From assembly GCA_017542475.1 (NCBI GenBank), contig JAFXXD010000021.1:21729-85728 (forward strand): a stretch of 64,000 nucleotides of DNA, in the 5' to 3' direction. The position numbers and the translations under genes are program-made. Shown one piece after another: positions 1 through 64,000 of this stretch (the first letter of the stretch is position 1; each line of letters opens with the position of its first letter). The stretch comes from Ruminococcus sp. (lineage in GTDB: Bacteria; Bacillota; Clostridia; Oscillospirales; Ruminococcaceae). Under the pieces are notes generated by a model that was given only the letters and a program-made list of their open reading frames with translations, was not told the origin of the DNA and made no database searches.

Positions 1-512
1 TACTCGCCAAGCATAATATCACTATGCCGAGCAGATTTACCATGCTCGTGCGCAGTCTTATCACCATTGAGGGTGTATTGCAGGAATTCTGTCCCGAGCT
101 CAACCTATTCGACTACCTCACGCAGAAAATGCTGAGACGTCTCCGCGAGAACTTCGACCTGCGCGAGAAGCTTCACGATACGATGAAGGAGGCAGTGTCG
201 TTCGGGCTCGATGCAAAACAGGTGCCTGCGGCTCTCGTTAATCTCCTGCGCAACCTGTCAAAGGGAAAGCTCAAGGTCGGGTTCGAGCTTATGGGCTACG
301 ACGACCTTGTCACGCGGGTGCAGTCAACCGTGAAAAATCTTACGCTCGCTGTTATCGCGTGTGTGCTGTTCATCGGCTCGTGTATGCTGTGCACGACCGA
401 TATCAAGCCTCAGGCAAACGGTATCCCCTTTATCGCGATGATCGGCTTCGTTATCTCCGTTGCCCTCGGTATCTACGCAGTGGGACAGCTCAGCAGGTAC
501 AAAAAGAAATAG
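1..512 (+). CDS. AarF/UbiB (ABC1) family protein, C-terminal part
   Basis: The reading frame is open at the left window edge (frame beginning at base 3) and ends at the stop before 512, so only the C-terminal part is present. The visible protein contains the LAKHNITMPSRFTMLVRSL stretch followed by a helical region and two C-terminal hydrophobic segments ending in a basic tail. This arrangement is typical of the AarF/UbiB/ABC1 atypical kinase family, whose members are membrane-associated and in many bacteria support quinone or lipid metabolism. The kinase core would lie upstream of the window. The substrate in a probable anaerobe is unknown. Family recognition is by memory of the conserved C-terminal stretch. 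Confidence 0.75.
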   Translation, partial: LAKHNITMPSRFTMLVRSLITIEGVLQEFCPELNLFDYLTQKMLRRLRENFDLREKLHDTMKEAVSFGLDAKQVPAALVNLLRNLSKGKLKVGFELMGYDDLVTRVQSTVKNLTLAVIACVLFIGSCMLCTTDIKPQANGIPFIAMIGFVISVALGIYAVGQLSRYKKK

Positions 513-540
513 TCTTTTTGCATTTTTATACTCTCGGTTA

Positions 541-569
541 TTGCATTTTTCTTTCAAATCTGATATAAT
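541..569 (+). promoter_or_regulatory. sigma-A type promoter of the HD-GYP gene
   Basis: TTGCAT at 541-546 and TATAAT at 564-569 are separated by 17 bp. Transcription would start about 45 bases before the TTG start codon at 625. Confidence 0.7.
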
Positions 570-624
570 CATAATACAGCTTCTTACCGCATTCGGCGGA
601 ATTCTGTGAAAGGAGGTCTGCGGC

Positions 625-2328
625 TTGATAGCGACCTATTACAGCGTGCTCTTTCTGCTGTCTGTAATTCTGCTCTTTGTTTATGTCTGTATGTGGCACA
701 AGCACTTCGATGTCACGCTGACAATGATATTCACGTTCATTTCCATAGCCTGCCTCGGCTACGTGATGTACTCGCACTCCGAGACGATAGGCGAGGCTAT
801 ACTCGCAAATAAGATCGTCTATCTCGGCGCGAGCTTCCTGCAATACTTCATTATGCTCAGCATTATGAATATGTGCGAGATAAAGCTAAGCAAATGGGTC
901 AAGGACGGACTTTTCGTATGCAGTCTCCTGCTGTACGGCTCGGTGCTGACGATAGGCTACACGACGATGTTCTACAAGAGTATGTCCTTTGAGATAAAAG
1001 ACGGAGCTCCCGTGCTTACCCGTGAATACGGGTTCATGCATACAGTTTTCCTCGCGATGATCGTCATCTTCTTCATCATCAGCCTTGTTGCGATAATCTA
1101 CAGCTTCTTCAAGAAGAAGCAAGTCCCGCGAAGCATTATCTATCTGCTCTTCCTGCCGTATGTCTTCTCGATCCTCAGCTACTTTGTGGGCAGGACTCTC
1201 GTTAAAAAAATAGATATCATCCCTGTTGCATACATTCTCGCAGAAGTAATTTATCTGCTCATTTCGTACCGTCTCTGCCTCTACGATATCGACGACACTG
1301 TCGTTGACTCGCTCGTACAGAACGGTGAGACAGGCTTCATTGCGTTCGACCTCAAGCAGAAGTATATCGGCAGCAACGGAACAGCGAAGAAGATACTGCC
1401 CGTGCTCGGAGAGCTTTACGTTGACGAAAAGATAAACAACAAAAAAGCAGACGATATCCTCGGCTGGCTGACTGCTTTCACAAAGAATGAGTATCAGCAT
1501 GAATTCCTGTATGAGCTTCACAGCGAAGATGAAGGCGACCTTATATATATCGCGAATGTCAGCTATCTCTTTGACGGGGTGAAAAAACGCGGATATATGG
1601 TCACTCTCACGGACGATACGCAGAACAGGAAGTACATACAGCTCCTCGACCACTATAATGAGGACCTCCAGAACGAGGTCGATGAAAAGACCCGCCATAT
1701 CGTCGAGATGCACGACAACCTCATTATGAGCCTTGCGGCTATGGTCGAGAGCCGTGATAACTCCACGGGCGGTCACATCAAGCGAACGAGCGTCGGGGTA
1801 CGCATACTCATCGACGAGATACAGAAGAGCGGCGATATGAAGCTCTCCGACGAGTTCTGCCGCAACATCATCAAAGCCGCTCCTATGCACGACCTCGGCA
1901 AGATAGCCGTTGACGACGCTGTTCTCCGCAAGCCTGGGCGCTTCACTCCCGAGGAATTCGAGAAGATGAAGCACCACTCCGCTGAGGGTGCAAGGGTCAT
2001 CCACGAGATATTGCTGAAAACGGACGATGAAGCGTTCAGACACATAGCCGAGAACGTCGCGCACTACCACCACGAGAGATGGGACGGCTCGGGCTATCCC
2101 GACGGGCTCAGGGGTGAGGATATACCGATCGAAGCGCGTATTATGGCTATCGCTGACGTGTACGATGCTCTCGTCAGCAAGCGCGTCTACAAGGACAGTA
2201 TGTCCTTCGAGAAGGCGGACGGGATAATCACCGAGGGTATGGGCTCGCAGTTCGACCCGAGCCTGCGTCCATATTATGAGAGCGCACGACCTCGTCTTGA
2301 GGAATATTACAACAGCATTGAACACTAA
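625..2328 (+). CDS. membrane sensor with HD-GYP domain (predicted c-di-GMP phosphodiesterase)
   Basis: The start is a TTG at 625, chosen because a strong AAAGGAGG ribosome site ends 8 bases upstream. Residues 1-215 hold about seven hydrophobic segments resembling the N-terminal 7TM region of some histidine kinases. A PAS-like region follows at about 225-330, then a short coiled linker, then an HD-GYP domain at about 370-560. Visible active-site features are the HD pair at 422-423 (MHDLGK), histidines around 449-451 and 480-483, and GYP at 490-492. HD-GYP domains hydrolyse cyclic di-GMP to pGpG or GMP, so the protein probably lowers c-di-GMP in response to a membrane or extracellular cue. Neither the signal nor the targets can be read from the sequence. 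Confidence 0.9.
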   Translation: MIATYYSVLFLLSVILLFVYVCMWHKHFDVTLTMIFTFISIACLGYVMYSHSETIGEAILANKIVYLGASFLQYFIMLSIMNMCEIKLSKWVKDGLFVCSLLLYGSVLTIGYTTMFYKSMSFEIKDGAPVLTREYGFMHTVFLAMIVIFFIISLVAIIYSFFKKKQVPRSIIYLLFLPYVFSILSYFVGRTLVKKIDIIPVAYILAEVIYLLISYRLCLYDIDDTVVDSLVQNGETGFIAFDLKQKYIGSNGTAKKILPVLGELYVDEKINNKKADDILGWLTAFTKNEYQHEFLYELHSEDEGDLIYIANVSYLFDGVKKRGYMVTLTDDTQNRKYIQLLDHYNEDLQNEVDEKTRHIVEMHDNLIMSLAAMVESRDNSTGGHIKRTSVGVRILIDEIQKSGDMKLSDEFCRNIIKAAPMHDLGKIAVDDAVLRKPGRFTPEEFEKMKHHSAEGARVIHEILLKTDDEAFRHIAENVAHYHHERWDGSGYPDGLRGEDIPIEARIMAIADVYDALVSKRVYKDSMSFEKADGIITEGMGSQFDPSLRPYYESARPRLEEYYNSIEH

Positions 2329-2363
2329 AAAATCGGTCTGGATAATCCCAGACCGATTTTTTT
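2327..2363. terminator. bidirectional terminator between convergent genes
   Basis: AAAAATCGGTCTGG and CCAGACCGATTTTT form a stem of about 14 bp with a short loop. T-runs on both strands serve the HD-GYP gene (plus) and the carboxypeptidase gene (minus). Confidence 0.9.
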
Positions 2364-3510
2364 ATGTATATGTATCAATTATGCTTATCGTCAGGTCGTA
2401 GCGCGTGGTATCGCTCGAACAGCCCGAAACAAGCGTGATATATGTCCTGCCGTTTTTGTTGAACGCCGCAATGAGGCAGGTGCCCGCGTCTGCGGTGGTA
2501 CCCGTCTTTATGCCGAATGCGTCCGAACGGTAGTATTTGCTCGAAGTGTCAAGAAGATAGTTCGTGCTCTTCCAGTTGAAGACCTGTCCCGAGGAAATGG
2601 TGACGGTCTTCTTTGCAGTACCCGTTATCTCACGTATCTGCGGCACAGTCAGGCTATATCTCGCAAGGCGGAGCATATCTGCGGCGGTCGTGTACTGACC
2701 GTTGGCGTCATATCCGTCGGGATTGACAAAGTAACTCTCGTGCATATTCAACTCTGCCGCAAAGTCGTTCATCAGACCGCAAAAGTACGTGACTGCTTCG
2801 TTGTCGGACATCTCTCGACCCGAAACAGTCCGCGCGGTATTGACTGCGGCTGTGTAAGCGGCGTCATTTCCCGAATTCAAGAGCATTCCTGTCAGCAGGT
2901 CATAAACGGTCAGCCTGTTTCCCTTTGCAAGATAGCAGACACTCGAATAAAGCTGGACGAGGTCCTGCTCCGAGCCTACGGTCACGACAGTGTCCAAGCT
3001 CATATATTTCAGCACGACGGACGCCGTAAGGAGCTTCGTGAAGCTCGCGGGCGATATGCGCTTGTGTATGTCGTGATAGGAGATGAGGTGCTCGTCGCCG
3101 AGGTCGTAGAGCAGATATGTACTGCTCCTGTAGTAGGTGTTGTACTCAGCTGAGGACGTGCTCTTGTCGATGATGTAATCGGCAAACGTCTCGTAATCCT
3201 CCGTAGAGATGAACGAATAGTATGCGAGTATAGACGAGGCGTCGGTCGCGTCTATAAAGCCGTCCCTGTTGATGTCAGCGGCTCTGCGCTGAGACTCCGT
3301 TAGGGTGAGCTCTCCGCCCGATGATGCCTGCGAATAGCAGATGAGCACAGCAGAGGCGTCAACTGCGTTCACGTAGCCGTCGGAATTTACGTCTCCGAGG
3401 GTGTAGTCTGCCGAGGCCGCATTTATCGTGGGGCTATGCCCGAGCACAAGCATCAGACCCGATATGAGGCAAAGGAGCTTCAGCCCGATATCACGTGTTC
3501 TTGTCAACAT
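2362..3510 (-). CDS. dockerin-bearing D-alanyl-D-alanine carboxypeptidase (peptidase S11)
   Basis: A signal peptide occupies about residues 1-31. A complete type-I dockerin follows at about 36-102, with two calcium loops (DVNSDGYVNAVD and DINRDGFIDATD). A peptidase S11 domain fills the rest. The penicillin-binding motifs are all present: SFTK (Ser156, Lys159), SGN (213-215) and KTG (335-337). Enzymes of this family remove the terminal D-Ala of peptidoglycan stem peptides outside the membrane. Dockerins normally attach plant-polysaccharide hydrolases to cohesin scaffolds, so their presence on a cell-wall enzyme is unusual. The start overlaps the end of hisE by 20 bases, and a weak ribosome site leaves some doubt about the exact start. 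It is the last gene of the his transcript. Confidence 0.9.
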   Translation of the reverse strand: MLTRTRDIGLKLLCLISGLMLVLGHSPTINAASADYTLGDVNSDGYVNAVDASAVLICYSQASSGGELTLTESQRRAADINRDGFIDATDASSILAYYSFISTEDYETFADYIIDKSTSSAEYNTYYRSSTYLLYDLGDEHLISYHDIHKRISPASFTKLLTASVVLKYMSLDTVVTVGSEQDLVQLYSSVCYLAKGNRLTVYDLLTGMLLNSGNDAAYTAAVNTARTVSGREMSDNEAVTYFCGLMNDFAAELNMHESYFVNPDGYDANGQYTTAADMLRLARYSLTVPQIREITGTAKKTVTISSGQVFNWKSTNYLLDTSSKYYRSDAFGIKTGTTADAGTCLIAAFNKNGRTYITLVSGCSSDTTRYDLTISIIDTYT

Positions 3511-3829
3511 TGTGGAACTTCTTGAGGTTGCCTATCTTCTCGTTGCGCTCGTCAAGAACCTTCTCGACGTCCGACCACTCAAGTCCCTGATTCGCACAGA
3601 GCACCATTACGTGGTAGAGGAGATCGTTTATCTCGTTCATAAGCTCATCGTTGTCGCCGTTCTTAGCCGCGATAACAGTCTCGGTAGCCTCCTCGCCGAC
3701 TTTCTTGCATATCTTATCCACACCCTTGTCAAAGAGGTAGCAGGTGTAGGAATTCTCAGCGGCAGTACCATTCTCGTACTGCTTCTTCCTCTCCTTGATA
3801 ACTTCAAATATTTCCTCGTATACTGTCAT
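3491..3829 (-). CDS. hisE: phosphoribosyl-ATP pyrophosphatase
   Basis: This 112-residue protein has the MazG-like helical fold motifs of HisE, including KVGEEATETVIAAK and the acidic ENEINDLLYH-type segment (here MNEINDLLYHVMVL). It hydrolyses phosphoribosyl-ATP to phosphoribosyl-AMP in the second step of histidine synthesis. A GGAGGA ribosome site precedes the ATG. It lies 3 bases downstream of hisI, which makes the product of the next reaction; the two are often fused in other bacteria but are separate here. Confidence 0.96.
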   Translation of the reverse strand: MTVYEEIFEVIKERKKQYENGTAAENSYTCYLFDKGVDKICKKVGEEATETVIAAKNGDNDELMNEINDLLYHVMVLCANQGLEWSDVEKVLDERNEKIGNLKKFHNVDKNT

Positions 3830-3832
3830 TTT

Positions 3833-4177
3833 TCATTCCTCCGTATTGTAAATCTCGTTGAAGAAGCAGCTGTAGCTTCCCGTGTGGCAGGCAGCGCCCG
3901 TCTGCTCGACGTTGACAAGCAGTGTGTCGTTGTCGCAGTCGCCGTATATGGATACGACCTTCTGGACGTGTCCGCTCGTTGCGCCCTTGTTCCAGTACTC
4001 CTGACGCGAACGGCTCCAGAACCATGTATAGCCCGTTTCGAGCGTCTTTTTCAGGCTCTCCTTGTTCATATACGCGAGCATAAGTACCGTCTTCGTGTTG
4101 ACCTCGTAGCATATCGCGGGGATAAGCTCCCCCTTGACAAAGAACTTGTCGAGGTCGTTGATGTCTATCTTTATCAT
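3833..4177 (-). CDS. hisI: phosphoribosyl-AMP cyclohydrolase
   Basis: The protein starts [13 protein letters not shown] and carries the metal-binding HisI signatures: [20 protein letters not shown], the DCDNDTLL acidic motif, and a later Cys/His pair (GAACHTG). It opens the purine ring of phosphoribosyl-AMP to give ProFAR. The ATG at 4177 is preferred over an in-frame start 27 bases upstream because AAAGGAG lies just before it. About 70 bases separate it from the cytidine deaminase gene upstream, one of the larger gaps in the operon. Confidence 0.96.
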
Positions 4178-4246
4178 TTTTACTCCTTTGTGAGCAGTGC
4201 TCACATATCAAGTCAGATTTTTCAGCGGTGATATTTCAATGTGGAA

Positions 4247-4645
4247 TCAGTAATCTATCCACCATTCGGGAGTTATCTCCCCGAGCGTGATGACCGTGCC
4301 CTTGCTGTAGTCGAGCATTATCTCGATGTCCTTGTAGCTCTTGGGCATAAGCTGCACCATTAGCTCGCGGCAGGCTCCGCACGGAGCTCCCTTCCCCTCA
4401 ACGGGCGGTATGCAGAGCACTCTCGCTATCTCGTTCTCGCCGTTGGTTATCATATTGAAAATGGCGTTGCGCTCGGCACAGATACCGAGTGTCGAACAGG
4501 TGTCGATACATACGCCCGTGTATATCCTGCCCGACTTGCTCAGCACAGCCGCCGAAACATCGCCAGCCGAAACGAACTCGGATATCTGCCGCGAAGCCAT
4601 AACAGCCTTCGCCGCCGCGTACATCTCTTCCCATATCTTATCCAT
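4247..4645 (-). CDS. cytidine deaminase-family protein
   Basis: This 132-residue protein has the zinc-dependent deaminase signatures CAERNAIFN (catalytic Glu after a zinc Cys) and PCGACRELM (two zinc Cys). The size fits tetrameric Cdd-type or blasticidin-S-deaminase-like enzymes that convert cytidine or analogues to uridine forms. The C-terminal half differs enough that the natural substrate is uncertain. It follows hisF by 2 bases with its own GAGGT ribosome site, so it is translated from the his message although it has no role in histidine synthesis. Confidence 0.88.
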   Translation of the reverse strand: MDKIWEEMYAAAKAVMASRQISEFVSAGDVSAAVLSKSGRIYTGVCIDTCSTLGICAERNAIFNMITNGENEIARVLCIPPVEGKGAPCGACRELMVQLMPKSYKDIEIMLDYSKGTVITLGEITPEWWIDY

Positions 4646-4647
4646 AA

Positions 4648-5403
4648 TTACCTCACTATTACGCCTTTTCCTCGGCAGTAGTCCTTGACCTCGCCGACAG
4701 TGAGCTCCTTGAAGTGGAAGAGCGACGCCGCAAGAGCCGCGGTAGCTCCCGTCTTCTCGAAGACCTCGTAGAAATCGTTTATCTTGCCTGCTCCGCCGCT
4801 TGCGATGACGGGTATGGAGCAGTTGTCGCAGACAGCTTTCAGCATAGGGATATCAAAGCCCTCCTTAGTGCCGTCAGCGTCAATGGAGTTGAGACATATC
4901 TCCCCCGCTCCGAGCTTTTCTATCGTGTGTACCCAGTCGATGAGGTCGATGCCCATATCGACTCTGCCGCCGTTTATGTAGACCGTCCACTTGTTGTCGT
5001 CTATCTTCTTGGCGTCGATACCAACGCAGATACACTGGCTTCCGAAGATATCTGCTCCGTCCTTGACGAGCTGAGGGTTCTTCACAGCCTGAGAATTCAC
5101 GGAGACCTTGTCGGCTCCCGCACGCAGAGCCTCGCGGATATCGTCAACGGTCTTGATACCGCCGCCTACTGTCAGCGGGACAAAGACTTTTTTCGCGGTC
5201 TCGCGGACAACGTCGAGGAAGACTCCCCTGCCCTCGTAGGAAGCTGTTATATCGTAGAAAACTATCTCGTCAGCTCCCTGCTTGTTGTACTCCTCGGCGC
5301 ACTCAACGGGGTCGCCCACATCGCGGACACCCTCAAAATTTACGCCCTTTACCACCTTACCGTTGCGCACGTCAAGGCACGGAATTATTCTCTTTGCAAG
5401 CAT
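4648..5403 (-). CDS. hisF: imidazole glycerol phosphate synthase, cyclase subunit
   Basis: A (beta/alpha)8 barrel of 251 residues begins [20 protein letters not shown], with catalytic Asp in CLDVR and the second Asp in the SVNSQAV/GIDAK half. With HisH it converts PRFAR and ammonia to imidazole glycerol phosphate and AICAR. The start codon overlaps the stop of the upstream GNAT gene in a TAATG arrangement, which implies translational coupling. HisA, its paralogue, lies just beyond that inserted gene. Confidence 0.97.
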
Positions 5404-5909
5404 TATTTACCACCTTTCTCAATTACCATATGACACCTGTCCCACGATTCGTCCTCGTAGGAAAAGACGTTTTTATCTGCACCTGTCTCAGTGAATCCAA
5501 CACTGCCGTAGCATTGCTTTGCTCTGTCATTCACGGATAATACGCAAAGTCTTACCCTTTCAGCTCCTGTAAACTCAAAGGCGTAGCTAACCGCAAGCTT
5601 CAGCATCTCTTTCCCGTACCCTTTACCGCGATGTGAAGGGTCTATCATCACGAATTTGAGCATACCCTCGTTTGTCACGGTATTGACTGAATAGCAGAAG
5701 AATCCGACAGGAGTGCCATCCTGTGCTGTCGCTACGAAAGGAGCATCTCCGCATCTGACAGCGATATCGTCAAGCAGTCTCTGAAAGTCCTCGCTCTCTA
5801 TCGGAAACTTTGTCCTTCCCGCGCACCACATTGCGTGTTCGCGCGGCTGAGTTATCCAGCTGCTGATGATTTCAAAGTCAATGCTTGGGATATAGGGTCT
5901 CAGTCTCAT
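5403..5909 (-). CDS. GNAT-family N-acetyltransferase inserted in the his operon
   Basis: The 168-residue protein begins [19 protein letters not shown] and has the acetyl-CoA binding signature [14 protein letters not shown] (Q/RxxGxG/A type) at about 96-109. The C-terminal part is typical of RimJ/RimL-like GNAT enzymes. These transfer acetyl groups to amines of proteins or small molecules; the substrate cannot be inferred. It sits between hisA (4 bases away) and hisF (overlapping stop/start), so it is expressed with the pathway although it is not a known histidine enzyme. Confidence 0.88.
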
Positions 5910-5913
5910 ATTA

Positions 5914-6639
5914 TTACTTAGCGTAGCTTATAGCTTCACGCAGGTCGAGCGTGCCCTTGTAAAGTGACTTGCCGCAGATAGTACCGTAAAGTCCCATTTC
6001 CTTGCAGACTATGATGTCGTCCATTGTGTGGACTCCGCCGCTTGCGACGATGTTGGCTCTGTCCTCGGTAGCGTCGGCGAGCTTTTTGAGCTGTTCACGG
6101 TTCACGCCCGAGAGTGTGCCGTCCTTCGATATATCAGTGAAAATGAAGTATCTGACGCCTGCGTCTTCTATCATCTTGTTGGCAAGGTCGATATAGTGCA
6201 CATCGGAGCTTTCAAGCCAGCCCTCGGTCGCGACCATTTCATTCATCGCGTCAATCCCAACAACTATCTTTTCGCTTCCGAACTTCCCGACCGCATCGCA
6301 TACGAGCTTCGGATTTTTCAGCGCTACAGAACCGAGAATAACTCGCGTGATACCCATTTCGAGGTACTCGCGGATAGTCTCAAGATTCCTTATGCCGCCG
6401 CCGAGCTCGACCTTGAGGTCTGTCTTCTCGGCTACGTCGGTATAAATCTTCGTATTGACGGGTCTGCCCTCTTTCGCGCCGTCGAGGTCTACCATATGTA
6501 TCCATTCAGCACCTGCCGCCTCGAAGCTCCTTGCAGTTTCGAGGTAGTCAGAGGCAACCTTCTCAACGGTCGAAAAATCGCCCTTGAAAAGGCGGACACA
6601 GTTGCCGTCCTTTATGTCGATAGCAGGAAAAATAATCAT
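5914..6639 (-). CDS. hisA: ProFAR isomerase
   Basis: This 241-residue barrel protein begins MIIFPAIDIKDGNCVRLFKG, with catalytic Asp in AIDIK and the matching FTDISKDGT half-barrel motif. It isomerises ProFAR to PRFAR. The protein resembles HisF, and key HisA features (GGIRNLETI, ASGGVHTMDDI) support the assignment. Its ATG overlaps the stop of the upstream flavodoxin-like gene (ATGA), so translation is coupled. Confidence 0.97.
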   Translation of the reverse strand: MIIFPAIDIKDGNCVRLFKGDFSTVEKVASDYLETARSFEAAGAEWIHMVDLDGAKEGRPVNTKIYTDVAEKTDLKVELGGGIRNLETIREYLEMGITRVILGSVALKNPKLVCDAVGKFGSEKIVVGIDAMNEMVATEGWLESSDVHYIDLANKMIEDAGVRYFIFTDISKDGTLSGVNREQLKKLADATEDRANIVASGGVHTMDDIIVCKEMGLYGTICGKSLYKGTLDLREAISYAK

Positions 6640-7175
6640 ACATTTTCTCCTTTTGAGTTAAGCTCCGCAAAAAGCGGTTCGAGGTATTTCTTGTCCGTCC
6701 AGTCACACTTTTTGTCCTTTGCTTCAAGGAAAGGCTTCTCCCACGCCTTGATAGTTGACGGGTCTTTCTTGTCGAGCATTTTCACGTACATCTTGCACAT
6801 TGCCTTGTCAGTGAAGTTCATACCCTCCAAGTCCCACATTCCCTGAAAATAGAAGCACGGAACAGACGAGAGCTCGCCTTTGAGGTTCTTGTCCCTGACT
6901 ATCTGAAGAATCTCGTCATCGTAGGGCGCGGCACCGCAGCAGAATACGATTATCTGCTTGTCCTTGAGGGCGCTGTAGTTCTTTTTCAGAAACGCGATGC
7001 CGCCAATAGACGAAGCATAAACGCCTCCGCCGATAATAACTGTATCGTATTTCGCGACCTCCTTTATATCGGCGTTCTTGGTATCAACTACCTTAAAGCC
7101 TGTCTCCTCGGATATCCATTCCGCGTACTTCGCAGAGCCGCCGTACTTGGAACGGCAAAGAATTATTCCACTCAT
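6636..7175 (-). CDS. flavodoxin-domain protein
   Basis: The 179-residue protein has an N-terminal flavodoxin-like fold (GIILCRSKYGGSAKYAEWI, a phosphate-loop-like segment for FMN) and VIIGGGVYASSIG, which is typical of the flavodoxin/HemG-like domain found in many Firmicutes. The C-terminal 70 residues are polar. It is probably an FMN-binding redox protein. It lies 9 bases after the kinase-like gene and overlaps hisA by 4 bases. Its substrate and its link to histidine synthesis are unknown. Confidence 0.8.
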   Translation of the reverse strand: MSGIILCRSKYGGSAKYAEWISEETGFKVVDTKNADIKEVAKYDTVIIGGGVYASSIGGIAFLKKNYSALKDKQIIVFCCGAAPYDDEILQIVRDKNLKGELSSVPCFYFQGMWDLEGMNFTDKAMCKMYVKMLDKKDPSTIKAWEKPFLEAKDKKCDWTDKKYLEPLFAELNSKGENV

Positions 7176-7184
7176 TATTATACC

Positions 7185-7970
7185 TCATTTAAGCTTAGAA
7201 ATTATTGCTGTGTATGCAGACTGCCAGTCTGTCTGCGGGTCGACTATTATAATGCTGTCGATATCAAGTCTGCCGAGTATAGCAAGCTCGCGGCGCTGTC
7301 TCTCTTCGAGCGCTGATATGTAGCCGTCAAAGCCGCTAAGACCTTGTGATTTTCCGTATTCGCCGCTGCAGTGATAGTCGATTACCGCGTTGAGCCAGTC
7401 ATCGCCGCGTTCGGCGGAAGCTTGCTTCACGCTGTCATATACCTCGGTGTTGCGAAGGTACACAACGAACGGTGAAAGCGGCTTGATAATATCGCATATC
7501 TCGCGGATATATGCCTCGGAGGCAGCCGCGTCAAAGCCAAAGCGCATCATAGTCTCACACATCGGATTCTGCAAAAGAACGCAGTTGAAGACATAGCTGT
7601 CATTGCAGTTCTGCGTGAATTCACGCCATTTGTCGAGCATTACAGGACGCTCGATCTCCCACGGGAGGAAGTCGTATATCTTGTAATGCAGCAGCTTATC
7701 GAACAACGCGCCGCTGAATCCGCCGAGAGGTACGATGTACCCGCCCGATTTTTCGCTTGCGGAGACAAGTATCTGCTCCTGCTCGTCAGAGCTGAAAGCA
7801 GCGATATCCCTCTGCGTAAGATAGGCGTCGAATTCGTAATCCGCAGGGTGAGCACCGCTGCCCTCGTCAACGAAAGTCATGCCAAGCTGCTCCGCGATAT
7901 ATCGGGCAGTAGTGCTTTTGCCCGAGCACGGCAGTCCTTCAATAATGATGAGTTTATTTTTTTCGGTCAT
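7185..7970 (-). CDS. P-loop NTPase/kinase-like protein of unknown substrate
   Basis: A Walker A motif (GLPCSGKST) stands at residues 11-19 and the rest resembles deoxynucleoside or shikimate kinase-like P-loop proteins, with a long helical middle and a VVYLRN strand. The motif predicts ATP-dependent phosphorylation of a small molecule. No lid signature lets me name the substrate. It is one of three consecutive non-his genes between hisH and hisA, all in the same direction and closely spaced. Confidence 0.75.
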   Translation of the reverse strand: MTEKNKLIIIEGLPCSGKSTTARYIAEQLGMTFVDEGSGAHPADYEFDAYLTQRDIAAFSSDEQEQILVSASEKSGGYIVPLGGFSGALFDKLLHYKIYDFLPWEIERPVMLDKWREFTQNCNDSYVFNCVLLQNPMCETMMRFGFDAAASEAYIREICDIIKPLSPFVVYLRNTEVYDSVKQASAERGDDWLNAVIDYHCSGEYGKSQGLSGFDGYISALEERQRRELAILGRLDIDSIIIVDPQTDWQSAYTAIISKLK

Positions 7971-7991
7971 ATTATATACCTTTGCACTTTC

Positions 7992-8591
7992 TCAAAGGTT
8001 GTGTGAAAAGTAGTTCAATATCGGAACACCCTTAGATATCAGGTAATTTCCGATGCCACTTTCGATATCAGCCCTTCCAAGCTCGTTTGGGATATTCCTC
8101 AGAGGAAATATCAGCACCTCTTTATCGTCTGTTTCTAAACCTTTATACCATTCATCGGTCTTGTCGTTAAGCCTTTCTCTTAACTCGTTCATCAGCTTTT
8201 CCGTAGACGATCTTTCCTCATCAAAATAGATATCACAGCTTGTACCCACGACCTCAACTACTCCGTTTCTGGTGAATTTAAGCCACACTATATCCCTTTT
8301 GTTTCTTCCTTCGGAGTTCTTGATATTCTCCCAGATTTTACTGTACTTTATCCGTCGGTCTACGCCTTTCCTTACTGATACCTCAGGATTCTTTACCTCA
8401 CCTATTTTGAGCGCAACAAGATATTCGTTTACCAAACTTATGATCTTTTCCCTGTCGGGAAGTTTTCCGCAATCATGGAGCTCCTTTGCTTTTTTTGCCT
8501 GAACGACTGACATTTCCACGCGAAGCCTGCTTAATTTCTTCCTGCTATTTCCCGAAGGAACTATGTACATCCTAAAGTCGTCTAACTTCAT
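7992..8591 (-). CDS. hypothetical protein coupled to hisH
   Basis: I do not recognise this 199-residue protein. It is basic at the N-terminus (SGNSRKKLSRLRVEMS), rich in charged residues, and lacks signal peptide or membrane segments. The middle contains GVDRRIKYSKIWENIKNSEG and the end is PRNIPNELGR-like (seen as FPLRNIPNELGRADIESG). Its start codon overlaps the hisH stop (ATGA), so it is translated with the operon. Its A+T content appears higher than that of the flanking his genes, which fits later acquisition. Confidence 0.7.
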   Translation of the reverse strand: MKLDDFRMYIVPSGNSRKKLSRLRVEMSVVQAKKAKELHDCGKLPDREKIISLVNEYLVALKIGEVKNPEVSVRKGVDRRIKYSKIWENIKNSEGRNKRDIVWLKFTRNGVVEVVGTSCDIYFDEERSSTEKLMNELRERLNDKTDEWYKGLETDDKEVLIFPLRNIPNELGRADIESGIGNYLISKGVPILNYFSHNL

Positions 8592-9190
8592 ATAAGATTT
8601 CCAAAGCTGCGGAGTATCTTCAAGCCCGTTTCTCCTGATTTTTCAGGGTGGAACTGCGCTCCGTAGACGTATTTCCCGTCATATACGAGAGCGGGAACTC
8701 TGCCGCCGTATTCGCTGTAAGCCGCGATATTTTTATCATCGCACTGAGCCTTGTACGAGTGAACGAAGTAGACATACTCGTTGTCACCAACATTTGCCAG
8801 CAGCGGACAGTCGTTGAGCTTTTCAAGCTTGTTCCAGCCCATGTGCGGGATTATGAGGTCGGGCTCGTCCATTTTTATTACCGAGCCGCCGATAAGTCCC
8901 AAGCCGTCGCACTCCTCGAACTCGTAGCCCTTCTCAAAAATGAGCTGCATTCCAAGGCAGATACCGAGAAAAGGCTTCCTTGCGGCTTCCTCCTTGATAG
9001 TGTCTACAAGTCCAGACTTGTTCAGCATTTCCATTGCAGCAGGGAATGCGCCGACTCCCGGGAGAATGACAGCGTCCGCCGATTTTACAGACTCCTTGTC
9101 CTTAACGAGTGCGCTTTCAAGCCCGAGGTGGTCGAGCGCGTTCTTCACGCTGAATATGTTGCCTGCGCCGTAGTCGATTATGGCTATCAT
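8588..9190 (-). CDS. hisH: imidazole glycerol phosphate synthase, glutaminase subunit
   Basis: This class I glutamine amidotransferase has the nucleophile motif GICLGMQLIF and the catalytic His/Glu in QFHPEKSG. It supplies ammonia to HisF. I chose the ATG at 9190, which overlaps the hisB stop (TGATG) and starts MIAIIDYGAGN; an in-frame GTG lies one codon upstream. Unlike the classical order, hisH is separated from hisA and hisF by inserted genes. Confidence 0.96.
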   Translation of the reverse strand: MIAIIDYGAGNIFSVKNALDHLGLESALVKDKESVKSADAVILPGVGAFPAAMEMLNKSGLVDTIKEEAARKPFLGICLGMQLIFEKGYEFEECDGLGLIGGSVIKMDEPDLIIPHMGWNKLEKLNDCPLLANVGDNEYVYFVHSYKAQCDDKNIAAYSEYGGRVPALVYDGKYVYGAQFHPEKSGETGLKILRSFGNLI

Positions 9191-9783
9191 CACAGTACCC
9201 CTTTCGTGGAGAGCGTCGAGCCGTCGTTGTTCGGCTGTACAGCGACCTTGAGAGCGTGTGCGACCGCCTTGTAGACAGCCTCACACTTGTGGTGGTCGTT
9301 CGTACCGTAGAGCAGGTTGATGTGCAGAGTTATGCCCGAATTGAAGGCAAACGCGCGGAAGAACTCCTCCGTCATACAGAGGTCGTAGCCCCCGCAGCTC
9401 TGATTCGTAAAGTCGCAGTTGAACACGAGAAAGGGTCTGTTCGAGAGGTCAAGGCTTGCCATAGCGAGGCTCTCGTCCATAGGGATATAAGACGTGCCGT
9501 AGCGGACTATGCCCGACTTCGCGCCGAGTGCCTGAGCAAGCGCCTGTCCGAGCGCGATGCCCGTGTCCTCTATCGTGTGGTGACAGTCCACCTGCAGGTC
9601 GCCCCTGACCTTGACTGTCATACTGATACCGCTGTGTACCGACAGAGCCGTGAGCATATGGTCGAAGAAGCCTATGCCTGTATCAATTTCAGCCTTGCCC
9701 TTGCCGTTTATGTCAACGTTTACGAAGATGTCAGTCTCTTTCGTCTTGCGGACTATCTCGCCGCTTCTTTTAAGGTCAGCCAT
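9190..9783 (-). CDS. hisB: imidazoleglycerol-phosphate dehydratase
   Basis: The 197-residue monofunctional protein has the paired metal-binding motifs DCHHTIEDTGIALG and NDHHKCEAVYKA. It dehydrates imidazole glycerol phosphate to imidazole acetol phosphate. There is no fused histidinol-phosphatase domain as in E. coli HisB. It overlaps the hisC stop by 8 bases and hisH by one base. Confidence 0.97.
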   Translation of the reverse strand: MADLKRSGEIVRKTKETDIFVNVDINGKGKAEIDTGIGFFDHMLTALSVHSGISMTVKVRGDLQVDCHHTIEDTGIALGQALAQALGAKSGIVRYGTSYIPMDESLAMASLDLSNRPFLVFNCDFTNQSCGGYDLCMTEEFFRAFAFNSGITLHINLLYGTNDHHKCEAVYKAVAHALKVAVQPNNDGSTLSTKGVL

Positions 9784-10837
9784 TCAGTATCTCCTCCAAT
9801 GCTGAGAATAACGCGTCCATTTCCTCGCGTGTGCCGATCGATATTCGCAGATAATCCCTGATTATCGGCTTGTTCCACCAGCGCACGAATATACTGCGTT
9901 TTTTGAGCTCTGTGAATACGTGCTCCGCTGACTTGCCCTTCGGTGAGGCGAAGATGAAATTGCTCATCGAATCGGGGAACGTAAAGCCGAGCTCCGCAAG
10001 CCGCTTCTTCGAATATTCGCGCGTGTCGATTATTTTCTGTACGGTCTCGCGGAAGTAGCTCTCGTCGCGGACTGCCGCCGCTCCGCATATCTGCGTGACC
10101 GTGTTCATCGTGTATGAGTTTATCGAGAACTTTACGTCGTTCATATACTGTATGAGCTTTTTGCTGCCGACAGCAAAGCCTATCCTCATTCCCGCCATTG
10201 AGCGCGATTTCGAGAACGTCTGTATCACGAGCAGATTCTCGTACTTTTCAACAAGCGGCAGACAGCTCTGACCGCCGAAGTCGATGTACGCCTCGTCTAT
10301 CATCACCACGGAATCGGGGTTCGACTTAACTATATCCTCTATCATCTCCACGGATTCAAACACTCCCGTCGGAGCATTCGGATTCGGGAAGATGATACCG
10401 CCGTTCTCGCACTTATAATCCGCGGGGTCAATGGTGAAATCCGCACGTAGCGGCTTTTCAACGTATGGTATGCGGTAGACGTCCGCCCACACGGGATAGA
10501 ATGAGTACGTGATATCGGGGAAAAGTATCGGCTTGTCCGAGTTGAAGAATGTGAGGAAAGCCATTGATATTACGTCGTCCGAGCCCACTCCCACGAATAC
10601 CTGCGCGGGGTCAACGCCGTATCTCTCGGCGATAGCGTTAGTGAGCTCCGAGGCGTCAGGCGTCGGGTACAGCCTCATGCGCGAAACGTCAAAGCTGTCG
10701 AGTATCTCCCTAACCTCGGGAGCGGGCGGATATGGGTTCTCGTTGGTATTGAGCTTGATGACGTCCGTATTCTTCGGCTGCTCGCCGGGAACGTAGGGTA
10801 CTACCTTGCGGACAGAGCTCTCCCATTTATTGTTCAT
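9776..10837 (-). CDS. hisC: histidinol-phosphate aminotransferase
   Basis: A fold-type I PLP aminotransferase of 353 residues. Features include LNTNENPYPP at the N-terminus, IFPNPNAPTG for substrate binding, and the PLP lysine in TFSKSRSMAGMRIG. It converts imidazole acetol phosphate and glutamate to histidinol phosphate. It follows the second membrane paralogue by 14 bases. Confidence 0.96.
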   Translation of the reverse strand: MNNKWESSVRKVVPYVPGEQPKNTDVIKLNTNENPYPPAPEVREILDSFDVSRMRLYPTPDASELTNAIAERYGVDPAQVFVGVGSDDVISMAFLTFFNSDKPILFPDITYSFYPVWADVYRIPYVEKPLRADFTIDPADYKCENGGIIFPNPNAPTGVFESVEMIEDIVKSNPDSVVMIDEAYIDFGGQSCLPLVEKYENLLVIQTFSKSRSMAGMRIGFAVGSKKLIQYMNDVKFSINSYTMNTVTQICGAAAVRDESYFRETVQKIIDTREYSKKRLAELGFTFPDSMSNFIFASPKGKSAEHVFTELKKRSIFVRWWNKPIIRDYLRISIGTREEMDALFSALEEILNG

Positions 10838-10851
10838 AGTTTACACATCCT

Positions 10852-11598
10852 TTATGAGCTGTATTTGCTAAACTGTACTTTATTTGTTTTCTTGTCGATT
10901 ATTAATGCAGAGCTTGACGGATGATTAAAGTAATGTACTGCTGAGAACACATAGACTGTAGCATTCTCCTTGTCAGCTCCCCAGAAATCCTCGTCAAAAT
11001 ATACTCTCAATGTGGTATCGTCTTTAACTTCCTGTATTGCCTTAGGACTCACGGTTTGGGGGGTAAGACCTGCTCCTTTGGAAACGTCAAATGTATAGAT
11101 AACATCCTTTGAGTATTCTTTTATGTATTCGTCAACCACTTTATCATCAGCAATAAAGCTCAGACTTGCGTGACCGTCTCCCTGCATTACAGCCTCCTGA
11201 TAATCAAAATGGTAATCACTTATCCCCTCAGGCAGCTTGTCGGGAAAGTAATCAACGTATGAGCTTCCCGAATTTTCAATATACTTCTTCTGGAATCCGT
11301 ATCTCCATTGCGTTTTCGAGGAAAAGCCTGTAGACCATGCAGACAGGAATGTGCTCCCGATGAAAATCAAGAATGCTTCCAAGAATATAAATCCCCAATG
11401 GTGCTTTCTTCCAAGGATGAGCATAAAGAAATAGTATACAAAACAACAAAAGAACATCCCGAATCTGATAAGTCCCACACCTGTTAATATGAAAAGAAGC
11501 AGGTAGTTCAGTGTAAATGCCAAGACGGTCAAAGTCACGATGAGCGTTGCCACCACACTCACCCACTGTGAAGCGGTAGTTGGTTTGTATTTCCTCAT
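10852..11598 (-). CDS. membrane protein, paralogue of the upstream gene
   Basis: The ATG at 11598 is preferred because GGGAGGAG lies 8 bases upstream; an in-frame TTG 24 bases earlier lacks a good site. About four hydrophobic segments occupy residues 10-100. A soluble, probably extracytoplasmic domain follows, with the motif PDKLPEGISDYHFDYQ...MQGDGHASLSF and a C-terminal VYVFSAVHYFNHPSSSALII. The same motif order occurs in the adjacent gene, so the pair arose by tandem duplication. The family and function are unknown to me. It lies inside the his operon between hisD and hisC. Confidence 0.8.
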   Translation of the reverse strand: MRKYKPTTASQWVSVVATLIVTLTVLAFTLNYLLLFILTGVGLIRFGMFFCCFVYYFFMLILGRKHHWGFIFLEAFLIFIGSTFLSAWSTGFSSKTQWRYGFQKKYIENSGSSYVDYFPDKLPEGISDYHFDYQEAVMQGDGHASLSFIADDKVVDEYIKEYSKDVIYTFDVSKGAGLTPQTVSPKAIQEVKDDTTLRVYFDEDFWGADKENATVYVFSAVHYFNHPSSSALIIDKKTNKVQFSKYSS

Positions 11599-11614
11599 AG
11601 AAATGCTCCTCCCT

Positions 11615-12361
11615 TTATCCAAGCTGGGTGAACTGTACCTTTTTGTGGTCGCTGCTGATTATGACTGCACTGCTGTGCGGGTGATTCCAGTTGTGTGTCG
11701 CGGAAAGCACATATACCGTCGCTTCCGTGTCGTTCCAGAAGTCTTCGTCCATCCATACCTTGAGCGACTTATCAGTGTCAGACCACGTTTCAGCTTTATC
11801 GCTAACCTTATCCACGTTAGTTGAGTGGTGATCCTTGAAATCGCTGATTGGAAGGGTGTATATCGCCCTCGGAGCATACTCGCTCTCGTACTCTTTTATT
11901 GTGTCGTCAGAGGTCTCAAACCGCGCCGAGCAGTGACCTGCGCCCTGCATAATGTGGGGAGCAAAGTCGAATTCGTAATTCCTGATATCCTTCGGAAGAT
12001 GTGCGGGGAAATCAGGTGTTGTTCCCTGACAGGACACTACGATATACGAACGCTGAATGTTGTACTTCCACGGAGAAGTCGAATGGATATACGGTCCAAA
12101 CGTCATTAAAAAGAGAATACAGCCCATTAACGGGATGGAAATAAGCCATACTGCAAGTCCTATGGTGAAAAAGAGCTTCTTTTTCTCTGCAAATACTACC
12201 ACGGCTATCAAAAGCCATATTAGAGGTATCGCGAGAGCTATACCTGACGTAAGGTTGAAGCCTACAGCTATCAGATTCCACAGCATAAATAGCAGCGGAA
12301 TCAATGTAAGAACGCCGAATATCGCGGTAATAATTCGTGAAGATCTACTTAATTCTTTCAT
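11615..12361 (-). CDS. membrane protein, paralogue of the downstream gene
   Basis: This 248-residue protein has about four N-terminal membrane segments (residues 10-100) and a soluble domain with LPKDIRNYEFDFAPHIMQGAGHCSARF and VYVLSATHNWNHPHSSAVII, matching the neighbour. Its ATG overlaps the hisD stop (ATGA), so it is translationally coupled to histidine synthesis. I do not recognise the family. The conserved acidic C-terminal motif (DEDFWNDTEATVYV) is preserved in both copies, which suggests purifying selection and a specific function. Confidence 0.8.
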   Translation of the reverse strand: MKELSRSSRIITAIFGVLTLIPLLFMLWNLIAVGFNLTSGIALAIPLIWLLIAVVVFAEKKKLFFTIGLAVWLISIPLMGCILFLMTFGPYIHSTSPWKYNIQRSYIVVSCQGTTPDFPAHLPKDIRNYEFDFAPHIMQGAGHCSARFETSDDTIKEYESEYAPRAIYTLPISDFKDHHSTNVDKVSDKAETWSDTDKSLKVWMDEDFWNDTEATVYVLSATHNWNHPHSSAVIISSDHKKVQFTQLG

Positions 12362-13641
12362 TCAAATCTAACTTTTATCGCGTTCGCGTGAGCTGTAAGT
12401 CCCTCACGCTCGGCGATGAGGACGATGTCGTCCTTTGCGGCGCGGAGAGCGTCCTCGGTGTAGTATGTGTAAGCCATACGCTTCGTGAAGCTTGCAACTC
12501 CGAGCGGCGAGAAGAATCGAGCGGTACCGCTCGTAGGAAGCACGTGGTTCGGACCCGCATAGTAGTCTCCGAGAGGCTCTGAAGCGTAGTTGCCGAGGAA
12601 TACCGAGCCCGCATTCTCTATCGCTCCGAGAAGCTCGAACGGATTCTCCATAAGGACTTCGAGGTGCTCGGGAGCTATCTCATTGGCAAGCTCCACACAC
12701 TTTTCGCGACTATCAGCGATGATGATAGCGCCGTAGTCTTCGAGCGACTTCTCAATTATGTCCTTGCGCGAGAGATATTCCTTCTGACGCTCTATCTCGG
12801 CGATAGTTGCGTCCGCGAGCTTCTCGCTCGTAGTTACCATTATTGAGGAAGCGATAACATCGTGCTCTGCCTGCGACATAAGGTCGGCGGCTGCGAACTT
12901 CGGGTCGGCGGTGTCGTCTGCGATGACAAGTATCTCGCTCGGCCCCGCAATCATATCAATGTCAACTACGCCGTAGAGCAGCTTCTTGGCTGTCGCTACG
13001 TAGATATTACCTGGTCCGACGATCTTATCGCACTTGGGTATCTCCTCTGTGCCGTATGCGAGAGCAGCGATAGCCTGTGCTCCGCCCGAGAGGAACACGC
13101 GGTCAACTCCGCATATAGCAGCGGCTACGAGTATATCCTTGTTGGGAGTGCCGTCCTTCTTCGGAGGCGTTACCATTATGATTTCCTTGACGCCTGCAAT
13201 TTTAGCGGGGATAGCGTTCATCAGTACGCTCGAAGGGTAAGCCGCTGTGCCGCCCGGAACGTACAGTCCCACGCGTGAGAGACCGCGCACCTTCTGTCCC
13301 ATAATGCAGCCGTCAGCCTTGGCGTTGATGAAGCCCTGCTCGACCTGACGATTGTGGAAGTCGGCTATGTTCTCCTGCGCGTTGAGAAGAGCGTCCACGA
13401 ATTCCTGATCCGCCTCGGTGAGAGCGTCATTGATGACCTCGCGGGGAACCTCGTAATACTGCGGGAGGTTACCGTCAAATTTGAGTGTGTAGTTCTTGAC
13501 GGCAGTGTCGCCATTGGCTCTTACGTCCTCTATTATAGCGGAAACAGTCTCGGTCACCTTCTTGTTCGTCTCACCCGCACGCTTTGAAAGCTCGGCGAGG
13601 AAGAGCCTCTCGTCCGTTCCGTTTGCAAATATCTTCTTCAT
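12358..13641 (-). CDS. hisD: histidinol dehydrogenase
   Basis: The 427-residue protein has the HisD signatures GPGNIYVATAKKLLYG, DMIAGPSEILVIAD and the zinc/substrate region SQAEHD and APEHLEVL. It performs the last two NAD-dependent oxidations of L-histidinol to L-histidine. It begins 15 bases after hisG. Confidence 0.97.
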   Translation of the reverse strand: MKKIFANGTDERLFLAELSKRAGETNKKVTETVSAIIEDVRANGDTAVKNYTLKFDGNLPQYYEVPREVINDALTEADQEFVDALLNAQENIADFHNRQVEQGFINAKADGCIMGQKVRGLSRVGLYVPGGTAAYPSSVLMNAIPAKIAGVKEIIMVTPPKKDGTPNKDILVAAAICGVDRVFLSGGAQAIAALAYGTEEIPKCDKIVGPGNIYVATAKKLLYGVVDIDMIAGPSEILVIADDTADPKFAAADLMSQAEHDVIASSIMVTTSEKLADATIAEIERQKEYLSRKDIIEKSLEDYGAIIIADSREKCVELANEIAPEHLEVLMENPFELLGAIENAGSVFLGNYASEPLGDYYAGPNHVLPTSGTARFFSPLGVASFTKRMAYTYYTEDALRAAKDDIVLIAEREGLTAHANAIKVRFE

Positions 13642-13656
13642 ATCTATCTCTCCTGT

Positions 13657-14286
13657 TTACAGATTTGCCTGTATCTTCTCGATGAGCCCCTCAATCTCAG
13701 CCTGACGCATTTTCAGGCTTACCGTGTTGACGATGAGTCTTGCGGAGATGGGCGCTACGTCCTCGATGACCTCAAGTCCGTTCTCCTTCAGAGTCGTACC
13801 CGTTTCGACTATATCGACTATGCCGTCCGCAAGCTCAAGGAGCGGCGCGAGCTCCACGGAGCCCTCTATCTTGATTATCTCGGTGTCCATGCCCTTCTTC
13901 TCGAAGAAGCTGCGGGCAACATTCGGGTACTTCGTAGCTATGGTCTTGACACCGTAGCCGCGATAGAAATCGTAGCCCTTCTTCGTGGCAAGCGCGAACT
14001 TGCACCTGCCGAAGCCGAGGTCTACGAGCTCGAAGAACTTGCCCTTCATCTCCATTATCGTATCCTTGCCGACAACGCCCATATCGCACACGCCGTGCTC
14101 AACGTAGGTGATGACGTCGTTGGCCTTTGCAAGTACGACCTCGAGGTTGCCGTCGGGAATGGGAAGAATGAGCTTCCTGCCCTTCTCGCGGACTGCTGTA
14201 CAGTCGAAGCCGAGCTTCTCGAAGAGTCCGACCGTATCCTTTTCAAGTCTGCCCTTTGTGAGGGCTATTCTGATAGGCTTATCCAT
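13657..14286 (-). CDS. hisG: ATP phosphoribosyltransferase, short form
   Basis: At 209 residues this is the short HisG lacking the C-terminal regulatory domain, with motifs IALTKGRLEKD, GVCDMGVVGKDTI and GIVDIVETGTTLKENGL. It condenses ATP and PRPP in the committed step. Short HisG needs HisZ, whose gene lies immediately upstream and overlaps by one base (TAATG). Feedback by histidine would act through the HisG-HisZ octamer. Confidence 0.97.
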   Translation of the reverse strand: MDKPIRIALTKGRLEKDTVGLFEKLGFDCTAVREKGRKLILPIPDGNLEVVLAKANDVITYVEHGVCDMGVVGKDTIMEMKGKFFELVDLGFGRCKFALATKKGYDFYRGYGVKTIATKYPNVARSFFEKKGMDTEIIKIEGSVELAPLLELADGIVDIVETGTTLKENGLEVIEDVAPISARLIVNTVSLKMRQAEIEGLIEKIQANL

Positions 14287-15479
14287 TATTCTTCCTCCCT
14301 GCTCGAGCCGTCAACGACTACGACCTTTGCTATCTTCTTTTCCTTAGCATATTCACGGACTGTCTCAATGTCGTCGAACAGCGCATTCTCGACAACGAGT
14401 CCCTGCTCGCGGAGCTCGTTCGCAGCCCTGACAGCTGCTACCTCGCAGCCCTTCTCGGCATAGACGATAGCATCTATCTTCGGCATTGCGGGGAAAAGTC
14501 CGTTCTTCTCGATGACCTTCTGTATAGCGTTCACATTGACAGCAAAGCCTACAGCGGGTATATCGTAGCCGAACTCGGAAATGAGCTTGTCATAGCGTCC
14601 GCCCGAGAGGACTTCCTCACCATGTCCCTGTAAATAGCCCTTTATGATAACGCCTGTGTAGTAGTCTGTCTTGTTGACAAGTCCGAGGTCAACGGTTATA
14701 TTCGTATCGGATCCGCAGAGCTCGGTCATATCGCAGTAGAGCTCGCGGAGCTCGTCGAGGATATGCTTCACGTTCTCGTCGGGGATAAGCTCCTCAGCCT
14801 TGTCGAATACCTCCATACCGCCAAACAGCGCGGGGAGCTTCTTCAGTGCCGCTATAACGGAGTTGCTGCCGAACGAATCAAGCAGGTCGTTGAGCGCGGG
14901 GAAATTCTTGCTCTCGATGAGCTTGCGGATACGCTCCTTGTCCGAATCGCTGACTTCGAGCTTGCCGACGAGCTCCTTGAATACGCCGATATGACCTATT
15001 TCAAGCGAGAACTCCATACCGAAGGCTTTGAGCGAGTCGATAGCCGTCGATATTACGTCAAGGTCTGCCATTTTCAGCTGTGAGCCGATAAGCTCGATGC
15101 CCGCCTGCACTATCTCGTCGCTCCTGCCCTTGAGAGCAGGCTCGGTGCGGTATACCGTCTGATTGTAGAAGAGCTTCAGCGGGAGTATAGCGTCGCGGAG
15201 ACGTGTAGCCACTACTCTTGCGATGGGCATTGTGGAATCGGGACGCATTACGAGCAGTCTGCCCTTGCTGTCCGTGAGCTTGTAAAGGTTCTCCTGCGGG
15301 AAGTAGCGGGAGTTGAGGTTGAATACATCGAAGAATTCAAGACCGGGGGTTATCATCTCGCTGTATCCCCTGCTGCTGAATATGCCTCTGAGGGTATCCT
15401 CGATGTTTCTGCGTATGATACACTCGCCGAAGAGAAGATCCTTCGTGCCCTCGGGAGTGATAAGATCGTAGTTTTTCAT
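14286..15479 (-). CDS. hisZ: ATP phosphoribosyltransferase regulatory subunit
   Basis: A paralogue of histidyl-tRNA synthetase, shown by class II motifs such as MRPDSTMPIARVVATRL and LEIGHIGVF. At 397 residues it lacks a full C-terminal anticodon domain. Combined with short hisG next to it, this identifies HisZ rather than HisS. It is the first gene of the operon, about 50 bases downstream of the promoter, with CGGAGG as ribosome site. Confidence 0.93.
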   Translation of the reverse strand: MKNYDLITPEGTKDLLFGECIIRRNIEDTLRGIFSSRGYSEMITPGLEFFDVFNLNSRYFPQENLYKLTDSKGRLLVMRPDSTMPIARVVATRLRDAILPLKLFYNQTVYRTEPALKGRSDEIVQAGIELIGSQLKMADLDVISTAIDSLKAFGMEFSLEIGHIGVFKELVGKLEVSDSDKERIRKLIESKNFPALNDLLDSFGSNSVIAALKKLPALFGGMEVFDKAEELIPDENVKHILDELRELYCDMTELCGSDTNITVDLGLVNKTDYYTGVIIKGYLQGHGEEVLSGGRYDKLISEFGYDIPAVGFAVNVNAIQKVIEKNGLFPAMPKIDAIVYAEKGCEVAAVRAANELREQGLVVENALFDDIETVREYAKEKKIAKVVVVDGSSREEE

Positions 15480-15521
15480 AATAAAACTGACCTCCGAACT
15501 ATTCGCTTTAGTTTGCTAATG

Positions 15522-15556
15522 TGTTACTATGGTAATATAGTAACATATTACCATAG
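15522..15556 (-). promoter_or_regulatory. nested inverted repeats, probable operator of the his operon
   Basis: Two perfect inverted repeats overlap here. One has 9-bp arms TGTTACTAT/ATAGTAACA (15522-15545, 6-bp centre). The other has 12-bp arms CTATGGTAATAT/ATATTACCATAG (15527-15556, 6-bp centre). They cover the -10 element and the spacer of the his promoter, which is the classic position for a repressor. A TrpR-family HisR-like regulator is a plausible binder, but this is inference. Confidence 0.75.
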
Positions 15557-15565
15557 AAAAGTCAA
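15537..15565 (-). promoter_or_regulatory. sigma-A promoter of the his operon
   Basis: On the minus strand TTGACT (15560-15565) and TACTAT (15537-15542) are 17 bp apart. The -35 element begins 1 base after the polC stop codon. Confidence 0.85.
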
Positions 15566-15566
15566 G

Positions 15567-18500
15567 TTAAAAGAAGCTCATCTGTGAAGATTCGGGCAAG
15601 TCGCCGAAAGCTCCTATGCTTTTCAACATATCTATTGTAGTTTTTGACGCACCGCTCATATCCTGAAACTCCTCTATCGAGATGAAGCCGCCCTTCTGCG
15701 CAGCTTCGCGAAGTCCCTTTGCAGCATTCTCGCCGACTCCCGACATTGCCGAGAAAGGTATACGGAGCTTGCCGTCCTCTATGAGGAAGTCCTTCGCGTC
15801 CGACTTGAACAGGTCTATCGGCAGGAACTCATACCCGCGCGAGAGCATCTCGTTCGTTATCAGCAGGATATCGTACAGGTCGCTCTCCTTCTTGGAGCGG
15901 TCGTTGCCGAGCTCGCGGAGCTCTCTCAGCTTTGCGCGGACGACCTCCTTGCCCTGTACGGCAAGCTCTGCGTTGAAGTCCTCACCGCGGACGGAGAAGT
16001 AGGTCGCGTAGTATTCAAGCGGCATATGCAGCTTGAACCAGCCGAGCTTTATCGCCGCGATAACGTAGGCGGCGGCGTGCGCCTTCGGGAACATATACTT
16101 TATCTTCAGACAGCTCTCGATGTACCACTCGGGGACATTGTGATTGCGCAGCATTTCGATAATTTCGGGCGTAAACTGCTTTGGAGCCTTGCCCTTACGT
16201 GTCCACTCCATTATCTGGAACGCCATTTTCGGCTCAACGCCCTTATAGAGAAGGTACGTCATAATGCTGTCACGCGTTCCGATAACCTCGGATATCGTGC
16301 AGACGTTGTTGTCGATGAGGTCCTTCGCGTTGCCCAGCCAAACGTCAGTACCGTGGGAAAGTCCCGATATCTGGAGAAAGTCGCTGAACTTGGTCGGCTT
16401 CGCGTCAAGAAGCATCTGTATCGTGAAGCCCGTTCCCATTTCAGGGATTCCAAGGCTTCCGGTCTTGCAGAATATATCCTCCGCCGTAACTCCGAGCACC
16501 GAGCAGTCCGTACACATACGGATAACATCGGGGTCGGACGTGGGCACGTCCTTTATCTTCATTCCCGTCAGGTCCTCAAGGTGCTTGTAGAGCGTTGGAA
16601 CTACGTGTCCGAGCTCGTCAAGCTTGAGAATGGTATCGTGCAGGGAGTTGAAGGTGAAGTGGGTGGTGATTATCTCCGAATCAGCGGTATCCGCGGGGTG
16701 CTGAACGGGGGTGAAGTCGTAAACCTCGTAGTCCGAGGGAACGACAACCATTCCTCCGGGGTGCTGACCAGTCGTGCGCTTGATTCCCGTGCAGCCTATA
16801 GCAAGGCGGTTCATCTCGGAGTTGTTGAGCGTGATACCGTTGTCCTCGCAGTATTTTTTTACGTAGCCGAACGCAGTCTTGTCCGCGACAACGGAGATAG
16901 TTCCCGCCTTGAAAACGTTCGATTTGCCGAAGAGCTCCTCCGTGTAGCGGTGAGCCCAGAACTGGTACTCATCGGAGAAGTTGAGGTCGATATCAGGCGC
17001 TTTGTCGCCGTCGAAGCCGAGGAAGGTCTCGAACGGGATATCGTGACCGTCGCGGTTGAGGTCAGCGCCGCATTTCGGGCACTTCTTGGGCGGCAGGTCG
17101 AAGCCCGAGCCGTATACGCCGTCTTGCAGGAACTCACTGTACTTGCAGTCGGGATTCGGGCAGACGTAGTGCGGCGGGAGCGGATTTACCTCGGATATTC
17201 CCGCCATTGAAGCCACGAACGACGAACCTACCGAACCACGTGAGCCTACGAGGTAGCCGTGTTCAACGGAGTTCCATACAAGCTTCTGCGCGATGATGTA
17301 CAGCACCGAGAAGCCGTGCTTGATGATCGAGCTGAGCTCGCGGTCGAGGCGCTTATCAACGAGCTCGGGGAGCGGGTCGCCGTATATCTCGTGCGCCTTG
17401 TCGTGGGTGATACGCGTGAGCTCCTCCTCCGCGCCCTCGATGGTGGGAGTGAAGGTGCCCTTGGGTATCGGGCGCACGACCTCAATCATATCCGCGACTG
17501 CATTGGTATTGGTGATGACTATCTCCTTCGCCTTGTCCTCACCGAGGTAGGCAAATTCCCTCATCATCTCATCGGTAGTTCTGAAATAGAGAGGAGCCTG
17601 ATATTCCGCGTCCTTGAAGCCCATGGTCGTGAGGATTATCTTGCGGAAGATAGCGTCCTTCGGGTCGATGAAGTGGACGTCGCAGGTCGCGCAGACAGGG
17701 ATATTCAGCCTCTCGCCGAGCTTTACGATGTCGGAGTTGAACTCGCGCAGCTCGTCGTCGCTGCGGACAGTTCCCTCACGCACCATAAACTCGTTGTTGC
17801 ATATCGGCTGTATTTCAAGGTAATCATAGAACTTCGCAAGCTCGTCGATGAAGTCCTGCGAGCGGAGGTCAACCATCGCGCGGAAGAGCTCGCCCGATTC
17901 GCAGGCGCTTCCGAAGATAAGTCCCTCGCGGTGCTGTACGAGAACGGATTTCGGGATAAGCGGCTTCTTGTAGAAGTATTCGAGGTTGCTTATCGAAACG
18001 AGCCTGTACAGATTTTTCAGTCCCGCCTGATTGCGGACGAGGATTATCTGATGGTAGGATTTGAGCTTTTTCTTCTCTATCTCGTCAACAAGGGTATTGA
18101 GCTGCTGTATCGTCGCAAACGAGCGCTCGTTTTTGAGCCTGCCCGAGAGCTCGATGAATATCTTCGCGAGCATAAGTGCGTCGTCGGAAGCGCGGTGATG
18201 CTCGAAGTTGCCGAGCTTCAGCTGTTTAGCGACGAGGTTCAGCCTGTGGCGTCCCATCTCGGGGAGCATCGACTGGCACATAACAAGAGTGTCCACCCAC
18301 GTATACGGGAAGTCAATGCCGTTGCGCTTGCAGACCTGATTTATCATATTCGTATCGAAGCGGGCGTTGTGCGCAACGAGGACAGGCTTGTCCCCGCAGA
18401 ACTCCATAAACATCCGCAGAGCCTCTGCCTCCTCGGGAGCGTCCGCAACATCGGCGTCGCTGATGCCCGTCAGCTCGGTTATCTTCTCGGGAATGTGGAA

Positions 18501-19901
18501 TTTCGGGTTTACCTTGGTATTGAAGCTGTCGATGACCTGTAGATTTTTTAGCTTTACCGCGCCTATCTCGGTCAGCCTGTCGTGGCGGAAGCTCAGGCCT
18601 GTGGTCTCGACGTCGAAAACGATTATCTCGTCGTCGAGCTTGCGGTCGTCATCGCCGTAAACGACCATATCACGCTCGATATCGTTTACGACGTAAGCCT
18701 CCATACCGTATATGACCTTGAAATTCTTGGGCATATTATACATACAGTCGGGGAAAGCCTGCACATTGCCGTGGTCGGTTATCGCCATAGCCTGATGTCC
18801 CCACTCGGCGGCACGGTTTATGAGAGTAACTGGATCGGTAACGGCGTCCATAGCCGACATATTCGTATGGCAGTGGAGCTCTACGCGCTTCTCGTGATAG
18901 GTATCTGTTTTCGGAGTGCGCTTCACCTTTATGAGCGAGTTAGGCATTATGCAGATGTCCTTCGCGAACTGGTCGTAGTCTATCTTGCCCGCAATAAGGA
19001 GAGTAGTACCGTTCTTGATGCCCGTGAAGAGCTTCAGCTCGTCCTCGTCATTCTCCTTGACGAACACCTTCACAAGAAGTGAGCCGCTGTAATCGGTGAC
19101 GTTGAACGTCACGACGGTCTTGCCGCTTTTCAGCTCCTTAGCCTCGGAGGCGAACACGTCTCCGACGATGACTACGCGCTCGGACAGAAGCTTCACAGCC
19201 TCGGATATGGATATCGGCTTCTCGCGGATAGGACGTCCCTTAAGCAGCTCCGCGGACTCGGCGTCGAAGTCCATATTCAGCGATGTGGTATCCACGGAGC
19301 GCGTGGGCATAGCCGCAAGTATCTGCTCCTGACGCTTTTCTTCCTCGGACTTCTCAGGCGCGAACTGGTCACTGTAATCAGGCAGCGTAGCCTCGACCTC
19401 GGCGGTTATAGTGTCGAATTCCTCAGAGGTGATAGCCTCGCCGCCGAGGAGCTCTATCTCGAAGCTGAGTCCGTACATATTGTAAATGAGCTGGCTGAGA
19501 CTGCGCGAAAAGCGGAAGTGCTCAAGTATATCCCTGCCGCTGTGCTTGAGCCCGATACTTATCTTGTTTTCGGAGCGTCTTATATCGGCGTCGTCGAGGA
19601 AGCCGTTTACAACAGACACGTCTCTTTTCAGCAGTATGAGTATGTCCGTGAACTGTGACATCTCAAACAGCGCTTCCTCGTACCTCGGATACAGGCGAAC
19701 GGAATCAACCTTTATTGCTGCCGCAAGTGCGTTCTCGAACGCGAAAATGTCCGCCGACTGAACGTATGCCGTGAACCTCACAAAGAAGCCGAAATGCCTA
19801 AGGTCAGCGGAATACGTCATTTTATATATCTCGCCCGCACCCACAGATTCGGGGAGCTCGGCGCAGTATTCCTTTAAAAACTCGGATAAAACAATGTTCA
19901 T
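15567..19901 (-). CDS. polC: DNA polymerase III PolC, alpha subunit
   Basis: This 1444-residue protein has the full Gram-positive PolC layout: N-terminal domains, an OB-fold at about 235-320, a PHP domain split by a DEDD-type proofreading exonuclease (IIVFDVETTGLSF, AHNARFDTNM, HRASDDALML), and the polymerase core (GSRGSVGSSFVASM, PDIDLNFSDEYQ). A zinc-binding module is visible with paired cysteines (CPNPDC and CPKCG). The C-terminus SSQMSFF resembles a beta-clamp binding motif. It is the replicative polymerase. It closes the pyrH-to-polC cluster, 62 bases after ispG, with a small GC hairpin in the gap. Confidence 0.98.
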   Translation of the reverse strand: MNIVLSEFLKEYCAELPESVGAGEIYKMTYSADLRHFGFFVRFTAYVQSADIFAFENALAAAIKVDSVRLYPRYEEALFEMSQFTDILILLKRDVSVVNGFLDDADIRRSENKISIGLKHSGRDILEHFRFSRSLSQLIYNMYGLSFEIELLGGEAITSEEFDTITAEVEATLPDYSDQFAPEKSEEEKRQEQILAAMPTRSVDTTSLNMDFDAESAELLKGRPIREKPISISEAVKLLSERVVIVGDVFASEAKELKSGKTVVTFNVTDYSGSLLVKVFVKENDEDELKLFTGIKNGTTLLIAGKIDYDQFAKDICIMPNSLIKVKRTPKTDTYHEKRVELHCHTNMSAMDAVTDPVTLINRAAEWGHQAMAITDHGNVQAFPDCMYNMPKNFKVIYGMEAYVVNDIERDMVVYGDDDRKLDDEIIVFDVETTGLSFRHDRLTEIGAVKLKNLQVIDSFNTKVNPKFHIPEKITELTGISDADVADAPEEAEALRMFMEFCGDKPVLVAHNARFDTNMINQVCKRNGIDFPYTWVDTLVMCQSMLPEMGRHRLNLVAKQLKLGNFEHHRASDDALMLAKIFIELSGRLKNERSFATIQQLNTLVDEIEKKKLKSYHQIILVRNQAGLKNLYRLVSISNLEYFYKKPLIPKSVLVQHREGLIFGSACESGELFRAMVDLRSQDFIDELAKFYDYLEIQPICNNEFMVREGTVRSDDELREFNSDIVKLGERLNIPVCATCDVHFIDPKDAIFRKIILTTMGFKDAEYQAPLYFRTTDEMMREFAYLGEDKAKEIVITNTNAVADMIEVVRPIPKGTFTPTIEGAEEELTRITHDKAHEIYGDPLPELVDKRLDRELSSIIKHGFSVLYIIAQKLVWNSVEHGYLVGSRGSVGSSFVASMAGISEVNPLPPHYVCPNPDCKYSEFLQDGVYGSGFDLPPKKCPKCGADLNRDGHDIPFETFLGFDGDKAPDIDLNFSDEYQFWAHRYTEELFGKSNVFKAGTISVVADKTAFGYVKKYCEDNGITLNNSEMNRLAIGCTGIKRTTGQHPGGMVVVPSDYEVYDFTPVQHPADTADSEIITTHFTFNSLHDTILKLDELGHVVPTLYKHLEDLTGMKIKDVPTSDPDVIRMCTDCSVLGVTAEDIFCKTGSLGIPEMGTGFTIQMLLDAKPTKFSDFLQISGLSHGTDVWLGNAKDLIDNNVCTISEVIGTRDSIMTYLLYKGVEPKMAFQIMEWTRKGKAPKQFTPEIIEMLRNHNVPEWYIESCLKIKYMFPKAHAAAYVIAAIKLGWFKLHMPLEYYATYFSVRGEDFNAELAVQGKEVVRAKLRELRELGNDRSKKESDLYDILLITNEMLSRGYEFLPIDLFKSDAKDFLIEDGKLRIPFSAMSGVGENAAKGLREAAQKGGFISIEEFQDMSGASKTTIDMLKSIGAFGDLPESSQMSFF

Positions 19902-19933
19902 ATATACAACTCCGTTAAGGGTAAATCAAGACT

Positions 19934-19961
19934 TCAAGGGCGAACAGAGTCCGCCCTTGCA
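19934..19961 (-). other. short hairpin between ispG and polC
   Basis: CAAGGGCG and CGCCCTTG (with minor internal mismatch) form a GC-rich stem without a following T-run. It could be an RNA stability element; it is not a convincing terminator. Confidence 0.4.
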
Positions 19962-19963
19962 CA

Positions 19964-21001
19964 TTAAAGCTTTTCTACCTCGGCAAGAAGCTCGGGGACT
20001 ATCTCCGCCTCGCTTATCTTGCGCTGAGTGCCGTCTTTCTTGAAGATGATAGCGCAGCCGTCACCGCCCGCGATACCGATATCAGCTTCGCGAGCCTCTC
20101 CCGGTCCGTTGACGATACAGCCCATAACTGCGACAGTTATGTCCTTGTCCAGATCCTTGAGCGCCGCTTCGACCTTCTTAGCCGTACCGATGAGGTCGAT
20201 ACGCGTGCGGCCGCAGGTCGGACATGAGACGAAGCGTACTCCGCCGCGCTTGCCTATACATCTGAGGATATCCTTCGCCGCCTCTATCTCCTTGACAGGG
20301 TCATCGGTAAGGGAGACACGGATAGTCTCGCCTATACCATCACACAGGAGTGAGCCGATACCGACAGCGGACTTGATAAGTCCCATACGCTCGGTGCCTG
20401 CCTCGGTTACGCCGAGGTGGAGCGGATAATTGCACTTCTCAGCCGCAAGGCGGTAGGAAGCTATCATACGGTTAACGTCCGAGGACTTGATGGAGATAAC
20501 GATGTCCTCGAAGTCGAATCTTTCAAGCAGAGCCGCGTGTCCCATAGCGCTCTCGACGAGAGCCTCGGGCGTGGGAGAGCCGTACTTCGCAAGAATATCC
20601 TTTTCAAGCGAACCCGAATTAACGCCGATACGTATGGGCAGACTGTGAGCGCGGCAGGCGTCAACTACTGCCTTTACCCTGTCCATATCGCCGATGTTGC
20701 CGGGGTTGATGCGTATCTTGTCAACACCTGCGGCGGCAGCTTCGATTGCGAGCTTGTAGTCGAAGTGGATATCCGCAACGAGCGGTATCTTCACCGCTTC
20801 CTTGATAGCGGGAATGAGCTTTACCGCGTCCATATTCGGGATAGCCGCGCGGATTATCTCGCAGCCCGCCTTTTCGAGCTCGACTGCCTGCTTCACACTG
20901 CCCTCAATATCATCCGAACGGGCGTTCAGCATCGACTGTATGTATATGTGCTTTCCGTCGAGGACACAGTCCCCCACCTTTACAGGTCTGACATTTCTCA
21001 T
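19964..21001 (-). CDS. ispG: HMBPP synthase (flavodoxin/ferredoxin-dependent)
   Basis: The 345-residue protein has the substrate barrel (QSMLNARSDDIEGSVKQ, ADIHFDYKLA) and the C-terminal 4Fe-4S domain with cysteines in CPTCGRT and MGCIVNGPGEA. It reduces MEcPP to HMBPP in the MEP isoprenoid pathway. Together with dxr in the same cluster it shows that isoprenoids are made by the non-mevalonate route. A flavodoxin gene in the his operon could be an electron donor, but nothing in the sequence shows this. Confidence 0.97.
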   Translation of the reverse strand: MRNVRPVKVGDCVLDGKHIYIQSMLNARSDDIEGSVKQAVELEKAGCEIIRAAIPNMDAVKLIPAIKEAVKIPLVADIHFDYKLAIEAAAAGVDKIRINPGNIGDMDRVKAVVDACRAHSLPIRIGVNSGSLEKDILAKYGSPTPEALVESAMGHAALLERFDFEDIVISIKSSDVNRMIASYRLAAEKCNYPLHLGVTEAGTERMGLIKSAVGIGSLLCDGIGETIRVSLTDDPVKEIEAAKDILRCIGKRGGVRFVSCPTCGRTRIDLIGTAKKVEAALKDLDKDITVAVMGCIVNGPGEAREADIGIAGGDGCAIIFKKDGTQRKISEAEIVPELLAEVEKL

Positions 21002-21037
21002 AGTTTACTCTCCTCTATGTAGGCGGCACAGCCGCTG

Positions 21038-22102
21038 TTATTTGTTGATTATGCGCATTACGTCGTTGAATGTGGCGAATATCATAAGACCGAACAGCAG
21101 AACGATACCCGCAAGGTGCACATAGCCCTCGTGCTCGGGCTTGACGGGCTTGCGGCGTATCAGCTCGATGAAGCAGAACAGCAGTCTGCCGCCGTCGAGT
21201 CCCGGTACAGGCAAAAGATTAAATATGCCGACGTTTATCGTGATGAGCGCCGTCATATACACAAGCATAAACACGAGGTCCTCGGTGGACTCCGCCTCCT
21301 GCGTCGTCTCGTTTATCGAGGTGACAACTCCGACAGGTCCCGATATCTGGTCCTTGCTGAGCTTGCCCGTTATCATCTGCTTGATTGACAAAACAACAAT
21401 ATGGCCCATGGAGAGAGCAGTCTCTCCCGAGCACCGCATAACGCTCAGAACGCCCTTGTCATCGGTGACAAGACCGAAGTCCATCATCTCGCCCGAGGCA
21501 TCGTCATGGAAGGTGACATTTTCAAGCTTTACGCGCTTGCCGTCACGCTTTACAACTACGTCGTGCGTCTCTGACTCGAACGTCGCGAACATATAGTCAA
21601 TGTCGAGATAGCTGTATATCGACGTGCCGTCTATCTTAACTATCTTGTCTCCGTGGCAAAGACCACCTGTCTGACAGCTATGTGCATAGTAGGTCTTGGT
21701 ACCGTCATCTTCAAGCTTACCACTGAAACCGCTTATCTTAGTAGTCGGTATGACCTCGAACATACTCACCATTATGGTGCACATCACAAATCCGAGCAGG
21801 AAGTTCATACAAGCGCCCGCAACGAGCACGAGCATCCGCTTCCAAAGCTTGGCATTGCGGAAGGAGCGCGGATTGTCCTCGCTCGAATCCTCGCCCTCCA
21901 TGGCGCAGTAGCCTCCGAGCGGGAGAAGTCTCAGCGAGTAGGCTGTCTCGCCGAAGCGCTTTTGCAGGAGCTTGGGTCCCATGCCGACTGAAAATTCAAG
22001 CACGCTGATACCGCTCAGCTTGGCACATATAAAATGTCCGAACTCGTGTATCGTGACAATGAGCCCGAATATGATAAGTGCAAAAACTATTCCTTTACCC
22101 AT
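21038..22102 (-). CDS. rseP: site-2 RIP metalloprotease
   Basis: The ATG at 22102 (MGKGIVFALIIFG) is preferred over one 27 bases upstream because AAAGGA lies just before it and the protein then starts at the usual first membrane segment. The zinc motif is HEFGH at the N-terminus, a PDZ domain lies in the middle, and the second active-site motif NLLPVPGLDGGRL is near the C-terminus. It cuts membrane-spanning substrates such as anti-sigma factors or signal-peptide remnants. This window holds three transmembrane anti-sigma candidates, which makes a link possible. Confidence 0.95.
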   Translation of the reverse strand: MGKGIVFALIIFGLIVTIHEFGHFICAKLSGISVLEFSVGMGPKLLQKRFGETAYSLRLLPLGGYCAMEGEDSSEDNPRSFRNAKLWKRMLVLVAGACMNFLLGFVMCTIMVSMFEVIPTTKISGFSGKLEDDGTKTYYAHSCQTGGLCHGDKIVKIDGTSIYSYLDIDYMFATFESETHDVVVKRDGKRVKLENVTFHDDASGEMMDFGLVTDDKGVLSVMRCSGETALSMGHIVVLSIKQMITGKLSKDQISGPVGVVTSINETTQEAESTEDLVFMLVYMTALITINVGIFNLLPVPGLDGGRLLFCFIELIRRKPVKPEHEGYVHLAGIVLLFGLMIFATFNDVMRIINK

Positions 22103-22125
22103 TTGTATCCTTTCTTTCTCTTCTC

Positions 22126-23268
22126 TCAAATAAGGCTTCTGACGTACTCTCTTGCACGCTTGTCAGCCTTCATTACGTCCTCGTAGCAGTTTATGTCCGA
22201 ATAGTCGAACTTTTCGAGGACTGACGATACTATCTCGCCTATCTGTATAAAGCTTATCTCGTCGTTGAGGAAGGCGCGTACAGCCTCCTCATTCGCAGAA
22301 TTCACGAGGCAGGGATAAGCTCCGCCGCGTGTTATCGCATCAATTGCCGCACCGAGACACTTAAAGGTCGAATAGTCGGGCTTGGCAAAGGTGAGAGTGC
22401 CGTAGTCCGTGAGGGACAGCCTCTTTGTCGGACACTCGAAGCGGTCGGGATAGGTCAGCGCGTACTGTATCGGTATCTTCATATCGGGCACTCCGAGCTG
22501 AGCAATGACTGCGTAGTCGTTGTACTCGACTGCGGAGTGGATAACGCTCTGACGGTGAACAACAATGTCTATCTGGTCTGGCTCAAGGTCGAACAGCCAC
22601 TTAGCCTCGATGAATTCGAGTCCCTTGTTCATAAGGGTGGCGGAATCTATCGTTATCTTGTTGCCCATATCCCAGTTCGGGTGCTTTAGCGCGTCCGCCT
22701 TGGTGACATTTCTGAGCTGCTCATAGCTATAGCCGTAGAAGGGTCCGCCCGAAGCCGTGAGGATTATCTTCGACACCTGACTGCGCTTGTTGCCCTGCAA
22801 GCACTGGAATATCGCCGAATGCTCGCTGTCCACGGGGTAAATTTTCACACCCATTTCAGCCGCATTCGCCATAACGAGGCTTCCGCCCGCGACAAGAGTC
22901 TCCTTGTTCGCGAGGGCTACGTCCTTGCGGGCTCCGATAGCTGTCAGTGTGGGAAGAAGTCCCACCATACCGACAACGGAATTGAGCACGATATCGTTCT
23001 CCTTCACGGAGGCGATACGGCACAGACCGTCCATTCCGCAGAGTATCTCGACGTCCATATCGGCAAGGCTCTGCTTCAGCTCAGGGTACTTTTCATCGTT
23101 GTAGATGCACACGTACTTGGGCTTGAACTTCCTCACCTGCTCGCTCAGGAGCTTCACACTGCTGTGAGCCGCAAGTCCGACGATATTGAAGCCCTGCTTC
23201 TCGCAGACCTCGAGAGCCTGCGTTCCTATCGAGCCTGTCGAGCCGAGAATAGAAACATTTTTGTTCAT
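22126..23268 (-). CDS. dxr: 1-deoxy-D-xylulose-5-phosphate reductoisomerase
   Basis: The 380-residue protein begins with the NADPH motif ILGSTGSIGTQALEV and has the conserved VALANKETLVAGG, PVDSEHSAIFQCL and the catalytic flexible-loop region. It makes MEP, the committed step of the non-mevalonate pathway. It lies 23 bases before the rseP start in the standard cluster order. Confidence 0.97.
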   Translation of the reverse strand: MNKNVSILGSTGSIGTQALEVCEKQGFNIVGLAAHSSVKLLSEQVRKFKPKYVCIYNDEKYPELKQSLADMDVEILCGMDGLCRIASVKENDIVLNSVVGMVGLLPTLTAIGARKDVALANKETLVAGGSLVMANAAEMGVKIYPVDSEHSAIFQCLQGNKRSQVSKIILTASGGPFYGYSYEQLRNVTKADALKHPNWDMGNKITIDSATLMNKGLEFIEAKWLFDLEPDQIDIVVHRQSVIHSAVEYNDYAVIAQLGVPDMKIPIQYALTYPDRFECPTKRLSLTDYGTLTFAKPDYSTFKCLGAAIDAITRGGAYPCLVNSANEEAVRAFLNDEISFIQIGEIVSSVLEKFDYSDINCYEDVMKADKRAREYVRSLI

Positions 23269-23380
23269 TATATTATATCTCCTTTATGTCGTGAAAATTC
23301 ACGTCGGGCGGAAACAGCAAGATTCCGCATAAGCACAAAAGGGACTATCCGCATACACGATTAGTCTCCTTTCGTTGATA

Positions 23381-24295
23381 TTACTGCACTCCCACGAGTG
23401 CGATAAAGGCATAGAATGTCGGAAGCACGAAAAGCACGCTGTCGAAGCGGTCCATAAGTCCGCCGTGACCGGGCATTATCTTTCCGTAGTCCTTGAAGCC
23501 TATCTGACGCTTCACCATAGAAGCCGAGAGGTCGCCTATTGCTCCGACGACTGCGCAGACAGCACCCGTCACGAATGCGATGACAGCTCTCTTGGGCGTA
23601 AAGCCGTAGAAAAGCGAAAATGCGACCGCATATACAACAGCGGTAGTCAGTATACCGCCGACGAAGCCCTCGATAGTCTTTTTCGGGCTTATCTCGGGAC
23701 AGAGCTTGTGCCTGCCGACAGCCACGCCCGTGAAATACGCTCCCGTGTCGGCTATCCACGCTCCGCACAGAGCCATTATCAGCAGGAACAGACCGTTCTT
23801 GCTGTCCATACGTTCAATGCGTATCATCGTGGTCATCGCCTGCGGTACGAGTATCATACACGCGAGCACGAAGAATACCTGCTCGTAGCGGATGGTCTTG
23901 TGCTTTTTCAGCCATGTCACGAATATCACGAAAGCCGCGGCGAGCGTGAGTGCAAATACAAGGAGCGAAGGCGACGCCGACCAGCCGAATATCTCTACCC
24001 TCTCGACGGGAACAGTTGTATCGAACGGAACGGAATATTCGTCATGCGAGGTAAAGAGCTCCGTGTAGTCAACGTAATATGTAAAGCAATAGATAAGGGG
24101 TAAAAGCACCCCGCAGAGCTCCGCGGAAATAAGTATCGGAAGGCATTTGTGGAGCTTCACCGCCCGAAGCAGCTCGAACAGCATTACTGCGGTCATCGCC
24201 GCGACTGCTATCGGGAGAAGCACTGTGCTGTGAAAATACAGGACTACCGCCAGCAGAGCCGCGCCTACAGCTCCCGAGATTATCCTTGTAAGCAT
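23381..24295 (-). CDS. cdsA: phosphatidate cytidylyltransferase
   Basis: This 304-residue protein has about eight membrane segments and the C-terminal signature SASMVKRQIGFKDYGKIMPG HGGLMDRFDS (split here), typical of CDP-diacylglycerol synthases. It activates phosphatidic acid for phospholipid synthesis. The ATG overlaps the uppS stop by one base (TGATG). About 110 bases separate it from dxr. Confidence 0.96.
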   Translation of the reverse strand: MLTRIISGAVGAALLAVVLYFHSTVLLPIAVAAMTAVMLFELLRAVKLHKCLPILISAELCGVLLPLIYCFTYYVDYTELFTSHDEYSVPFDTTVPVERVEIFGWSASPSLLVFALTLAAAFVIFVTWLKKHKTIRYEQVFFVLACMILVPQAMTTMIRIERMDSKNGLFLLIMALCGAWIADTGAYFTGVAVGRHKLCPEISPKKTIEGFVGGILTTAVVYAVAFSLFYGFTPKRAVIAFVTGAVCAVVGAIGDLSASMVKRQIGFKDYGKIMPGHGGLMDRFDSVLFVLPTFYAFIALVGVQ

Positions 24296-25038
24296 CAGAC
24301 GCCACCGAATCTGCGGCTGCGGTTAGCGTAGTCGATTATCGCGGCGTTGAGGTCCTCACCCGTGAAGTCGGGCCAGAGGATATCGGTGAAGTAATACTCC
24401 GCATAAGCGCACTGCCAGATAAGGAAGTTCGAGAGACGGAGCTCGCCGCTCGGGCGGATAACGAGGTCAACATCGGGGAAACCCGCTGTGTAGAGACCGT
24501 CAGCGATAGTCTGCTCGGTTATATCCTCGGGCTGGAGCTCGCCGTTCTTTACCTTTTCGGCTATCTTGCGGCAGCTGTTGGCGATATCATCTCTTCCGCC
24601 GTAGTTGACAGCGAGGAAAACTATCATCTCGTCGTAGTCCTTTGAAGCCTCCTCGACCTCAATCATCTTGTTGCGGAGCTTCTCGGAGAAACGAGCCTTG
24701 TCACCCATAAATATGAGTCTTGTCTTCTCCTCGTGGAGCCAGTGAACATCTCCGAGGTAATCGTAAAACAGCTTCATAAGACCCGCTACCTCGTCCTCGG
24801 GACGGTTCCAGTTCTCGGTGGAGAATGCGTAGAACGACAGGTGCTTCAGACCAATGTCCTTGCAGTGACGGATTATCTTCTTGAAGGTCTTGGCACCCTC
24901 GATATGTCCCATAGGACGGGGAAGCCCGCGCTTCTTAGCCCATCTTCCGTTTCCGTCCATGATTATTCCGACGTGCTGCGGAAGCACCTCGGGGAGCTCT
25001 GTCAGGAGCTCCTCTTTCTTTTTACCGAATAAAGCCAT
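24295..25038 (-). CDS. uppS: undecaprenyl diphosphate synthase
   Basis: The 247-residue cis-prenyltransferase has HVGIIMDGNGRWAKKRG with the catalytic Asp, the FSTENWNRP motif, and VIRPSGELRLSNFL at the C-terminal end. It builds the C55 lipid carrier for peptidoglycan and wall polymers from IPP made by the neighbouring MEP enzymes. It starts 9 bases after frr. Confidence 0.97.
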   Translation of the reverse strand: MALFGKKKEELLTELPEVLPQHVGIIMDGNGRWAKKRGLPRPMGHIEGAKTFKKIIRHCKDIGLKHLSFYAFSTENWNRPEDEVAGLMKLFYDYLGDVHWLHEEKTRLIFMGDKARFSEKLRNKMIEVEEASKDYDEMIVFLAVNYGGRDDIANSCRKIAEKVKNGELQPEDITEQTIADGLYTAGFPDVDLVIRPSGELRLSNFLIWQCAYAEYYFTDILWPDFTGEDLNAAIIDYANRSRRFGGV

Positions 25039-25047
25039 TGTTTCACC

Positions 25048-25602
25048 TCAGACAGTCATTATCTCTTTTTCTTTATCAGCTACAGCCTTGTCTGCGCTGG
25101 CGCAGTTCTTGTCAGTGAGATCCTGCACCTTCTTCTCGCAGTCCTTGAGGTCGTCCTCAGTTATCTCGGAGTTCTTCTGCATCTTCTTGAGCTTTTCCAT
25201 TGTGTCGCGTCTGATGGAGCGGATAGCTACCTTGCAGTCCTCGCCGAGCTTCTTTACGCCCTTGCAGAGCTCCTTGCGGCGCTCCTCTGTGAGCTGAGGG
25301 AAGGCAAGACGGATGACGCTGCCGTCGTTGGTGGGATTGATACCGATATCGGAAGCCTGTATAGCCTTCTCGATAGGCTTGAGCTGGTTCTTCTCCCAAG
25401 GGGAGATAACGAGGATACGTCCCTCTGATACAGAGATAGCCGCCATCTGATTGATGGGAGTGGGTGTTCCCCAGTAGTCAACGTTTACCTTGTCAAGAAC
25501 GGCGGGATTTGCACGTCCTGCACGGATAGCCGCGAGCTCCTTGTCGAGCGAGCCGAGGCTCTTGGACATTTTTTCCTTAGCGTGGTCAAGTGTTTCTTTC
25601 AT
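25048..25602 (-). CDS. frr: ribosome recycling factor
   Basis: The 184-residue protein has the RRF signatures IRAGRANPAVLDKV, YWGTPTPINQMA and the C-terminal helical bundle (RSIRRDTMEKLKKMQK). It splits post-termination ribosomes with EF-G. It lies 44 bases downstream of pyrH in the usual order. Confidence 0.97.
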   Translation of the reverse strand: MKETLDHAKEKMSKSLGSLDKELAAIRAGRANPAVLDKVNVDYWGTPTPINQMAAISVSEGRILVISPWEKNQLKPIEKAIQASDIGINPTNDGSVIRLAFPQLTEERRKELCKGVKKLGEDCKVAIRSIRRDTMEKLKKMQKNSEITEDDLKDCEKKVQDLTDKNCASADKAVADKEKEIMTV

Positions 25603-25646
25603 TGTGATACATTCCTTTCTATGCAGAAATTTAATTTCGTGTATTT

Positions 25647-26357
25647 TCAGTCCTCGTATACGACCGTACCTACGTCCTCGCCCATAACAGCGTCATAGAT
25701 GTTATCGGGACGGCTGAGGTCGAATACGAGCATCTTCATCTTGTTATCGCGGCACATAGCAGCGGCAGTGGAGTCCATAACGCCGAGCTCCTCACCGATG
25801 ACCTTGGAGAAAGTGAGTGTGCTGTACTTCTTCGCATCGGGATACTTGTGGGGGTCCTTGTCGTATACACCGTCAACGAGCGTAGCCTTGAGGAAGATGT
25901 CGGCATTTATCTCGGCAGCACGGAGCGAAGCAGCCGTATCCGTCGAGAAGAAGGGGTTGCCAGTACCGCAGCCGAAGATGACTACCCTGCCCTTGTCAAG
26001 ATGACGGACAGCTCTGTTGCGGATATAAGGCTCAGCTACCTGCGACATATTGATAGCGGTCTGCACGCGGGTATCGCAGCCGAGCGATTCGAGCACGTCT
26101 GCAAGCGCAAGAGCGTTCATAGCAGTTGCGAGCATACCGATGTGGTCGGCTCTTGTTCTGTCCATAGCTCCGCTCGAGCGTCCTCTCCAGAAGTTGCCTC
26201 CGCCTACAACTACAGCTACCTGTACGCCTGCGTCAACGACCTTCTTTATACTCGTGCATATCTCGGTGATAACGTCGTAGTTAAGACCTGTTTTCTTGTC
26301 GCCTGCGAGAGCCTCGCCGCTGACCTTCAATAATATTCTTTTGTATTTGGGTTCCAT
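25647..26357 (-). CDS. pyrH: UMP kinase
   Basis: The amino-acid-kinase-family protein starts [19 protein letters not shown] and has the [27 protein letters not shown] and [13 protein letters not shown] motifs. It phosphorylates UMP to UDP. I chose the ATG at 26357; a GTG three codons upstream is also possible, and GGTGGAG precedes the ATG. It is the promoter-proximal gene of the cluster that ends with polC. Confidence 0.96.
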
Positions 26358-26388
26358 ACTCTCCACCTCGCAAAAAATTACTGTATCT

Positions 26389-26417
26389 ATTTTACACTAA
26401 AAACGCATTTCTGTAAA
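26389..26417 (-). promoter_or_regulatory. promoter of the pyrH-polC cluster
   Basis: On the minus strand TTTACA (26412-26417) and TAAAAT (26389-26394) are 17 bp apart, about 30 bases upstream of the pyrH start. The rest of the gap up to 26565 is A+T-rich without any gene I can recognise. Confidence 0.65.
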
Positions 26418-26565
26418 GTGCAAATTGCCAGAAAAACACCAAAACCGCATAATTTTATTTATTTTACTAATTATTTTCAGTCAATTCTTTTGATAACAGA
26501 GCCTCTTCGTCAAATCAAACAAAAATGTTGACAATTTCTTGTAGCATTCTTTGCCTTTACCGTCC

Positions 26566-26594
26566 TTGACAACTAAGTCTCTCTGTGGTATAAT
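26566..26594 (+). promoter_or_regulatory. consensus sigma-A promoter of the tRNA-Ser pair
   Basis: Perfect TTGACA (26566-26571), 17-bp spacer and TATAAT (26589-26594), about 40 bases before the first tRNA. Confidence 0.93.
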
Positions 26595-26633
26595 AATAAA
26601 GCTGACTAATCAAACTCAGCCATTTTAAATAAT

Positions 26634-26722
26634 GGAGAGGTATCGAAGCGGTCATAACGAGGCGGTCTTGAAAACCGTTTGACTTAACGGTCACGTGGGT
26701 TCGAATCCCACCCTCTCCGCCA
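26634..26722 (+). tRNA. tRNA-Ser (anticodon TGA)
   Basis: Acceptor stem GGAGAGG/CCTCTCC, an anticodon loop CTTGAAA giving TGA, a long variable arm typical of serine tRNAs, the T-loop GTTCGAATC and an encoded CCA end. It reads UCA and UCG codons. Confidence 0.96.
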
Positions 26723-26746
26723 TATTCGTCGATTTATCGTCGGTTT

Positions 26747-26836
26747 GCGGATTTACCCAAGTGGTGAAGGGGCTCCCCTGCTAAGGGAGTAGGTCGGGAA
26801 ACCGGCGCGAGAGTTCAAATCTCTCAATCCGCGCCA
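26747..26836 (+). tRNA. tRNA-Ser (anticodon GCT)
   Basis: Acceptor GCGGATT/AATCCGC, anticodon stem CTCCC/GGGAG with loop CTGCTAA giving GCT, a long variable arm, T-loop GTTCAAATC and an encoded CCA. It reads AGC/AGU codons. It lies 24 bases after the first tRNA on the same transcript. Confidence 0.96.
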
Positions 26837-26858
26837 GCACGGTGTACGTGCAGCCAGA

Positions 26859-26894
26859 TTCGCGGTTCAGTTCTTCTGAGCCGCGAATTTTTTT
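26859..26894 (+). terminator. terminator of the tRNA-Ser operon
   Basis: TTCGCGGTTCAG and CTGAGCCGCGAA form a 12-bp stem (one G-U) followed by seven T. Confidence 0.9.
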
Positions 26895-26933
26895 GCGCTT
26901 CATAGCGTATCTTAATCGGTTCAGCTGCATAAT

Positions 26934-26955
26934 CGCCGCAGGATATCCTGCGGCG
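26934..26955. repeat. 22-bp perfect palindrome
   Basis: CGCCGCAGGAT and ATCCTGCGGCG form an uninterrupted palindrome between the tRNA terminator and the pullulanase terminator. It could be a protein-binding site or a secondary terminator. Confidence 0.6.
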
Positions 26956-26968
26956 TATTATTATACGC

Positions 26969-26995
26969 AAAAAAGCTCCCGCTAAGGGAGCTTTT
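26969..26995 (-). terminator. terminator of the pullulanase gene
   Basis: AAAAGCTCCC/GGGAGCTTTT, a 10-bp stem with a 5-base loop, followed on the minus strand by a T-run. It begins 2 bases after the stop codon. Confidence 0.9.
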
Positions 26996-26996
26996 C

Positions 26997-28880
26997 TTAC
27001 TTTATCTTCACGAGCAGTACACTCCTGCGACCGCACATAGCCTCGCCGTCAACATGGTACAGCGGCGTTGGGGAAGCCGAGCTCTTGTCAGCGTAGACGT
27101 CACCTGTCGCGCTGACCTTCAGGTCGTGACAATGCGGGTTCACAACGAGCATAAACCGCCCGATATATGCGATAAATGCTCCGTTCTCAAGGTCCCGGAA
27201 GCTGATGAGCGCACGTATCTCCGAGCCGTAGCGCAGCCTGAACTCCGCAAACTTCCTGCGTATCGCGATAAGTCCCGCGTAATATTGCTGGGGCTCGCGG
27301 TAATTCGTGAGTCTGTCCCATTTTATGCTGTTGACGCTGTCGGGAGAATTATAGCTGTTATGATCGAAGCCTCCGCTCGGGAGCGGCTTGCTGCGCAGGA
27401 ACTCCTGTCCCGCCTGTATGAACGGTATGCCCTGCGAGAGGAATATCAGTGCGGCACCGAGCTTGTCTGCGGCGATAAGGTCCCAGTCAGAGGCGCCTTT
27501 CATCGAAAGTATGAGCTTGTCAAAGAAGGTGAGGTTGTCGTGAGCCTCGACGTAATTGATTATCTGGCACGCAGAATCGGCAATTGAGCCGTTCATCACC
27601 TGCTGATGTCCCACCCAGCCGCAGATCGAAGCCTTTATAAGCTGCGCCTTATCATAGGAGCAGCCGCCGTTTACATAGCCAGCTGCCTCGTCGTGAAAGA
27701 CGCTGCCCTTGACCGTGTCGCGGAATTCGTCCGAGAAAACGGCAAATTCGGGCAGTCTGCGGATATTGTGCTTCATCGCGCGGAGTGAATCGTCGAGCGG
27801 CGAGCCTCCGCCTGTCCAGCCCTCGCCATAGAGGATAATGTTCGGATTTATGCGGCGCAGCTTCTCGGATGCACGGCTGAGCGTCTCAATATCGAGGAGT
27901 CCCATAAGGTCGAAGCGGAAGCCGTCGAGCTTGTAGGTCTCCGCAAGGAAGCAGAGGCTGTCAATGATGTATTTGCGCGCCATCTTGCGCTCGGAGGCGA
28001 ACTCGTTTCCGCAGCCCGAGCCGTTGGAGTAGTTGCCCTCCCAGAGTCTGTAGTAATAGTACGGGAAGGTCTTGCTGAATGCCGAATTTTCGGTATTGTA
28101 GGTGTGATTGTAGACCACGTCCATTATCACGCCTATGCCTTTTTTGTGGCAAGCCATGACAAGCTGTCGGAACTCGCGCACCCTGACCTCGCCGTCAAAC
28201 GGGTCGGAGCTGTATGAGCCCTCGGGGACATTGTAGTTGAGCGGGTCATAGCCCCAGTTGAACTGCGGCAGACTGCTGCTCTCGTCCACGGTCGCGAAGT
28301 CGAAAACAGGCAGCAGATGTATATGCGTGATACCGAGCGAGGCGATGTAGTCAAGACCTATCTCGTCGCCCATATCGTTCGTGACGCCCGTCTCGGTGAA
28401 CGCAAGGAAGCGTCCCCTGTTGCGGAAGTGACCGCTCCTGTCAATAGAAAAGTCTCTCACGTGGAGCTCGTATATAATGGCGTCTGTATACTTTTCGAGA
28501 ACGACAGGCTCGTCAAGCTCCCAGCCGTCAGGCTCGGCAGCGGATAGGTCGAGCACCATTCCCCTCTTGCCGTTGACGCCCGCAGTTACGGCATATATGT
28601 CGATAGTCTCGAACTCCTCGCCGTCGATGTAGACTTCATAGGTGTAGTACACGCCGTCAAGGTCGTCGCACACGATTGCCGACCATACTCCGTCCCTGCA
28701 CTTCATAGTCACAACCGCGATAGGCGAGCTGTCCTCGCCGTCGGGGTAGAGCCTTACCTTTACCTTGTCCGCACAGGGCGACCACACCCTGAATTCGGTC
28801 TGGTGGCGGGAGTATATCGCTCCGAGCCTGCCGCCGTAATAGTATTTATCATCGATCTCGTCAAAGTTCCTTATTGTCAA
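26997..28880 (-). CDS. type I pullulanase (GH13 alpha-1,6-glucan debranching enzyme)
   Basis: The 627-residue protein has an N-terminal CBM48-like domain (about 15-105), then the GH13 barrel with WGYDPLNYNVPEGSYSSDP, VMDVVYNHTYNTENS, the catalytic nucleophile Asp in DGFRFDLMG, the acid Glu in LYGEGWTGG and the YVEAHDNLTFFDKL motif. These are diagnostic of type I pullulanases that cut alpha-1,6 bonds in pullulan, glycogen or limit dextrin. No signal peptide or dockerin is present, so it acts inside the cell. The start is a TTG preceded by GAGGTGAG; no suitable ATG exists before the CBM48. It follows the AraC gene by 42 bases, so the two are probably co-transcribed. Confidence 0.94.
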   Translation of the reverse strand: MTIRNFDEIDDKYYYGGRLGAIYSRHQTEFRVWSPCADKVKVRLYPDGEDSSPIAVVTMKCRDGVWSAIVCDDLDGVYYTYEVYIDGEEFETIDIYAVTAGVNGKRGMVLDLSAAEPDGWELDEPVVLEKYTDAIIYELHVRDFSIDRSGHFRNRGRFLAFTETGVTNDMGDEIGLDYIASLGITHIHLLPVFDFATVDESSSLPQFNWGYDPLNYNVPEGSYSSDPFDGEVRVREFRQLVMACHKKGIGVIMDVVYNHTYNTENSAFSKTFPYYYYRLWEGNYSNGSGCGNEFASERKMARKYIIDSLCFLAETYKLDGFRFDLMGLLDIETLSRASEKLRRINPNIILYGEGWTGGGSPLDDSLRAMKHNIRRLPEFAVFSDEFRDTVKGSVFHDEAAGYVNGGCSYDKAQLIKASICGWVGHQQVMNGSIADSACQIINYVEAHDNLTFFDKLILSMKGASDWDLIAADKLGAALIFLSQGIPFIQAGQEFLRSKPLPSGGFDHNSYNSPDSVNSIKWDRLTNYREPQQYYAGLIAIRRKFAEFRLRYGSEIRALISFRDLENGAFIAYIGRFMLVVNPHCHDLKVSATGDVYADKSSASPTPLYHVDGEAMCGRRSVLLVKIK

Positions 28881-28922
28881 AGAATCTCACCTCAAAATGT
28901 TCTGATCATCTTCGGAGCACCC

Positions 28923-29672
28923 TTACAGCTCCGATATATTGTCAGAGTAGTACATACTGCGGTACTGCCCCGGCGTCATTCCCGTTATCTTCCTGAATGT
29001 GGATGTGAAAGCGCTCTGCGACGAAAAGCCGAGCGAGAGCGATATGTCCGAGAGCGGGAATGCCGAATACTTCAGCATATTCCCCGCCGTCTTTATCTTT
29101 GCGCGGATAATGTAGTCCTTCAGCGTCACGCCCGTCTCCTTCGCAAAAAGCCGTGACATCGAGCTCGGGTGCAAGCCCTCCCTCTCCGCGAGCATCTCAA
29201 GCGTGAGGCTCTCGTGAAGGTGGTCGTAGATGTAGTCTATCGTGCGCCTTACATGTACCGAAACAGCGCCTGTTTTCTGCGTTTCGCGCATACGCTGTGC
29301 GAAGTCCACCTGCATCTCGCCGAGAAGGTCGAGCACCTCGTCGGGGTCGGTACACTTGTCAGCCTTACGGATATATATGTCGCTGAGCGTGTACGCGACG
29401 TTGTGTTCAAGTCCGCCGTCTACGCAGATACGCGCCACAATAGCCGCGCAGACCACAAGGTGGTATATGTTGTTGCGCAGCGGGTCGTCCGAGAGCTGCC
29501 CCTTTCCCTTGTAGAAATCGAGCCGAGCCTTGGCATAGTTGTCCTTGACGAGAGCGACATCGCCGCTCCTTATCGCATAGTATTTCTCGAATTCGCTGTG
29601 TATATCCGTGCGGGTGAAATCGTTCTCTTTCTGGATAAACAGCCTGTAGTTGAGATCGCGGTTGGTATTCAA
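28923..29672 (-). CDS. AraC-family transcriptional regulator
   Basis: The last 100 residues contain two helix-turn-helix motifs of the AraC type (LTLEMLAEREGLHPSSMSRL and DISLSLGFSSQSAFTSTFRK) with the closing signature GMTPGQYR. The N-terminal region is helical and lacks a recognisable cupin. I prefer the TTG at 29672 because AAAGAGGGT lies just before it; the ATG at 29690 would be only about 12 bases from the predicted transcription start. The gene precedes pullulanase in one transcription unit and is divergent from the MATE gene, so either may be its target. Confidence 0.88.
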   Translation of the reverse strand: MNTNRDLNYRLFIQKENDFTRTDIHSEFEKYYAIRSGDVALVKDNYAKARLDFYKGKGQLSDDPLRNNIYHLVVCAAIVARICVDGGLEHNVAYTLSDIYIRKADKCTDPDEVLDLLGEMQVDFAQRMRETQKTGAVSVHVRRTIDYIYDHLHESLTLEMLAEREGLHPSSMSRLFAKETGVTLKDYIIRAKIKTAGNMLKYSAFPLSDISLSLGFSSQSAFTSTFRKITGMTPGQYRSMYYSDNISEL

Positions 29673-29708
29673 GCCTACACCCTCTTTCATTCATACTCAA
29701 CTGTAGAT

Positions 29709-29737
29709 ATTGTACCACAAAAATGTAAAAAATGCAA
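29709..29737 (-). promoter_or_regulatory. promoter of the AraC-pullulanase unit
   Basis: On the minus strand TTGCAT (29732-29737) and TACAAT (29709-29714) are 17 bp apart, facing away from the MATE gene. Confidence 0.65.
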
Positions 29738-29821
29738 TACTTCTGATATAAAAGCGGGTATATATATTGTATAATGGACTCAGAAAGACAAACAGGCATC
29801 GACAGAAAAGGAGGTAAATCT

Positions 29822-31198
29822 ATGGCAAAGACTTCAGACCTCACACAGGGAAAGGTAAGCAGGCTCATTCTCGCGTTCTTTTTCCCGATGCTTTTCACAA
29901 ATATGCTCCAGCAGGTGTACTCTCTCGCAGATACTGCCATAGTAGGCAAGGGACTGGGCGACAACGCCCTCGGAGCGGTCGGGAATATGGGCTCGCTCTT
30001 CTTCCTGATAGTCGGCTTCTCAATGGGGCTTTCCAACGGCTTCTGCGTTCTCATAGCACAGGCTTTCGGAGCCAAGGACTACGATAAAATGCGCCGCACT
30101 ACAGCCTCAGCGGTAAAGCTCGCGGGAGCCATCACCGTCATTATGACCGTGTTCAGCCTCGTATTCCTGCGGACAGCGCTTGTCCTGCTCCAGACCTCGG
30201 AGCTCATAATAAATGACAGCCTGCTCTACGGCTACATCGTATTCGGCGGACTTGCCACAGCTATCGCATACAATCTCTGCGCGGGAATACTCCGTGCTCT
30301 CGGCGACAGCAGGACACCCTTCACCGCAATAATGGTATCCACGGCAGTCAATATCGCACTCGATCTATTCTTCATATTCGTGCTGAAAACAGGCGTTGAG
30401 GGAGCAGCTATCGCGACCGTTATCGCTCAGATAGTTTCAGCGGCTATATGCTTCGCAAAGCTCCGCAGGATAGAAATAATCCGCCTCAGCAAGGCTGACT
30501 TCACATTCGACGGCGGCTTATACCTCGCGCTCCTCAAAAACGGCGTACCTATGGCACTTATGAACTCAATTACGGCTGTCGGCTGTATGGTCGTACAGTA
30601 CTTCGTAAACGGTCTCGGCGTAGCTTACACCTCCGCTTACTCGGCGTGCAGCAAGTTCATCAACATCTTTATGTCGCCCGCTTTCACGGCTGGCTTCACG
30701 ATGTCCTCCTTCACGAGCCAGAATTACGGCGCAAAGGAATACGGACGCATCAGAGAAGGTACGAAGGTCTGCCTCGCTATTGCTCTCATCGCTTATCTCA
30801 TATTCGGCTCTGCTATGGTATTTATCCCGCGTCAGCTTGCCTCGCTTATGCTCAACGGCAACGAGCAGATATCACTCGCGGCTCAGTTCCTGCCCATAAC
30901 GGGAGTTATGCTCTTCGCGGTGGACTTCCTCTTCGTTTTCAGAAACGGCGTACAGGGTATGGGCTCGCCCTTGATCCCGATGTGCTCGGGCATACTCGAA
31001 ATGGTCGTCCGCGTCGCTGTTATCGCACTTTTCATCGGCGGGCTCGGCTTTAAGGCTACCGCCTATGCAGAGATACTCGCATGGATCGGAGCTCTGCTGA
31101 TGAACGCTTCCGCATTCGTATTCCTGCTCTCGCGAAAGCTCAACGAGCAGAAGGTCAGCAACGCGGTACCAATACCGCAGGCAGTGACCTGTAAATAA
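29822..31198 (+). CDS. MATE-family efflux transporter
   Basis: The protein (about 458 residues) begins MAKTSDLTQGKVSRLILAFFFPMLFTN and has twelve predicted membrane segments in two similar halves, with VYSLADTAIVGKGLG and GNMGSLFFLIVGFSMGLSNG, which are typical of the DinF/NorM-like MATE family. Such proteins export cationic drugs, toxins or metabolites using Na+ or H+ gradients. The ATG at 29822 follows an AAAGGAGG site; an in-frame ATG 48 bases upstream falls inside a TATAAT-like element (29770-29775) and is unlikely. Confidence 0.93.
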   Translation: MAKTSDLTQGKVSRLILAFFFPMLFTNMLQQVYSLADTAIVGKGLGDNALGAVGNMGSLFFLIVGFSMGLSNGFCVLIAQAFGAKDYDKMRRTTASAVKLAGAITVIMTVFSLVFLRTALVLLQTSELIINDSLLYGYIVFGGLATAIAYNLCAGILRALGDSRTPFTAIMVSTAVNIALDLFFIFVLKTGVEGAAIATVIAQIVSAAICFAKLRRIEIIRLSKADFTFDGGLYLALLKNGVPMALMNSITAVGCMVVQYFVNGLGVAYTSAYSACSKFINIFMSPAFTAGFTMSSFTSQNYGAKEYGRIREGTKVCLAIALIAYLIFGSAMVFIPRQLASLMLNGNEQISLAAQFLPITGVMLFAVDFLFVFRNGVQGMGSPLIPMCSGILEMVVRVAVIALFIGGLGFKATAYAEILAWIGALLMNASAFVFLLSRKLNEQKVSNAVPIPQAVTCK

Positions 31199-31227
31199 CG
31201 CTTTGTTCTTACTCCTTACATACCTGA

Positions 31228-31265
31228 AATGAAAAGCCGTTCTCATACGAGAACGGCTTTTCATT
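31228..31265. terminator. strong bidirectional terminator
   Basis: A 17-bp perfect stem (AATGAAAAGCCGTTCTC and its complement) with a 4-base loop separates the MATE gene (plus) from the convergent anti-sigma gene (minus). Confidence 0.95.
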
Positions 31266-31285
31266 ATGTTTTTTCTTCTGTTCTT

Positions 31286-33391
31286 TCAGCCTTCGATGTC
31301 GTGGAAGTATTCGACGTTTTCGACCTTGTACCCCGTTACGACCTTCTGCTCTCCTGTTTCGGAGTTTGTCTCCGTCTTTTTGTAATACAGAGGTGTACCG
31401 TAGTCGTCTATCGTAAATTCGATATTCATTGTCGTTAACTGGTCAAGCTCTAATATAAGCGTAAAGCTCTTGGAAACACCCTCTTCAGTTAATTTACAAG
31501 TCTTGGAGCGGATATTTGTAGTCCGCAGATTGCCGAGTATGATCTGCTTCAGGTCTACAGCATCTGTCTCTATGACCGAAGCTTCCTCGTAGGTCATATC
31601 AAGCGGAAGCACATCACATCTCATTGAGGTGTAGTTCATCTTTGATGCAAGTAGCAAATACTGCGCATATGCTATATTGTCACGTTTCAGCGAGCTTTCG
31701 ATAATGCCGAGCATTTCGTTTATCTTGTCGCTCTCGACTGCGTCGAAGAGCTTGCCGTCGTCGTGATCGTAGACGCGTCCGAAGCGGTCAAACGTAAATC
31801 CGTAGATAGTAAACACGTCGTGCGACATATATTCGTCAGTTACCGTATTCGGACTTTCTTCCCATGTCGTGCTGTCTATCACATCGAGAAGTTTTTGCGT
31901 CTCCTCGTCACTCATACGGAAAAGAACATCTATTTTTTCATCGTTCTCGACGACATTATATGCGGGAAGGTCAAACTCGGTATCAACTGTCGCCCAGTGT
32001 TCACGTATTCTCTCGGGAAGCGTGCCCTCGTGCTCGAATGTCCTGCCCGTGCTGAGCTTAAGGTAGTTCAGTAGGTCGGTATATACAGAGCTGCCCAAGC
32101 TGTAGTAATACTTTCCGCCCGATACTCTGTCATAGTAAGCATTGCCGTTTGTATCAATTTTCAGTATGCCGTCACCAATGAAGAAATCGAACTCATTCTG
32201 CGCGTCGTATTCGCCCACGGGCAGACCTGTATCAGTCCAGTCGAGCTTATCAAAATATGCCTTGTACCAGTTCTCGGCTCTGATATAATACGTGTGCTGA
32301 CAGCCGTCGTGGTAGAAGGAAAGGCTCGCGGTGTCATCCCAGTCTGTACCAGCCCACGGAGTAGACTCGTTGCTTTTATCTGTCAGGATACCGTGTATCT
32401 CGGTGCATAGCTCCTGCGGAGCATTGAAAACGTAGGTGTAGCCTACTCCGCCCAAGCTGAGGTAGAATATCTCAAAGCTGCCGTCGTCGTTGATATTTAC
32501 AATGTAACGGTTATCTATCAGCATTGAAGCGTAATTTCCGAAAAAGATAGGAGAATAACCCATACCCTCAATTTCTCCGATATCCATGATATCACCACTG
32601 CTGAGAAGCGGGTAGCCATCGGAGGTATAGTCAAGCTCGATGCTGTCGGCGTATTTCTCAAAAGTCTCGCGCACCTTCTGCTTCTTGTCGTCGCTGAGGG
32701 ACTGCATTTGCACTTCATTATCTGTATCATACATTACATCGTTTGCCGATAGGTCGGCATATATGATATTTGAAGCGACCGCACCCTGTATCTTCGTATA
32801 GATGTCTTCGCAGGAATACCACTGAGGCTCTTTCCTCGTCGCGACCGTGCAATACTCCACACCATTTGGATATACAGCAAGCTCGAACTGCTCGTCACCG
32901 TAGCAGGTTATATGAAAAGGCTCTGTTTTATCATACTGACCGTCTGCTTTTTCGACTTCCAGATGTACAAATTCGTTATCATTCAGCACCTGTGCTATAT
33001 CCCCTACCATCGACGCGGGTGCGTCCATCAGGGAAAATCCGTTTTCGCCGTTAACAGTAAGCATCATCTTCGACACGTCGCCGAACGGCGTGGAAAAAGT
33101 CTCCCTTTCGGGTTCGGTGGCTATAATGTCAGGCGGCAGCTCCTCATCCATACTGCTGAGATAGTGATATGCTCCCGTACCCGCACCACCTATGAGCACT
33201 ACAGCTGCTGCCGCAGCAGCCACGGACTTTAACCAGTAACGCTTCGGAGCTATCTCCACCGAGCTGACGCTGTCCTCATAGCCTTCGGGAACTGCTCCTT
33301 CGGGTACAGACAGCATTTTCTCCATTTTATCTTTGAATTCGTCGCTGCACTTTATATCGTCAAGCGCACGTTTGTAGTCTTCCTTCCTCAT
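31286..33391 (-). CDS. membrane protein, probable anti-sigma factor partner of the ECF sigma factor
   Basis: This 701-residue protein has a cytoplasmic N-terminus of about 50 residues (MRKEDYKRALDDIKCSDEF), one membrane segment (about 53-72, SVAAAAAAVVLIGGAGTGAY) and a large extracytoplasmic part of about 620 residues with no domain I recognise. Its ATG overlaps the sigma-factor stop (ATGA). Overlap plus topology supports an anti-sigma role: the short N-terminal region would hold the sigma factor and the outer region would sense a signal. The N-terminus lacks an obvious zinc motif. Confidence 0.75.
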   Translation of the reverse strand: MRKEDYKRALDDIKCSDEFKDKMEKMLSVPEGAVPEGYEDSVSSVEIAPKRYWLKSVAAAAAAVVLIGGAGTGAYHYLSSMDEELPPDIIATEPERETFSTPFGDVSKMMLTVNGENGFSLMDAPASMVGDIAQVLNDNEFVHLEVEKADGQYDKTEPFHITCYGDEQFELAVYPNGVEYCTVATRKEPQWYSCEDIYTKIQGAVASNIIYADLSANDVMYDTDNEVQMQSLSDDKKQKVRETFEKYADSIELDYTSDGYPLLSSGDIMDIGEIEGMGYSPIFFGNYASMLIDNRYIVNINDDGSFEIFYLSLGGVGYTYVFNAPQELCTEIHGILTDKSNESTPWAGTDWDDTASLSFYHDGCQHTYYIRAENWYKAYFDKLDWTDTGLPVGEYDAQNEFDFFIGDGILKIDTNGNAYYDRVSGGKYYYSLGSSVYTDLLNYLKLSTGRTFEHEGTLPERIREHWATVDTEFDLPAYNVVENDEKIDVLFRMSDEETQKLLDVIDSTTWEESPNTVTDEYMSHDVFTIYGFTFDRFGRVYDHDDGKLFDAVESDKINEMLGIIESSLKRDNIAYAQYLLLASKMNYTSMRCDVLPLDMTYEEASVIETDAVDLKQIILGNLRTTNIRSKTCKLTEEGVSKSFTLILELDQLTTMNIEFTIDDYGTPLYYKKTETNSETGEQKVVTGYKVENVEYFHDIEG

Positions 33392-33879
33392 AAAGCTCCC
33401 TCCCTTTCAAGTTCGAGCCTTAACTTCTCCCTGCCTCGGCGCAGGAGCGAGCTGACCGTGTTTTCGCTCTTGCCCTGCATTTCGGCAATTTCCCGCGTGT
33501 TATAGCCCTCATAGTAGTAGAGGTATATCACCGAGGCGTACTTCTCGGGAAGTGACCGTATCTCCGCAAGAACAGAGCTCTCCTCCGTTTTTATCTCGTA
33601 TGAAGCTGATTCTGCCTCCACGTTATCAAGCGAGCTCGTGCGGCTTATCCTGAAGCTGCGTTTCAGATTTTTGCACTTGTTTATGGCTACTCTGAGAAGC
33701 CACGCTTTGAGGTGCTCGTCGTCGGTGAAGCTCTGCGGCTTGGTGTGAAGCTGTAGAAATACGTCCTGAGTGATGTCCTCAGCCTCTGCGTAGCTGCCGC
33801 AGCAGGTGTAAGCGGCTCTCAGGACTGTATCGCCGAATTTACGGAACGCATACAGTGCAATATTATCGGTATTGTCCAT
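33388..33879 (-). CDS. ECF-type RNA polymerase sigma factor
   Basis: The 163-residue protein has sigma region 2 (AYTCCGSYAEAEDITQDVFLQL, then LKAWLLRVAINKCKNLKR) and region 4 (LPEKYASVIYLYYYEGYNTREIAEMQGKSENTVSSLLRRGREKL). Such proteins direct RNA polymerase to stress or surface-sensing regulons. AAAGGAGG precedes the ATG. It differs clearly from the two 184-residue sigma factors near 54.6 and 58.4 kb. Confidence 0.93.
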   Translation of the reverse strand: MDNTDNIALYAFRKFGDTVLRAAYTCCGSYAEAEDITQDVFLQLHTKPQSFTDDEHLKAWLLRVAINKCKNLKRSFRISRTSSLDNVEAESASYEIKTEESSVLAEIRSLPEKYASVIYLYYYEGYNTREIAEMQGKSENTVSSLLRRGREKLRLELEREGAL

Positions 33880-33962
33880 TCCTGTCGCCTCCTTTCACTA
33901 ATAACACACTTGGGAAGTTCATTTCCGTGCACTGTTATAAATAATTTTATTTTTTACATAAT

Positions 33963-33996
33963 AAAAAAGGCGTTCCAGTTAAACTAAAACGCTTAA
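33963..33996 (-). terminator. terminator-like hairpin on the minus strand
   Basis: GCGTTTTAGT and ACTGGAACGC pair (10 bp, two G-U), followed by CTTTTTTATT on the minus strand. It lies between tmRNA and the sigma gene and could end an RNA from the 34.0-kb region. Confidence 0.6.
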
Positions 33997-34035
33997 AATA
34001 AGGCAATATTTGAATTTTTACATTAACGATCTGAA

Positions 34036-34086
34036 CTCGCTTCCGTGCGCGAAAGCAAACAAATACTTTCGTTCAGCGTAAGCGAG
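34036..34086. other. long imperfect hairpin in the 33.9-34.2 kb intergenic region
   Basis: The ends CTCGCTT and AAGCGAG (7 bp) enclose a second 6-bp helix CGAAAG/CTTTCG with small internal loops. No protein reading frame with a ribosome site is convincing in the 345 bases between the sigma gene and tmRNA. A small structured RNA upstream of the minus-strand terminator at 33963 is possible. Confidence 0.4.
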
Positions 34087-34164
34087 CTTGCGAACGGCAA
34101 CGCGAACTGCGCGCGCCCGCTCAAAACAGTATAACGCACCGACTTGGATTCATTACGTTACGCG

Positions 34165-34198
34165 GGAAAAGATTTGCGGCTCAAATAAACTGAACCGC
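34165..34198 (-). terminator. terminator of tmRNA
   Basis: GCGGTTCA and TGAGCCGC (minus strand) form an 8-bp stem followed by AAATCTTTTC, about 25 bases downstream of the tmRNA CCA end. Confidence 0.75.
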
Positions 34199-34223
34199 GA
34201 AATCGGGAGCGGCAACACGCCGC

Positions 34224-34593
34224 TGGTGGAGGCGAGGAGAATTGAACTCCTGTCCGAAATTCTATCCATGCAACTTTCTACGAGCGTATCCTACCTATTA
34301 TGATTCCCCTGTCAGACCGCCGATAGTCGGGCTGTAGGTCAGGGTAGTCCGTATACATCGCGCGGACACGGACACTTCCGTGCGACGTTCACCGCTCATC
34401 AATGCCCAAGCGAAAGCCGCGGTACTCTTTCGGTGGACAGTAGCTGACTTAAGCAGCTACCAGTTCGCTATTTCTAGTAACTGTAATATTATTTCTTGCG
34501 TTTATATTTAAACGTGGCGACGGTTATGGAGCTCACGCCGTACTCCGCTCGCTTATCACACTTCAAGGACCCCGTCGAAACCTTTACGCCCCC
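34224..34593 (-). ncRNA. ssrA: transfer-messenger RNA
   Basis: The minus strand begins GGGGGCGTAAAGGTTTCGACGGGG, the typical tmRNA 5' end, and finishes with a tRNA-like T-arm (GTTCAATTC) and CGCCTCCACCA, whose acceptor pairs with GGGGGCG. Length is about 370 bases. The tag reading frame runs from GCA (34497-34499) to TAA (34449-34451) and encodes ARNNITVTRNSELVAA, aligned by the upstream TTAAATATAA element and ending in the usual LVAA-type degradation signal. It rescues stalled ribosomes and tags products for proteolysis. Confidence 0.96.
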
Positions 34594-34608
34594 GTATGTG
34601 TACATTAT

Positions 34609-34637
34609 ATTATATACCAAAGTCACAGATTTGTCAA
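34609..34637 (-). promoter_or_regulatory. consensus promoter of tmRNA
   Basis: On the minus strand TTGACA (34632-34637), 17 bp, TATAAT (34609-34614), about 15 bases before the mature 5' end. Confidence 0.93.
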
Positions 34638-34729
34638 CGGGGTTAAACGTGAAAAACTTGTCAAACTCCCGCGAAGACTGTAAAATCGGCGAAAGCACGA
34701 TATATTGACCAAAAGTCATAAAAAAAGCT

Positions 34730-34758
34730 TTGACATTTGATTATTATTGTTGTATAAT
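34730..34758 (+). promoter_or_regulatory. consensus promoter of the membrane-protein/GGDEF unit
   Basis: TTGACA (34730-34735), 17 bp, TATAAT (34753-34758). It rules out in-frame starts for the next gene that fall within it. Confidence 0.9.
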
Positions 34759-34795
34759 GAGAATAATGAATAATTGTGTCGGGAGGTGCGGGATA

Positions 34796-35548
34796 ATGAA
34801 TTATTTCAAGACTTGGAAAATGAAGATATACTTTGTCAAATTCGCGTTCCGCCTCGCCGCTGTCATAATAATGGTGTACCTCTACCTCCGCGATAAGGAG
34901 GCATTCTATGAATACACGATAACACCCGTAAAGCGCGGCTTCAACTTTATGCACCTGATGTGGCTCGTGTTTATGGGACTGATGTCACTGCATATCATAC
35001 CGCCGAGGTTTATGACGATGGGCGCGGGCAAAAAGAGAAAAGTAAACTATGTACCCGTGGAAGGGTACTCGGAGCTCGAACTGCTCAGATACGTGCAGAA
35101 CGAGAACAAGAAGGCTTGGCGCTCGATGCTAGCGTGGCTGGGACTAAACTCCATATTCGCCATACTCTTCTTCACGGGAGTCATCGGCAAGCCTGAGCTT
35201 GTCCTGTTGACGGCAATATACTTCCTGTGCGACTACATATGCATACTGCTGTTCTGTCCGTTCCAGACCTTCGGACAAAAGGACAAGTGCTGTGTCAACT
35301 GCCGAATCTACGACTGGGGACACTTCTTTATGTTCACGCCGATGCTTCTGCTGAACACCTTCTTCGGCTGGACGCTCTTCCTTATGGGTACAACGGTCAT
35401 CATCACGTGGGAGTTCGCGTGGACGCTCCACCCCGAACGCTTCTGGGAGGGCTCGAATCAGATACTCCGCTGTGCTAACTGCAAGGACCAGACCTGCACC
35501 GTAAAGCGCAGAAACACAAGAGCGCTCCTTTCGCTCCTCAAAAAGTAA
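34796..35548 (+). CDS. uncharacterised multi-pass membrane protein with Cys pairs
   Basis: The start MNYFKTWKMK is preferred because GGGAGGT lies 8 bases upstream and earlier ATGs overlap the promoter. The 250-residue protein has about six hydrophobic segments. In the second half two cysteine clusters (CCVNC and CANCKDQTC) flank the last membrane segments, and CPFQTFGQKDKCCVNC suggests a metal-binding or redox site at the cytoplasmic face. I do not recognise the family. It is followed after 57 bases by a diguanylate cyclase. Confidence 0.8.
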   Translation: MNYFKTWKMKIYFVKFAFRLAAVIIMVYLYLRDKEAFYEYTITPVKRGFNFMHLMWLVFMGLMSLHIIPPRFMTMGAGKKRKVNYVPVEGYSELELLRYVQNENKKAWRSMLAWLGLNSIFAILFFTGVIGKPELVLLTAIYFLCDYICILLFCPFQTFGQKDKCCVNCRIYDWGHFFMFTPMLLLNTFFGWTLFLMGTTVIITWEFAWTLHPERFWEGSNQILRCANCKDQTCTVKRRNTRALLSLLKK

Positions 35549-35585
35549 GAACAGCGACCTCCGAGATTCGGGGGTCGTTCCTGTA
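35549..35585 (+). terminator. weak terminator-like hairpin
   Basis: GCGACCTCCGA and TCGGGGGTCGT pair, followed by a short T-poor tail, so readthrough into the GGDEF gene is likely. Confidence 0.45.
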
Positions 35586-35605
35586 ACAGCAAAGGAGAAT
35601 GACAT

Positions 35606-36634
35606 ATGGAACTTTCTTCCGTTAAGAGGGTCGCGGCGGCAGTCAACACCGTCATACTTCTCCTCGTTTTCGGACTGATGGCGTTCTTCGCCTTCATTGA
35701 CGTTCAATTTCTCGTCTATTTCAGCATACCCACAGCTCTTATCTATATTGTAGGTTTTTTCCTCATATTCAAGGATAAGCTCGACTTCTACGTATGGCTG
35801 GTTTACTGCTGGCTGACGCTCTATATGGGGATCACTACAATGTGTCTCGGCTACGGCTACGGATTCCACCTGTACTGCTTCTCGATGATTCCCGTAATGT
35901 TTGTGACCGAGTACATCTCATACAAGCTCAAGCGCCGCAGTATGAAGGCGATCATCGTAAGCTTTGTCATCGCTGTATTCTACATCCTGTGCACTGGGTA
36001 TGTGGCGTATTTCGGTCCCGTTTATGAGCGCGGAAAGCGTGCCGCAGCCTTCTTCTGGATATTCAACGCTCTCATCGTTTTCGGCTTCCTGATATACTAC
36101 ACGAACTTCCTCATCAGGTCTGTGATAGACTCCGAGAAAAAGCTCATCGAAGCCGCTCACATCGACCGACTTACAAAGCTCTACAACCGCCACTATATGA
36201 TAAACAGGCTCGAAGCACTTTATTCCGAGGGAGGAACAGCCGTCCTCGCTATGGCTGACATCGACAGCTTCAAGCACATCAACGACACCTACGGTCACAA
36301 CGCAGGCGACGAGGTGCTGAAAGCCGTATCTGAGCGAATGAAGCAGGTGTGCTCGGACTGTGAGATATCACGCTGGGGCGGCGAGGAATTCCTCATCATC
36401 TCCCGCAAGCCCCTGAACAGCACAACAGCTATGCTTGAGGAACTGCGCAGGAACATTGAGCTCTCCCCTGTTCGCTTCGGAGACACGAATATAAAGGTCA
36501 CGATAACAGTCGGTGTTGTGGAGAGGACGGACGGAAACGGCGTCGATGCGTGGATTCAGCAAGCCGACAGAAAGCTCTACTATGGTAAGAACAACGGCAA
36601 AAACTGCATAATCAGCGAGCCTGTCACAGTATGA
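35606..36634 (+). CDS. membrane-bound diguanylate cyclase (GGDEF)
   Basis: Residues 1-170 hold about six membrane segments. A GGDEF domain follows, with DRLTKLYNRHY, the metal site MADIDSFKHINDTYGH and the active-site loop GGEEF at 258-262. The protein should make c-di-GMP from two GTP. No RxxD motif stands at the usual inhibitory-site position before GGEEF, so product inhibition by that route may be absent. AAAGGAG precedes the ATG. Confidence 0.93.
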   Translation: MELSSVKRVAAAVNTVILLLVFGLMAFFAFIDVQFLVYFSIPTALIYIVGFFLIFKDKLDFYVWLVYCWLTLYMGITTMCLGYGYGFHLYCFSMIPVMFVTEYISYKLKRRSMKAIIVSFVIAVFYILCTGYVAYFGPVYERGKRAAAFFWIFNALIVFGFLIYYTNFLIRSVIDSEKKLIEAAHIDRLTKLYNRHYMINRLEALYSEGGTAVLAMADIDSFKHINDTYGHNAGDEVLKAVSERMKQVCSDCEISRWGGEEFLIISRKPLNSTTAMLEELRRNIELSPVRFGDTNIKVTITVGVVERTDGNGVDAWIQQADRKLYYGKNNGKNCIISEPVTV

Positions 36635-36656
36635 AAAACGGATACGGAGGCTTGAT

Positions 36657-37319
36657 ATGAGTATCGTTCTGACTGACGAAATAAGAAATATGCACTTTCC
36701 GAAGCCGCTGAAGGCTGAGGAAATGAAATACTACACCGAGCATTTCGCGCTCGCAGTGCTGAGATATTGCTTCGACTGCTACGACAGCTGGCAAGCAGCG
36801 GACGCTCCAGACCTGCAAAGCGAGGACGGCCTCGCTGGCATCGAGGTCACAGAGCTGGCGATAAGCCTGAACAAAGCCATTGTCGGGGACTGCCTCCACT
36901 TCTGGGAGACAGGCGATGTCCGCTACAAGAACAAGGCTGTGTACCGCGGAGCACGTGCGGGCGAGGAGTTCTATATTCTCCCCTCGGTAGACTCAAACGA
37001 CGAGCTTGCCGCACTGGAGACCATCTTCCGCAAGAAGCTCAGCAAGCTGAGCACCTACAAAAAGCGCGGCATAAACACCTTCGGACTCGTTATGGTAATG
37101 GACGGTATGCCGCTTCCCGCAACCGCCGAAAACTGGGCAGAGGTCGTGCGCGTGCTCCAGTCCGACGCCGAGGAGAAGTATGACAAGGTGTTTTTCGCGT
37201 ACAGCTCCGCACTGAGCTACTACAACACCGCTACCGATACCACCACAAACTACGCCATAGACAGAGACGACTACGACGCACTCGAGAGATACGCCCGATA
37301 TATGGCTGAAAACAAATAA
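36657..37319 (+). CDS. uncharacterised protein, possibly nuclease-like
   Basis: I do not recognise this 220-residue soluble protein. It has a helical N-terminus, the motif EDGLAGIEVTELAISLNKAI near residue 60, and FGLVMVMDGMPLPATAENWAEVV in the second half. An Asp followed by an E-V-T strand recalls PD-(D/E)XK nuclease-like cores, but no clear catalytic lysine pattern is visible. It starts 22 bases after the GGDEF stop with GGAGG as ribosome site and is probably co-transcribed. Confidence 0.7.
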   Translation: MSIVLTDEIRNMHFPKPLKAEEMKYYTEHFALAVLRYCFDCYDSWQAADAPDLQSEDGLAGIEVTELAISLNKAIVGDCLHFWETGDVRYKNKAVYRGARAGEEFYILPSVDSNDELAALETIFRKKLSKLSTYKKRGINTFGLVMVMDGMPLPATAENWAEVVRVLQSDAEEKYDKVFFAYSSALSYYNTATDTTTNYAIDRDDYDALERYARYMAENK

Positions 37320-37352
37320 ACGTGCCTGTAAGGACAACCTACAGGCACGTTT
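37318..37352. terminator. bidirectional terminator
   Basis: AAACGTGCCTGTA and TACAGGCACGTTT, a 13-bp perfect stem with a 9-base loop, between the convergent unknown gene and trpA. Confidence 0.92.
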
Positions 37353-37355
37353 TTC

Positions 37356-38126
37356 TTATACTATTGCCGCTTTCATCTTAGCCGTGAATTCTCCGACGGG
37401 AGCAGCCGCTTCCCTGCCGTACTCGGCAACCTGCTTGACTATAGCCGAACCCACGATGACACCGTCCGCATACTGCGACATCTTCGCCGCCTGCTCGGGA
37501 TTAGAGATACCGAAGCCGACTGCGCACGGCACATCAGTATTCTCGCGAATGACCTTTACTATCGACGATATATCGGTAGTTATCTGCGAGCGTACACCCG
37601 TAACTCCGAGGCTCGACACGATGTAGATGAAGCCCTCAGCCTCTTTAGCTATCATTGCGATACGGTCAGCGGAGGTGGGAGCTATCAGCGAGATAAGGTC
37701 AACTCCGTACTGCTTGCATATAGCGCTGAACTCGTCCTTCTCCTCGAACGGAAGGTCGGGAAGGATAATTCCGCCCACACCTGTCTCGCAGCAGCGAGCC
37801 ATAAAGCGCTCTGCGTCATAGGAGAAGACAACGTTCGCATAGGTCATAAACACAAGCGGTATCTTCACATCGCGGCGGAGCTCCGCCACGAAATCAAATA
37901 TCTTATCGGTGGTGACTCCGCCCGAAAGTGCACGGATATTTGCCGCCTGTATAACGGGTCCCTCGGCAGTCGGGTCGGAGAAAGGTATGCCGAGCTCTAT
38001 GAGGTCAGCGCCATTTGCCGCCATTTCGCGTACAAGCTTACCCGTCGTTTCGAGGTCTGGGTCTCCGCAGGTTATGAAAGGTATGAATGCCTTTCCGTTC
38101 TTGAATGCGCTTGCGATATTACTCAT
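37356..38126 (-). CDS. trpA: tryptophan synthase alpha subunit
   Basis: The protein begins [24 protein letters not shown] and has the catalytic Glu region [19 protein letters not shown] and the phosphate-binding [10 protein letters not shown]. It cleaves indole-3-glycerol phosphate and passes indole to TrpB. The ATG at 38126 follows GGGGAGG. It overlaps the end of trpB by 8 bases and is the last gene of the trp operon. Confidence 0.97.
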
Positions 38127-39309
38127 AGATATCCTCCCCTCTGTAGCGTGCGATAGCGGCACAGTCCTTGTCACCCCTGCCCGAAATCGTCACGATTATT
38201 ATCTTGTCCTTGTCCATTGTCGGAGCAAGCTTCATCGCATATGCAACAGCGTGTGCTGACTCTATCGCGGGGATTATACCCTCTGTGCGCGACAGGAACT
38301 CGAATGCGTCAACTGCCTCGTCATCTGTGATAGGCACGTACTCAGCGCGTCCGATGTCGTGGAGATATGCGTGCTCAGGACCTACTCCCGGGTAGTCAAG
38401 TCCCGCGGAGATAGAGTAAACAGGCGCTATCTGACCGTACTCGTCCTGACAGAAATAGCTCTTCATTCCGTGGAAGATACCAAGTCTGCCTGTGTTCACT
38501 GTAGCCGCAGTCTCGAAGGTGTCGATGCCTCTGCCCGCAGCCTCACAGCCGATAAGGCGGACGCTCTCGTCGCCGATGAAGTTGTAGAAGCTTCCGATAG
38601 CATTCGAGCCGCCGCCCACGCACGCGATGACCGCGTCGGGAAGCCTGCCCTCGTATTCAAGGATCTGTTCACGAGCCTCCTTGGAGATAACGGACTGGAA
38701 GTCGCGCACTATCGTCGGGAACGGGTGCGGTCCCATAACCGAGCCGAGACAGTAGTGGGTATCGTCGATGCGTGATGTCCACTCGCGCATAGCCTCGGAA
38801 ACGGCGTCCTTGAGAGTAGCCGTGCCGCTTGTTACGGGAATTACCGTAGCTCCGAGAAGGCGCATACGGTAAACGTTCAGAGCCTGACGCTTGGTGTCCT
38901 CCTCGCCCATGAATACTACGCACTCCATACCGAGCAGAGCCGCCGCGGTCGCTGTAGCAACTCCGTGCTGACCTGCGCCCGTTTCAGCGATGAGGCGGGT
39001 CTTGCCCATCTTCTTCGCGAGAAGTGCCTGTCCGAGGACGTTGTTTATCTTGTGCGAGCCCGTGTGGTTGAGGTCCTCGCGCTTGAGGTATATCTTCGCG
39101 CCGCCAAGCGTGTTCGTGAGCTTCTCCGCGTAGTAGAGGAGCGACGGTCTGCCTGCATATTTTTTCAGCAGGTCGTCGAGCTCGCGGACAAAATCGGGGT
39201 CATTCTTGTAATGCTCGTATTCCTTTTCGAGCTCTATAACGGCGTTCATCAGCGTCTCGGGAATGTACTGTCCGCCGTGTACGCCGAAGCGTCCTTTTGA
39301 CTGTGACAT
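38119..39309 (-). CDS. trpB: tryptophan synthase beta subunit
   Basis: The 396-residue PLP enzyme starts [21 protein letters not shown] and contains the PLP lysine motif [13 protein letters not shown], the GAGQHG loop and the phosphate-binding [10 protein letters not shown]. It condenses indole and serine to tryptophan. The ATG at 39309 is chosen from family alignment and the AAAGGAAAG site; the in-frame extension upstream has no relation to TrpB. Confidence 0.97.
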
Positions 39310-39325
39310 ATTATCTTTCCTTTCG

Positions 39326-40108
39326 TTACTTTTGTTTCTTTCGGAGTATATCCAATGTATGGTCTGAAATGCCGATAATGTCCTGTCTTTCGCAGGTGGC
39401 AAGGTGGTACTCCGTCCACTTGCCGAAGGTATATTCGTCCATTTCGTCAATCTTATCTCTGATATAGTTCGTTGAACCGTCAGTAGCAATGAGCTTTAAC
39501 CTCTCCACGTCGAGCTTGCTGTCAAGCTCGGCTATCTCCTCCGTGCGGACTAGCTCGAAAAGCTCTTTCGGCGTGCTCTTGCAGTGCCAGCTCCCGTCTA
39601 TCATATCAATGGTATCTTTCAGGTTATCCTTGCCGAAAACATAGCGAATTATGACGGTCTCGTTCATACAGTAAGCGACCATTACAATGCCGCCCTGCTT
39701 GGTCACGCGCACTGCCTCGGTCAGAGCCGAGAGCTTATCCTGCTTCGTGTAGAGGTGGTACATCGGACCGAGCACCAGCGTCATATCGAATGTTCCGTCC
39801 GCGAACCGCGACAAGTCGAGGGCATTTCCTTGGAAGACTTCGAGGTCTTCACTTCCCGTCAGCTTGCTGTTCAGCACATCGATATTGTGCTGTATCAGTT
39901 CGACTGCGGTGACTGAGTGTCCCTCCTGCGCGAGAGGTATGCTGTAGCGTCCCGTTCCTGCGCCGACTTCGAGTATTTTCGCCTTCTGTCCGCGTTCGAG
40001 GTAATCGCGGATATACTTCATCGTCGTAATGTACTCGACCTGACCGTGCTGAGGAGACAACCGCTCGTCCTCGTTGAAGCTGTTGTAGTAGTTTTCAAGG
40101 TAGTCCAT
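39326..40108 (-). CDS. SAM-dependent class I methyltransferase inserted in the trp operon
   Basis: The 260-residue protein has the SAM-binding motif [17 protein letters not shown], motif [12 protein letters not shown] and a motif IV-like [12 protein letters not shown]. It resembles UbiE/Methyltransf_25-type small-molecule methyltransferases. I chose ATG at 40108, 8 bases after AAGGAG. It overlaps the trpF stop and lies 16 bases before trpB, so it is part of the operon. It is not a known tryptophan enzyme; a methylated aromatic or a modification role is speculative. Confidence 0.88.
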
Positions 40109-40109
40109 A

Positions 40110-40709
40110 TCAGACACTCCTTACAGCGCTGACAAATACAGTCATCTTCGTTTTATCCTTTATGCCGTCCGTTTCGAGGGAGCTGCTCGCATCGACCGCA
40201 AACGGCTCAAAGCGTGTTATCGCCTCGCCTACATTTTCGGGCGTGAGACCTCCAGCGAGAAAGAACGGTCTGCCGAGGTCGGCAATCAGCGAGTGGTCAA
40301 ACGTACTGCCCGTACCCGTTCCGCTGTCGAGCAGAACATAGTCTGCGGAGCTAACACGCGCGGCTTCGATATCAGCCTCGGACTTGACCGTGAAAGCCTT
40401 GATTATCGGCTTATCAGTGTGCTTCCTGAGAGCGGAGATGTACTGCTCGCTCTCGTTTCCGTGAAGCTGTATCACGTCGATACCCTCCTCGAATTTGCCG
40501 ATAAGCGAATCAAGCGGCTCGTTCACGAAAACTCCGACGCGCTTTATATCGCTGTCCCTAAGCATAGCCGACAGCGTGATGAACATATCATAATCTATCG
40601 ACCGCCTGAATCCCCCCGACAGGATAAATCCTGCATAGTCAGGGCGGAGCTCAAGCACCGTGCGTACGTCAGCCTCAGACCTCAGCCCGCAGAGCTTTAC
40701 TCGCGTCAT
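40110..40709 (-). CDS. trpF: phosphoribosylanthranilate isomerase
   Basis: This small (199-residue) barrel begins MTRVKLCGLRSEADV with the catalytic Cys, and has VIQLHGNESEQYI with the partner Asp/His region and LAGGLTPENVGEAI for phosphate binding. It performs the Amadori rearrangement before TrpC. Its ATG overlaps the trpC stop (ATGA). Confidence 0.96.
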   Translation of the reverse strand: MTRVKLCGLRSEADVRTVLELRPDYAGFILSGGFRRSIDYDMFITLSAMLRDSDIKRVGVFVNEPLDSLIGKFEEGIDVIQLHGNESEQYISALRKHTDKPIIKAFTVKSEADIEAARVSSADYVLLDSGTGTGSTFDHSLIADLGRPFFLAGGLTPENVGEAITRFEPFAVDASSSLETDGIKDKTKMTVFVSAVRSV

Positions 40710-41491
40710 ACGTTGTCACCTCTGAGCTCGCGGAGCTTCGCCGCGATGTCGGGAGCCCGCATAAGAGCCTCACCAATGAGGACGGCGTTCGCTCCTACAG
40801 CTTCGAGCCTTGCCGTATCCTCGCGGGAGCTTACTCCGCTCTCGGAGACGAACAGCACTCCCTCGGGAACGAGCTCACGCAGACGGCGGCTGTTGTCGGT
40901 ATTGACGGTGAAATCGGCAAGATTTCGGTTGTTCACGCCAATGATACGTGCTCCGACGGAAACAGCCGTCCTGACCTCACTCTCGTCGTGAGCCTCAACG
41001 AGCGCGGAGAGCCCGAGCTCGTCGCATATGGCGATGTAACGCTCTATCTGCTCGGCGGGAAGAATTGAGCATATCAGCAGGACTGCCTTTGCTCCGAGCA
41101 CTTTCGCCTCGTATATCATATACTCATCGACCGTAAAATCCTTGCGCAGGCAGGGAGTTTTCACGGCTGCGGCAATCTCGCGGAGATAGTCGCTGCTGCC
41201 GAGGAACCACTTCGGCTCGGTCAGCACGGATATGCAGTCCGCCCCCGCAGCCTCATACTGCTTTGCAATGTCGAGATACGGGAAATCCTCGGCGATAATG
41301 CCCTTTGACGGGCTCGCCTTCTTGCACTCGCATATGAAGGAGAGCCCTTGCTTTGCGAGCGTCTTCTCGAACTCGAATCCCCCCTTGGGAAGAGCGAGTG
41401 CCCGCTCCTTCATCTCATCGGCGGGAACTGCCAGCTTTGCGGCTTCAACTCGCTCTCTTGCGTGCTCTGCGAGCTTGTCAAGTATAGTCAT
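40706..41491 (-). CDS. trpC: indole-3-glycerol phosphate synthase
   Basis: The 261-residue barrel has ICECKKASPSKGIIAEDFP with the catalytic lysines, LRKDFTVDEYMIYEAKVLGAKAV (split motifs) and VSESGVSSREDTARL. It closes the indole ring. It lies 9 bases after trpD. Confidence 0.97.
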   Translation of the reverse strand: MTILDKLAEHARERVEAAKLAVPADEMKERALALPKGGFEFEKTLAKQGLSFICECKKASPSKGIIAEDFPYLDIAKQYEAAGADCISVLTEPKWFLGSSDYLREIAAAVKTPCLRKDFTVDEYMIYEAKVLGAKAVLLICSILPAEQIERYIAICDELGLSALVEAHDESEVRTAVSVGARIIGVNNRNLADFTVNTDNSRRLRELVPEGVLFVSESGVSSREDTARLEAVGANAVLIGEALMRAPDIAAKLRELRGDNV

Positions 41492-41500
41492 AGCTTCTCC

Positions 41501-42520
41501 TTATCTGTTGGAAACCTCAATTGCCTTTTCAAGTGTAGCATATGCCGCGCCGGAATCTATAAGCTCTGCCGCAAGCTTTATGCCGTCAGCTACGCTGTCA
41601 GCCTTCTCGGCTACGCAGAGAGCCGCGCCCGCGTTGAGCAGTACAGCCTCACGCTTGGGACCTCTGTCCTTACCGTTGAGGATATTGCGTGTTATCTCCG
41701 CGTTCTCCGCTGGTGTGCCGCCGCGGATATCTTCGTGTGTACCGCCTGCAAGACCGAACTGCTCGGGCGATATCGTGTAGCTCTTGAACCAGCCGTCCTT
41801 GAACTCGCATACCTTTGTCGAAGCGGCAATTGAGACCTCATCAAGCCTATCAGTTCCGTGTACGACCATTCCGCGCTTTACTCCGAGGTTCATAAGCACC
41901 TGTGCGAGCGGCTCTACGAGTGACGCATCATATACGCCGAGCAGGAAGCGCTTCGGGCTTGCGGGGTTGGTGAGAGGTCCGAGGATATTGAATACGGTGC
42001 GGATTCCGAGCTCCTTGCGGATAGGTCCGACGTACTTCATCGATGTGTGATACTTCTGCGCGAAGAAGAAGCAGAAGTTCGTCTCGTCGAGCATTTCGCG
42101 GCACTTCTCGGGGCTCATATCAATGTTGATGCCGAGAGCTTCGAGGCAGTCAGCCGTACCCGAGAGTGAGGAAGCGGCGCGGTTGCCGTGCTTAGCGACT
42201 TTTACTCCCGCGGAAGCAATGACCATAGCCGAAGTCGTCGAGATGTTGAAGCTGTGTGCGTTGTCTCCGCCTGTACCGACTATTTCGAGAAGGTCGTCGT
42301 CGTTCTCGAACTTGACAGCTGCGTCACGCATTGCCGCCGCACAGCCCGCTATCTCCTCTGTAGTCTCAGCCTTGGTGGACTTGGTCGAGAGAGCCGCAAG
42401 GAAAGCCGCATTCTGCGTAGCTGTAGTCTTTCCCGACATTATCTCACTGATTACCTCATATGCCTCATCATATGTGAGGTCCTGCTTGTCAACTATCTTT
42501 ACAATTGCCTGTTCTATCAT
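41501..42520 (-). CDS. trpD: anthranilate phosphoribosyltransferase
   Basis: The protein starts [20 protein letters not shown] and contains the PRPP-binding motifs [17 protein letters not shown] and [21 protein letters not shown] (split). I chose the ATG at 42520, preceded by GGAGG; an in-frame TTG upstream is less likely. It transfers phosphoribose to anthranilate. Confidence 0.97.
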
Positions 42521-42535
42521 AATAATAACCTCCAA

Positions 42536-43096
42536 TTAAAGTTCAACAAAGTTTTTGAGCATTTCTCTTCCGAGCGGTGTGAGTATCGACTCGGGGTGGA
42601 ACTGCACGCCGTATATCGGGTACTGCTCATGCTGTACCGCCATAATCTCGCCGTCGTCGGTTACCGCCGTAGCCTTCAGACAGTCGGGAAGTCCCACTGC
42701 CGCGAGCGAGTGATACCTCGCTACCTCGGTATTCTCGGGAAGTCCGCGGAACATCGGACTGGACGTATCCACCTTCACCGTGCTCTGCTTGCCGTGCATA
42801 AGCTTCTTCGCGTGGACTATCTCCGCACCGTAAGCCTGACATATCGCCTGATGTCCCAGACATACGCCCAGCGTGGGTATCTCCTTGGATACAGTCGCCG
42901 CGACTTCCACGGTAACTCCCGCGTCCTCGGGGCGACCAGGTCCTGGCGAGAGGATTATCTTATCGGGAGCAAGAGCGCGTATCTCGTCAACTGTCATTTC
43001 GTCGTTGCGTATTACCTTTATGTCGGGTCTGAGCTCTCCCACGAGCTGGAAAAGGTTGTAGGAAAAGCTGTCGTAGTTATCAATAAGAAGTATCAT
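42536..43096 (-). CDS. trpG: anthranilate synthase glutaminase subunit
   Basis: The class I amidotransferase begins MILLIDNYDSFSYNLFQLVGE and has GVCLGHQAICQAYG with the nucleophile Cys and QFHPESILT with the His/Glu pair. It supplies ammonia to TrpE. The ATG overlaps the trpE stop (TAATG), so the two subunits are made in equal amounts by coupling. Confidence 0.97.
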   Translation of the reverse strand: MILLIDNYDSFSYNLFQLVGELRPDIKVIRNDEMTVDEIRALAPDKIILSPGPGRPEDAGVTVEVAATVSKEIPTLGVCLGHQAICQAYGAEIVHAKKLMHGKQSTVKVDTSSPMFRGLPENTEVARYHSLAAVGLPDCLKATAVTDDGEIMAVQHEQYPIYGVQFHPESILTPLGREMLKNFVEL

Positions 43097-44559
43097 TATT
43101 CTACCTCCTCTGCCGCTTTGATAGCCTCGATTACCGCCGCCGCCTTGTTGCGGCACTCGCGGTACTCGTTCTCGGGTACGGAGTCGGCTACGATACCCGC
43201 GCCGCTCCTGATGAAGACCTTGCCGTTCTTCTTGAACGCCGAGCGTATCGCGATACAGGTGTCGAGGTTGCCCGTGAAGTCGATGTAGCCTATCGCGCCG
43301 CCGTAAAGTCCGCGCTTGTTGTTTTCAAGCTCCGCAATGAGCTGGCAGGCGCGTATCTTCGGAGCTCCCGAGAGCGTGCCCGCGGGCAGTACAGAATTTA
43401 CAGCATCGAGAGCGTCGCAGTCGTCTCGGATCTCGCCGCGCACCGTCGATCCGATATGCATAACGTGCGAGAAACGAAGAATGGTCTTGTACTGCTCTAC
43501 GCTGACAGTTCCGAACTTGCTTATGCGTCCGAGGTCGTTGCGCCCGAGGTCAACGAGCATATTGTGCTCGGCGAGCTCCTTCTCGTCGGAGAGCACCTCC
43601 GCTTCAAGAGCCCTGTCCTCCTCGTCGGTCTTGCCTCTCGGACGTGTGCCCGCAAGCGGGAAGGTGTGGAGCACGCCGTCCTCAAGCTTGACGAGGGTCT
43701 CGGGAGAAGCACCCGCTATCTCAACGTCAGTGCCCGAGAAATAGAACATATACGGCGACGGATTCGTCGTGCGAAGTATGCGGTAGGTATTCAGCAGACT
43801 GCCGTCATACTCGGCGCAGAGGCGGTTCGAGAGCACTATCTGGAAGATGTCGCCGTCGAAGATGTGCTGCTTTGCGCGGTCAATCATCTTGCAGAACTCC
43901 TCCTTCGAGAACAGCTCCGTGACCTCGCTCCTGAGCCTGCCGTTCGGCTCGCTGACAGGCTTGCCGTTCCTGAGCAGGTCAGCCATCTGCTCGAGCTCCA
44001 TACAAGCTCTCTTGTAGCTGCTCTCGGGCTCGGAGAGCTTCATATTCGATATGAGCACGAGCCTGCCGCGGTAGTTGTCAAAGGCGATGACCTTGTCAAA
44101 CAGCATAAGGTCTGCGTTCTTGAAGTGCTCGCTGTCATCGACGGGAAGCTTCACGGTCGGCTCACTGTATCCGATGAAGTCGTAGGCAAAGTAGCCGACA
44201 AGTCCGCCCGTAAACGGCGGGAGTCCCTCAACGCGGGGACTGCGGTACTTCGCAAGGAGCTCGCGAATATGCGAGGACGGGTCGGTCGTCTCGATGTCCT
44301 TGCCGCCTATGGTTATCATATTGTCCGAGCAGGTAAGCTCGAGCGCGGGCTTGTAGCCGAGGAATGTCCAGCGTCCCCAGCGCTCCTTGTCGGACGCCGA
44401 TTCGAGCAGATAGCAGTGAGTCGATACATTTTTGAGTATCTTCACTGCCTCGATAGGCGTGCAGATGTCGGAGAGAAGCTCGCAGCTCACAGGCATAATG
44501 TCGTATCTGCCGTCTGCGGCGTATTCCTTTGCGGTTTCGAGTGTGGGATAGAACTTCAT
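43096..44559 (-). CDS. trpE: anthranilate synthase component I
   Basis: The 487-residue protein begins MKFYPTLETAKEYAADGRY and has the tryptophan-feedback motif LLESASDKERWGRW and the chorismate-binding core DIFQIVLSNRL, PLAGTRPRGKTDEED, LVDLGRNDLGRI and SGAPKIRACQLIAELE. It converts chorismate to anthranilate. The ATG at 44559 follows GGAGGT. The intact LLES motif predicts feedback inhibition in addition to T-box control. Confidence 0.97.
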   Translation of the reverse strand: MKFYPTLETAKEYAADGRYDIMPVSCELLSDICTPIEAVKILKNVSTHCYLLESASDKERWGRWTFLGYKPALELTCSDNMITIGGKDIETTDPSSHIRELLAKYRSPRVEGLPPFTGGLVGYFAYDFIGYSEPTVKLPVDDSEHFKNADLMLFDKVIAFDNYRGRLVLISNMKLSEPESSYKRACMELEQMADLLRNGKPVSEPNGRLRSEVTELFSKEEFCKMIDRAKQHIFDGDIFQIVLSNRLCAEYDGSLLNTYRILRTTNPSPYMFYFSGTDVEIAGASPETLVKLEDGVLHTFPLAGTRPRGKTDEEDRALEAEVLSDEKELAEHNMLVDLGRNDLGRISKFGTVSVEQYKTILRFSHVMHIGSTVRGEIRDDCDALDAVNSVLPAGTLSGAPKIRACQLIAELENNKRGLYGGAIGYIDFTGNLDTCIAIRSAFKKNGKVFIRSGAGIVADSVPENEYRECRNKAAAVIEAIKAAEEVE

Positions 44560-44866
44560 AACTGCACCTCCGTAGTCGTCAGGGCAAAACAAAAGTCCCT
44601 GACAAAACCTTTCAGCTTTGTCAAGGACGAATAATACTTATCCGCGGTGCCACCTTGATTCGCAGCTTGATACTGCGCACTTTGCGGGATACCTTCATAT
44701 CCCCGACAACTCACGTATGTCCACACGTCGCAGAATACTCTGCCTCACGGCATTTGACTGCGCCCTCAGCGGTCCATTTGATGACTTGTTTTTCACCCAT
44801 TCTCAGCAACAGGGCTCTCTGTGGAAGCATCATCACCGTTATCTCCGCGTCAACGGTTTTCGTTAT
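44560..44866 (-). ncRNA. T-box leader (tRNA-Trp sensing) of the trp operon
   Basis: The minus strand contains the diagnostic T-box sequence AAGGTGGCACCGCG (44643-44656). A Stem I region upstream has the specifier TGG (44774-44776) in AAATGGACC context, identifying tryptophan. A terminator with stem GTCCTTGACAAA/TTTGTCAGGGAC and a T-rich tail lies at 44586-44628. Uncharged tRNA-Trp should stabilise the antiterminator and allow trpE expression. Confidence 0.93.
44586..44628 (-). terminator. regulated terminator of the T-box leader
   Basis: A 12-bp stem with one wobble pair followed by TTTTGTTTT on the minus strand; its 5' arm follows the T-box element, allowing the alternative antiterminator fold. 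Confidence 0.9.
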
Positions 44867-44871
44867 TTTGA

Positions 44872-44900
44872 ATTATAGCATATAATTTTTATCTTGTCAA
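44872..44900 (-). promoter_or_regulatory. consensus promoter of the trp operon
   Basis: On the minus strand TTGACA (44895-44900), 17 bp, TATAAT (44872-44877), just upstream of the T-box leader. Confidence 0.93.
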
Positions 44901-44927
44901 GGGGGGGCAGGAATTTTTTCTGAAAAG

Positions 44928-44958
44928 AAAAGCCCTCACTTTAAAAGCGAGGGCTTAG
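44928..44958 (-). terminator. terminator of the serpin gene
   Basis: AAGCCCTCGCTTT and AAAGTGAGGGCTT pair (one G-U), followed by TTCTTTTC on the minus strand. Confidence 0.88.
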
Positions 44959-44966
44959 AAAATGCT

Positions 44967-46907
44967 TTATTCCTTTTCGAGCTGTGAAGCCGCGCCTATG
45001 AACAGCGGAACGTTGTTCTTGTCGAGTATCATATAAACGAAGGGCTTGTCGAGCTCAATGTGGACTTCCTTCTTCGGCACGGGCATAGCGCAGCCTGCCG
45101 CCATCATAACAGCAGTAACAGCTGCCGCCTTGACTCCCTTCTCCGTAACCTCAATGCGCGTCTTGTGGAGCACGTCGTCAATATAAAGTGCGGGAGCACC
45201 CTCTATGCTGAGGTCGTTTATCTTCGAGAAATCAGCCAGTCTCGGGTCAAACGCGCTCTCCATACCGAGCTTGGGGAGTATCTCCTTGAAAGAGGTATTG
45301 TAATTGTACTTGAACTTGGGTATCATTACGTACAGGTCAACTGTCTCGGGGTCCTCATACTCGGAAAGTCCCTCGAAGAGCTTCTCCGCATCGAGGTCAT
45401 TCACGTATTCAACGATGTCCTTCTCCTTGGGCATTATTCCCACGAACTTGTAGCTGCCGCCCGCGAACTCCTTGTCGAAGGCGTCGGCGTCACCGAGGTC
45501 GTAGTAGTGAGCCTCCTTGCTGTCCATTCTCTCGATCATATGCTCAACGCCGTCATAGTCGGTGAATGTACCTTCAGTCGTGGAATAATACGGTTCAGCC
45601 CAGTCATTCTCGAAATAGAGAGTATTGATGAGCATCATCATCATTATCTTCTCGTCGGTCGGGTCAAGGTCGCCCTTCTTTAAGAGAGAGGGTATCATAC
45701 CTCTTGTATTGTCGTTGACCCAGCTGTTCACGTCCTTGACAGTTGTGTCGTCAAACGGAGCCTTGTAAAGCTGAGCGTCGTAGTATTCGACATTCTTCTT
45801 GAGGAAGTCCTCATACACTGAGAACTTCGGGTCGTCCCTGAACCATATCGAATCCGCGAGGTAAAGCTTCTCGCGCTCGCCGTCGGGAAGATTGGCGATG
45901 TAGTACGCCATATAGTCGTTGATCTCGTCGATGGTCAGCCCGTTTCCGATGACCTTCTCCATTTCTTCAAGCGTCTTTCCGTCAGCACCGTTTGCTGTCA
46001 TGGCGAGAGCGGCAGAAATTGAGAGCGGTGAAAGAAGTGTATTCTTGTTCTCTGAGTTCTTCGGGTCGAAGCACTGTTTCAGGAGGCTTACGCCGAGGTT
46101 CATCTCCGCAGACGCAAACTTCTCGTCGGTCTCCTTGCCGTCGGAAAGGTCACCGCCTATTTCGGCGCACAGGTCAACGCTTCTGAGAGAGCCGACGGAA
46201 TTGAACTCCTTTGTTCTGCCGAGGACAAAGTCCATTACCTGTTCGAGGTCCTCCTCGTTGATTACGTCGTCCCTGTTGATGTCGGCATTGAGCTTCTGAG
46301 TCTCAGTAAGAGCCGCAGTATTCGTACCCGCGATCTCCATACGGTAGATAACGGTATCGAACGTGTCAACAACGCCGTCAGTGTTGATATCGCCGTAGAA
46401 CTGGATATAAGGCGAGCTGAGCGCCTCTATGCCGCAGAATTCGTAGGTGCACTCACGGTCAAACGGAAGATCGGTGCCGTTGTCGGAAGTACGGGAGCTC
46501 GTGTACTCATCAGCGGAGACAAGCGTCATATTGACTGTTATCTCGTTTCTTAAAAGCTTTGCAAAACCGCAGGTCTTAGCCCACATCGCCTCAGCTTCCT
46601 CTGTATCCATATACTTCTTCCCGTGCATAGGGTTGGAGATCTCAACACTGAACCTGTTATAATACGGTTCATACATATCGTAGACCTTCGGTGCAACAGT
46701 CATATCGATATATTCTTCACCGATCCGAACATCGACAATGTACACATCGAGGTCATACTCATACAGATCTCCCTCCTGACTTGAAGCCGCGGAAGCCGTA
46801 TACTTTTCAGCCGAGTTCAGCGAGCTGAATGTCCCGAACGTACCGAGAGCAAGAGAAAGGCTCAATACTCCCGCCGTAAGCTTTGACATCTTCTTAAACA
46901 TTCCCAT
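44967..46907 (-). CDS. secreted serpin (serine protease inhibitor) with internal dockerin
   Basis: The start MGMFKKMSKLTAG is chosen from AAGGAG 8 bases upstream. A signal peptide (about 1-40) and a unique region (about 45-165) precede a type-I dockerin at about 169-233 (DINTDGVVDTFD and DINRDDVINEED, the second loop slightly degenerate). A full serpin domain fills about 265-646. The reactive-loop hinge reads EKGVKAAAVTAVMM, and PFVYMILDKNNVPLFIG is the C-terminal serpin signature. Counting from the hinge puts the scissile bond near the AAGCAMP stretch, suggesting small or hydrophobic P1 and an elastase- or subtilisin-like target. Cellulosome-linked serpins with dockerins are known in some clostridia, and a role in protecting the enzyme complex from proteases is the accepted idea. 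Confidence 0.94.
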   Translation of the reverse strand: MGMFKKMSKLTAGVLSLSLALGTFGTFSSLNSAEKYTASAASSQEGDLYEYDLDVYIVDVRIGEEYIDMTVAPKVYDMYEPYYNRFSVEISNPMHGKKYMDTEEAEAMWAKTCGFAKLLRNEITVNMTLVSADEYTSSRTSDNGTDLPFDRECTYEFCGIEALSSPYIQFYGDINTDGVVDTFDTVIYRMEIAGTNTAALTETQKLNADINRDDVINEEDLEQVMDFVLGRTKEFNSVGSLRSVDLCAEIGGDLSDGKETDEKFASAEMNLGVSLLKQCFDPKNSENKNTLLSPLSISAALAMTANGADGKTLEEMEKVIGNGLTIDEINDYMAYYIANLPDGEREKLYLADSIWFRDDPKFSVYEDFLKKNVEYYDAQLYKAPFDDTTVKDVNSWVNDNTRGMIPSLLKKGDLDPTDEKIMMMMLINTLYFENDWAEPYYSTTEGTFTDYDGVEHMIERMDSKEAHYYDLGDADAFDKEFAGGSYKFVGIMPKEKDIVEYVNDLDAEKLFEGLSEYEDPETVDLYVMIPKFKYNYNTSFKEILPKLGMESAFDPRLADFSKINDLSIEGAPALYIDDVLHKTRIEVTEKGVKAAAVTAVMMAAGCAMPVPKKEVHIELDKPFVYMILDKNNVPLFIGAASQLEKE

Positions 46908-46954
46908 TGTTATCACTCCTTTTTTAAATATGTGTGATTCACCCCTGTAACCTT

Positions 46955-46983
46955 AGTATAGCCTCTTATCCACAAAATGTCAA
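46955..46983 (-). promoter_or_regulatory. promoter of the serpin gene
   Basis: On the minus strand TTGACA (46978-46983), 17 bp, TATACT (46955-46960). It separates serpin expression from the upstream vWA operon; I see no terminator for that operon here. Confidence 0.82.
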
Positions 46984-47009
46984 TAGGAGTTTATGAATTT
47001 ATGGTAAAT

Positions 47010-48212
47010 TTAACCGATTTCCTCTGCAAAGGGACTGTACAACAGACGGATGTCGTCAAAAAGCCCGCTTATCGCGTCAGATTGACAGAACCGCTCAACA
47101 GGTACAGCGCCGTCCTTGGTGAGGATACAGCCGTCCGTCTCGTTCAGATGTGTTACGAACAACGTCCGCTTAGCGGGGATATCGCACTCTGCAATGTCGT
47201 GGACTACTGCCGCTGTAAACTCCTCGGTGCTCCCGTGCGGAGCAAATCTCAGCGAGCCCTGCCACTCATTCCGCACATTGGTGCGGTCAGTGATACCGTA
47301 GGCGAGCGGGTCGAGCAGCCCCTCATACGGAAGCGGACCTGCTCCGTGGCGTGTCACATACGAACGCGTGACGTATATGACCTCAGTATCGGGGAGGCTC
47401 CCCTCTCCCGCTATTGAGCGGAGTATACGCGCAGGCTCATACAGTCCCGTGCGCGAGGTCGTGAGGTGCGGAGCATATTCGAGGTTGAACTCGTCGAGCA
47501 GAAGTCCCTGCGCCCCCTCGAAGATGACCTCGTCAAAGCCCGCGAGGAAGTCAGCCTCTCGGAGCTGAATTAAATCGGCATTGCGCGACATCTCCTCGGC
47601 GGCATTGCGCAATACAGACTCGCTGAACAGCATTTCACCGAGCTCACCTACCCTTCCGAGGTCAAGACCGAGCTCGGCGGTACGTTTCGGCGTATACTCA
47701 CGCGAGAGCTCCGAAAGCCTGTTATACAATGCCTCCGCGCTCCCGCCGACTACGTCCCCGAGACGGAGCGGGCACGTCTCCGAGCGCACCGCCGCCTCGT
47801 TTATACCCATTCCGCACGAGCCGTGCCGCCCGTCTCCGCGTGAGGCTTCGAGTATCATATTTATGAGCACGTCCCCGATATAGGTACATCGGCACAGTGG
47901 CGAAGCGTATATCGCGGGCACGCGTCCGCTGATACCGCGGAAGCCCTCAGTCTCCGACCCGAGCTTGAAAAGGTCGGGCATAAAGCTGTCCGCCCAGTAG
48001 GTGTCAAGCCCCCGAAAAGAAGCCGACGAGAGCTGTGAGAATACGAACCGAGCATCAGGCAGGTCAACAGTATGCCCCGCCTGAGCGCCGCCGTTGTGCC
48101 GCACGCAGACGGCAGACGATCCGCCGCGTACAGCCCCGAGCGCATAAGTATCGGTCGCAAGTCCCTTGCCCTCGTCGCCAAAGCTCTTGCCGATTATTAT
48201 TTTAGCCTGCAT
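47010..48212 (-). CDS. divergent adenylosuccinate-synthetase-like (PurA/PurZ superfamily) enzyme
   Basis: This protein of about 400 residues starts MQAKIIIGKSFGDEGKGLATD. The GDEGKG loop retains the catalytic Asp, NGGAQAGHTV retains the catalytic His, and EGAQGLLLDEFN and HGAGPLPYEG match PurA motifs. The usual TGRGIGPAY loop is replaced by GRHGSCGMGINEA. The GRxRR arginine motif of housekeeping PurA is replaced by TNVRNEWQGSLRFAP. It therefore probably ligates aspartate to a purine-like nucleotide, but not necessarily IMP. It overlaps the end of the second vWA gene by 11 bases and closes the operon. The ribosome site is weak, consistent with coupling; a TTG 24 bases upstream is an alternative start. 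Confidence 0.85.
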   Translation of the reverse strand: MQAKIIIGKSFGDEGKGLATDTYALGAVRGGSSAVCVRHNGGAQAGHTVDLPDARFVFSQLSSASFRGLDTYWADSFMPDLFKLGSETEGFRGISGRVPAIYASPLCRCTYIGDVLINMILEASRGDGRHGSCGMGINEAAVRSETCPLRLGDVVGGSAEALYNRLSELSREYTPKRTAELGLDLGRVGELGEMLFSESVLRNAAEEMSRNADLIQLREADFLAGFDEVIFEGAQGLLLDEFNLEYAPHLTTSRTGLYEPARILRSIAGEGSLPDTEVIYVTRSYVTRHGAGPLPYEGLLDPLAYGITDRTNVRNEWQGSLRFAPHGSTEEFTAAVVHDIAECDIPAKRTLFVTHLNETDGCILTKDGAVPVERFCQSDAISGLFDDIRLLYSPFAEEIG

Positions 48213-49113
48213 TATTCTTGGAAGTATCAAGCTCAATAGTGCACAGCGCTTTTGCTACGACATCTCTCGCCTCGCCGCTCCACTGAGAAACAGCCTGCTC
48301 CTTAGTCATTCCGCCGACCATCTGCATGAGCGATATCATCAGCTCCGCGAGGTAGTTTATCTTTTCCGAAGGGAGCACTGCATTGCGTCCGCTGATGAGC
48401 TTCTCCCACGTTTTGTACGCCATTTCAGTGCGAGAACCTGTAATAATGTGAAATATCTCATACTTACGGCTTGCCTCGGCGTAAAGCTCGACTGTCTTGC
48501 ATCCCTTCTCGGCCTTGTCGCTGAAAACACTGAGGATATCGCCCGCCGAGAGGATATCTTCCTGTCCCTCGTCGCAGACCTCATCGCCGATACAGAAAAT
48601 GAAGCCCTTCTTGCCGCGCTTCTCGTTGCAGTCGGTGGAGGTGTGCTTGAGCGCGAAATACCACACGAGCGAGTCGTAGCTGTATGGATTTCCGCCGCTG
48701 AGAGTGAATTCAAGCAGCTGCTCCACAACGCGGATATCAGCCTCAAACTGGGTTACCTGAAGTGCAGGACACTGCATGGACGAACTCGGCGATGTAAACG
48801 CCGCGCACATAATGTGCGGGTCGGTGACAGGACGCTTTTCGAGTATCATCGTAGCTGTCTTGTTCAGCGAGTTCTTCGCTATCTCCGCCGCAAGATATCC
48901 CATCGAGCCCGTGGAGTCAAAGCCGATGATTATAGGCGTGGATTCGGGCGAATCCTCGCTGTCGCGCGATTCGCGCATATTGATGAACTGCGGCAGATAC
49001 TTCTCGTTTACCTTGTTGCCGCTGAAAATATCATCAGCAGTAGATGATGCGCTGATGCCCCTGCTGTTTTTGAGCTTGTTCCAGTCAGCTGCACTGTAGC
49101 TTCCTCTTCCCAT
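48202..49113 (-). CDS. vWA-domain protein, second paralogue
   Basis: The 303-residue protein has no signal peptide. It begins MGRGSYSAADWNKLKNSRG and carries a vWA domain with MIDAS residues DSTGS at 66-70 (GFDSTGSMGYLAAEIA). Further metal-site candidates are the threonine in LQVTQFEADIRV and the Asp in FCIGDEVCDEG. It is clearly homologous to the gene 13 bases upstream, sharing NSLNK and SPESTP segments. Such proteins assemble metal-dependent complexes in the cytoplasm, as in Ter-type systems. Its partner may be the PurA-like or the zinc-ribbon protein of the same operon. Confidence 0.85.
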   Translation of the reverse strand: MGRGSYSAADWNKLKNSRGISASSTADDIFSGNKVNEKYLPQFINMRESRDSEDSPESTPIIIGFDSTGSMGYLAAEIAKNSLNKTATMILEKRPVTDPHIMCAAFTSPSSSMQCPALQVTQFEADIRVVEQLLEFTLSGGNPYSYDSLVWYFALKHTSTDCNEKRGKKGFIFCIGDEVCDEGQEDILSAGDILSVFSDKAEKGCKTVELYAEASRKYEIFHIITGSRTEMAYKTWEKLISGRNAVLPSEKINYLAELMISLMQMVGGMTKEQAVSQWSGEARDVVAKALCTIELDTSKNNAG

Positions 49114-49126
49114 TTGAATTACCTCC

Positions 49127-50032
49127 TCAGAATGAAATCGTATTATTATTGCTTATGTTTATGTATGCGAGCGACTTAGCCGCCGTCTCGGCTGCACGCT
49201 GCTCCACCGAAGCGAGTGCCTCGTTCGGGGTCCTGCCCTCGGCTACGGAAATGAGCGCGTATATAAGCTCCGACAGGCACGAGATGTCGCGCTTGTTTAT
49301 CGCTGCTACCCTCCCCCTCATAAGCGAGCACCAGTCCGCGAAAATGCGCTCGTCCTCGGGAGCGCCCTTATCAATGCAGATGTGAAAGACATTGTACATC
49401 TTCTCGGCTTTAGCAATGAGCTCCTCGTCCGAGAGGTCGTACTCGACTGTGTCGCCAAACACGCGGCTTATCTCACCGCGGGTCAGCGTCTTGTGGCAGC
49501 AGTCGTCGCCGATAGTTATGAGGATACCTTTTTTGTGACGCTTCTCAAAGCAGTCGGTACGGGTACGGTTCGCCGCAAAGTACCAAGCGAGGTTATAGGA
49601 TTCGCCGCCGTTACCTCCGCCTCCGCCTTCGAGACAGAGACTCGTCAGCTGCTTGATTATGCGTATGTCGCTCTCAAACTGCGTCACCTGCAAGGGCTTT
49701 TTGTCGGACTTGCAGTCGCCTATCGCACAGCACATCACCTGCGGACACAGTATCGGCTTGTTTTCGTAGATGTACATTATCGCCTTGTTCAGCGAATTCA
49801 GCGCAAGCTCCTCGGCAAGATAGCCCATTGAAGCTGTGACGTCGAAGCCGATGATAACGGGCGTGGATTCGGGCGAATCCTCGTTGTCGCGAGCCTCACG
49901 AACAACTCTGCTGAGGTTGGTCGGTATCTCTGCGGAACTATCCGACTTGAATATCTTCTCAGCTCTGCGCTCGCTGCCGAAGGAGCTTCTCAGCTTCGTC
50001 CAGTCGCTTGCGGTATAGCTTCCTCGTCCCAT
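49127..50032 (-). CDS. vWA-domain protein, first paralogue
   Basis: This 301-residue protein begins MGRGSYTASDWTKLRSSFG and has MIDAS residues DVTAS at 64-68 in GFDVTASMGYLAEELA, with LQVTQFESDIRI and ITIGDDCCHKT later. A glycine-rich insertion (LEGGGGGNGGES) lies in the middle where the paralogue has SGGNPYS. The conserved N-terminal MGRGSY segment before the vWA fold is shared by the pair and may be a docking peptide. It starts 3 bases after the zinc-ribbon gene stop. Confidence 0.85.
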   Translation of the reverse strand: MGRGSYTASDWTKLRSSFGSERRAEKIFKSDSSAEIPTNLSRVVREARDNEDSPESTPVIIGFDVTASMGYLAEELALNSLNKAIMYIYENKPILCPQVMCCAIGDCKSDKKPLQVTQFESDIRIIKQLTSLCLEGGGGGNGGESYNLAWYFAANRTRTDCFEKRHKKGILITIGDDCCHKTLTRGEISRVFGDTVEYDLSDEELIAKAEKMYNVFHICIDKGAPEDERIFADWCSLMRGRVAAINKRDISCLSELIYALISVAEGRTPNEALASVEQRAAETAAKSLAYINISNNNTISF

Positions 50033-50035
50033 AGA

Positions 50036-51001
50036 TCACCTCTTTCCGTATATCTGCTCGTCATCGGTATCCATAGTCACGAACCTGCGCTCGCCGTAGG
50101 ACTGTATGAGCACCTCGTCCCAATGGGCAAAATCATCGTAGGCGTTGCTCGCAGGAGCACTTCTGATGAAGTCAGCAAAGGGCTTCAGCAAATCGCCTGT
50201 CTCCCTGACATCACTTGCGCTCTCGAATCCGAGCACCTGCGCCGCGATACTGCGCAGAGAAACAAGGTTGTGGCGTGTCGTATATGTCACACCGCTGACG
50301 GTAGTGTTATTCGGCACGACCTTCCACCAGCTTCCGTAAAGGCTGGCAGTATGGTCGTAGGGGTCGATGTACACATCGTCTATGTCAAAATTTGTATGTA
50401 CAAGGCTGTTGTATTCGAGCACACAGCAGAGATTTTCCAGTCGGCTGACTATCCACGCCGTCTGTCTGCCGTCGAGCCTGCCGAAAAGTCTGAGAGGGTA
50501 CTCGTCCTCGCTTTTTTTCACCGCAAGCAGAGCAGAGCCGTCTGTGAGTCCGAAGCCGCCGCTTATCGTGGGAAAGAAGTCGGAAAGGGTCTTTGTATCG
50601 GCTGACGGGTAATCCAGCGAGGATACAGCCTTGCGGAATTTATCGGTAAAGGCTGCGTTCTGCGGGTCAAAGCGGAAAATGATGTTCTGCCTTGCGGTAT
50701 AGACGGTCGCGTCCCTGTCCCTGAAAACGTTCAGGCTCTTTATATCTATCTTTCTGCCGTCGGTGCACTCAAACACCTCCTCAGAGGCGCTGTTCCACAG
50801 CTCATCTGCGCGTACACGGCGCTCCTGACCTTCCTTGGAGAGTTTGAAAAATCCTCTCATACGCTCGTAGAAATCGCGGTAGTAATCGGTATCGCTGTGG
50901 TCGAGCACATACCGCGAGCGGCAGTACGGACAATGTGCTGTCGTGCCCGACGGGTCAATGACCATAGAAGCGCCGCAGCTCTTACACTCCAGAAATTTCA
51001 T
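50036..51001 (-). CDS. zinc-ribbon protein with degenerate protein-kinase-like domain
   Basis: The ATG at 51001 (MKFLECKSCGASM) follows GGAGGT. A zinc ribbon of CX2C-X14-CX2C form uses Cys6, 9, 24 and 27. The remaining 280 residues look like a reduced kinase fold: LVHTNFDIDDVYIDPYDHTASLYGSWW resembles the HxD catalytic loop and DFG region, but the catalytic Asp is replaced (H-T-N) and DFG is absent, so it is predicted to be a pseudokinase. It is the first gene of the four-gene operon. The kinase call is weak and rests on this one motif. Confidence 0.7.
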   Translation of the reverse strand: MKFLECKSCGASMVIDPSGTTAHCPYCRSRYVLDHSDTDYYRDFYERMRGFFKLSKEGQERRVRADELWNSASEEVFECTDGRKIDIKSLNVFRDRDATVYTARQNIIFRFDPQNAAFTDKFRKAVSSLDYPSADTKTLSDFFPTISGGFGLTDGSALLAVKKSEDEYPLRLFGRLDGRQTAWIVSRLENLCCVLEYNSLVHTNFDIDDVYIDPYDHTASLYGSWWKVVPNNTTVSGVTYTTRHNLVSLRSIAAQVLGFESASDVRETGDLLKPFADFIRSAPASNAYDDFAHWDEVLIQSYGERRFVTMDTDDEQIYGKR

Positions 51002-51034
51002 ATAACACCTCCGAATATGCGTTGTTATGGATTT

Positions 51035-51063
51035 ATTATATCTTTTTTCACCGAAAAAGTCAA
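51035..51063 (-). promoter_or_regulatory. promoter of the vWA/PurA-like operon
   Basis: On the minus strand TTGACT (51058-51063), 17 bp, TATAAT (51035-51040), about 35 bases before the start at 51001. Confidence 0.85.
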
Positions 51064-51090
51064 TAGAACTGCCGCGATCAATATACAAGA

Positions 51091-51119
51091 TTGACACAGG
51101 CTGCAAATTGTGATAATCT
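51091..51119 (+). promoter_or_regulatory. promoter of the GH16 gene
   Basis: TTGACA (51091-51096), 17 bp, TAATCT (51114-51119), divergent from the vWA operon promoter. Confidence 0.8.
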
Positions 51120-51152
51120 ATATTTGTAATGATAACATCAGGGAGTGATACA

Positions 51153-52571
51153 ATGATATATAAAAAGATTATTTCTGCGGCAGTATCCTTGCTCGCCGCT
51201 GCTGCCGCCTCTACCTGTATGCAGGCACTCTGCGCAGTAGATATGGACTATACCTCCGACGGAGCCGTTGACACCTTCGACCTTATCGCGGCGCGAAAGT
51301 CCGCCTCAAAGGAGGAACTGCAGCGCCTTAACGACTTCATTCTCGGCAAGCCTGTCACGAGCTCGGGCTACGCGCTGATATGGAGCGATGAATTCAACGG
51401 CGAGTCGCTTGATACCGACAAATGGTCGTTCGAGCTCGGCAACTGGAAGACTGACTCGAAGGGCAACTACATCACCAACGGCTGGGGCAACAACGAGCAG
51501 GAATTCTACACCGATAAAAACACCGCCGTCAGCGACGGCGTCCTCACTATAGCCGCACGAAGAGAAGACTACACAGACCCTGTCCAAGGCAGCTACGGGT
51601 ACACCTCCGCGAGGCTGAGCTCACAGTACAAGTTCTCGACCTGCGGCGGAAGAATAGAGGTTCGCGCACGCTGTGACAGCGGTAAGTCCCTGTGGCCCGC
51701 GATATGGATGCTCCCCGAGGACAGCGTCTATGGCGGCTGGGCGGCTTCGGGCGAAATTGACATAATGGAGGGCTGGGGCAGCACTCCCGAGAAGATATGC
51801 GGAACGATCCACTTCGGAGACATGTGGCCGAACAACACCTATCTCACCGCCGACTACAATTTCTCAGGCGGCGACTCCACCGAGAACTGGCACACCTACG
51901 CAGTCGAATGGGACAGCAACGAAATGCGCTGGTTCGTGGACGACGACCTCTACAGCACACAGACGGAATGGTACTCCGTCAACCGAGCTTACCCAGCGCC
52001 GTTCGACCAGAACTTCTACCTGCTGCTCAATCTTGCGGTCGGCGGACACTTCGACGGAATCGACGGAATTTATGCTGACCCAGACACGTTCGCAGACGGC
52101 GAGAAGCACTTCGACATCGACTACGTCCGCGTGTACAAGAAAAACGGCGACAACTTCGCTCCCACGCCCCAGACCTCGGCGGCTCTGTCACTCTACCGCG
52201 AAGGTGCGGAAGCAGGGCTCACCAACAAGGACGGCTGCTCCGTCGCGCACATCGTAACCGTCGGAGAGAAGCCCTACAGCGTTATGGGGCTACTTGAGGG
52301 TCAGCACGTTTCCGCTGACGAGGAGCACACGCTAAGCTTCACGGCTCAGTCAACCGCAGAACGCCCGATAACAGTCACAGTCGAGGACGCGCAGTACGAG
52401 CGATACCTTGACGAGACTATCATTGTAGGGACAGAACCCACCAAATACACATTCAAGGTCTCGTTTGGTACGGACATGGACGTGGACATCAAATTCCTGA
52501 TGGGGAAGGTCAGCGACGATGTACCGAGCACAGAGCACGATATCACGATGTCGGAGATAAGCTGGAAATAG
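51153..52571 (+). CDS. secreted GH16 beta-glucanase (laminarinase/lichenase type) with half dockerin
   Basis: The start MIYKKIISAAVS follows GGGAG; a signal peptide covers about residues 1-28. A shortened dockerin at about 30-67 shows one calcium loop (YTSDGAVDTFDLIAARK) and then a helix (LNDFILGKPV) without a second loop. The GH16 domain spans about 72-338 with the catalytic GEIDIMEGWG (Glu201, Asp203, Glu206). A C-terminal carbohydrate-binding-like beta-sandwich follows. Such enzymes cut beta-1,3 or mixed-linkage beta-glucans. Whether the half dockerin still binds a cohesin is unclear. Confidence 0.93.
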   Translation: MIYKKIISAAVSLLAAAAASTCMQALCAVDMDYTSDGAVDTFDLIAARKSASKEELQRLNDFILGKPVTSSGYALIWSDEFNGESLDTDKWSFELGNWKTDSKGNYITNGWGNNEQEFYTDKNTAVSDGVLTIAARREDYTDPVQGSYGYTSARLSSQYKFSTCGGRIEVRARCDSGKSLWPAIWMLPEDSVYGGWAASGEIDIMEGWGSTPEKICGTIHFGDMWPNNTYLTADYNFSGGDSTENWHTYAVEWDSNEMRWFVDDDLYSTQTEWYSVNRAYPAPFDQNFYLLLNLAVGGHFDGIDGIYADPDTFADGEKHFDIDYVRVYKKNGDNFAPTPQTSAALSLYREGAEAGLTNKDGCSVAHIVTVGEKPYSVMGLLEGQHVSADEEHTLSFTAQSTAERPITVTVEDAQYERYLDETIIVGTEPTKYTFKVSFGTDMDVDIKFLMGKVSDDVPSTEHDITMSEISWK

Positions 52572-52580
52572 TCACTTTTT

Positions 52581-52608
52581 TATCCCGCCGAACGATTCGG
52601 CGGGATAT
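52581..52608 (+). terminator. terminator of the GH16 gene
   Basis: TATCCCGCCGAA and TTCGGCGGGATA, a 12-bp perfect stem with a 3-base loop followed by TTTATT. Confidence 0.88.
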
Positions 52609-52660
52609 TTATTGCACCGCTCAAATCGCAATTTTTAATATGCCCGCCGCAAAAAATGAC

Positions 52661-52689
52661 TTGAAAAAATTGTTCGTACATGGTATTAT
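52661..52689 (+). promoter_or_regulatory. promoter of the esterase gene
   Basis: TTGAAA (52661-52666), 17 bp, TATTAT (52684-52689). It leaves an A+T-rich 5' leader of about 125 bases with a small GGGT-ATG-ACCC hairpin at about 52777-52787; no known riboswitch was recognised. Confidence 0.7.
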
Positions 52690-52821
52690 AGATTTAGGTT
52701 TATGTTATAACAAGTTTTCATTTTATTATTATGAAACTTTATATTAAAAAGAAATACAGAAAAAGAAAAAATAATTGGGTATGACCCGTAAGGGTTAAAT
52801 TATAGAAAAGGGAATTTTCCA

Positions 52822-54450
52822 ATGAAAAAACTACTCTCACTTGCTGCTGCGGCGATGACTGTAACTGCCGCAATGGTAGGACCGTCCTCGACTACGCTCG
52901 CGGACACGGACTCAACCAGCTACCTCCTGAGCTGCTCATTTGAGAGCGGTGAAGACGGCTGGACAGGCAGAGGCGGCGCTTCTGTCGAAGCATCATCAAA
53001 AACATCGTTCGACGGCAGTAACGCTCTCTACTGCACGAATCGCTCCGATTCGTGGAACGGCGCGGCTATAAGCCTCGACGATTCCTACGCGGGCGAAACA
53101 TTTAGCTTCAGCACAAACGTTAAATACGAGAGCGGCAAAGACACGGCACTCTACCACTTCACAATGCAGTATAACGACGGCAGCGAGACTAAGTACGAAA
53201 AAATCGCAAGCGCTAACATCATAAAGGGCGAATGGGCTCAGCTCGCTAACCCGAGCTTCACTGTTCCCGCAAATTCATCCGAGATCTCGATATATGTCGA
53301 GACAGCAACAGGAACAAGCGACTTCTACGTTGACGACGTGAAGGTAGCCGCAGAAGGCACGGTCATAGAAGGCGCAAAGGGCGGAAAATACATCCCCGGA
53401 GACATCTTCCCCGACGGAGTTGTCGATACCTTTGACCTCATATGTGCGAGAAAGCTCATCGTGGCTTCCGACCAGCCCTCTCCTCAGTCTATAAATGCGG
53501 ACGTGGACAAGAGCAAGGAGTTTGCTGTCAACGACCTTGTTCTACTTGACGAGTTCATAAGCGGAAAAATAACCGAATTCCCCGAGAATATCCCCGTGGA
53601 AGAGGTCACTCCCTTCGACTACGAGGCTAACAAACAGTTCAAGGAGGCTCCCGGCGACTACTTCAGTCAGTGCCAGCAGCAGGGCAAGGTAACTCAGGAG
53701 AACTACAGCAGTATCAGAGGCAACAAGACCCTCTACGTTTACACCCCCTACAACTACGACCCCGAGAAGAAGTACAACATATTCTACCTCATGCACGGCG
53801 GCGGAGAGAACGAAAAGACACTCTTCTTCCAGGACGACACGATGATACAGAATATGCTCGACCATATGATAATGAACGGCGAGCTTGAGCCGCTCATCGT
53901 AGTAACACCTACATTCAACGGTCAGGGCGGCGAAGCGGCTAACTTCTATGAGGAGCTCCGCGCAAACGTTATCCCCTTCGTTGAGGGCAAGTATTCAACT
54001 TACGCTGAATCTACCTCAGAGGAGGACATCAGAGCTTCGAGAATGCACCGTGCTTACGGCGGCTTCTCAATGGGCTCGGTATCCACATGGCAGGTATTCA
54101 AGAACGACATCGACCTCGTTGGCTACTTCATGCCTCTCAGCGGCGACCACTGGGGCGGAAACGACGCTTACGGGAAGGCTAAAGACCTCGCGGACGCTGT
54201 TGACAGGTCTGGCTTCACTGACAGACAGTACTTCATCTTTGCGGCTACAGGCTCGGACGATATCGCTTACCCGAACGTTAACCCGCAGGTAGACGAGATG
54301 AAGAAGATGAGCCAGTTCAAGTTCACCTCCGACTTCTCCGAGGGTAACTTCTACTTTATGGTAGCTCCCGGCAAGACACACTGGTGGGGCTACGTAAGAC
54401 ACTACGTATACGACGCTCTCCCCTACTTCTTCCACGAGACAGGCGAGTAA
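52822..54450 (+). CDS. secreted esterase: CBM22, dockerin, CE1-type (feruloyl/acetyl xylan) esterase
   Basis: A signal peptide (about 1-28) is followed by a CBM22-like xylan-binding module (about 36-175; SFESGEDGWTGRGGASVE). A type-I dockerin spans about 190-252 (DIFPDGVVDTFDLICARK and a degenerate second repeat). The CE1 alpha/beta-hydrolase domain occupies about 265-540. The nucleophile elbow is GGFSMG with Ser416, the histidine is in KTHWW (His520), and an Asp near 479-480 may complete the triad. It probably removes ferulate or acetate from xylan side chains in an enzyme complex. AAAAGGGA lies near the ATG. Confidence 0.93.
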   Translation: MKKLLSLAAAAMTVTAAMVGPSSTTLADTDSTSYLLSCSFESGEDGWTGRGGASVEASSKTSFDGSNALYCTNRSDSWNGAAISLDDSYAGETFSFSTNVKYESGKDTALYHFTMQYNDGSETKYEKIASANIIKGEWAQLANPSFTVPANSSEISIYVETATGTSDFYVDDVKVAAEGTVIEGAKGGKYIPGDIFPDGVVDTFDLICARKLIVASDQPSPQSINADVDKSKEFAVNDLVLLDEFISGKITEFPENIPVEEVTPFDYEANKQFKEAPGDYFSQCQQQGKVTQENYSSIRGNKTLYVYTPYNYDPEKKYNIFYLMHGGGENEKTLFFQDDTMIQNMLDHMIMNGELEPLIVVTPTFNGQGGEAANFYEELRANVIPFVEGKYSTYAESTSEEDIRASRMHRAYGGFSMGSVSTWQVFKNDIDLVGYFMPLSGDHWGGNDAYGKAKDLADAVDRSGFTDRQYFIFAATGSDDIAYPNVNPQVDEMKKMSQFKFTSDFSEGNFYFMVAPGKTHWWGYVRHYVYDALPYFFHETGE

Positions 54451-54462
54451 ACCGATAACAGC

Positions 54463-54494
54463 AAGGCGGCACAAAAAAATGTGCCGCCTTTTTT
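54463..54494 (+). terminator. terminator of the esterase gene
   Basis: AAGGCGGCAC and GTGCCGCCTT with an A-rich loop, followed by six T. Confidence 0.9.
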
Positions 54495-54502
54495 CGCAGA
54501 TG

Positions 54503-54549
54503 TGAAATATTTACCCCTCCGAATCTTACTATATAGTCAGAGGACCTCA
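54503..54549 (+). promoter_or_regulatory. candidate ECF-type autoregulatory promoter, copy 1
   Basis: TGAAATAT (54503-54510), 18 bases, CTATAT (54529-54534), then AGAGGACCTCA (54539-54549). The same elements precede the paralogous sigma gene at 58.4 kb with a 17-base spacer. Sharing between duplicated loci suggests recognition by the sigma factors themselves. Confidence 0.6.
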
Positions 54550-54575
54550 ACGCCTCACGAAAGGAGGCTTATCCA

Positions 54576-55130
54576 GTGGATGATGCATCAATAATCGAGC
54601 TTCTCCGAAACAGGGACGAAACTGCGCTCACAGAGCTGAAACGCAAGTATGAGCGCTTATGCCTGTATATTGCGGGAAATGTGCTCTCTCAGCGGGAGGA
54701 TATCGAGGAATGTGTGAGTTCTGCCTACTATGAGGTCTGGAACACCATACCGCCTGCCGCTCCAGACGACCTGAAAAGCTACCTATGCCGCATAGTGCGG
54801 AATATAGCCATAAACAGGTACGAGTACAACTCCGCGGCAAAGCGCGACAGCCGACTTGCGGTATCGCTCGACGAGATCGCGGACTGCGTGCCCGCTACTC
54901 CCGACGAGAACATCTCGCTCACCGACCTTGCGGACGCGATAAGCCGCTTCCTGCGGTCACAGAACGATGTTCACAGACGTGTATTCGTGCGCAGATACAC
55001 CTACGGCGACTCGCTTGCAGATATCGCGCGGCGGTACTCGCTGAACGAGAGAACGGTCGCGACTTATCTCTTCCGCACACGGAAAAAGCTTAAGGAATTC
55101 TTGAAGAAAGAGGGGTATGACTATGAATAA
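54576..55130 (+). CDS. ECF-type sigma factor, paralogue A
   Basis: The 184-residue protein has region 2 (YERLCLYIAGNVLSQREDIEECVSSAYYEVWNTIP, in parts) and region 4 (RRVFVRRYTYGDSLADIARRYSLNERTVATYLFRTRKKLKEFL). It is close to the sigma factor at 57888-58442 along the whole length. AAAGGAGG precedes the start; an in-frame GTG-type start at this position encodes MDDASIIELLRNRDE. The downstream anti-sigma gene overlaps its 3' end by 14 bases. Confidence 0.93.
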   Translation: MDDASIIELLRNRDETALTELKRKYERLCLYIAGNVLSQREDIEECVSSAYYEVWNTIPPAAPDDLKSYLCRIVRNIAINRYEYNSAAKRDSRLAVSLDEIADCVPATPDENISLTDLADAISRFLRSQNDVHRRVFVRRYTYGDSLADIARRYSLNERTVATYLFRTRKKLKEFLKKEGYDYE

Positions 55131-56007
55131 GAAGGATTTTATGAAGGCAATGTCCATGATAGACGACAATCTCATGCGCGACGCCGACACCGTCACAAAG
55201 GCTGATACTCCCGAATATGAGGAGTCGGTATCGGGCGTAGAGCACTATCGCCGTCCCGTATGGCAGACCGTCACAACGCTCGCGGCTTCGCTTCTGCTCG
55301 TTATCGGCGTGGGAGCGGGCGGAACGTACTATCTCACCCACCGCGGAGCTCCTGCTCCCGACGAAGAGCAGATAATCGCGGCTTCCACAGCAGAGACAGA
55401 AACAACTTCGGCTGAGACAGACAAGCAGGCGGAGGTGACTACAGTGCCGACAAGAAAAAGAGATACACTTGCAAAGACCACTATAAAAGGCGAAACAAGA
55501 GAAAGTACTTATACACAGCCCGTATCTGACCCGTCCGAAGACGGCGAGGAGCGCGAGCCCATAAGCGACACGCCCGTTACCACAGCAACTCCAACCTCCC
55601 CTGCTCCGCAGACCACTGTCACAACAGGGAAAATAGTTGCTGACTCGACTGCCGTTCAGACTACGGCAATACCCGTATGGACGCAGTTCCCGCAGACGAC
55701 TCGTATCGACCCAAACTGGCACCCCAATATTGACCCTGCTGAATGGGACTACGACATTTTCGCTGACTTGGCGAAGAACAGCTACTATTCGACTACCTGC
55801 GACGGTATCCCCCAGTACAGACTTGTTGCTCCCGACGGAACGGAGTACCTCATCAACCTGTCAGAACAGTGGGTATGGCGCAGAACTCCCGACATGATAG
55901 GGAAATCCGTAGAACCCGAAGAAGCAATGCTCACTCCGACCCAGTGGTATTACCTTAAAAAACACGGCGCAGACATAGGAATGCGCGAGGACATATACGG
56001 CTGGTAA
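55117..56007 (+). CDS. membrane-anchored probable anti-sigma factor, paralogue A
   Basis: The 296-residue protein has a cytoplasmic N-terminus of about 50 residues with the motif SGVEHYRRPVWQ, one membrane segment (about 53-72) and a long Thr/Ser/Pro-rich outer linker (about 85-200). The end is a short domain with PQYRLVAPDGTEYLINLSEQW. It overlaps the sigma gene by 14 bases (ATGACTATGAATAA). The layout recalls RsgI-like anti-sigma proteins that sense external polysaccharide in clostridia, but no carbohydrate-binding module is recognisable, so the sensing role is inference. Confidence 0.78.
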   Translation: MTMNKKDFMKAMSMIDDNLMRDADTVTKADTPEYEESVSGVEHYRRPVWQTVTTLAASLLLVIGVGAGGTYYLTHRGAPAPDEEQIIAASTAETETTSAETDKQAEVTTVPTRKRDTLAKTTIKGETRESTYTQPVSDPSEDGEEREPISDTPVTTATPTSPAPQTTVTTGKIVADSTAVQTTAIPVWTQFPQTTRIDPNWHPNIDPAEWDYDIFADLAKNSYYSTTCDGIPQYRLVAPDGTEYLINLSEQWVWRRTPDMIGKSVEPEEAMLTPTQWYYLKKHGADIGMREDIYGW

Positions 56008-56078
56008 ACACACATCCTCCAATAAGTGCAGAGGCGGCGTACAGCCGCCCGCACGCTCCATTCAAATCTGACAAAGCA

Positions 56079-56116
56079 AGAAGAACCTCTCGGATAGCCG
56101 AGAGGTTCTTCTTGTT
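56079..56116. terminator. bidirectional terminator between the two sigma loci
   Basis: AAGAAGAACCTCTCGG and its complement form a 16-bp perfect stem with a 4-base loop between the convergent anti-sigma genes. Confidence 0.95.
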
Positions 56117-56125
56117 ATATGGAGT

Positions 56126-57901
56126 TTATACAGGTATGAATTTTATGCCGTGGTCTTCAATTTCAAACGTGCTCAGCTCGCCGTGCTTTGAGGTGACGTC
56201 CCAGTTGCTGTTCACGGACTGTCTGTTGATGCGGAGCTCGCCGTCCTCCTCGTACAGCCAGTATACCCTTTCTTCGCCATTTCTGTCAAACGAGGTGTAA
56301 ATAGAGCCGTTGTGGATATCCCAGACTGCAAGCTGTCCGCATATCCTGCTGCTGAGTCCCATGTCGTAGGTCGTGCAGAGCTCGGGATAGCCGTCTCCGT
56401 TGATATCAGCGAAGTAAGCCTGTCCGCCAGTTGCCACGCTGCCGAACTTCTCGCGGGTCTTCTTGTTGTATATCTCAATATTGCGCTTCATTCCGTTCCA
56501 CGAGAATACATAGTCAGGGTACTGCTTTATCGTGATATTCTCGAAGCTGCGGATGTCGAAGCTATCCACCGTCGCGTCGTGCCAGCACCATACGCCGCTG
56601 ACATTTACGGGGTCGGCGGGCTCTGCCTTTGTGAGCAGCGACAGAGTATAGGTGTCTATCGCGAGCAGGTCGTTATAATTTGCCGCATAGCCCGTGCCCT
56701 CTACAGCGAAATACTTGTTTGCCGCGAGCGTGTAGTCGTGTATCAAGCCCTTGTTGTCAGTAACATAGATGTGCGTGAAGTTTCCGTCGAGGTAGCGCCA
56801 ATCTTCGCCGACATTCTTGGTGAAGGTCAGCTTCTGTATCATCGGAATGAGCTCCCTTATCTCGTCTTTGCCGAGAGCCACATAATAATTGTACATCGGG
56901 TTAGTAAGCTCGACACATCTGATGTAGTCAACGTGGCAGTCCTTGATATCGCCGAGGACGTCCGTGAGAGTATCGGGATCTCCCGCCTTCTGACGGCATT
57001 TCAGCACGAAGTCCATAACGTTCTCGTAGCGAATGTCTATGTAATCCTGCTTGGTGGGACTTGTATATTTGCCGTAGTAGAGCTCCACAACGCCGCACTT
57101 ATCTGTTTTAGCTCCAGTCATTCCATTTACAATGAGCGTGAACTCGAATTCGAGCTTGCCGTCCTTGTTCTCCGTATAGACGGGTATCTCCCATACGCAT
57201 ACGCCCGAGCCGATGTCCTCGTGATTATACGCCGCAAAGTCGCCCAGCGTGAGGTTGTCGCCGTACTCGGCATAGCGCTTGACGAGGTCAAGCGTCAGTC
57301 TGCCGTCTGCTGGAGGTATCGGCACGGGAGCTGTTGTCGTCGCGGGAGACTGCGTGGTCTTTGCCGCGGTAGTTGTCGTGCTCCTGCCGCTTGAAGCGGT
57401 ATTCGCCTTTGCTGTCGTCCTCGCTGCGGAGGTGCTCTTCCCTGCCGTCGTTGTCTTAGCAGTCTCGCCCTTTACGGGAGGACCTGATGTGTTGGCGAGC
57501 TGCTCGGCTTTCTCTTTTGCGGCAGTGGTAGTTGACGGCGACTTCTCACCCTTGTCGGAAGCGACAGTGCTCGATGCCGACTCCTTGCCGTCCTCGGTCG
57601 TGGGAGCTATAGCCTCCGACTCGATTATCTCCTCATCGGGAGCGGAGCTTCCGCGGTGCTTAATATAGTATGTACCGCCCGCGGCTGCTCCCGCAATTAT
57701 CACCACCGCGGACGCTATCGCCGTTATCTTCTGCCATATAGGTCTGCGGTAAGGCTCAACACCCGAAACCGTGAGCTCGGGCTCGGCATCGTCCGCATAT
57801 TTAGCCTCCGAAACGGTATCGGCAGGCATTTCTGCTTCTTTCACAAGGTCGTCGTCGATAAGATTCATTGCCTCATACAATTTCAGCTTATTCATGATCA
57901 T
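56126..57901 (-). CDS. membrane-anchored probable anti-sigma factor, paralogue B
   Basis: The 591-residue protein has the same plan as paralogue A: cytoplasmic N-terminus with SGVEPYRRPIWQ, one membrane segment (about 60-80), a Thr/Ala/Ser-rich linker (about 95-195), then a much larger outer region. Near its end it has an FG-GAP-like calcium repeat (YFADINGDGYPELCTTYD). The larger ectodomain could sense a different signal. It overlaps the sigma gene by 14 bases at its start (ATGATCATGAATAA), exactly like paralogue A. Confidence 0.78.
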   Translation of the reverse strand: MIMNKLKLYEAMNLIDDDLVKEAEMPADTVSEAKYADDAEPELTVSGVEPYRRPIWQKITAIASAVVIIAGAAAGGTYYIKHRGSSAPDEEIIESEAIAPTTEDGKESASSTVASDKGEKSPSTTTAAKEKAEQLANTSGPPVKGETAKTTTAGKSTSAARTTAKANTASSGRSTTTTAAKTTQSPATTTAPVPIPPADGRLTLDLVKRYAEYGDNLTLGDFAAYNHEDIGSGVCVWEIPVYTENKDGKLEFEFTLIVNGMTGAKTDKCGVVELYYGKYTSPTKQDYIDIRYENVMDFVLKCRQKAGDPDTLTDVLGDIKDCHVDYIRCVELTNPMYNYYVALGKDEIRELIPMIQKLTFTKNVGEDWRYLDGNFTHIYVTDNKGLIHDYTLAANKYFAVEGTGYAANYNDLLAIDTYTLSLLTKAEPADPVNVSGVWCWHDATVDSFDIRSFENITIKQYPDYVFSWNGMKRNIEIYNKKTREKFGSVATGGQAYFADINGDGYPELCTTYDMGLSSRICGQLAVWDIHNGSIYTSFDRNGEERVYWLYEEDGELRINRQSVNSNWDVTSKHGELSTFEIEDHGIKFIPV

Positions 57902-58442
57902 AACCTTCTTTCCGTAAAAAGTCTTTCAGCTTGTTTCTTGTCCGAAAGAGATATGTAGCGACCGTTTTCTCGTTCATTCCGTAAAGCTCTGCTATGTGCC
58001 CGAGCGAATCACCGTACCAGTACCGCCTTACAAACACCTTGCGGTGCTTCTCGTCCTGCTCCCGAAGGAAGCGGCTTATCGCCTCGGCGAGCTCCTTCGC
58101 GGAGAGCTCCTCCTCTGCCCTTGCGGGTATGCACTCGGCGAGCTCATCCAGTGACATCGTCAGCTGGGAGCTCCGCTTCTCTGCGGAGTTGTACTTCAGC
58201 CTGTCTATCGCCTTGTTCTTGACGATACGGCAGAGGTACGTTTTCAGGTCGTCAGGAGCCGCGGGAGGAATGTTGTTCCACACCTCGAAGTAGGCGGAGT
58301 TCACGCACTCCTCTGCGTCCTCGTGCACGGACAGGATATTGCCCGCAACATAAGCACAGAGCTTATCGTATTTCTTTTTCAGTTCTGCGATCGCACTTTC
58401 ATCTCTCTTACGGAACAGCTCGAGTATCTGTGTATCCTCCAT
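57888..58442 (-). CDS. ECF-type sigma factor, paralogue B
   Basis: The 184-residue protein has region 2 (YDKLCAYVAGNILSVHEDAEECVNSAYFEVWNNIP, in parts) and region 4 (HRKVFVRRYWYGDSLGHIAELYGMNEKTVATYLFRTRNKLKDFL). It is a clear duplicate of the factor at 54576. The two loci converge with about 120 bases between them, suggesting an inverted duplication. Divergence of the linker between regions 2 and 4 is limited, so cross-talk between the pairs is possible. Confidence 0.93.
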   Translation of the reverse strand: MEDTQILELFRKRDESAIAELKKKYDKLCAYVAGNILSVHEDAEECVNSAYFEVWNNIPPAAPDDLKTYLCRIVKNKAIDRLKYNSAEKRSSQLTMSLDELAECIPARAEEELSAKELAEAISRFLREQDEKHRKVFVRRYWYGDSLGHIAELYGMNEKTVATYLFRTRNKLKDFLRKEGYDHE

Positions 58443-58468
58443 CAGACAAGCCCCCTTCCGTAATATGC

Positions 58469-58514
58469 TGAGGTCCTCTACCCATATAGTCGAATTTCCC
58501 CGCAGGATATTTCA
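58469..58514 (-). promoter_or_regulatory. candidate ECF-type autoregulatory promoter, copy 2
   Basis: On the minus strand TGAAATAT (58507-58514), 17 bases, CTATAT (58484-58489), then AGAGGACCTCA (58469-58479), matching copy 1 at 54503-54549. Confidence 0.6.
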
Positions 58515-58523
58515 CTCTTCCGA

Positions 58524-58561
58524 AAAAAATACGGAGCTTCCCGCAGACACGGGAGGCTCCG
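58524..58561 (-). terminator. terminator of the zinc-ribbon gene
   Basis: CGGAGCCTCCCG and CGGGAAGCTCCG pair with one internal mismatch, followed by TATTTTTTTC on the minus strand. Confidence 0.85.
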
Positions 58562-58568
58562 ACTATTA

Positions 58569-59027
58569 TTATACTATTTCCACGCTCAGAGTTATCATAT
58601 GCCTTTCGGTAGCCTTGTCCCCGAAGGCAGAATCCACCTCAAAACTCCTCTGAAGCGTCACGGGCAGCTTGTCGATGGGGTACCAGTCACCGTCGAAGCG
58701 GACATTCAGATTGTTTATCGTCACATCGCCGTATCTGCTGAGCGGATAATCGTACCGAGTAAGGTCGTGCTCGCCGTCCTCTATCGGCAGGTCAAGGGTA
58801 GAGCTGAGCGTGCAGCGCTCCCCTCTCCCGAAGATATGTATGCGCAGCTTGAATGCGGAATTGGAGGCATCGGGCTCAGTATTCGGCATACGGAAAGAGA
58901 CCGTACTGCCGCACCGCGCACAGATAAGCCTTTCGGGTCTTTTGTCAAACGGGTCTCCGTTCATCCCGCCTACAGTGATTATGTCCCTTGAGCCGCAGCC
59001 GCGGCAGACCAAACGAGTAGAGCTCAT
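58569..59027 (-). CDS. small zinc-ribbon protein of unknown function
   Basis: The 152-residue protein has an N-terminal zinc ribbon (CRGCGSRD, then CARCGSTVSF) and a beta-rich remainder with no family I recognise. AAGGAG precedes the ATG. It has its own promoter and terminator, so it is monocistronic. No signal peptide or membrane segment is present, which indicates a cytoplasmic protein. Confidence 0.78.
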   Translation of the reverse strand: MSSTRLVCRGCGSRDIITVGGMNGDPFDKRPERLICARCGSTVSFRMPNTEPDASNSAFKLRIHIFGRGERCTLSSTLDLPIEDGEHDLTRYDYPLSRYGDVTINNLNVRFDGDWYPIDKLPVTLQRSFEVDSAFGDKATERHMITLSVEIV

Positions 59028-59074
59028 ATCTTCATCTCCTTACAGGCTTGTCGAAAGGGTGATACCTTAAACGC

Positions 59075-59103
59075 ATTATAACACGAACAGCGCACATAAG
59101 CAA
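59075..59103 (-). promoter_or_regulatory. promoter of the zinc-ribbon gene
   Basis: On the minus strand TTGCTT (59098-59103), 17 bp, TATAAT (59075-59080). Confidence 0.75.
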
Positions 59104-59336
59104 CATAATTCTTGCAGTACGGAAACATTTCTGTAATAATACAACAATCAGCCTGTGGAAAGCAGTGCACTATGCTGAAAAAATGAAGCTGCATATCCGA
59201 ATAATGCAGACATCAAAAGCAGCAGCAGACTGCTCACTGCACCCAAAAGAGGACACGTCATTTTCGCTCCCAATGACAAATGATACCGCCCCAAATTGTG
59301 CATTGTACAATTTGGAGCGGAAAACATAATACATAT
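59104..59336. other. intergenic region with one hairpin
   Basis: No convincing gene is seen in these bases. A long AT-containing hairpin (CCGCCCCAAATTGTGCA and TGTACAATTTGGAGCGG) at about 59287-59323 lies just past the sortase stop. It may help end that transcript although it lacks a clear T-run. Confidence 0.5.
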
Positions 59337-59870
59337 TTAGGTCTGTGTTTGGCCTTTCAGAATACCGACCACCACCTGCCGCTGCGTCCCGTCATCTGTA
59401 CAGGAGATGACCGTCAGGCGATTATCGCCAAAGTCATTCAGCACCCACGTATCCGACGGCTCGACAGTTTTGTAATCCGTTACCACGTACCTGTAGCGCG
59501 TGCGGTTCTCGTCGGTGTCCACGAGGAACATCTCATCGCCTGTCTCTATCTCGTCGAGGTCGTTGAAAATCTCTGCGTATATCGTACTGTTGTGTCCTGC
59601 GATGCAGTAATTGCCCTTTCCGAGAGCACCTGTGCCCTCAAAGTGTCCCGCCGAGACCTGCAACGCCTTGTCGTCCGTCCCCTCAAGCACGGGGACTTTT
59701 ATGTCCAGCCTCGGTATCTCGAAGTTGATGTTGTTATTGAGGAGCTTTCGCAGATAGAGCTCGCGGCTTATCTTCCTGTAGCCGTAAAATGACAGCGCTC
59801 CGACGCCAAATACTATCATTATGATGCCGATGACGAACATCGGCTTGTTTCTTTTACGTTTCTTTTCCAT
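59337..59870 (-). CDS. sortase
   Basis: The start MEKKRKRNKPMFVIG is chosen over one 54 bases upstream because it gives the usual basic N-terminus before a single membrane segment (about 10-32). The catalytic His is in CIAGHNS, the catalytic Cys in LTVISCTDDGTQR and the Arg three residues after it (GTQRQV). Sortases join surface proteins with LPxTG-like signals to peptidoglycan. The protein is about 177 residues, resembling class D or E enzymes. The large surface protein starting at 60793 is a possible substrate, but its C-terminus lies outside the window. Confidence 0.9.
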   Translation of the reverse strand: MEKKRKRNKPMFVIGIIMIVFGVGALSFYGYRKISRELYLRKLLNNNINFEIPRLDIKVPVLEGTDDKALQVSAGHFEGTGALGKGNYCIAGHNSTIYAEIFNDLDEIETGDEMFLVDTDENRTRYRYVVTDYKTVEPSDTWVLNDFGDNRLTVISCTDDGTQRQVVVGILKGQTQT

Positions 59871-59895
59871 ACTTCCCCCCGTTCCGTCTGAAACA

Positions 59896-59924
59896 ATTAT
59901 AACACTTTTACTACGCCAATGCAA
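59896..59924 (-). promoter_or_regulatory. promoter of the sortase gene
   Basis: On the minus strand TTGCAT (59919-59924), 17 bp, TATAAT (59896-59901). Confidence 0.78.
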
Positions 59925-60119
59925 TATGTGAAGTCAAAGCGGGGAGTCTTCAGTGCAATCGTAATTTGCAGACACGCAAGCCTCAATATGTCTTTTCTTA
60001 TGCTACGATAATGAAAAACAGCTATAAATAGCTATATTACGTTAGCTATTGTCAGACGCACAAGCCTGACATCTGCGCAAAATTTTTCCTATTGCCAATA
60101 TAGGAATAGCTATCACACA
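59925..60119. other. intergenic region without recognised gene
   Basis: A+T-rich sequence with short repeats such as AGCTAT/ATAGCT and a repeated CAGACRCRCAAGCCT-like segment (at about 59970 and 60053). No open frame with a ribosome site is convincing. Confidence 0.5.
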
Positions 60120-60121
60120 AA

Positions 60122-60150
60122 CAAAAATCCCCGATAATTCGGGGATTCTC
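60122..60150 (-). terminator. second terminator downstream of tRNA-Leu
   Basis: AATCCCCGA and TCGGGGATT with a short loop, followed by TTTTGTTTG on the minus strand. Confidence 0.8.
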
Positions 60151-60189
60151 AATGTTTTATCTATACGGAATAGATGACTCTCATGCGCG

Positions 60190-60223
60190 GAAAAAACTTG
60201 CGCCCCACATAATGTGGAGCGCG
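60190..60223 (-). terminator. terminator of tRNA-Leu
   Basis: GCGCTCCACAT and ATGTGGGGCGC pair (one G-U), followed by AAGTTTTTTCC on the minus strand, about 25 bases after the tRNA. Confidence 0.85.
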
Positions 60224-60247
60224 AAATTGCCCGCGGGGGCTCCCCGC

Positions 60248-60334
60248 TGGTGCGGATAACAGGACTTGAACCTGCATGTCCTTGCGAACATATGGACCTG
60301 AACCATACGCGTCTGCCAATTCCGCCATATCCGC
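60248..60334 (-). tRNA. tRNA-Leu (anticodon CAG)
   Basis: Minus strand: acceptor GCGGATA/TATCCGC, D-loop with AATTGGCAGACGC, anticodon stem TATGG/CCATA and loop TTCAGGT giving CAG, a long variable arm, T-loop GTTCAAGTC and an encoded CCA. It reads CUG codons. Confidence 0.96.
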
Positions 60335-60345
60335 ATTGCCTTAAT

Positions 60346-60374
60346 ATTATACCACAACTACAACGCATTGTCAA
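60346..60374 (-). promoter_or_regulatory. consensus promoter of tRNA-Leu
   Basis: On the minus strand TTGACA (60369-60374), 17 bp, TATAAT (60346-60351). Confidence 0.92.
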
Positions 60375-60625
60375 GCGTTTTTATAATATTTTTTGAAATC
60401 AAATACGTTGCGGATAATATAGAAGCCTTAACTAAGGCAATATCCAAAGCAGAGGTATCAAACAAGCTGCCAAACTTACAAATAGTATATTTTGGAATCG
60501 GGTCAACAAAACGTGTAATTTGTTTACAAAAGATCAACATATTCACGCTGAAAATGTGTTAAAATACACATATAGAAAATTTATAAAGCAATATAGATTT
60601 TCTGCGACAATATATGGAAAAAGGG
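60375..60625. other. A+T-rich intergenic region
   Basis: About 250 bases of clearly lower G+C than the surroundings. Short open frames exist on both strands but lack ribosome sites and overlap the tRNA promoter, so none is called. This may be the edge of an acquired segment carrying the large surface protein. Confidence 0.5.
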
Positions 60626-60654
60626 TTGACAATTATGCAATGGGCTGATAAACT
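60626..60654 (+). promoter_or_regulatory. promoter upstream of the surface-protein leader
   Basis: TTGACA (60626-60631), 17 bp, TAAACT (60649-60654). Confidence 0.65.
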
Positions 60655-60738
60655 AAGAACAGAACTTAACATAACAGCTAAGGCTAACTGCGCCCTTTTC
60701 ACAATTTCACAGGTAATAAAAGCGTACTCTATGGGATA
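60634..60738 (+). CDS. possible 34-residue leader peptide
   Basis: An ATG at 60634 follows AAAAAGGG by 8 bases and encodes MQWADKLRTELNITAKANCA, continuing to a TAA inside the next hairpin. If the promoter at 60626 is the real one, transcription would begin after this ATG and the peptide would not be made. The two calls therefore exclude each other and confidence is low. Confidence 0.3.
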
Positions 60739-60769
60739 AGTATTTCCCGTGGGGGCGCTTTTTGTTTTA
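60713..60769 (+). terminator. terminator-like hairpin in the leader of the surface-protein gene
   Basis: AAGCG...CTC.ATGGGA and TCCCGT.GGG...CGCTT form an imperfect GC-rich stem followed by TTTTTGTTTT, ending about 8 bases before the AAGGAGG site of the next gene. It either ends a short upstream transcript or attenuates the surface-protein gene. Confidence 0.7.
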
Positions 60770-60792
60770 TCACAACAAGGAGGATATGACTT

Positions 60793-63700
60793 ATGAGAAA
60801 CTCATGGAAGAAAACAGCGGCATTCGTGCTTGCATTCACTCTTGTGGCGGCTCCGCTGACACAGACAGCAGGAAAAGGCGGACTTTTCGGCGGCTCGGCT
60901 ATTACGGCAAGTGCTGAACAACAGGAAGAACTGCTGACCACAATTACGCCAACTGGTAAAGAACAAGCCAGCTTCAGCACAGCGAACGTAGCAACTGTTT
61001 CATTCAGTTATTCAGCAGGAGGTAGCTCAGTATACACCGCTAGCTGGGGCTGGTGGGGATACGGCTTGACGGCAACCGTTACCCCTGTTGAGGGATATAC
61101 TATCACAAAATGCGTATTCTATGACGATGAAAATCGTACTGCTACGGATAGCGAAGCTCCTTTTGTAGTGGAGACTACGGAGGAGGATAAAACACCGAAA
61201 GTAAATGGCACTCCTATTCTGGCATACACGTCTAAAGGTATAAAAAAGATTGAGGTATACGGCTATGCTACGCCCAGTGTTGTTGAACTGACCGCCGATA
61301 ATGTCACTATTGACGATTTCACATACGACGGCACGGAAAAGACACCTGTCCTCAAATATACCGACGGCGAGAACGAAGTAACACTTACCAAGGACACGGA
61401 CTACACCATAGTCGAGACCGAGGGCGACAATACTTCCGCTACAAATGCAGGAACATACTTTATCCACATCAACGGCACAGGAAGCTATGCAGGCGAGAAT
61501 GTGCTTCTGATGTGGAATATAAGCAAGGCTGACCCCACCGTTACCGCTCCCACAGTCAAGACAGGGCTGACCTACACGGGCTCGGCTCAGGCACTTGCCG
61601 AAGCAGGCACGACAACAGGCGGTACGCTGCAATACGGTGTTCAGGTTACCCCGACTGTCTACAAGGCAGACGGCGAAGCTATCGACGTCAATGTCGCCGA
61701 CCTCAATGCAGGCGATGTGCTTCAGGTGACCCGTGATAACAGCAGCAAAATCAATTTCATCGGCGGTACTGTAAAATACAGAGATTCAGAAGGAAACCTT
61801 AAATCTGAGAATATTGATTACATTGATTATGGCTATTGGTCAAGTATTCCTCCCTACCACTTCATAGATCTGTCCTATTCTGGCGGCGGACACATGCTCA
61901 ATAATGTTGATTATAATGCTCTGATTGTTACAAGTAAAGCCGATGATACCATTACGATCGAGCCATATAACTACAACGCTTCCGAGATGACAACTGCCTG
62001 GTCTGACACAGTTCCTGAGGCGACTGATGCAGGTATCTATCGGCTGATGTACAGAGTTGTCGGCGATAATAATTATAACAGCTTCGGCGATGTTTCCGGG
62101 TGTCTTTTCGGAGCATCCGAGATCGCAAAGGCTGATGTTTCCGTAACAGGTGCGGAACTCACCTACAACGGCGAGCCACAGAACCTTATCTCAGGCGATG
62201 TTCCCGCAGGTACATTGTTCTCACTGACAGCGCCGCAGGAACCTGATTATGAAACGGAAAAAACAAAAATCAGCGGGTGGATAAGTGCTCTTAACGATAA
62301 AGCAAATAATGCTTCATCTTCAGAAGAAGGCGATTATTATTATAGTGCTGCCAGTGCGCTGAGTTATTATTATAGCGTCCTTAATTATTTAAATAGGAAT
62401 TATGAATCGAATCCTGTCGATGTAATGTCTGAAGCTGTAAGGAAAGCAGGGGATATGGCACAGTACGAAGTTACGCCGTCTGACGATGTTAAGGAAGCTA
62501 TCGACTATATCAACACCTATATCAAGGACAAGACCCTTAATGATGCGAAAGCGCGTTTTGCCACTGTTGAGCCTGACGACTGGAGCGATACCATAACAGC
62601 CACAAATGCAGGCGAATACACCGTTTACTACAAGGGCAGCGGCAACTATGACGACACAGTGAAGAACGTTACCGCTACTATTGAAAGAGCTGCTCCCGCC
62701 GTCGTAATACCTGCCGATCTGACTGCCAAATACGGTCAGACACTTGCTGATGTTAAGCTCCCGACTGTCGAGAACGGCATATGGGCTTGGAATATTCCCA
62801 CCACGACAAGCGTCGGCGATGTGGGTAAGAATCCATTCTCTGCTACTTTCCTTCCCAAAAATACAAAGAATTACACTCTACGGACCACTGACCTGACTGT
62901 CAATGTAACAGCTATCCCTGCAAATCCGACTGCTGTTGGTACGCTCAATGCGACCTACGGACAGACACTCGCTGATGTTAAGCTCCCGACTGTCGAGGAC
63001 GGTTCGGGTACTTGGGCTTGGAAGGACGCTGCGACAACTCCTGTCGGCAATGCGGGCGAGCATACTTTCAAGGCTGTATTCACGCCTGCAAATACGAACT
63101 ATACTCCTGTTGAGCAGGACGTGACCATTAATGTCGCAAAGGCAACTCCTACCACAGAAGCTCCAACAAATCTGTCAGCTACATACGGAGCTACCCTCGC
63201 AGACGTAACGCTGACGCCTGGCTGGACATGGGACGCTCCCAAGACAAGCGTCGGAAATGTCGGCGAGCAGTCCTTCGCTGCTACATTCACGCCCGCTGAT
63301 ACCGCTAACTATAATGTAGTCAAGCAGAACCTTACTGTAAACGTTGTTGCTGTTGATAAGGCTGCGCTGAATGAGGCTGTCACTGTTGCGGATACATACC
63401 TTGCAACGATCAAAAAGACGGTGTACGCTGATCCTGCTTTGGTGCTCAGCTCTGCTATCGCCGATGCAAAAGCAGTTGCCGAGAATGATAACGTGACCGA
63501 GGAGCAGGTAGCTCAGGCGATCACAGCCGTGAACAATGCCGTTACGACTGCAAAGGCAGCCGTAAAGGAGATCGACGATACTTTAGCTGCTAAGGCTGTT
63601 ACCGACATGATAAATGCGCTTCCCGCTGTTGACGACATTACCTCCGCTGACAAGACTGCTGTTGAGGCTGCAAGAGCAGCATATAATGCCCTGACCGCAG

Positions 63701-64000
63701 ATCAGAAGGCAAACGTTGCGAATGCAAAGGTTCTTGATTACGCCGAGAAGCTCTATGATTCACTTGAAGCTCAGGCTGCTGCAGAAACAGCGAAGGCAGA
63801 GGCAGAAACAGACGCTGCTACTGCAAAGGCTGCTCAAACTAAGGCAGAAGCAGATGCTGCTACAGCAAAGGCTGCACAGACCAAGGCAGAAGCAGATGCT
63901 GCTACAGCAAAGGCTGCACAGACCAAGGCAGAAGCAGATGCTGCTACAGCAAAGGCTGCTCAGGCTAAGGCTGAGGAAGACGCTGCTGCTGCAAAGACAG
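60793..64000 (+). CDS. large secreted surface protein with Ig-like repeats (partial, open at window end)
   Basis: The ATG at 60793 lies 9 bases after AAGGAGG, and the frame stays open for 1069 codons to the window edge. A signal peptide (MRNSWKKTAAFVLAFTLVAA) ends near an ITASA motif at about residue 41. The next 600 residues are beta-rich with MBG-like segments (LTYTGSAQALAEAGT; TATNAGEYTVYYKGSGNYDD). Three related repeats follow at about 637-855 (xxxYGQTLADVKLPTVE..WAW..), then a FIVAR-like helical segment (about 856-925). From base 63793 there is an Ala/Lys/Glu-rich zone with 14-residue tandem repeats (KAEADAATAKAAQT). It is probably an adhesin or wall-anchored stalk protein; the anchoring signal is beyond the window. 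Confidence 0.85.
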   Translation, partial: MRNSWKKTAAFVLAFTLVAAPLTQTAGKGGLFGGSAITASAEQQEELLTTITPTGKEQASFSTANVATVSFSYSAGGSSVYTASWGWWGYGLTATVTPVEGYTITKCVFYDDENRTATDSEAPFVVETTEEDKTPKVNGTPILAYTSKGIKKIEVYGYATPSVVELTADNVTIDDFTYDGTEKTPVLKYTDGENEVTLTKDTDYTIVETEGDNTSATNAGTYFIHINGTGSYAGENVLLMWNISKADPTVTAPTVKTGLTYTGSAQALAEAGTTTGGTLQYGVQVTPTVYKADGEAIDVNVADLNAGDVLQVTRDNSSKINFIGGTVKYRDSEGNLKSENIDYIDYGYWSSIPPYHFIDLSYSGGGHMLNNVDYNALIVTSKADDTITIEPYNYNASEMTTAWSDTVPEATDAGIYRLMYRVVGDNNYNSFGDVSGCLFGASEIAKADVSVTGAELTYNGEPQNLISGDVPAGTLFSLTAPQEPDYETEKTKISGWISALNDKANNASSSEEGDYYYSAASALSYYYSVLNYLNRNYESNPVDVMSEAVRKAGDMAQYEVTPSDDVKEAIDYINTYIKDKTLNDAKARFATVEPDDWSDTITATNAGEYTVYYKGSGNYDDTVKNVTATIERAAPAVVIPADLTAKYGQTLADVKLPTVENGIWAWNIPTTTSVGDVGKNPFSATFLPKNTKNYTLRTTDLTVNVTAIPANPTAVGTLNATYGQTLADVKLPTVEDGSGTWAWKDAATTPVGNAGEHTFKAVFTPANTNYTPVEQDVTINVAKATPTTEAPTNLSATYGATLADVTLTPGWTWDAPKTSVGNVGEQSFAATFTPADTANYNVVKQNLTVNVVAVDKAALNEAVTVADTYLATIKKTVYADPALVLSSAIADAKAVAENDNVTEEQVAQAITAVNNAVTTAKAAVKEIDDTLAAKAVTDMINALPAVDDITSADKTAVEAARAAYNALTADQKANVANAKVLDYAEKLYDSLEAQAAAETAKAEAETDAATAKAAQTKAEADAATAKAAQTKAEADAATAKAAQTKAEADAATAKAAQAKAEEDAAAAKT
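63793..64000 (+). repeat. 42-bp in-frame tandem repeats
   Basis: Units beginning at 63841, 63883, 63925 and 63967 encode KAEADAATAKAAQT with small changes; the first two are identical at the DNA level. A longer 48-bp variant precedes them at 63793. The array continues past the window end. The low-complexity helix would form a rigid or coiled rod, and unit number may vary between strains. Confidence 0.9.

Follow-up and report, generated by a model that had tools for sequence, protein, structure and literature searches.

A four-gene operon of a Ruminococcus genome encoding an altered PurA-like enzyme, two vWA-like proteins and a zinc-ribbon pseudokinase

The 64,000-nucleotide stretch of DNA from a rumen-type Ruminococcus analysed here (the window) carries a four-gene operon, most likely a mobile module of phage origin now resident in the chromosome. 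Its three components are a PurA-like enzyme, a vWA-like protein, present in two copies, and a pseudokinase; the operon probably makes an unusual nucleotide product. Alignment of the PurA-like family shows that the aspartate loop is lost and that base, ribose-side and GTP contacts are changed, with the PurA catalytic set intact. With the catalytic centre maintained and the amine-donor site apparently removed, such a PurA-fold enzyme points to chemistry beyond adenylosuccinate synthesis. Since the module occurs on clostridial chromosomes as well as in phages and megaplasmids, its reaction must benefit a wide range of hosts, and the phage genes now labelled adenylosuccinate synthetase gain a testable context.

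The operon and its partner proteins

An open reading frame check of the window places four packed genes on the minus strand, from 47010 to 51001, behind one promoter-like site (Table 1). The first ATG lies 33 bases from that site. Spacers of 3 and 13 bases separate the first three genes, and the start of the PurA-like gene overlaps the end of the gene for vWA-like protein B by 11 bases. The consensus scan finds seven promoter-like sites in the region, compared to a shuffle mean of 2.9. The location, the tight packing and the promoter-like site agree with an earlier note on this DNA, which described a single operon with one promoter. The operon is more than a chance pattern: strong purifying constraint acts on all four genes, with dN/dS values of 0.07-0.23 measured against four relatives, or five in the case of the PurA-like gene, and the PF00709 match has an E value of 1.2e-23.

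Table 1. Features of the operon, with positions in the window
Feature	Positions	Strand	Length	Remarks
Promoter-like site TTGACT-17-TATAAT	51063-51035	-		Consensus scan, 11/12 positions matched; consensus match only
Zinc-ribbon pseudokinase, P0001	50036-51001	-	321 aa	Third component of the module
vWA-like protein A, P0002	49127-50032	-	301 aa	N-terminus MGRGSY; MIDAS-like DVTASMG; phrog_2971, E 4e-39
vWA-like protein B, P0003	48202-49113	-	303 aa	N-terminus MGRGSY; MIDAS-like DSTGSMG; phrog_2971, E 3e-25
PurA-like enzyme, P0004	47010-48212	-	400 aa	PF00709, E 1.2e-23; phrog_1211, E 1.7e-36

The following motifs read by the earlier note are present. Both vWA-like proteins carry a MIDAS-like sequence of the form DxTxSMG, the CX2C-X14-CX2C zinc ribbon is formed by C6-x2-C9-x14-C24-x2-C27, and the PurA-like protein retains GDEGKG and GHT, with GMGINEA and NEWQGSLRFAP replacing TGRGIGPAY and GRxRR.

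In the zinc ribbon Cys24 and Cys27 are invariant among 45 aligned relatives, Cys6 and Cys9 conserved in at least 90%. The kinase-like part of P0001 is homologous to the J-domain-pseudokinases of phages and plasmids (hhalign against 33 phage proteins, probability 100%, E 7e-63). P0001 has no Pfam kinase match, and of the 33 phage members one, that of mycobacteriophage Tonenili, matches Pfam Pkinase (35.6 bits, cut-off 31.7). This match together with the hhalign link assigns a kinase fold to the family. Aspartate occupies the HRD position in 7/50 bacterial and 5/33 viral pseudokinases and the DFG position in 2/50 and 1/33, respectively; P0001 has Asn and Ser at these positions. The kinase-like partner is, judged by motif, dead.

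The vWA-like proteins A and B are paralogues sharing 44% identity. The MIDAS motif of vWA domains is DxSxS...T...D, and Asp64, Ser68 and Asp176 are invariant in 30/30 aligned family members, the middle threonine being conserved in at least 90%. Pfam VWA models give no match to any of these 30 proteins at E values up to 0.5 and a family profile search of the PDB found no vWA structure; the putative vWA assignment is based on the MIDAS-like motif. Residue 2 is glycine in 82/82 bacterial and 112/112 viral filled cells of the alignment (84 and 115 examined), unlike the same position in the pseudokinase and the PurA-like protein, which is variable. The vWA-like protein almost always starts Met-Gly, and Gly2 and Gly4 hardly vary.

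The PurA-like enzyme

The PurA-like protein exceeds the PF00709 cut-off (84 bits against 27) and is a member of the PurA superfamily. It falls far below the cut-offs of the PurA equivalog models TIGR00184 (47.1 against 395.6 bits) and NF002223 (70.3 against 402 bits), and with the NCBIfam PurZ model NF038379 reaches 16.5 of the 300 bits required. A canonical PurA is encoded elsewhere in the same genome. The system idea of the earlier note was to fail if this gene were the only PurA of the genome and complemented purA; it survives the check for another PurA, and the view of the enzyme as a second, altered PurA relative is borne out.

Residues were compared in an alignment of 181 family members, with counts over filled cells. 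The E. coli PurA numbering and residue roles, including the phosphate-site Thr240, are those of UniProt. The family shares with PurA (PF00709) the GDEGKG and GHT motifs, Thr240 and the catalytic Asp, Lys, His and Gln. These four residues are almost invariant over the 181 sequences, in which identity to the window protein drops to 27%: Asp14 is retained in 54/54 bacterial and 124/124 viral cells (178/178 together), His42 in 54/54 and 125/126, and Gln225 in all 181 members.

The differences from PurA lie around the substrates. The Arg-rich aspartate loop is four columns shorter, Gly303-Arg306 being empty in 181/181 members, with one arginine retained after them; as the pockets are read from the alignment, this gap could be placed differently. 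The position of Val274 is His in 181/181 members, that of Asn39 is Gln in 54/54 bacterial and 122/126 viral members, Thr130 is mostly Cys, Arg132 mostly Met, Val or Leu, Lys332 mostly His and Asp334 often Asn. Arg303 of E. coli PurA, column 304 in this alignment, contacts aspartate and the 2′-oxygen of IMP according to excerpts of PMC8342488.

Distribution and gene neighbourhood

The order pseudokinase, vWA-like (one to three copies), PurA-like is conserved in 50/56 bacterial loci, nearly all clostridial and retrieved with peptides of a window protein rather than by a bacterial census; contig ends cut five of the other six. The co-occurrence in relatives on which the earlier idea depended is thus found. 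Besides the window's own genome, matches occur in 3/196 genomes of the family and 0/397 drawn from the phylum. The clostridial loci share the module genes only and no fourth conserved family accompanies them; the next most frequent neighbour family occurs in 13 loci at scattered positions. Relatives L005-L009 have flanking genes in common with the window. Among 131 flank proteins 146 Pfam families are represented, and the 25 commonest of these belong mostly to metabolism or transport. A prophage remnant was considered and found no support, since the clostridial loci share just the module genes and the flanking families shown are mostly of these two types.

PurA-like matches extend to 216 phage records (40 among the matches listed), with carriers that include phages of Mycobacterium, Rhizobium and Vibrio and a human-gut phage. 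In contrast to PurA, the PurA-like gene is nearly always near a vWA-like gene. Both genes are present in 79/80 IMG/VR phage loci retrieved with the vWA-like protein and in 76/80 retrieved with the PurA-like protein, the viral scans having retained the best 80 of 212 and the best 80 of 110, and a same-strand vWA gene lies within 3 kb upstream of 153/162 viral PurA-like genes, duplicate contigs included. Exceptions are a phage contig on which some 30 kb separate the two genes (L116 and L153), a phage locus lacking the vWA gene despite room for one (L140) and a Rhodovulum plasmid locus without the PurA-like gene (L230). On these sequence counts the pairing is near-constant but not unbreakable. 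The third component is less uniform: among 128 distinct viral loci a pseudokinase occurs in 33, a Met-rich protein in its place in 69 and neither in 26. In scans of three members of the Met-rich group no Pfam family reached its cut-off, and PHROG gave nothing at E values up to 0.01.

Megaplasmids of two phyla carry the module. Laboratory strains of Rhodococcus and Methylorubrum are among the hosts, and plasmid pRHL1 of Rhodococcus jostii RHA1 has the PurA-like and vWA-like pair. Plasmid records number 21 with a vWA match and 20 with a PurA match; in the ten megaplasmid loci examined the module is always present, in two incompletely. One plasmid search match, from Haladaptatus, may be an ordinary PurA. 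In a quick tree without bootstrap, built from 35/55 bacterial and 59/126 viral sequences with three outgroups and leaving out plasmid sequences, the clostridial PurA-like enzymes nest inside phage diversity.

A NUDIX-type (NrtR-type) protein is encoded beside the module in 8/10 plasmid loci, four of them in Rhodococcus. The NUDIX HMM used was seeded with four of these plasmid proteins, which match by construction; as an outside check, Pfam NrtR_WHD scores over cut-off in three of four scanned. The NUDIX box is degenerate in these proteins and a strict regular expression misses them. The same HMM found no NUDIX regulator in the clostridial loci, so an NAD link may not extend to this Ruminococcus genome. 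Of 50 phage records searched, 16 have an NAPRTase-family gene, and in 7 of these it is no more than 8 kb from the module, where 2.1 are expected (P 0.002). Without three records added because this gene was seen nearby the figure is 4/13 with 1.3 expected (P 0.03), and once these hand-added records are removed the phage NAD link is weak.

Proposed reaction and alternatives

What might the module do? The reading we favour, which we put a little short of an even chance, is a mobile phage-derived module in which an active ligase of the PurA fold uses a new amine donor and works in complex with the vWA-like protein and the pseudokinase. By phosphoryl transfer the enzyme would still activate a 6-oxo group, whether on a purine nucleotide or on the nucleotide portion of a larger molecule, and would then join an amine other than free aspartate. 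The reaction may take place inside a complex in which the vWA-like protein touches the enzyme through its metal site and its Met-Gly N-terminus, with the pseudokinase as a non-catalytic platform bringing in a substrate or chaperone; this platform has a J-domain in phages and plasmids and a zinc ribbon in Clostridia. The product might be a modified purine nucleotide and the vWA-like protein might serve as sensor or assembler. More loosely, either product or trigger could belong to NAD/ADP-ribose metabolism, because plasmid copies adjoin NrtR-type regulators and some phage copies adjoin NAD-salvage genes. No PurB-like lyase was found in 28/28 phage records searched, which may be fragments; either a host lyase serves, as in the PurZ phages described in excerpts of PMC8342488, or something other than a succinyl adduct is made.

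A bolder version, which we consider improbable, is that the amine of the vWA N-terminal glycine replaces aspartate and attacks the 6-phosphoryl purine, tagging the vWA-like protein at this end with either a purine nucleotide or a dinucleotide resembling NAD. The Gly-x-Gly-Ser-aromatic N-terminus, exposed by Met removal, would enter the widened pocket. This would explain the lost aspartate loop, the near-invariant Gly2 and Gly4 and the rare separation of the two genes. If true, it would amount to a novel type of protein modification that phages make and bacteria have retained.

Could the enzyme be simpler than this? A plain second adenylosuccinate synthetase would fit the PF00709 score; with a canonical PurA already in the genome, the equivalog models so clearly missed and the aspartate loop lost, it is highly improbable. 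Nor is the protein likely to be a pseudo-enzyme, a nucleotide-binding scaffold for the vWA-like protein and pseudokinase: its partner is itself dead by motif and its substrate loops are rebuilt, but the catalytic residues hardly vary over divergent sequences. Manufacture of a modified deoxypurine for DNA, as in the 2-aminoadenine pathway of PurZ, draws on the common superfamily, the frequency in large phages (216 records) and the PHROG family name '2-aminooxy adenylosuccinate synthetase'. PurZ and PurZ0 of Z-DNA phages are indeed phage-carried PurA paralogues with a rebuilt pocket. However, PurZ has Ser for the catalytic Asp, both in excerpts of PMC12884076 and in the SH-Ab 15497 PurZ of our residue table, and keeps the aspartate-contacting loop, whereas in the PurA-like family every filled cell is Asp. 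The excerpts describe neither a vWA nor a pseudokinase partner of PurZ. The kinship with PurZ suggested by the earlier note is not upheld, and the missed PurZ model, the lack of a PurB-like gene in the 28 phage records and the chromosomal and plasmid copies, which have no phage DNA to modify, make this route quite unlikely.

A possible, if doubtful, role is the sensing of NAD depletion in stress or phage conflict, in which a rise in ADP-ribose would lead NrtR to free the operon and the product or the complex would restore NAD or stop growth. It overlaps with the favoured ligase reading, which leaves the role open. The NrtR-type neighbours on plasmids, the NAPRTase-family genes near some phage copies and the patchy spread are in its favour, and ADP-ribose suppresses DNA binding by two NrtR proteins in excerpts of PMC4666351. 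As in NrtR regulons, a NUDIX-winged helix protein stands beside most plasmid copies examined, but the module has no NAD-biosynthesis gene inside it and NrtR control is here predicted from gene neighbourhood. Against a conflict role, PADLOC (2023) gives no match to the four proteins at E values up to 1. Flanks scanned with PADLOC (131 proteins from 25 of 38 eligible loci) are unlike a defence island, with 41 families at 1e-10 and none in more than four of the proteins, and a defence island finds no support in these two results. The wide occurrence of the module in phages speaks against a role confined to anti-phage defence.

The earlier note did not recognise the operon as a described system; in keeping with this, no description uniting the PurA-like, vWA-like and pseudokinase parts was found in the literature searched. 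TerY-P type triads combine vWA, PP2C and a kinase with a zinc ribbon. The module likewise has a vWA-like protein and a kinase-like zinc-ribbon protein, but differs from them in lacking a fourth conserved family in Clostridia, in a kinase dead by motif and in having a PurA-like enzyme instead. No PP2C or TerB/C/D occurs among the 25 most frequent flank Pfam families, and Ter kinship found no support there. The three components match phrog_1211 (enzyme), phrog_2971 (vWA-like) and phrog_3043 (mycobacteriophage kinase), families that PHROG lists apart, without a link between them.

The operon and its clostridial relatives

The window covers positions 21729-85728 of its contig, and the four genes of the operon encode a zinc-ribbon pseudokinase, two vWA-like proteins (A and B) and a PurA-like protein of 321, 301, 303 and 400 amino acids, respectively. 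Re-reading of the ORFs bore out the coordinates and motifs on which an earlier note, made from sequence alone, had proposed this operon. A normal PurA is encoded on another contig of the genome (604 bits versus 83 for the enzyme of the operon), and the operon therefore carries a second, divergent enzyme. Some flanking genes (serpin-dockerin, trp genes) are the same in the closest Ruminococcus relatives and all four operon genes display dN/dS values of 0.07-0.23, which together indicate a kept chromosomal operon. Pfam matches in the relatives' flanks, as distinct from the window's own flanking proteins, include Serpin, Dockerin_1 and Glyco_hydro_16.

Features of the window and of related loci (L-numbers)
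Feature	Location	Strand	Remark
Four packed genes	51001 down to 47010	minus	ORFs of the window
Promoter-like site TTGACT-17-TATAAT	ahead of the operon		consensus match
Dockerin-like repeats, then serpin-like part	44967-46916	minus	adjoins the operon
Secreted glycoside-hydrolase-like gene	51129-52571	plus	divergent from the operon, upstream region in common
Pseudokinase and vWA-like genes, Rhodovulum plasmid	L230:5322-7029		PurA-like gene absent from the stretch read; IS3 transposase near
AAA ATPase, DUF5682 and DUF4132 genes, Allorhizobium plasmid pAtS4e	L227:8408-12807		immediately downstream of the module
Met-rich proteins, viral	L197:6063-6698; L061:5237-5950; L063:5483-6091		no Pfam family over cut-off, no PHROG match
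SPFH/Band-7-like protein, viral	L208:10455-11378		example, assigned by eye

Scanning one genome per species with PurA-like peptides of the window gave 55 loci, or 56 with the window itself. By name, 54 of the 55 belong to Clostridia, to clostridial groups or to an unnamed bacterium, and the remaining one is a contig labelled Myxococcales (L031). The PurA-like gene, as the query, is present in 56/56 by construction. Co-occurrence of the genes in relatives, on which the earlier note's system idea depended, is upheld, with vWA-like genes in 55/56 and the zinc-ribbon pseudokinase in 50/56 of these loci. A contig end next to the module cuts five of the six that lack the pseudokinase (L005, L017, L042, L053 and L055); L031 has room for one, yet is without it. 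Beyond the three module families, clustering of neighbouring ORFs in the bacterial loci revealed none that is conserved; the most frequent other family occurs in 13 loci, its position varying. The module is rare. At an E-value of 1e-10, vWA matches occur in 4/197 genomes of the family, one of them that of the window, and the window's genome is also the sole match (1/398) in a sample of the phylum.

Active site of the PurA-like enzyme and the vWA-like N-terminus

Residues were read by alignment to E. coli PurA, the numbering and functional roles of which are used. Asp14, Lys17, His42, Gln225 and Thr240 are nearly invariant. Other positions differ: Asn39 to Gln (54/54 bacterial, 122/126 viral), Thr130 to Cys (55/55, 114/126), Pro136 to Glu (55/55, 105/126), Lys332 to His (55/55, 96/126) and, in all 181 sequences, Val274 to His. 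Asp334 is Asn in 53/55 bacterial and 55/126 viral sequences, with Asp kept in 70 viral. No residue fills the four columns of the GRRR segment of this enzyme's aspartate loop in any of the 181 sequences, one arginine being retained after them.

In published passages on PurA, R303 (column 304 here) is tied to aspartate and the IMP 2′-oxygen, and a valine that PurZ and PurA both conserve is linked to the 2′ side of the ribose (PMC8342488); by our own mapping this valine is column 274. PurZ is distinct, since its catalytic Asp is reported as Ser in all 147 phage members whereas the PurA-like family keeps Asp14; the same account counts 481 phage PurA homologues and, in the relevant passages, treats the non-PurZ ones no further (PMC12884076). 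The search for an adenylosuccinate-lyase family gene was negative in 28/28 phage records, which may be fragments. With its reaction centre intact and its aspartate site removed, the enzyme is most simply read as a ligase that uses a new amine donor.

The vWA fold is assigned at the motif level, and D64, S68 and D176 of the putative metal site are invariant in 30/30 proteins. Residue 2 is Gly in every filled cell (82/82 bacterial, 112/112 viral, from 84 and 115 sequences, the rest gapped), residue 4 is Gly in 82/82 and 97/113, and residue 6 is aromatic in 82/82 and 104/113. Exceptions are the first vWA-like copy of L018, with no usual start codon immediately before the Gly, and phage L076, which begins MSSKGSW. 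The start can be seen in nine plasmid proteins, which likewise begin MG, but not in L233. Under the same treatment residue 2 varies freely in both partner proteins.

Phage modules, the pseudokinase and origin

Searching 50,697 phage records with tblastn gave PurA-like matches in 216, part of which may be PurZ or PurA, and vWA-like matches in 207, mainly in Mycobacterium phages (189 and 188, respectively), then Rhizobium and Vibrio phages. Mycobacterium phage Tonenili (Bixzunavirus) has the order kinase, vWA-like, PurA-like. Two IMG/VR scans, one per family, retained the best 80 of 212 and the best 80 of 110 relatives; a vWA-like gene is present in 76/80 PurA-retrieved loci and a PurA-like gene in 79/80 vWA-retrieved loci. 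The partner is missing in five loci: L091 begins at a contig end, the contig of L102 is short, L116 and L153 share a contig on which the pair is approximately 30 kb apart, and L140 has room and no vWA gene.

The 128 distinct viral loci carry a Met-rich protein (69), a pseudokinase (33) or neither (26), never both. In the first clustering the Met-rich gene directly precedes vWA in 62/67 cases and the pseudokinase in 19/28 placeable cases. A protein resembling SPFH/Band-7 by eye lies near the module in 17/128, at scattered positions.

A J-domain precedes the kinase part of phage pseudokinases, with HPD in 29/33 and Pfam DnaJ (E up to 0.01) in 27/33; the zinc-ribbon form occurs in one phage, L067. 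Profile comparison shows homology between the kinase parts of the clostridial and viral proteins (hhalign probability 100%, E 7e-63, 249 columns). The Tonenili kinase had at first matched the clostridial profile weakly (E 3e-5), when it was not yet part of that profile. H217 of the window pseudokinase, between the catalytic-loop and DFG positions, is His in 50/50 bacterial and 33/33 viral sequences, even though most of the kinase aspartates are gone.

A quick tree of 97 rows was built without bootstrap from 35 of the 55 bacterial sequences, 59 of the 126 viral ones and three outgroups. In it the clostridial enzymes and phage L067 form a single cluster (SH-aLRT 99), nested within phage diversity that branches far more deeply. 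Such nesting suggests one capture from phage, with the caveat that 39/94 inner branches are weak, long branches connect the outgroup, the composition of eleven rows is unusual and sampling of the bacteria started from the window.

The best candidate for a controller, donor or target of the PurA-like enzyme is the vWA-like protein, which is seldom separated from that enzyme. For the dead kinase, which carries a J-domain or a zinc ribbon, the role of an adaptor fits best. Among the openly licensed papers that our searches listed, we found no description of the three parts together; in the passages concerned, an account of Vi01-like phages mentions an adenylosuccinate synthase in one list and the VWA protein gp185 in another (PMC10892097).

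Plasmid modules and a possible link to NAD

Plasmid records match vWA-like protein A of the window in 21 cases and its PurA-like protein in 20, the hosts being Rhodococcus (11), Agrobacterium/Allorhizobium (4), Acetobacter, Rhizobium, Variovorax, Methylorubrum and others. Ten loci were read (L226-L235, four of them Rhodococcus); they hold the pseudokinase in 9/10, vWA-like in 10/10 and PurA-like in 9/10.

A link of the module to NAD is suggested by NrtR-type neighbours and, more weakly, by NAPRTase-family genes near phage modules. A NUDIX-type protein adjoins the module in 8/10 plasmid loci, its gene being divergent in Acetobacter (split over two frames), Allorhizobium, Rhodovulum and Rhizobium, and downstream in the four Rhodococcus loci; none is seen at the Variovorax and Methylorubrum loci and the NUDIX-type HMM has no match in clostridial loci. 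Four of these proteins were scanned against Pfam. The three proteobacterial ones have the NrtR_WHD winged helix over cut-off, the one from Rhodococcus NUDIX alone. The sections of a study dealing with NrtR describe two proteins for which ADP-ribose suppresses DNA binding, another that responds to NAD, and a family branch responding to arabinose instead (PMC4666351).

Of 50 phage records searched, 16 have a NAPRTase-family gene, and in 7 of these it lies no more than 8 kb from the module, against 2.1 expected; without three hand-added records the count is 4/13 (P 0.03). Near the module, four NUDIX proteins of phages match a nucleotidyltransferase-NUDIX domain pair, an arrangement that occurs in NAD salvage.
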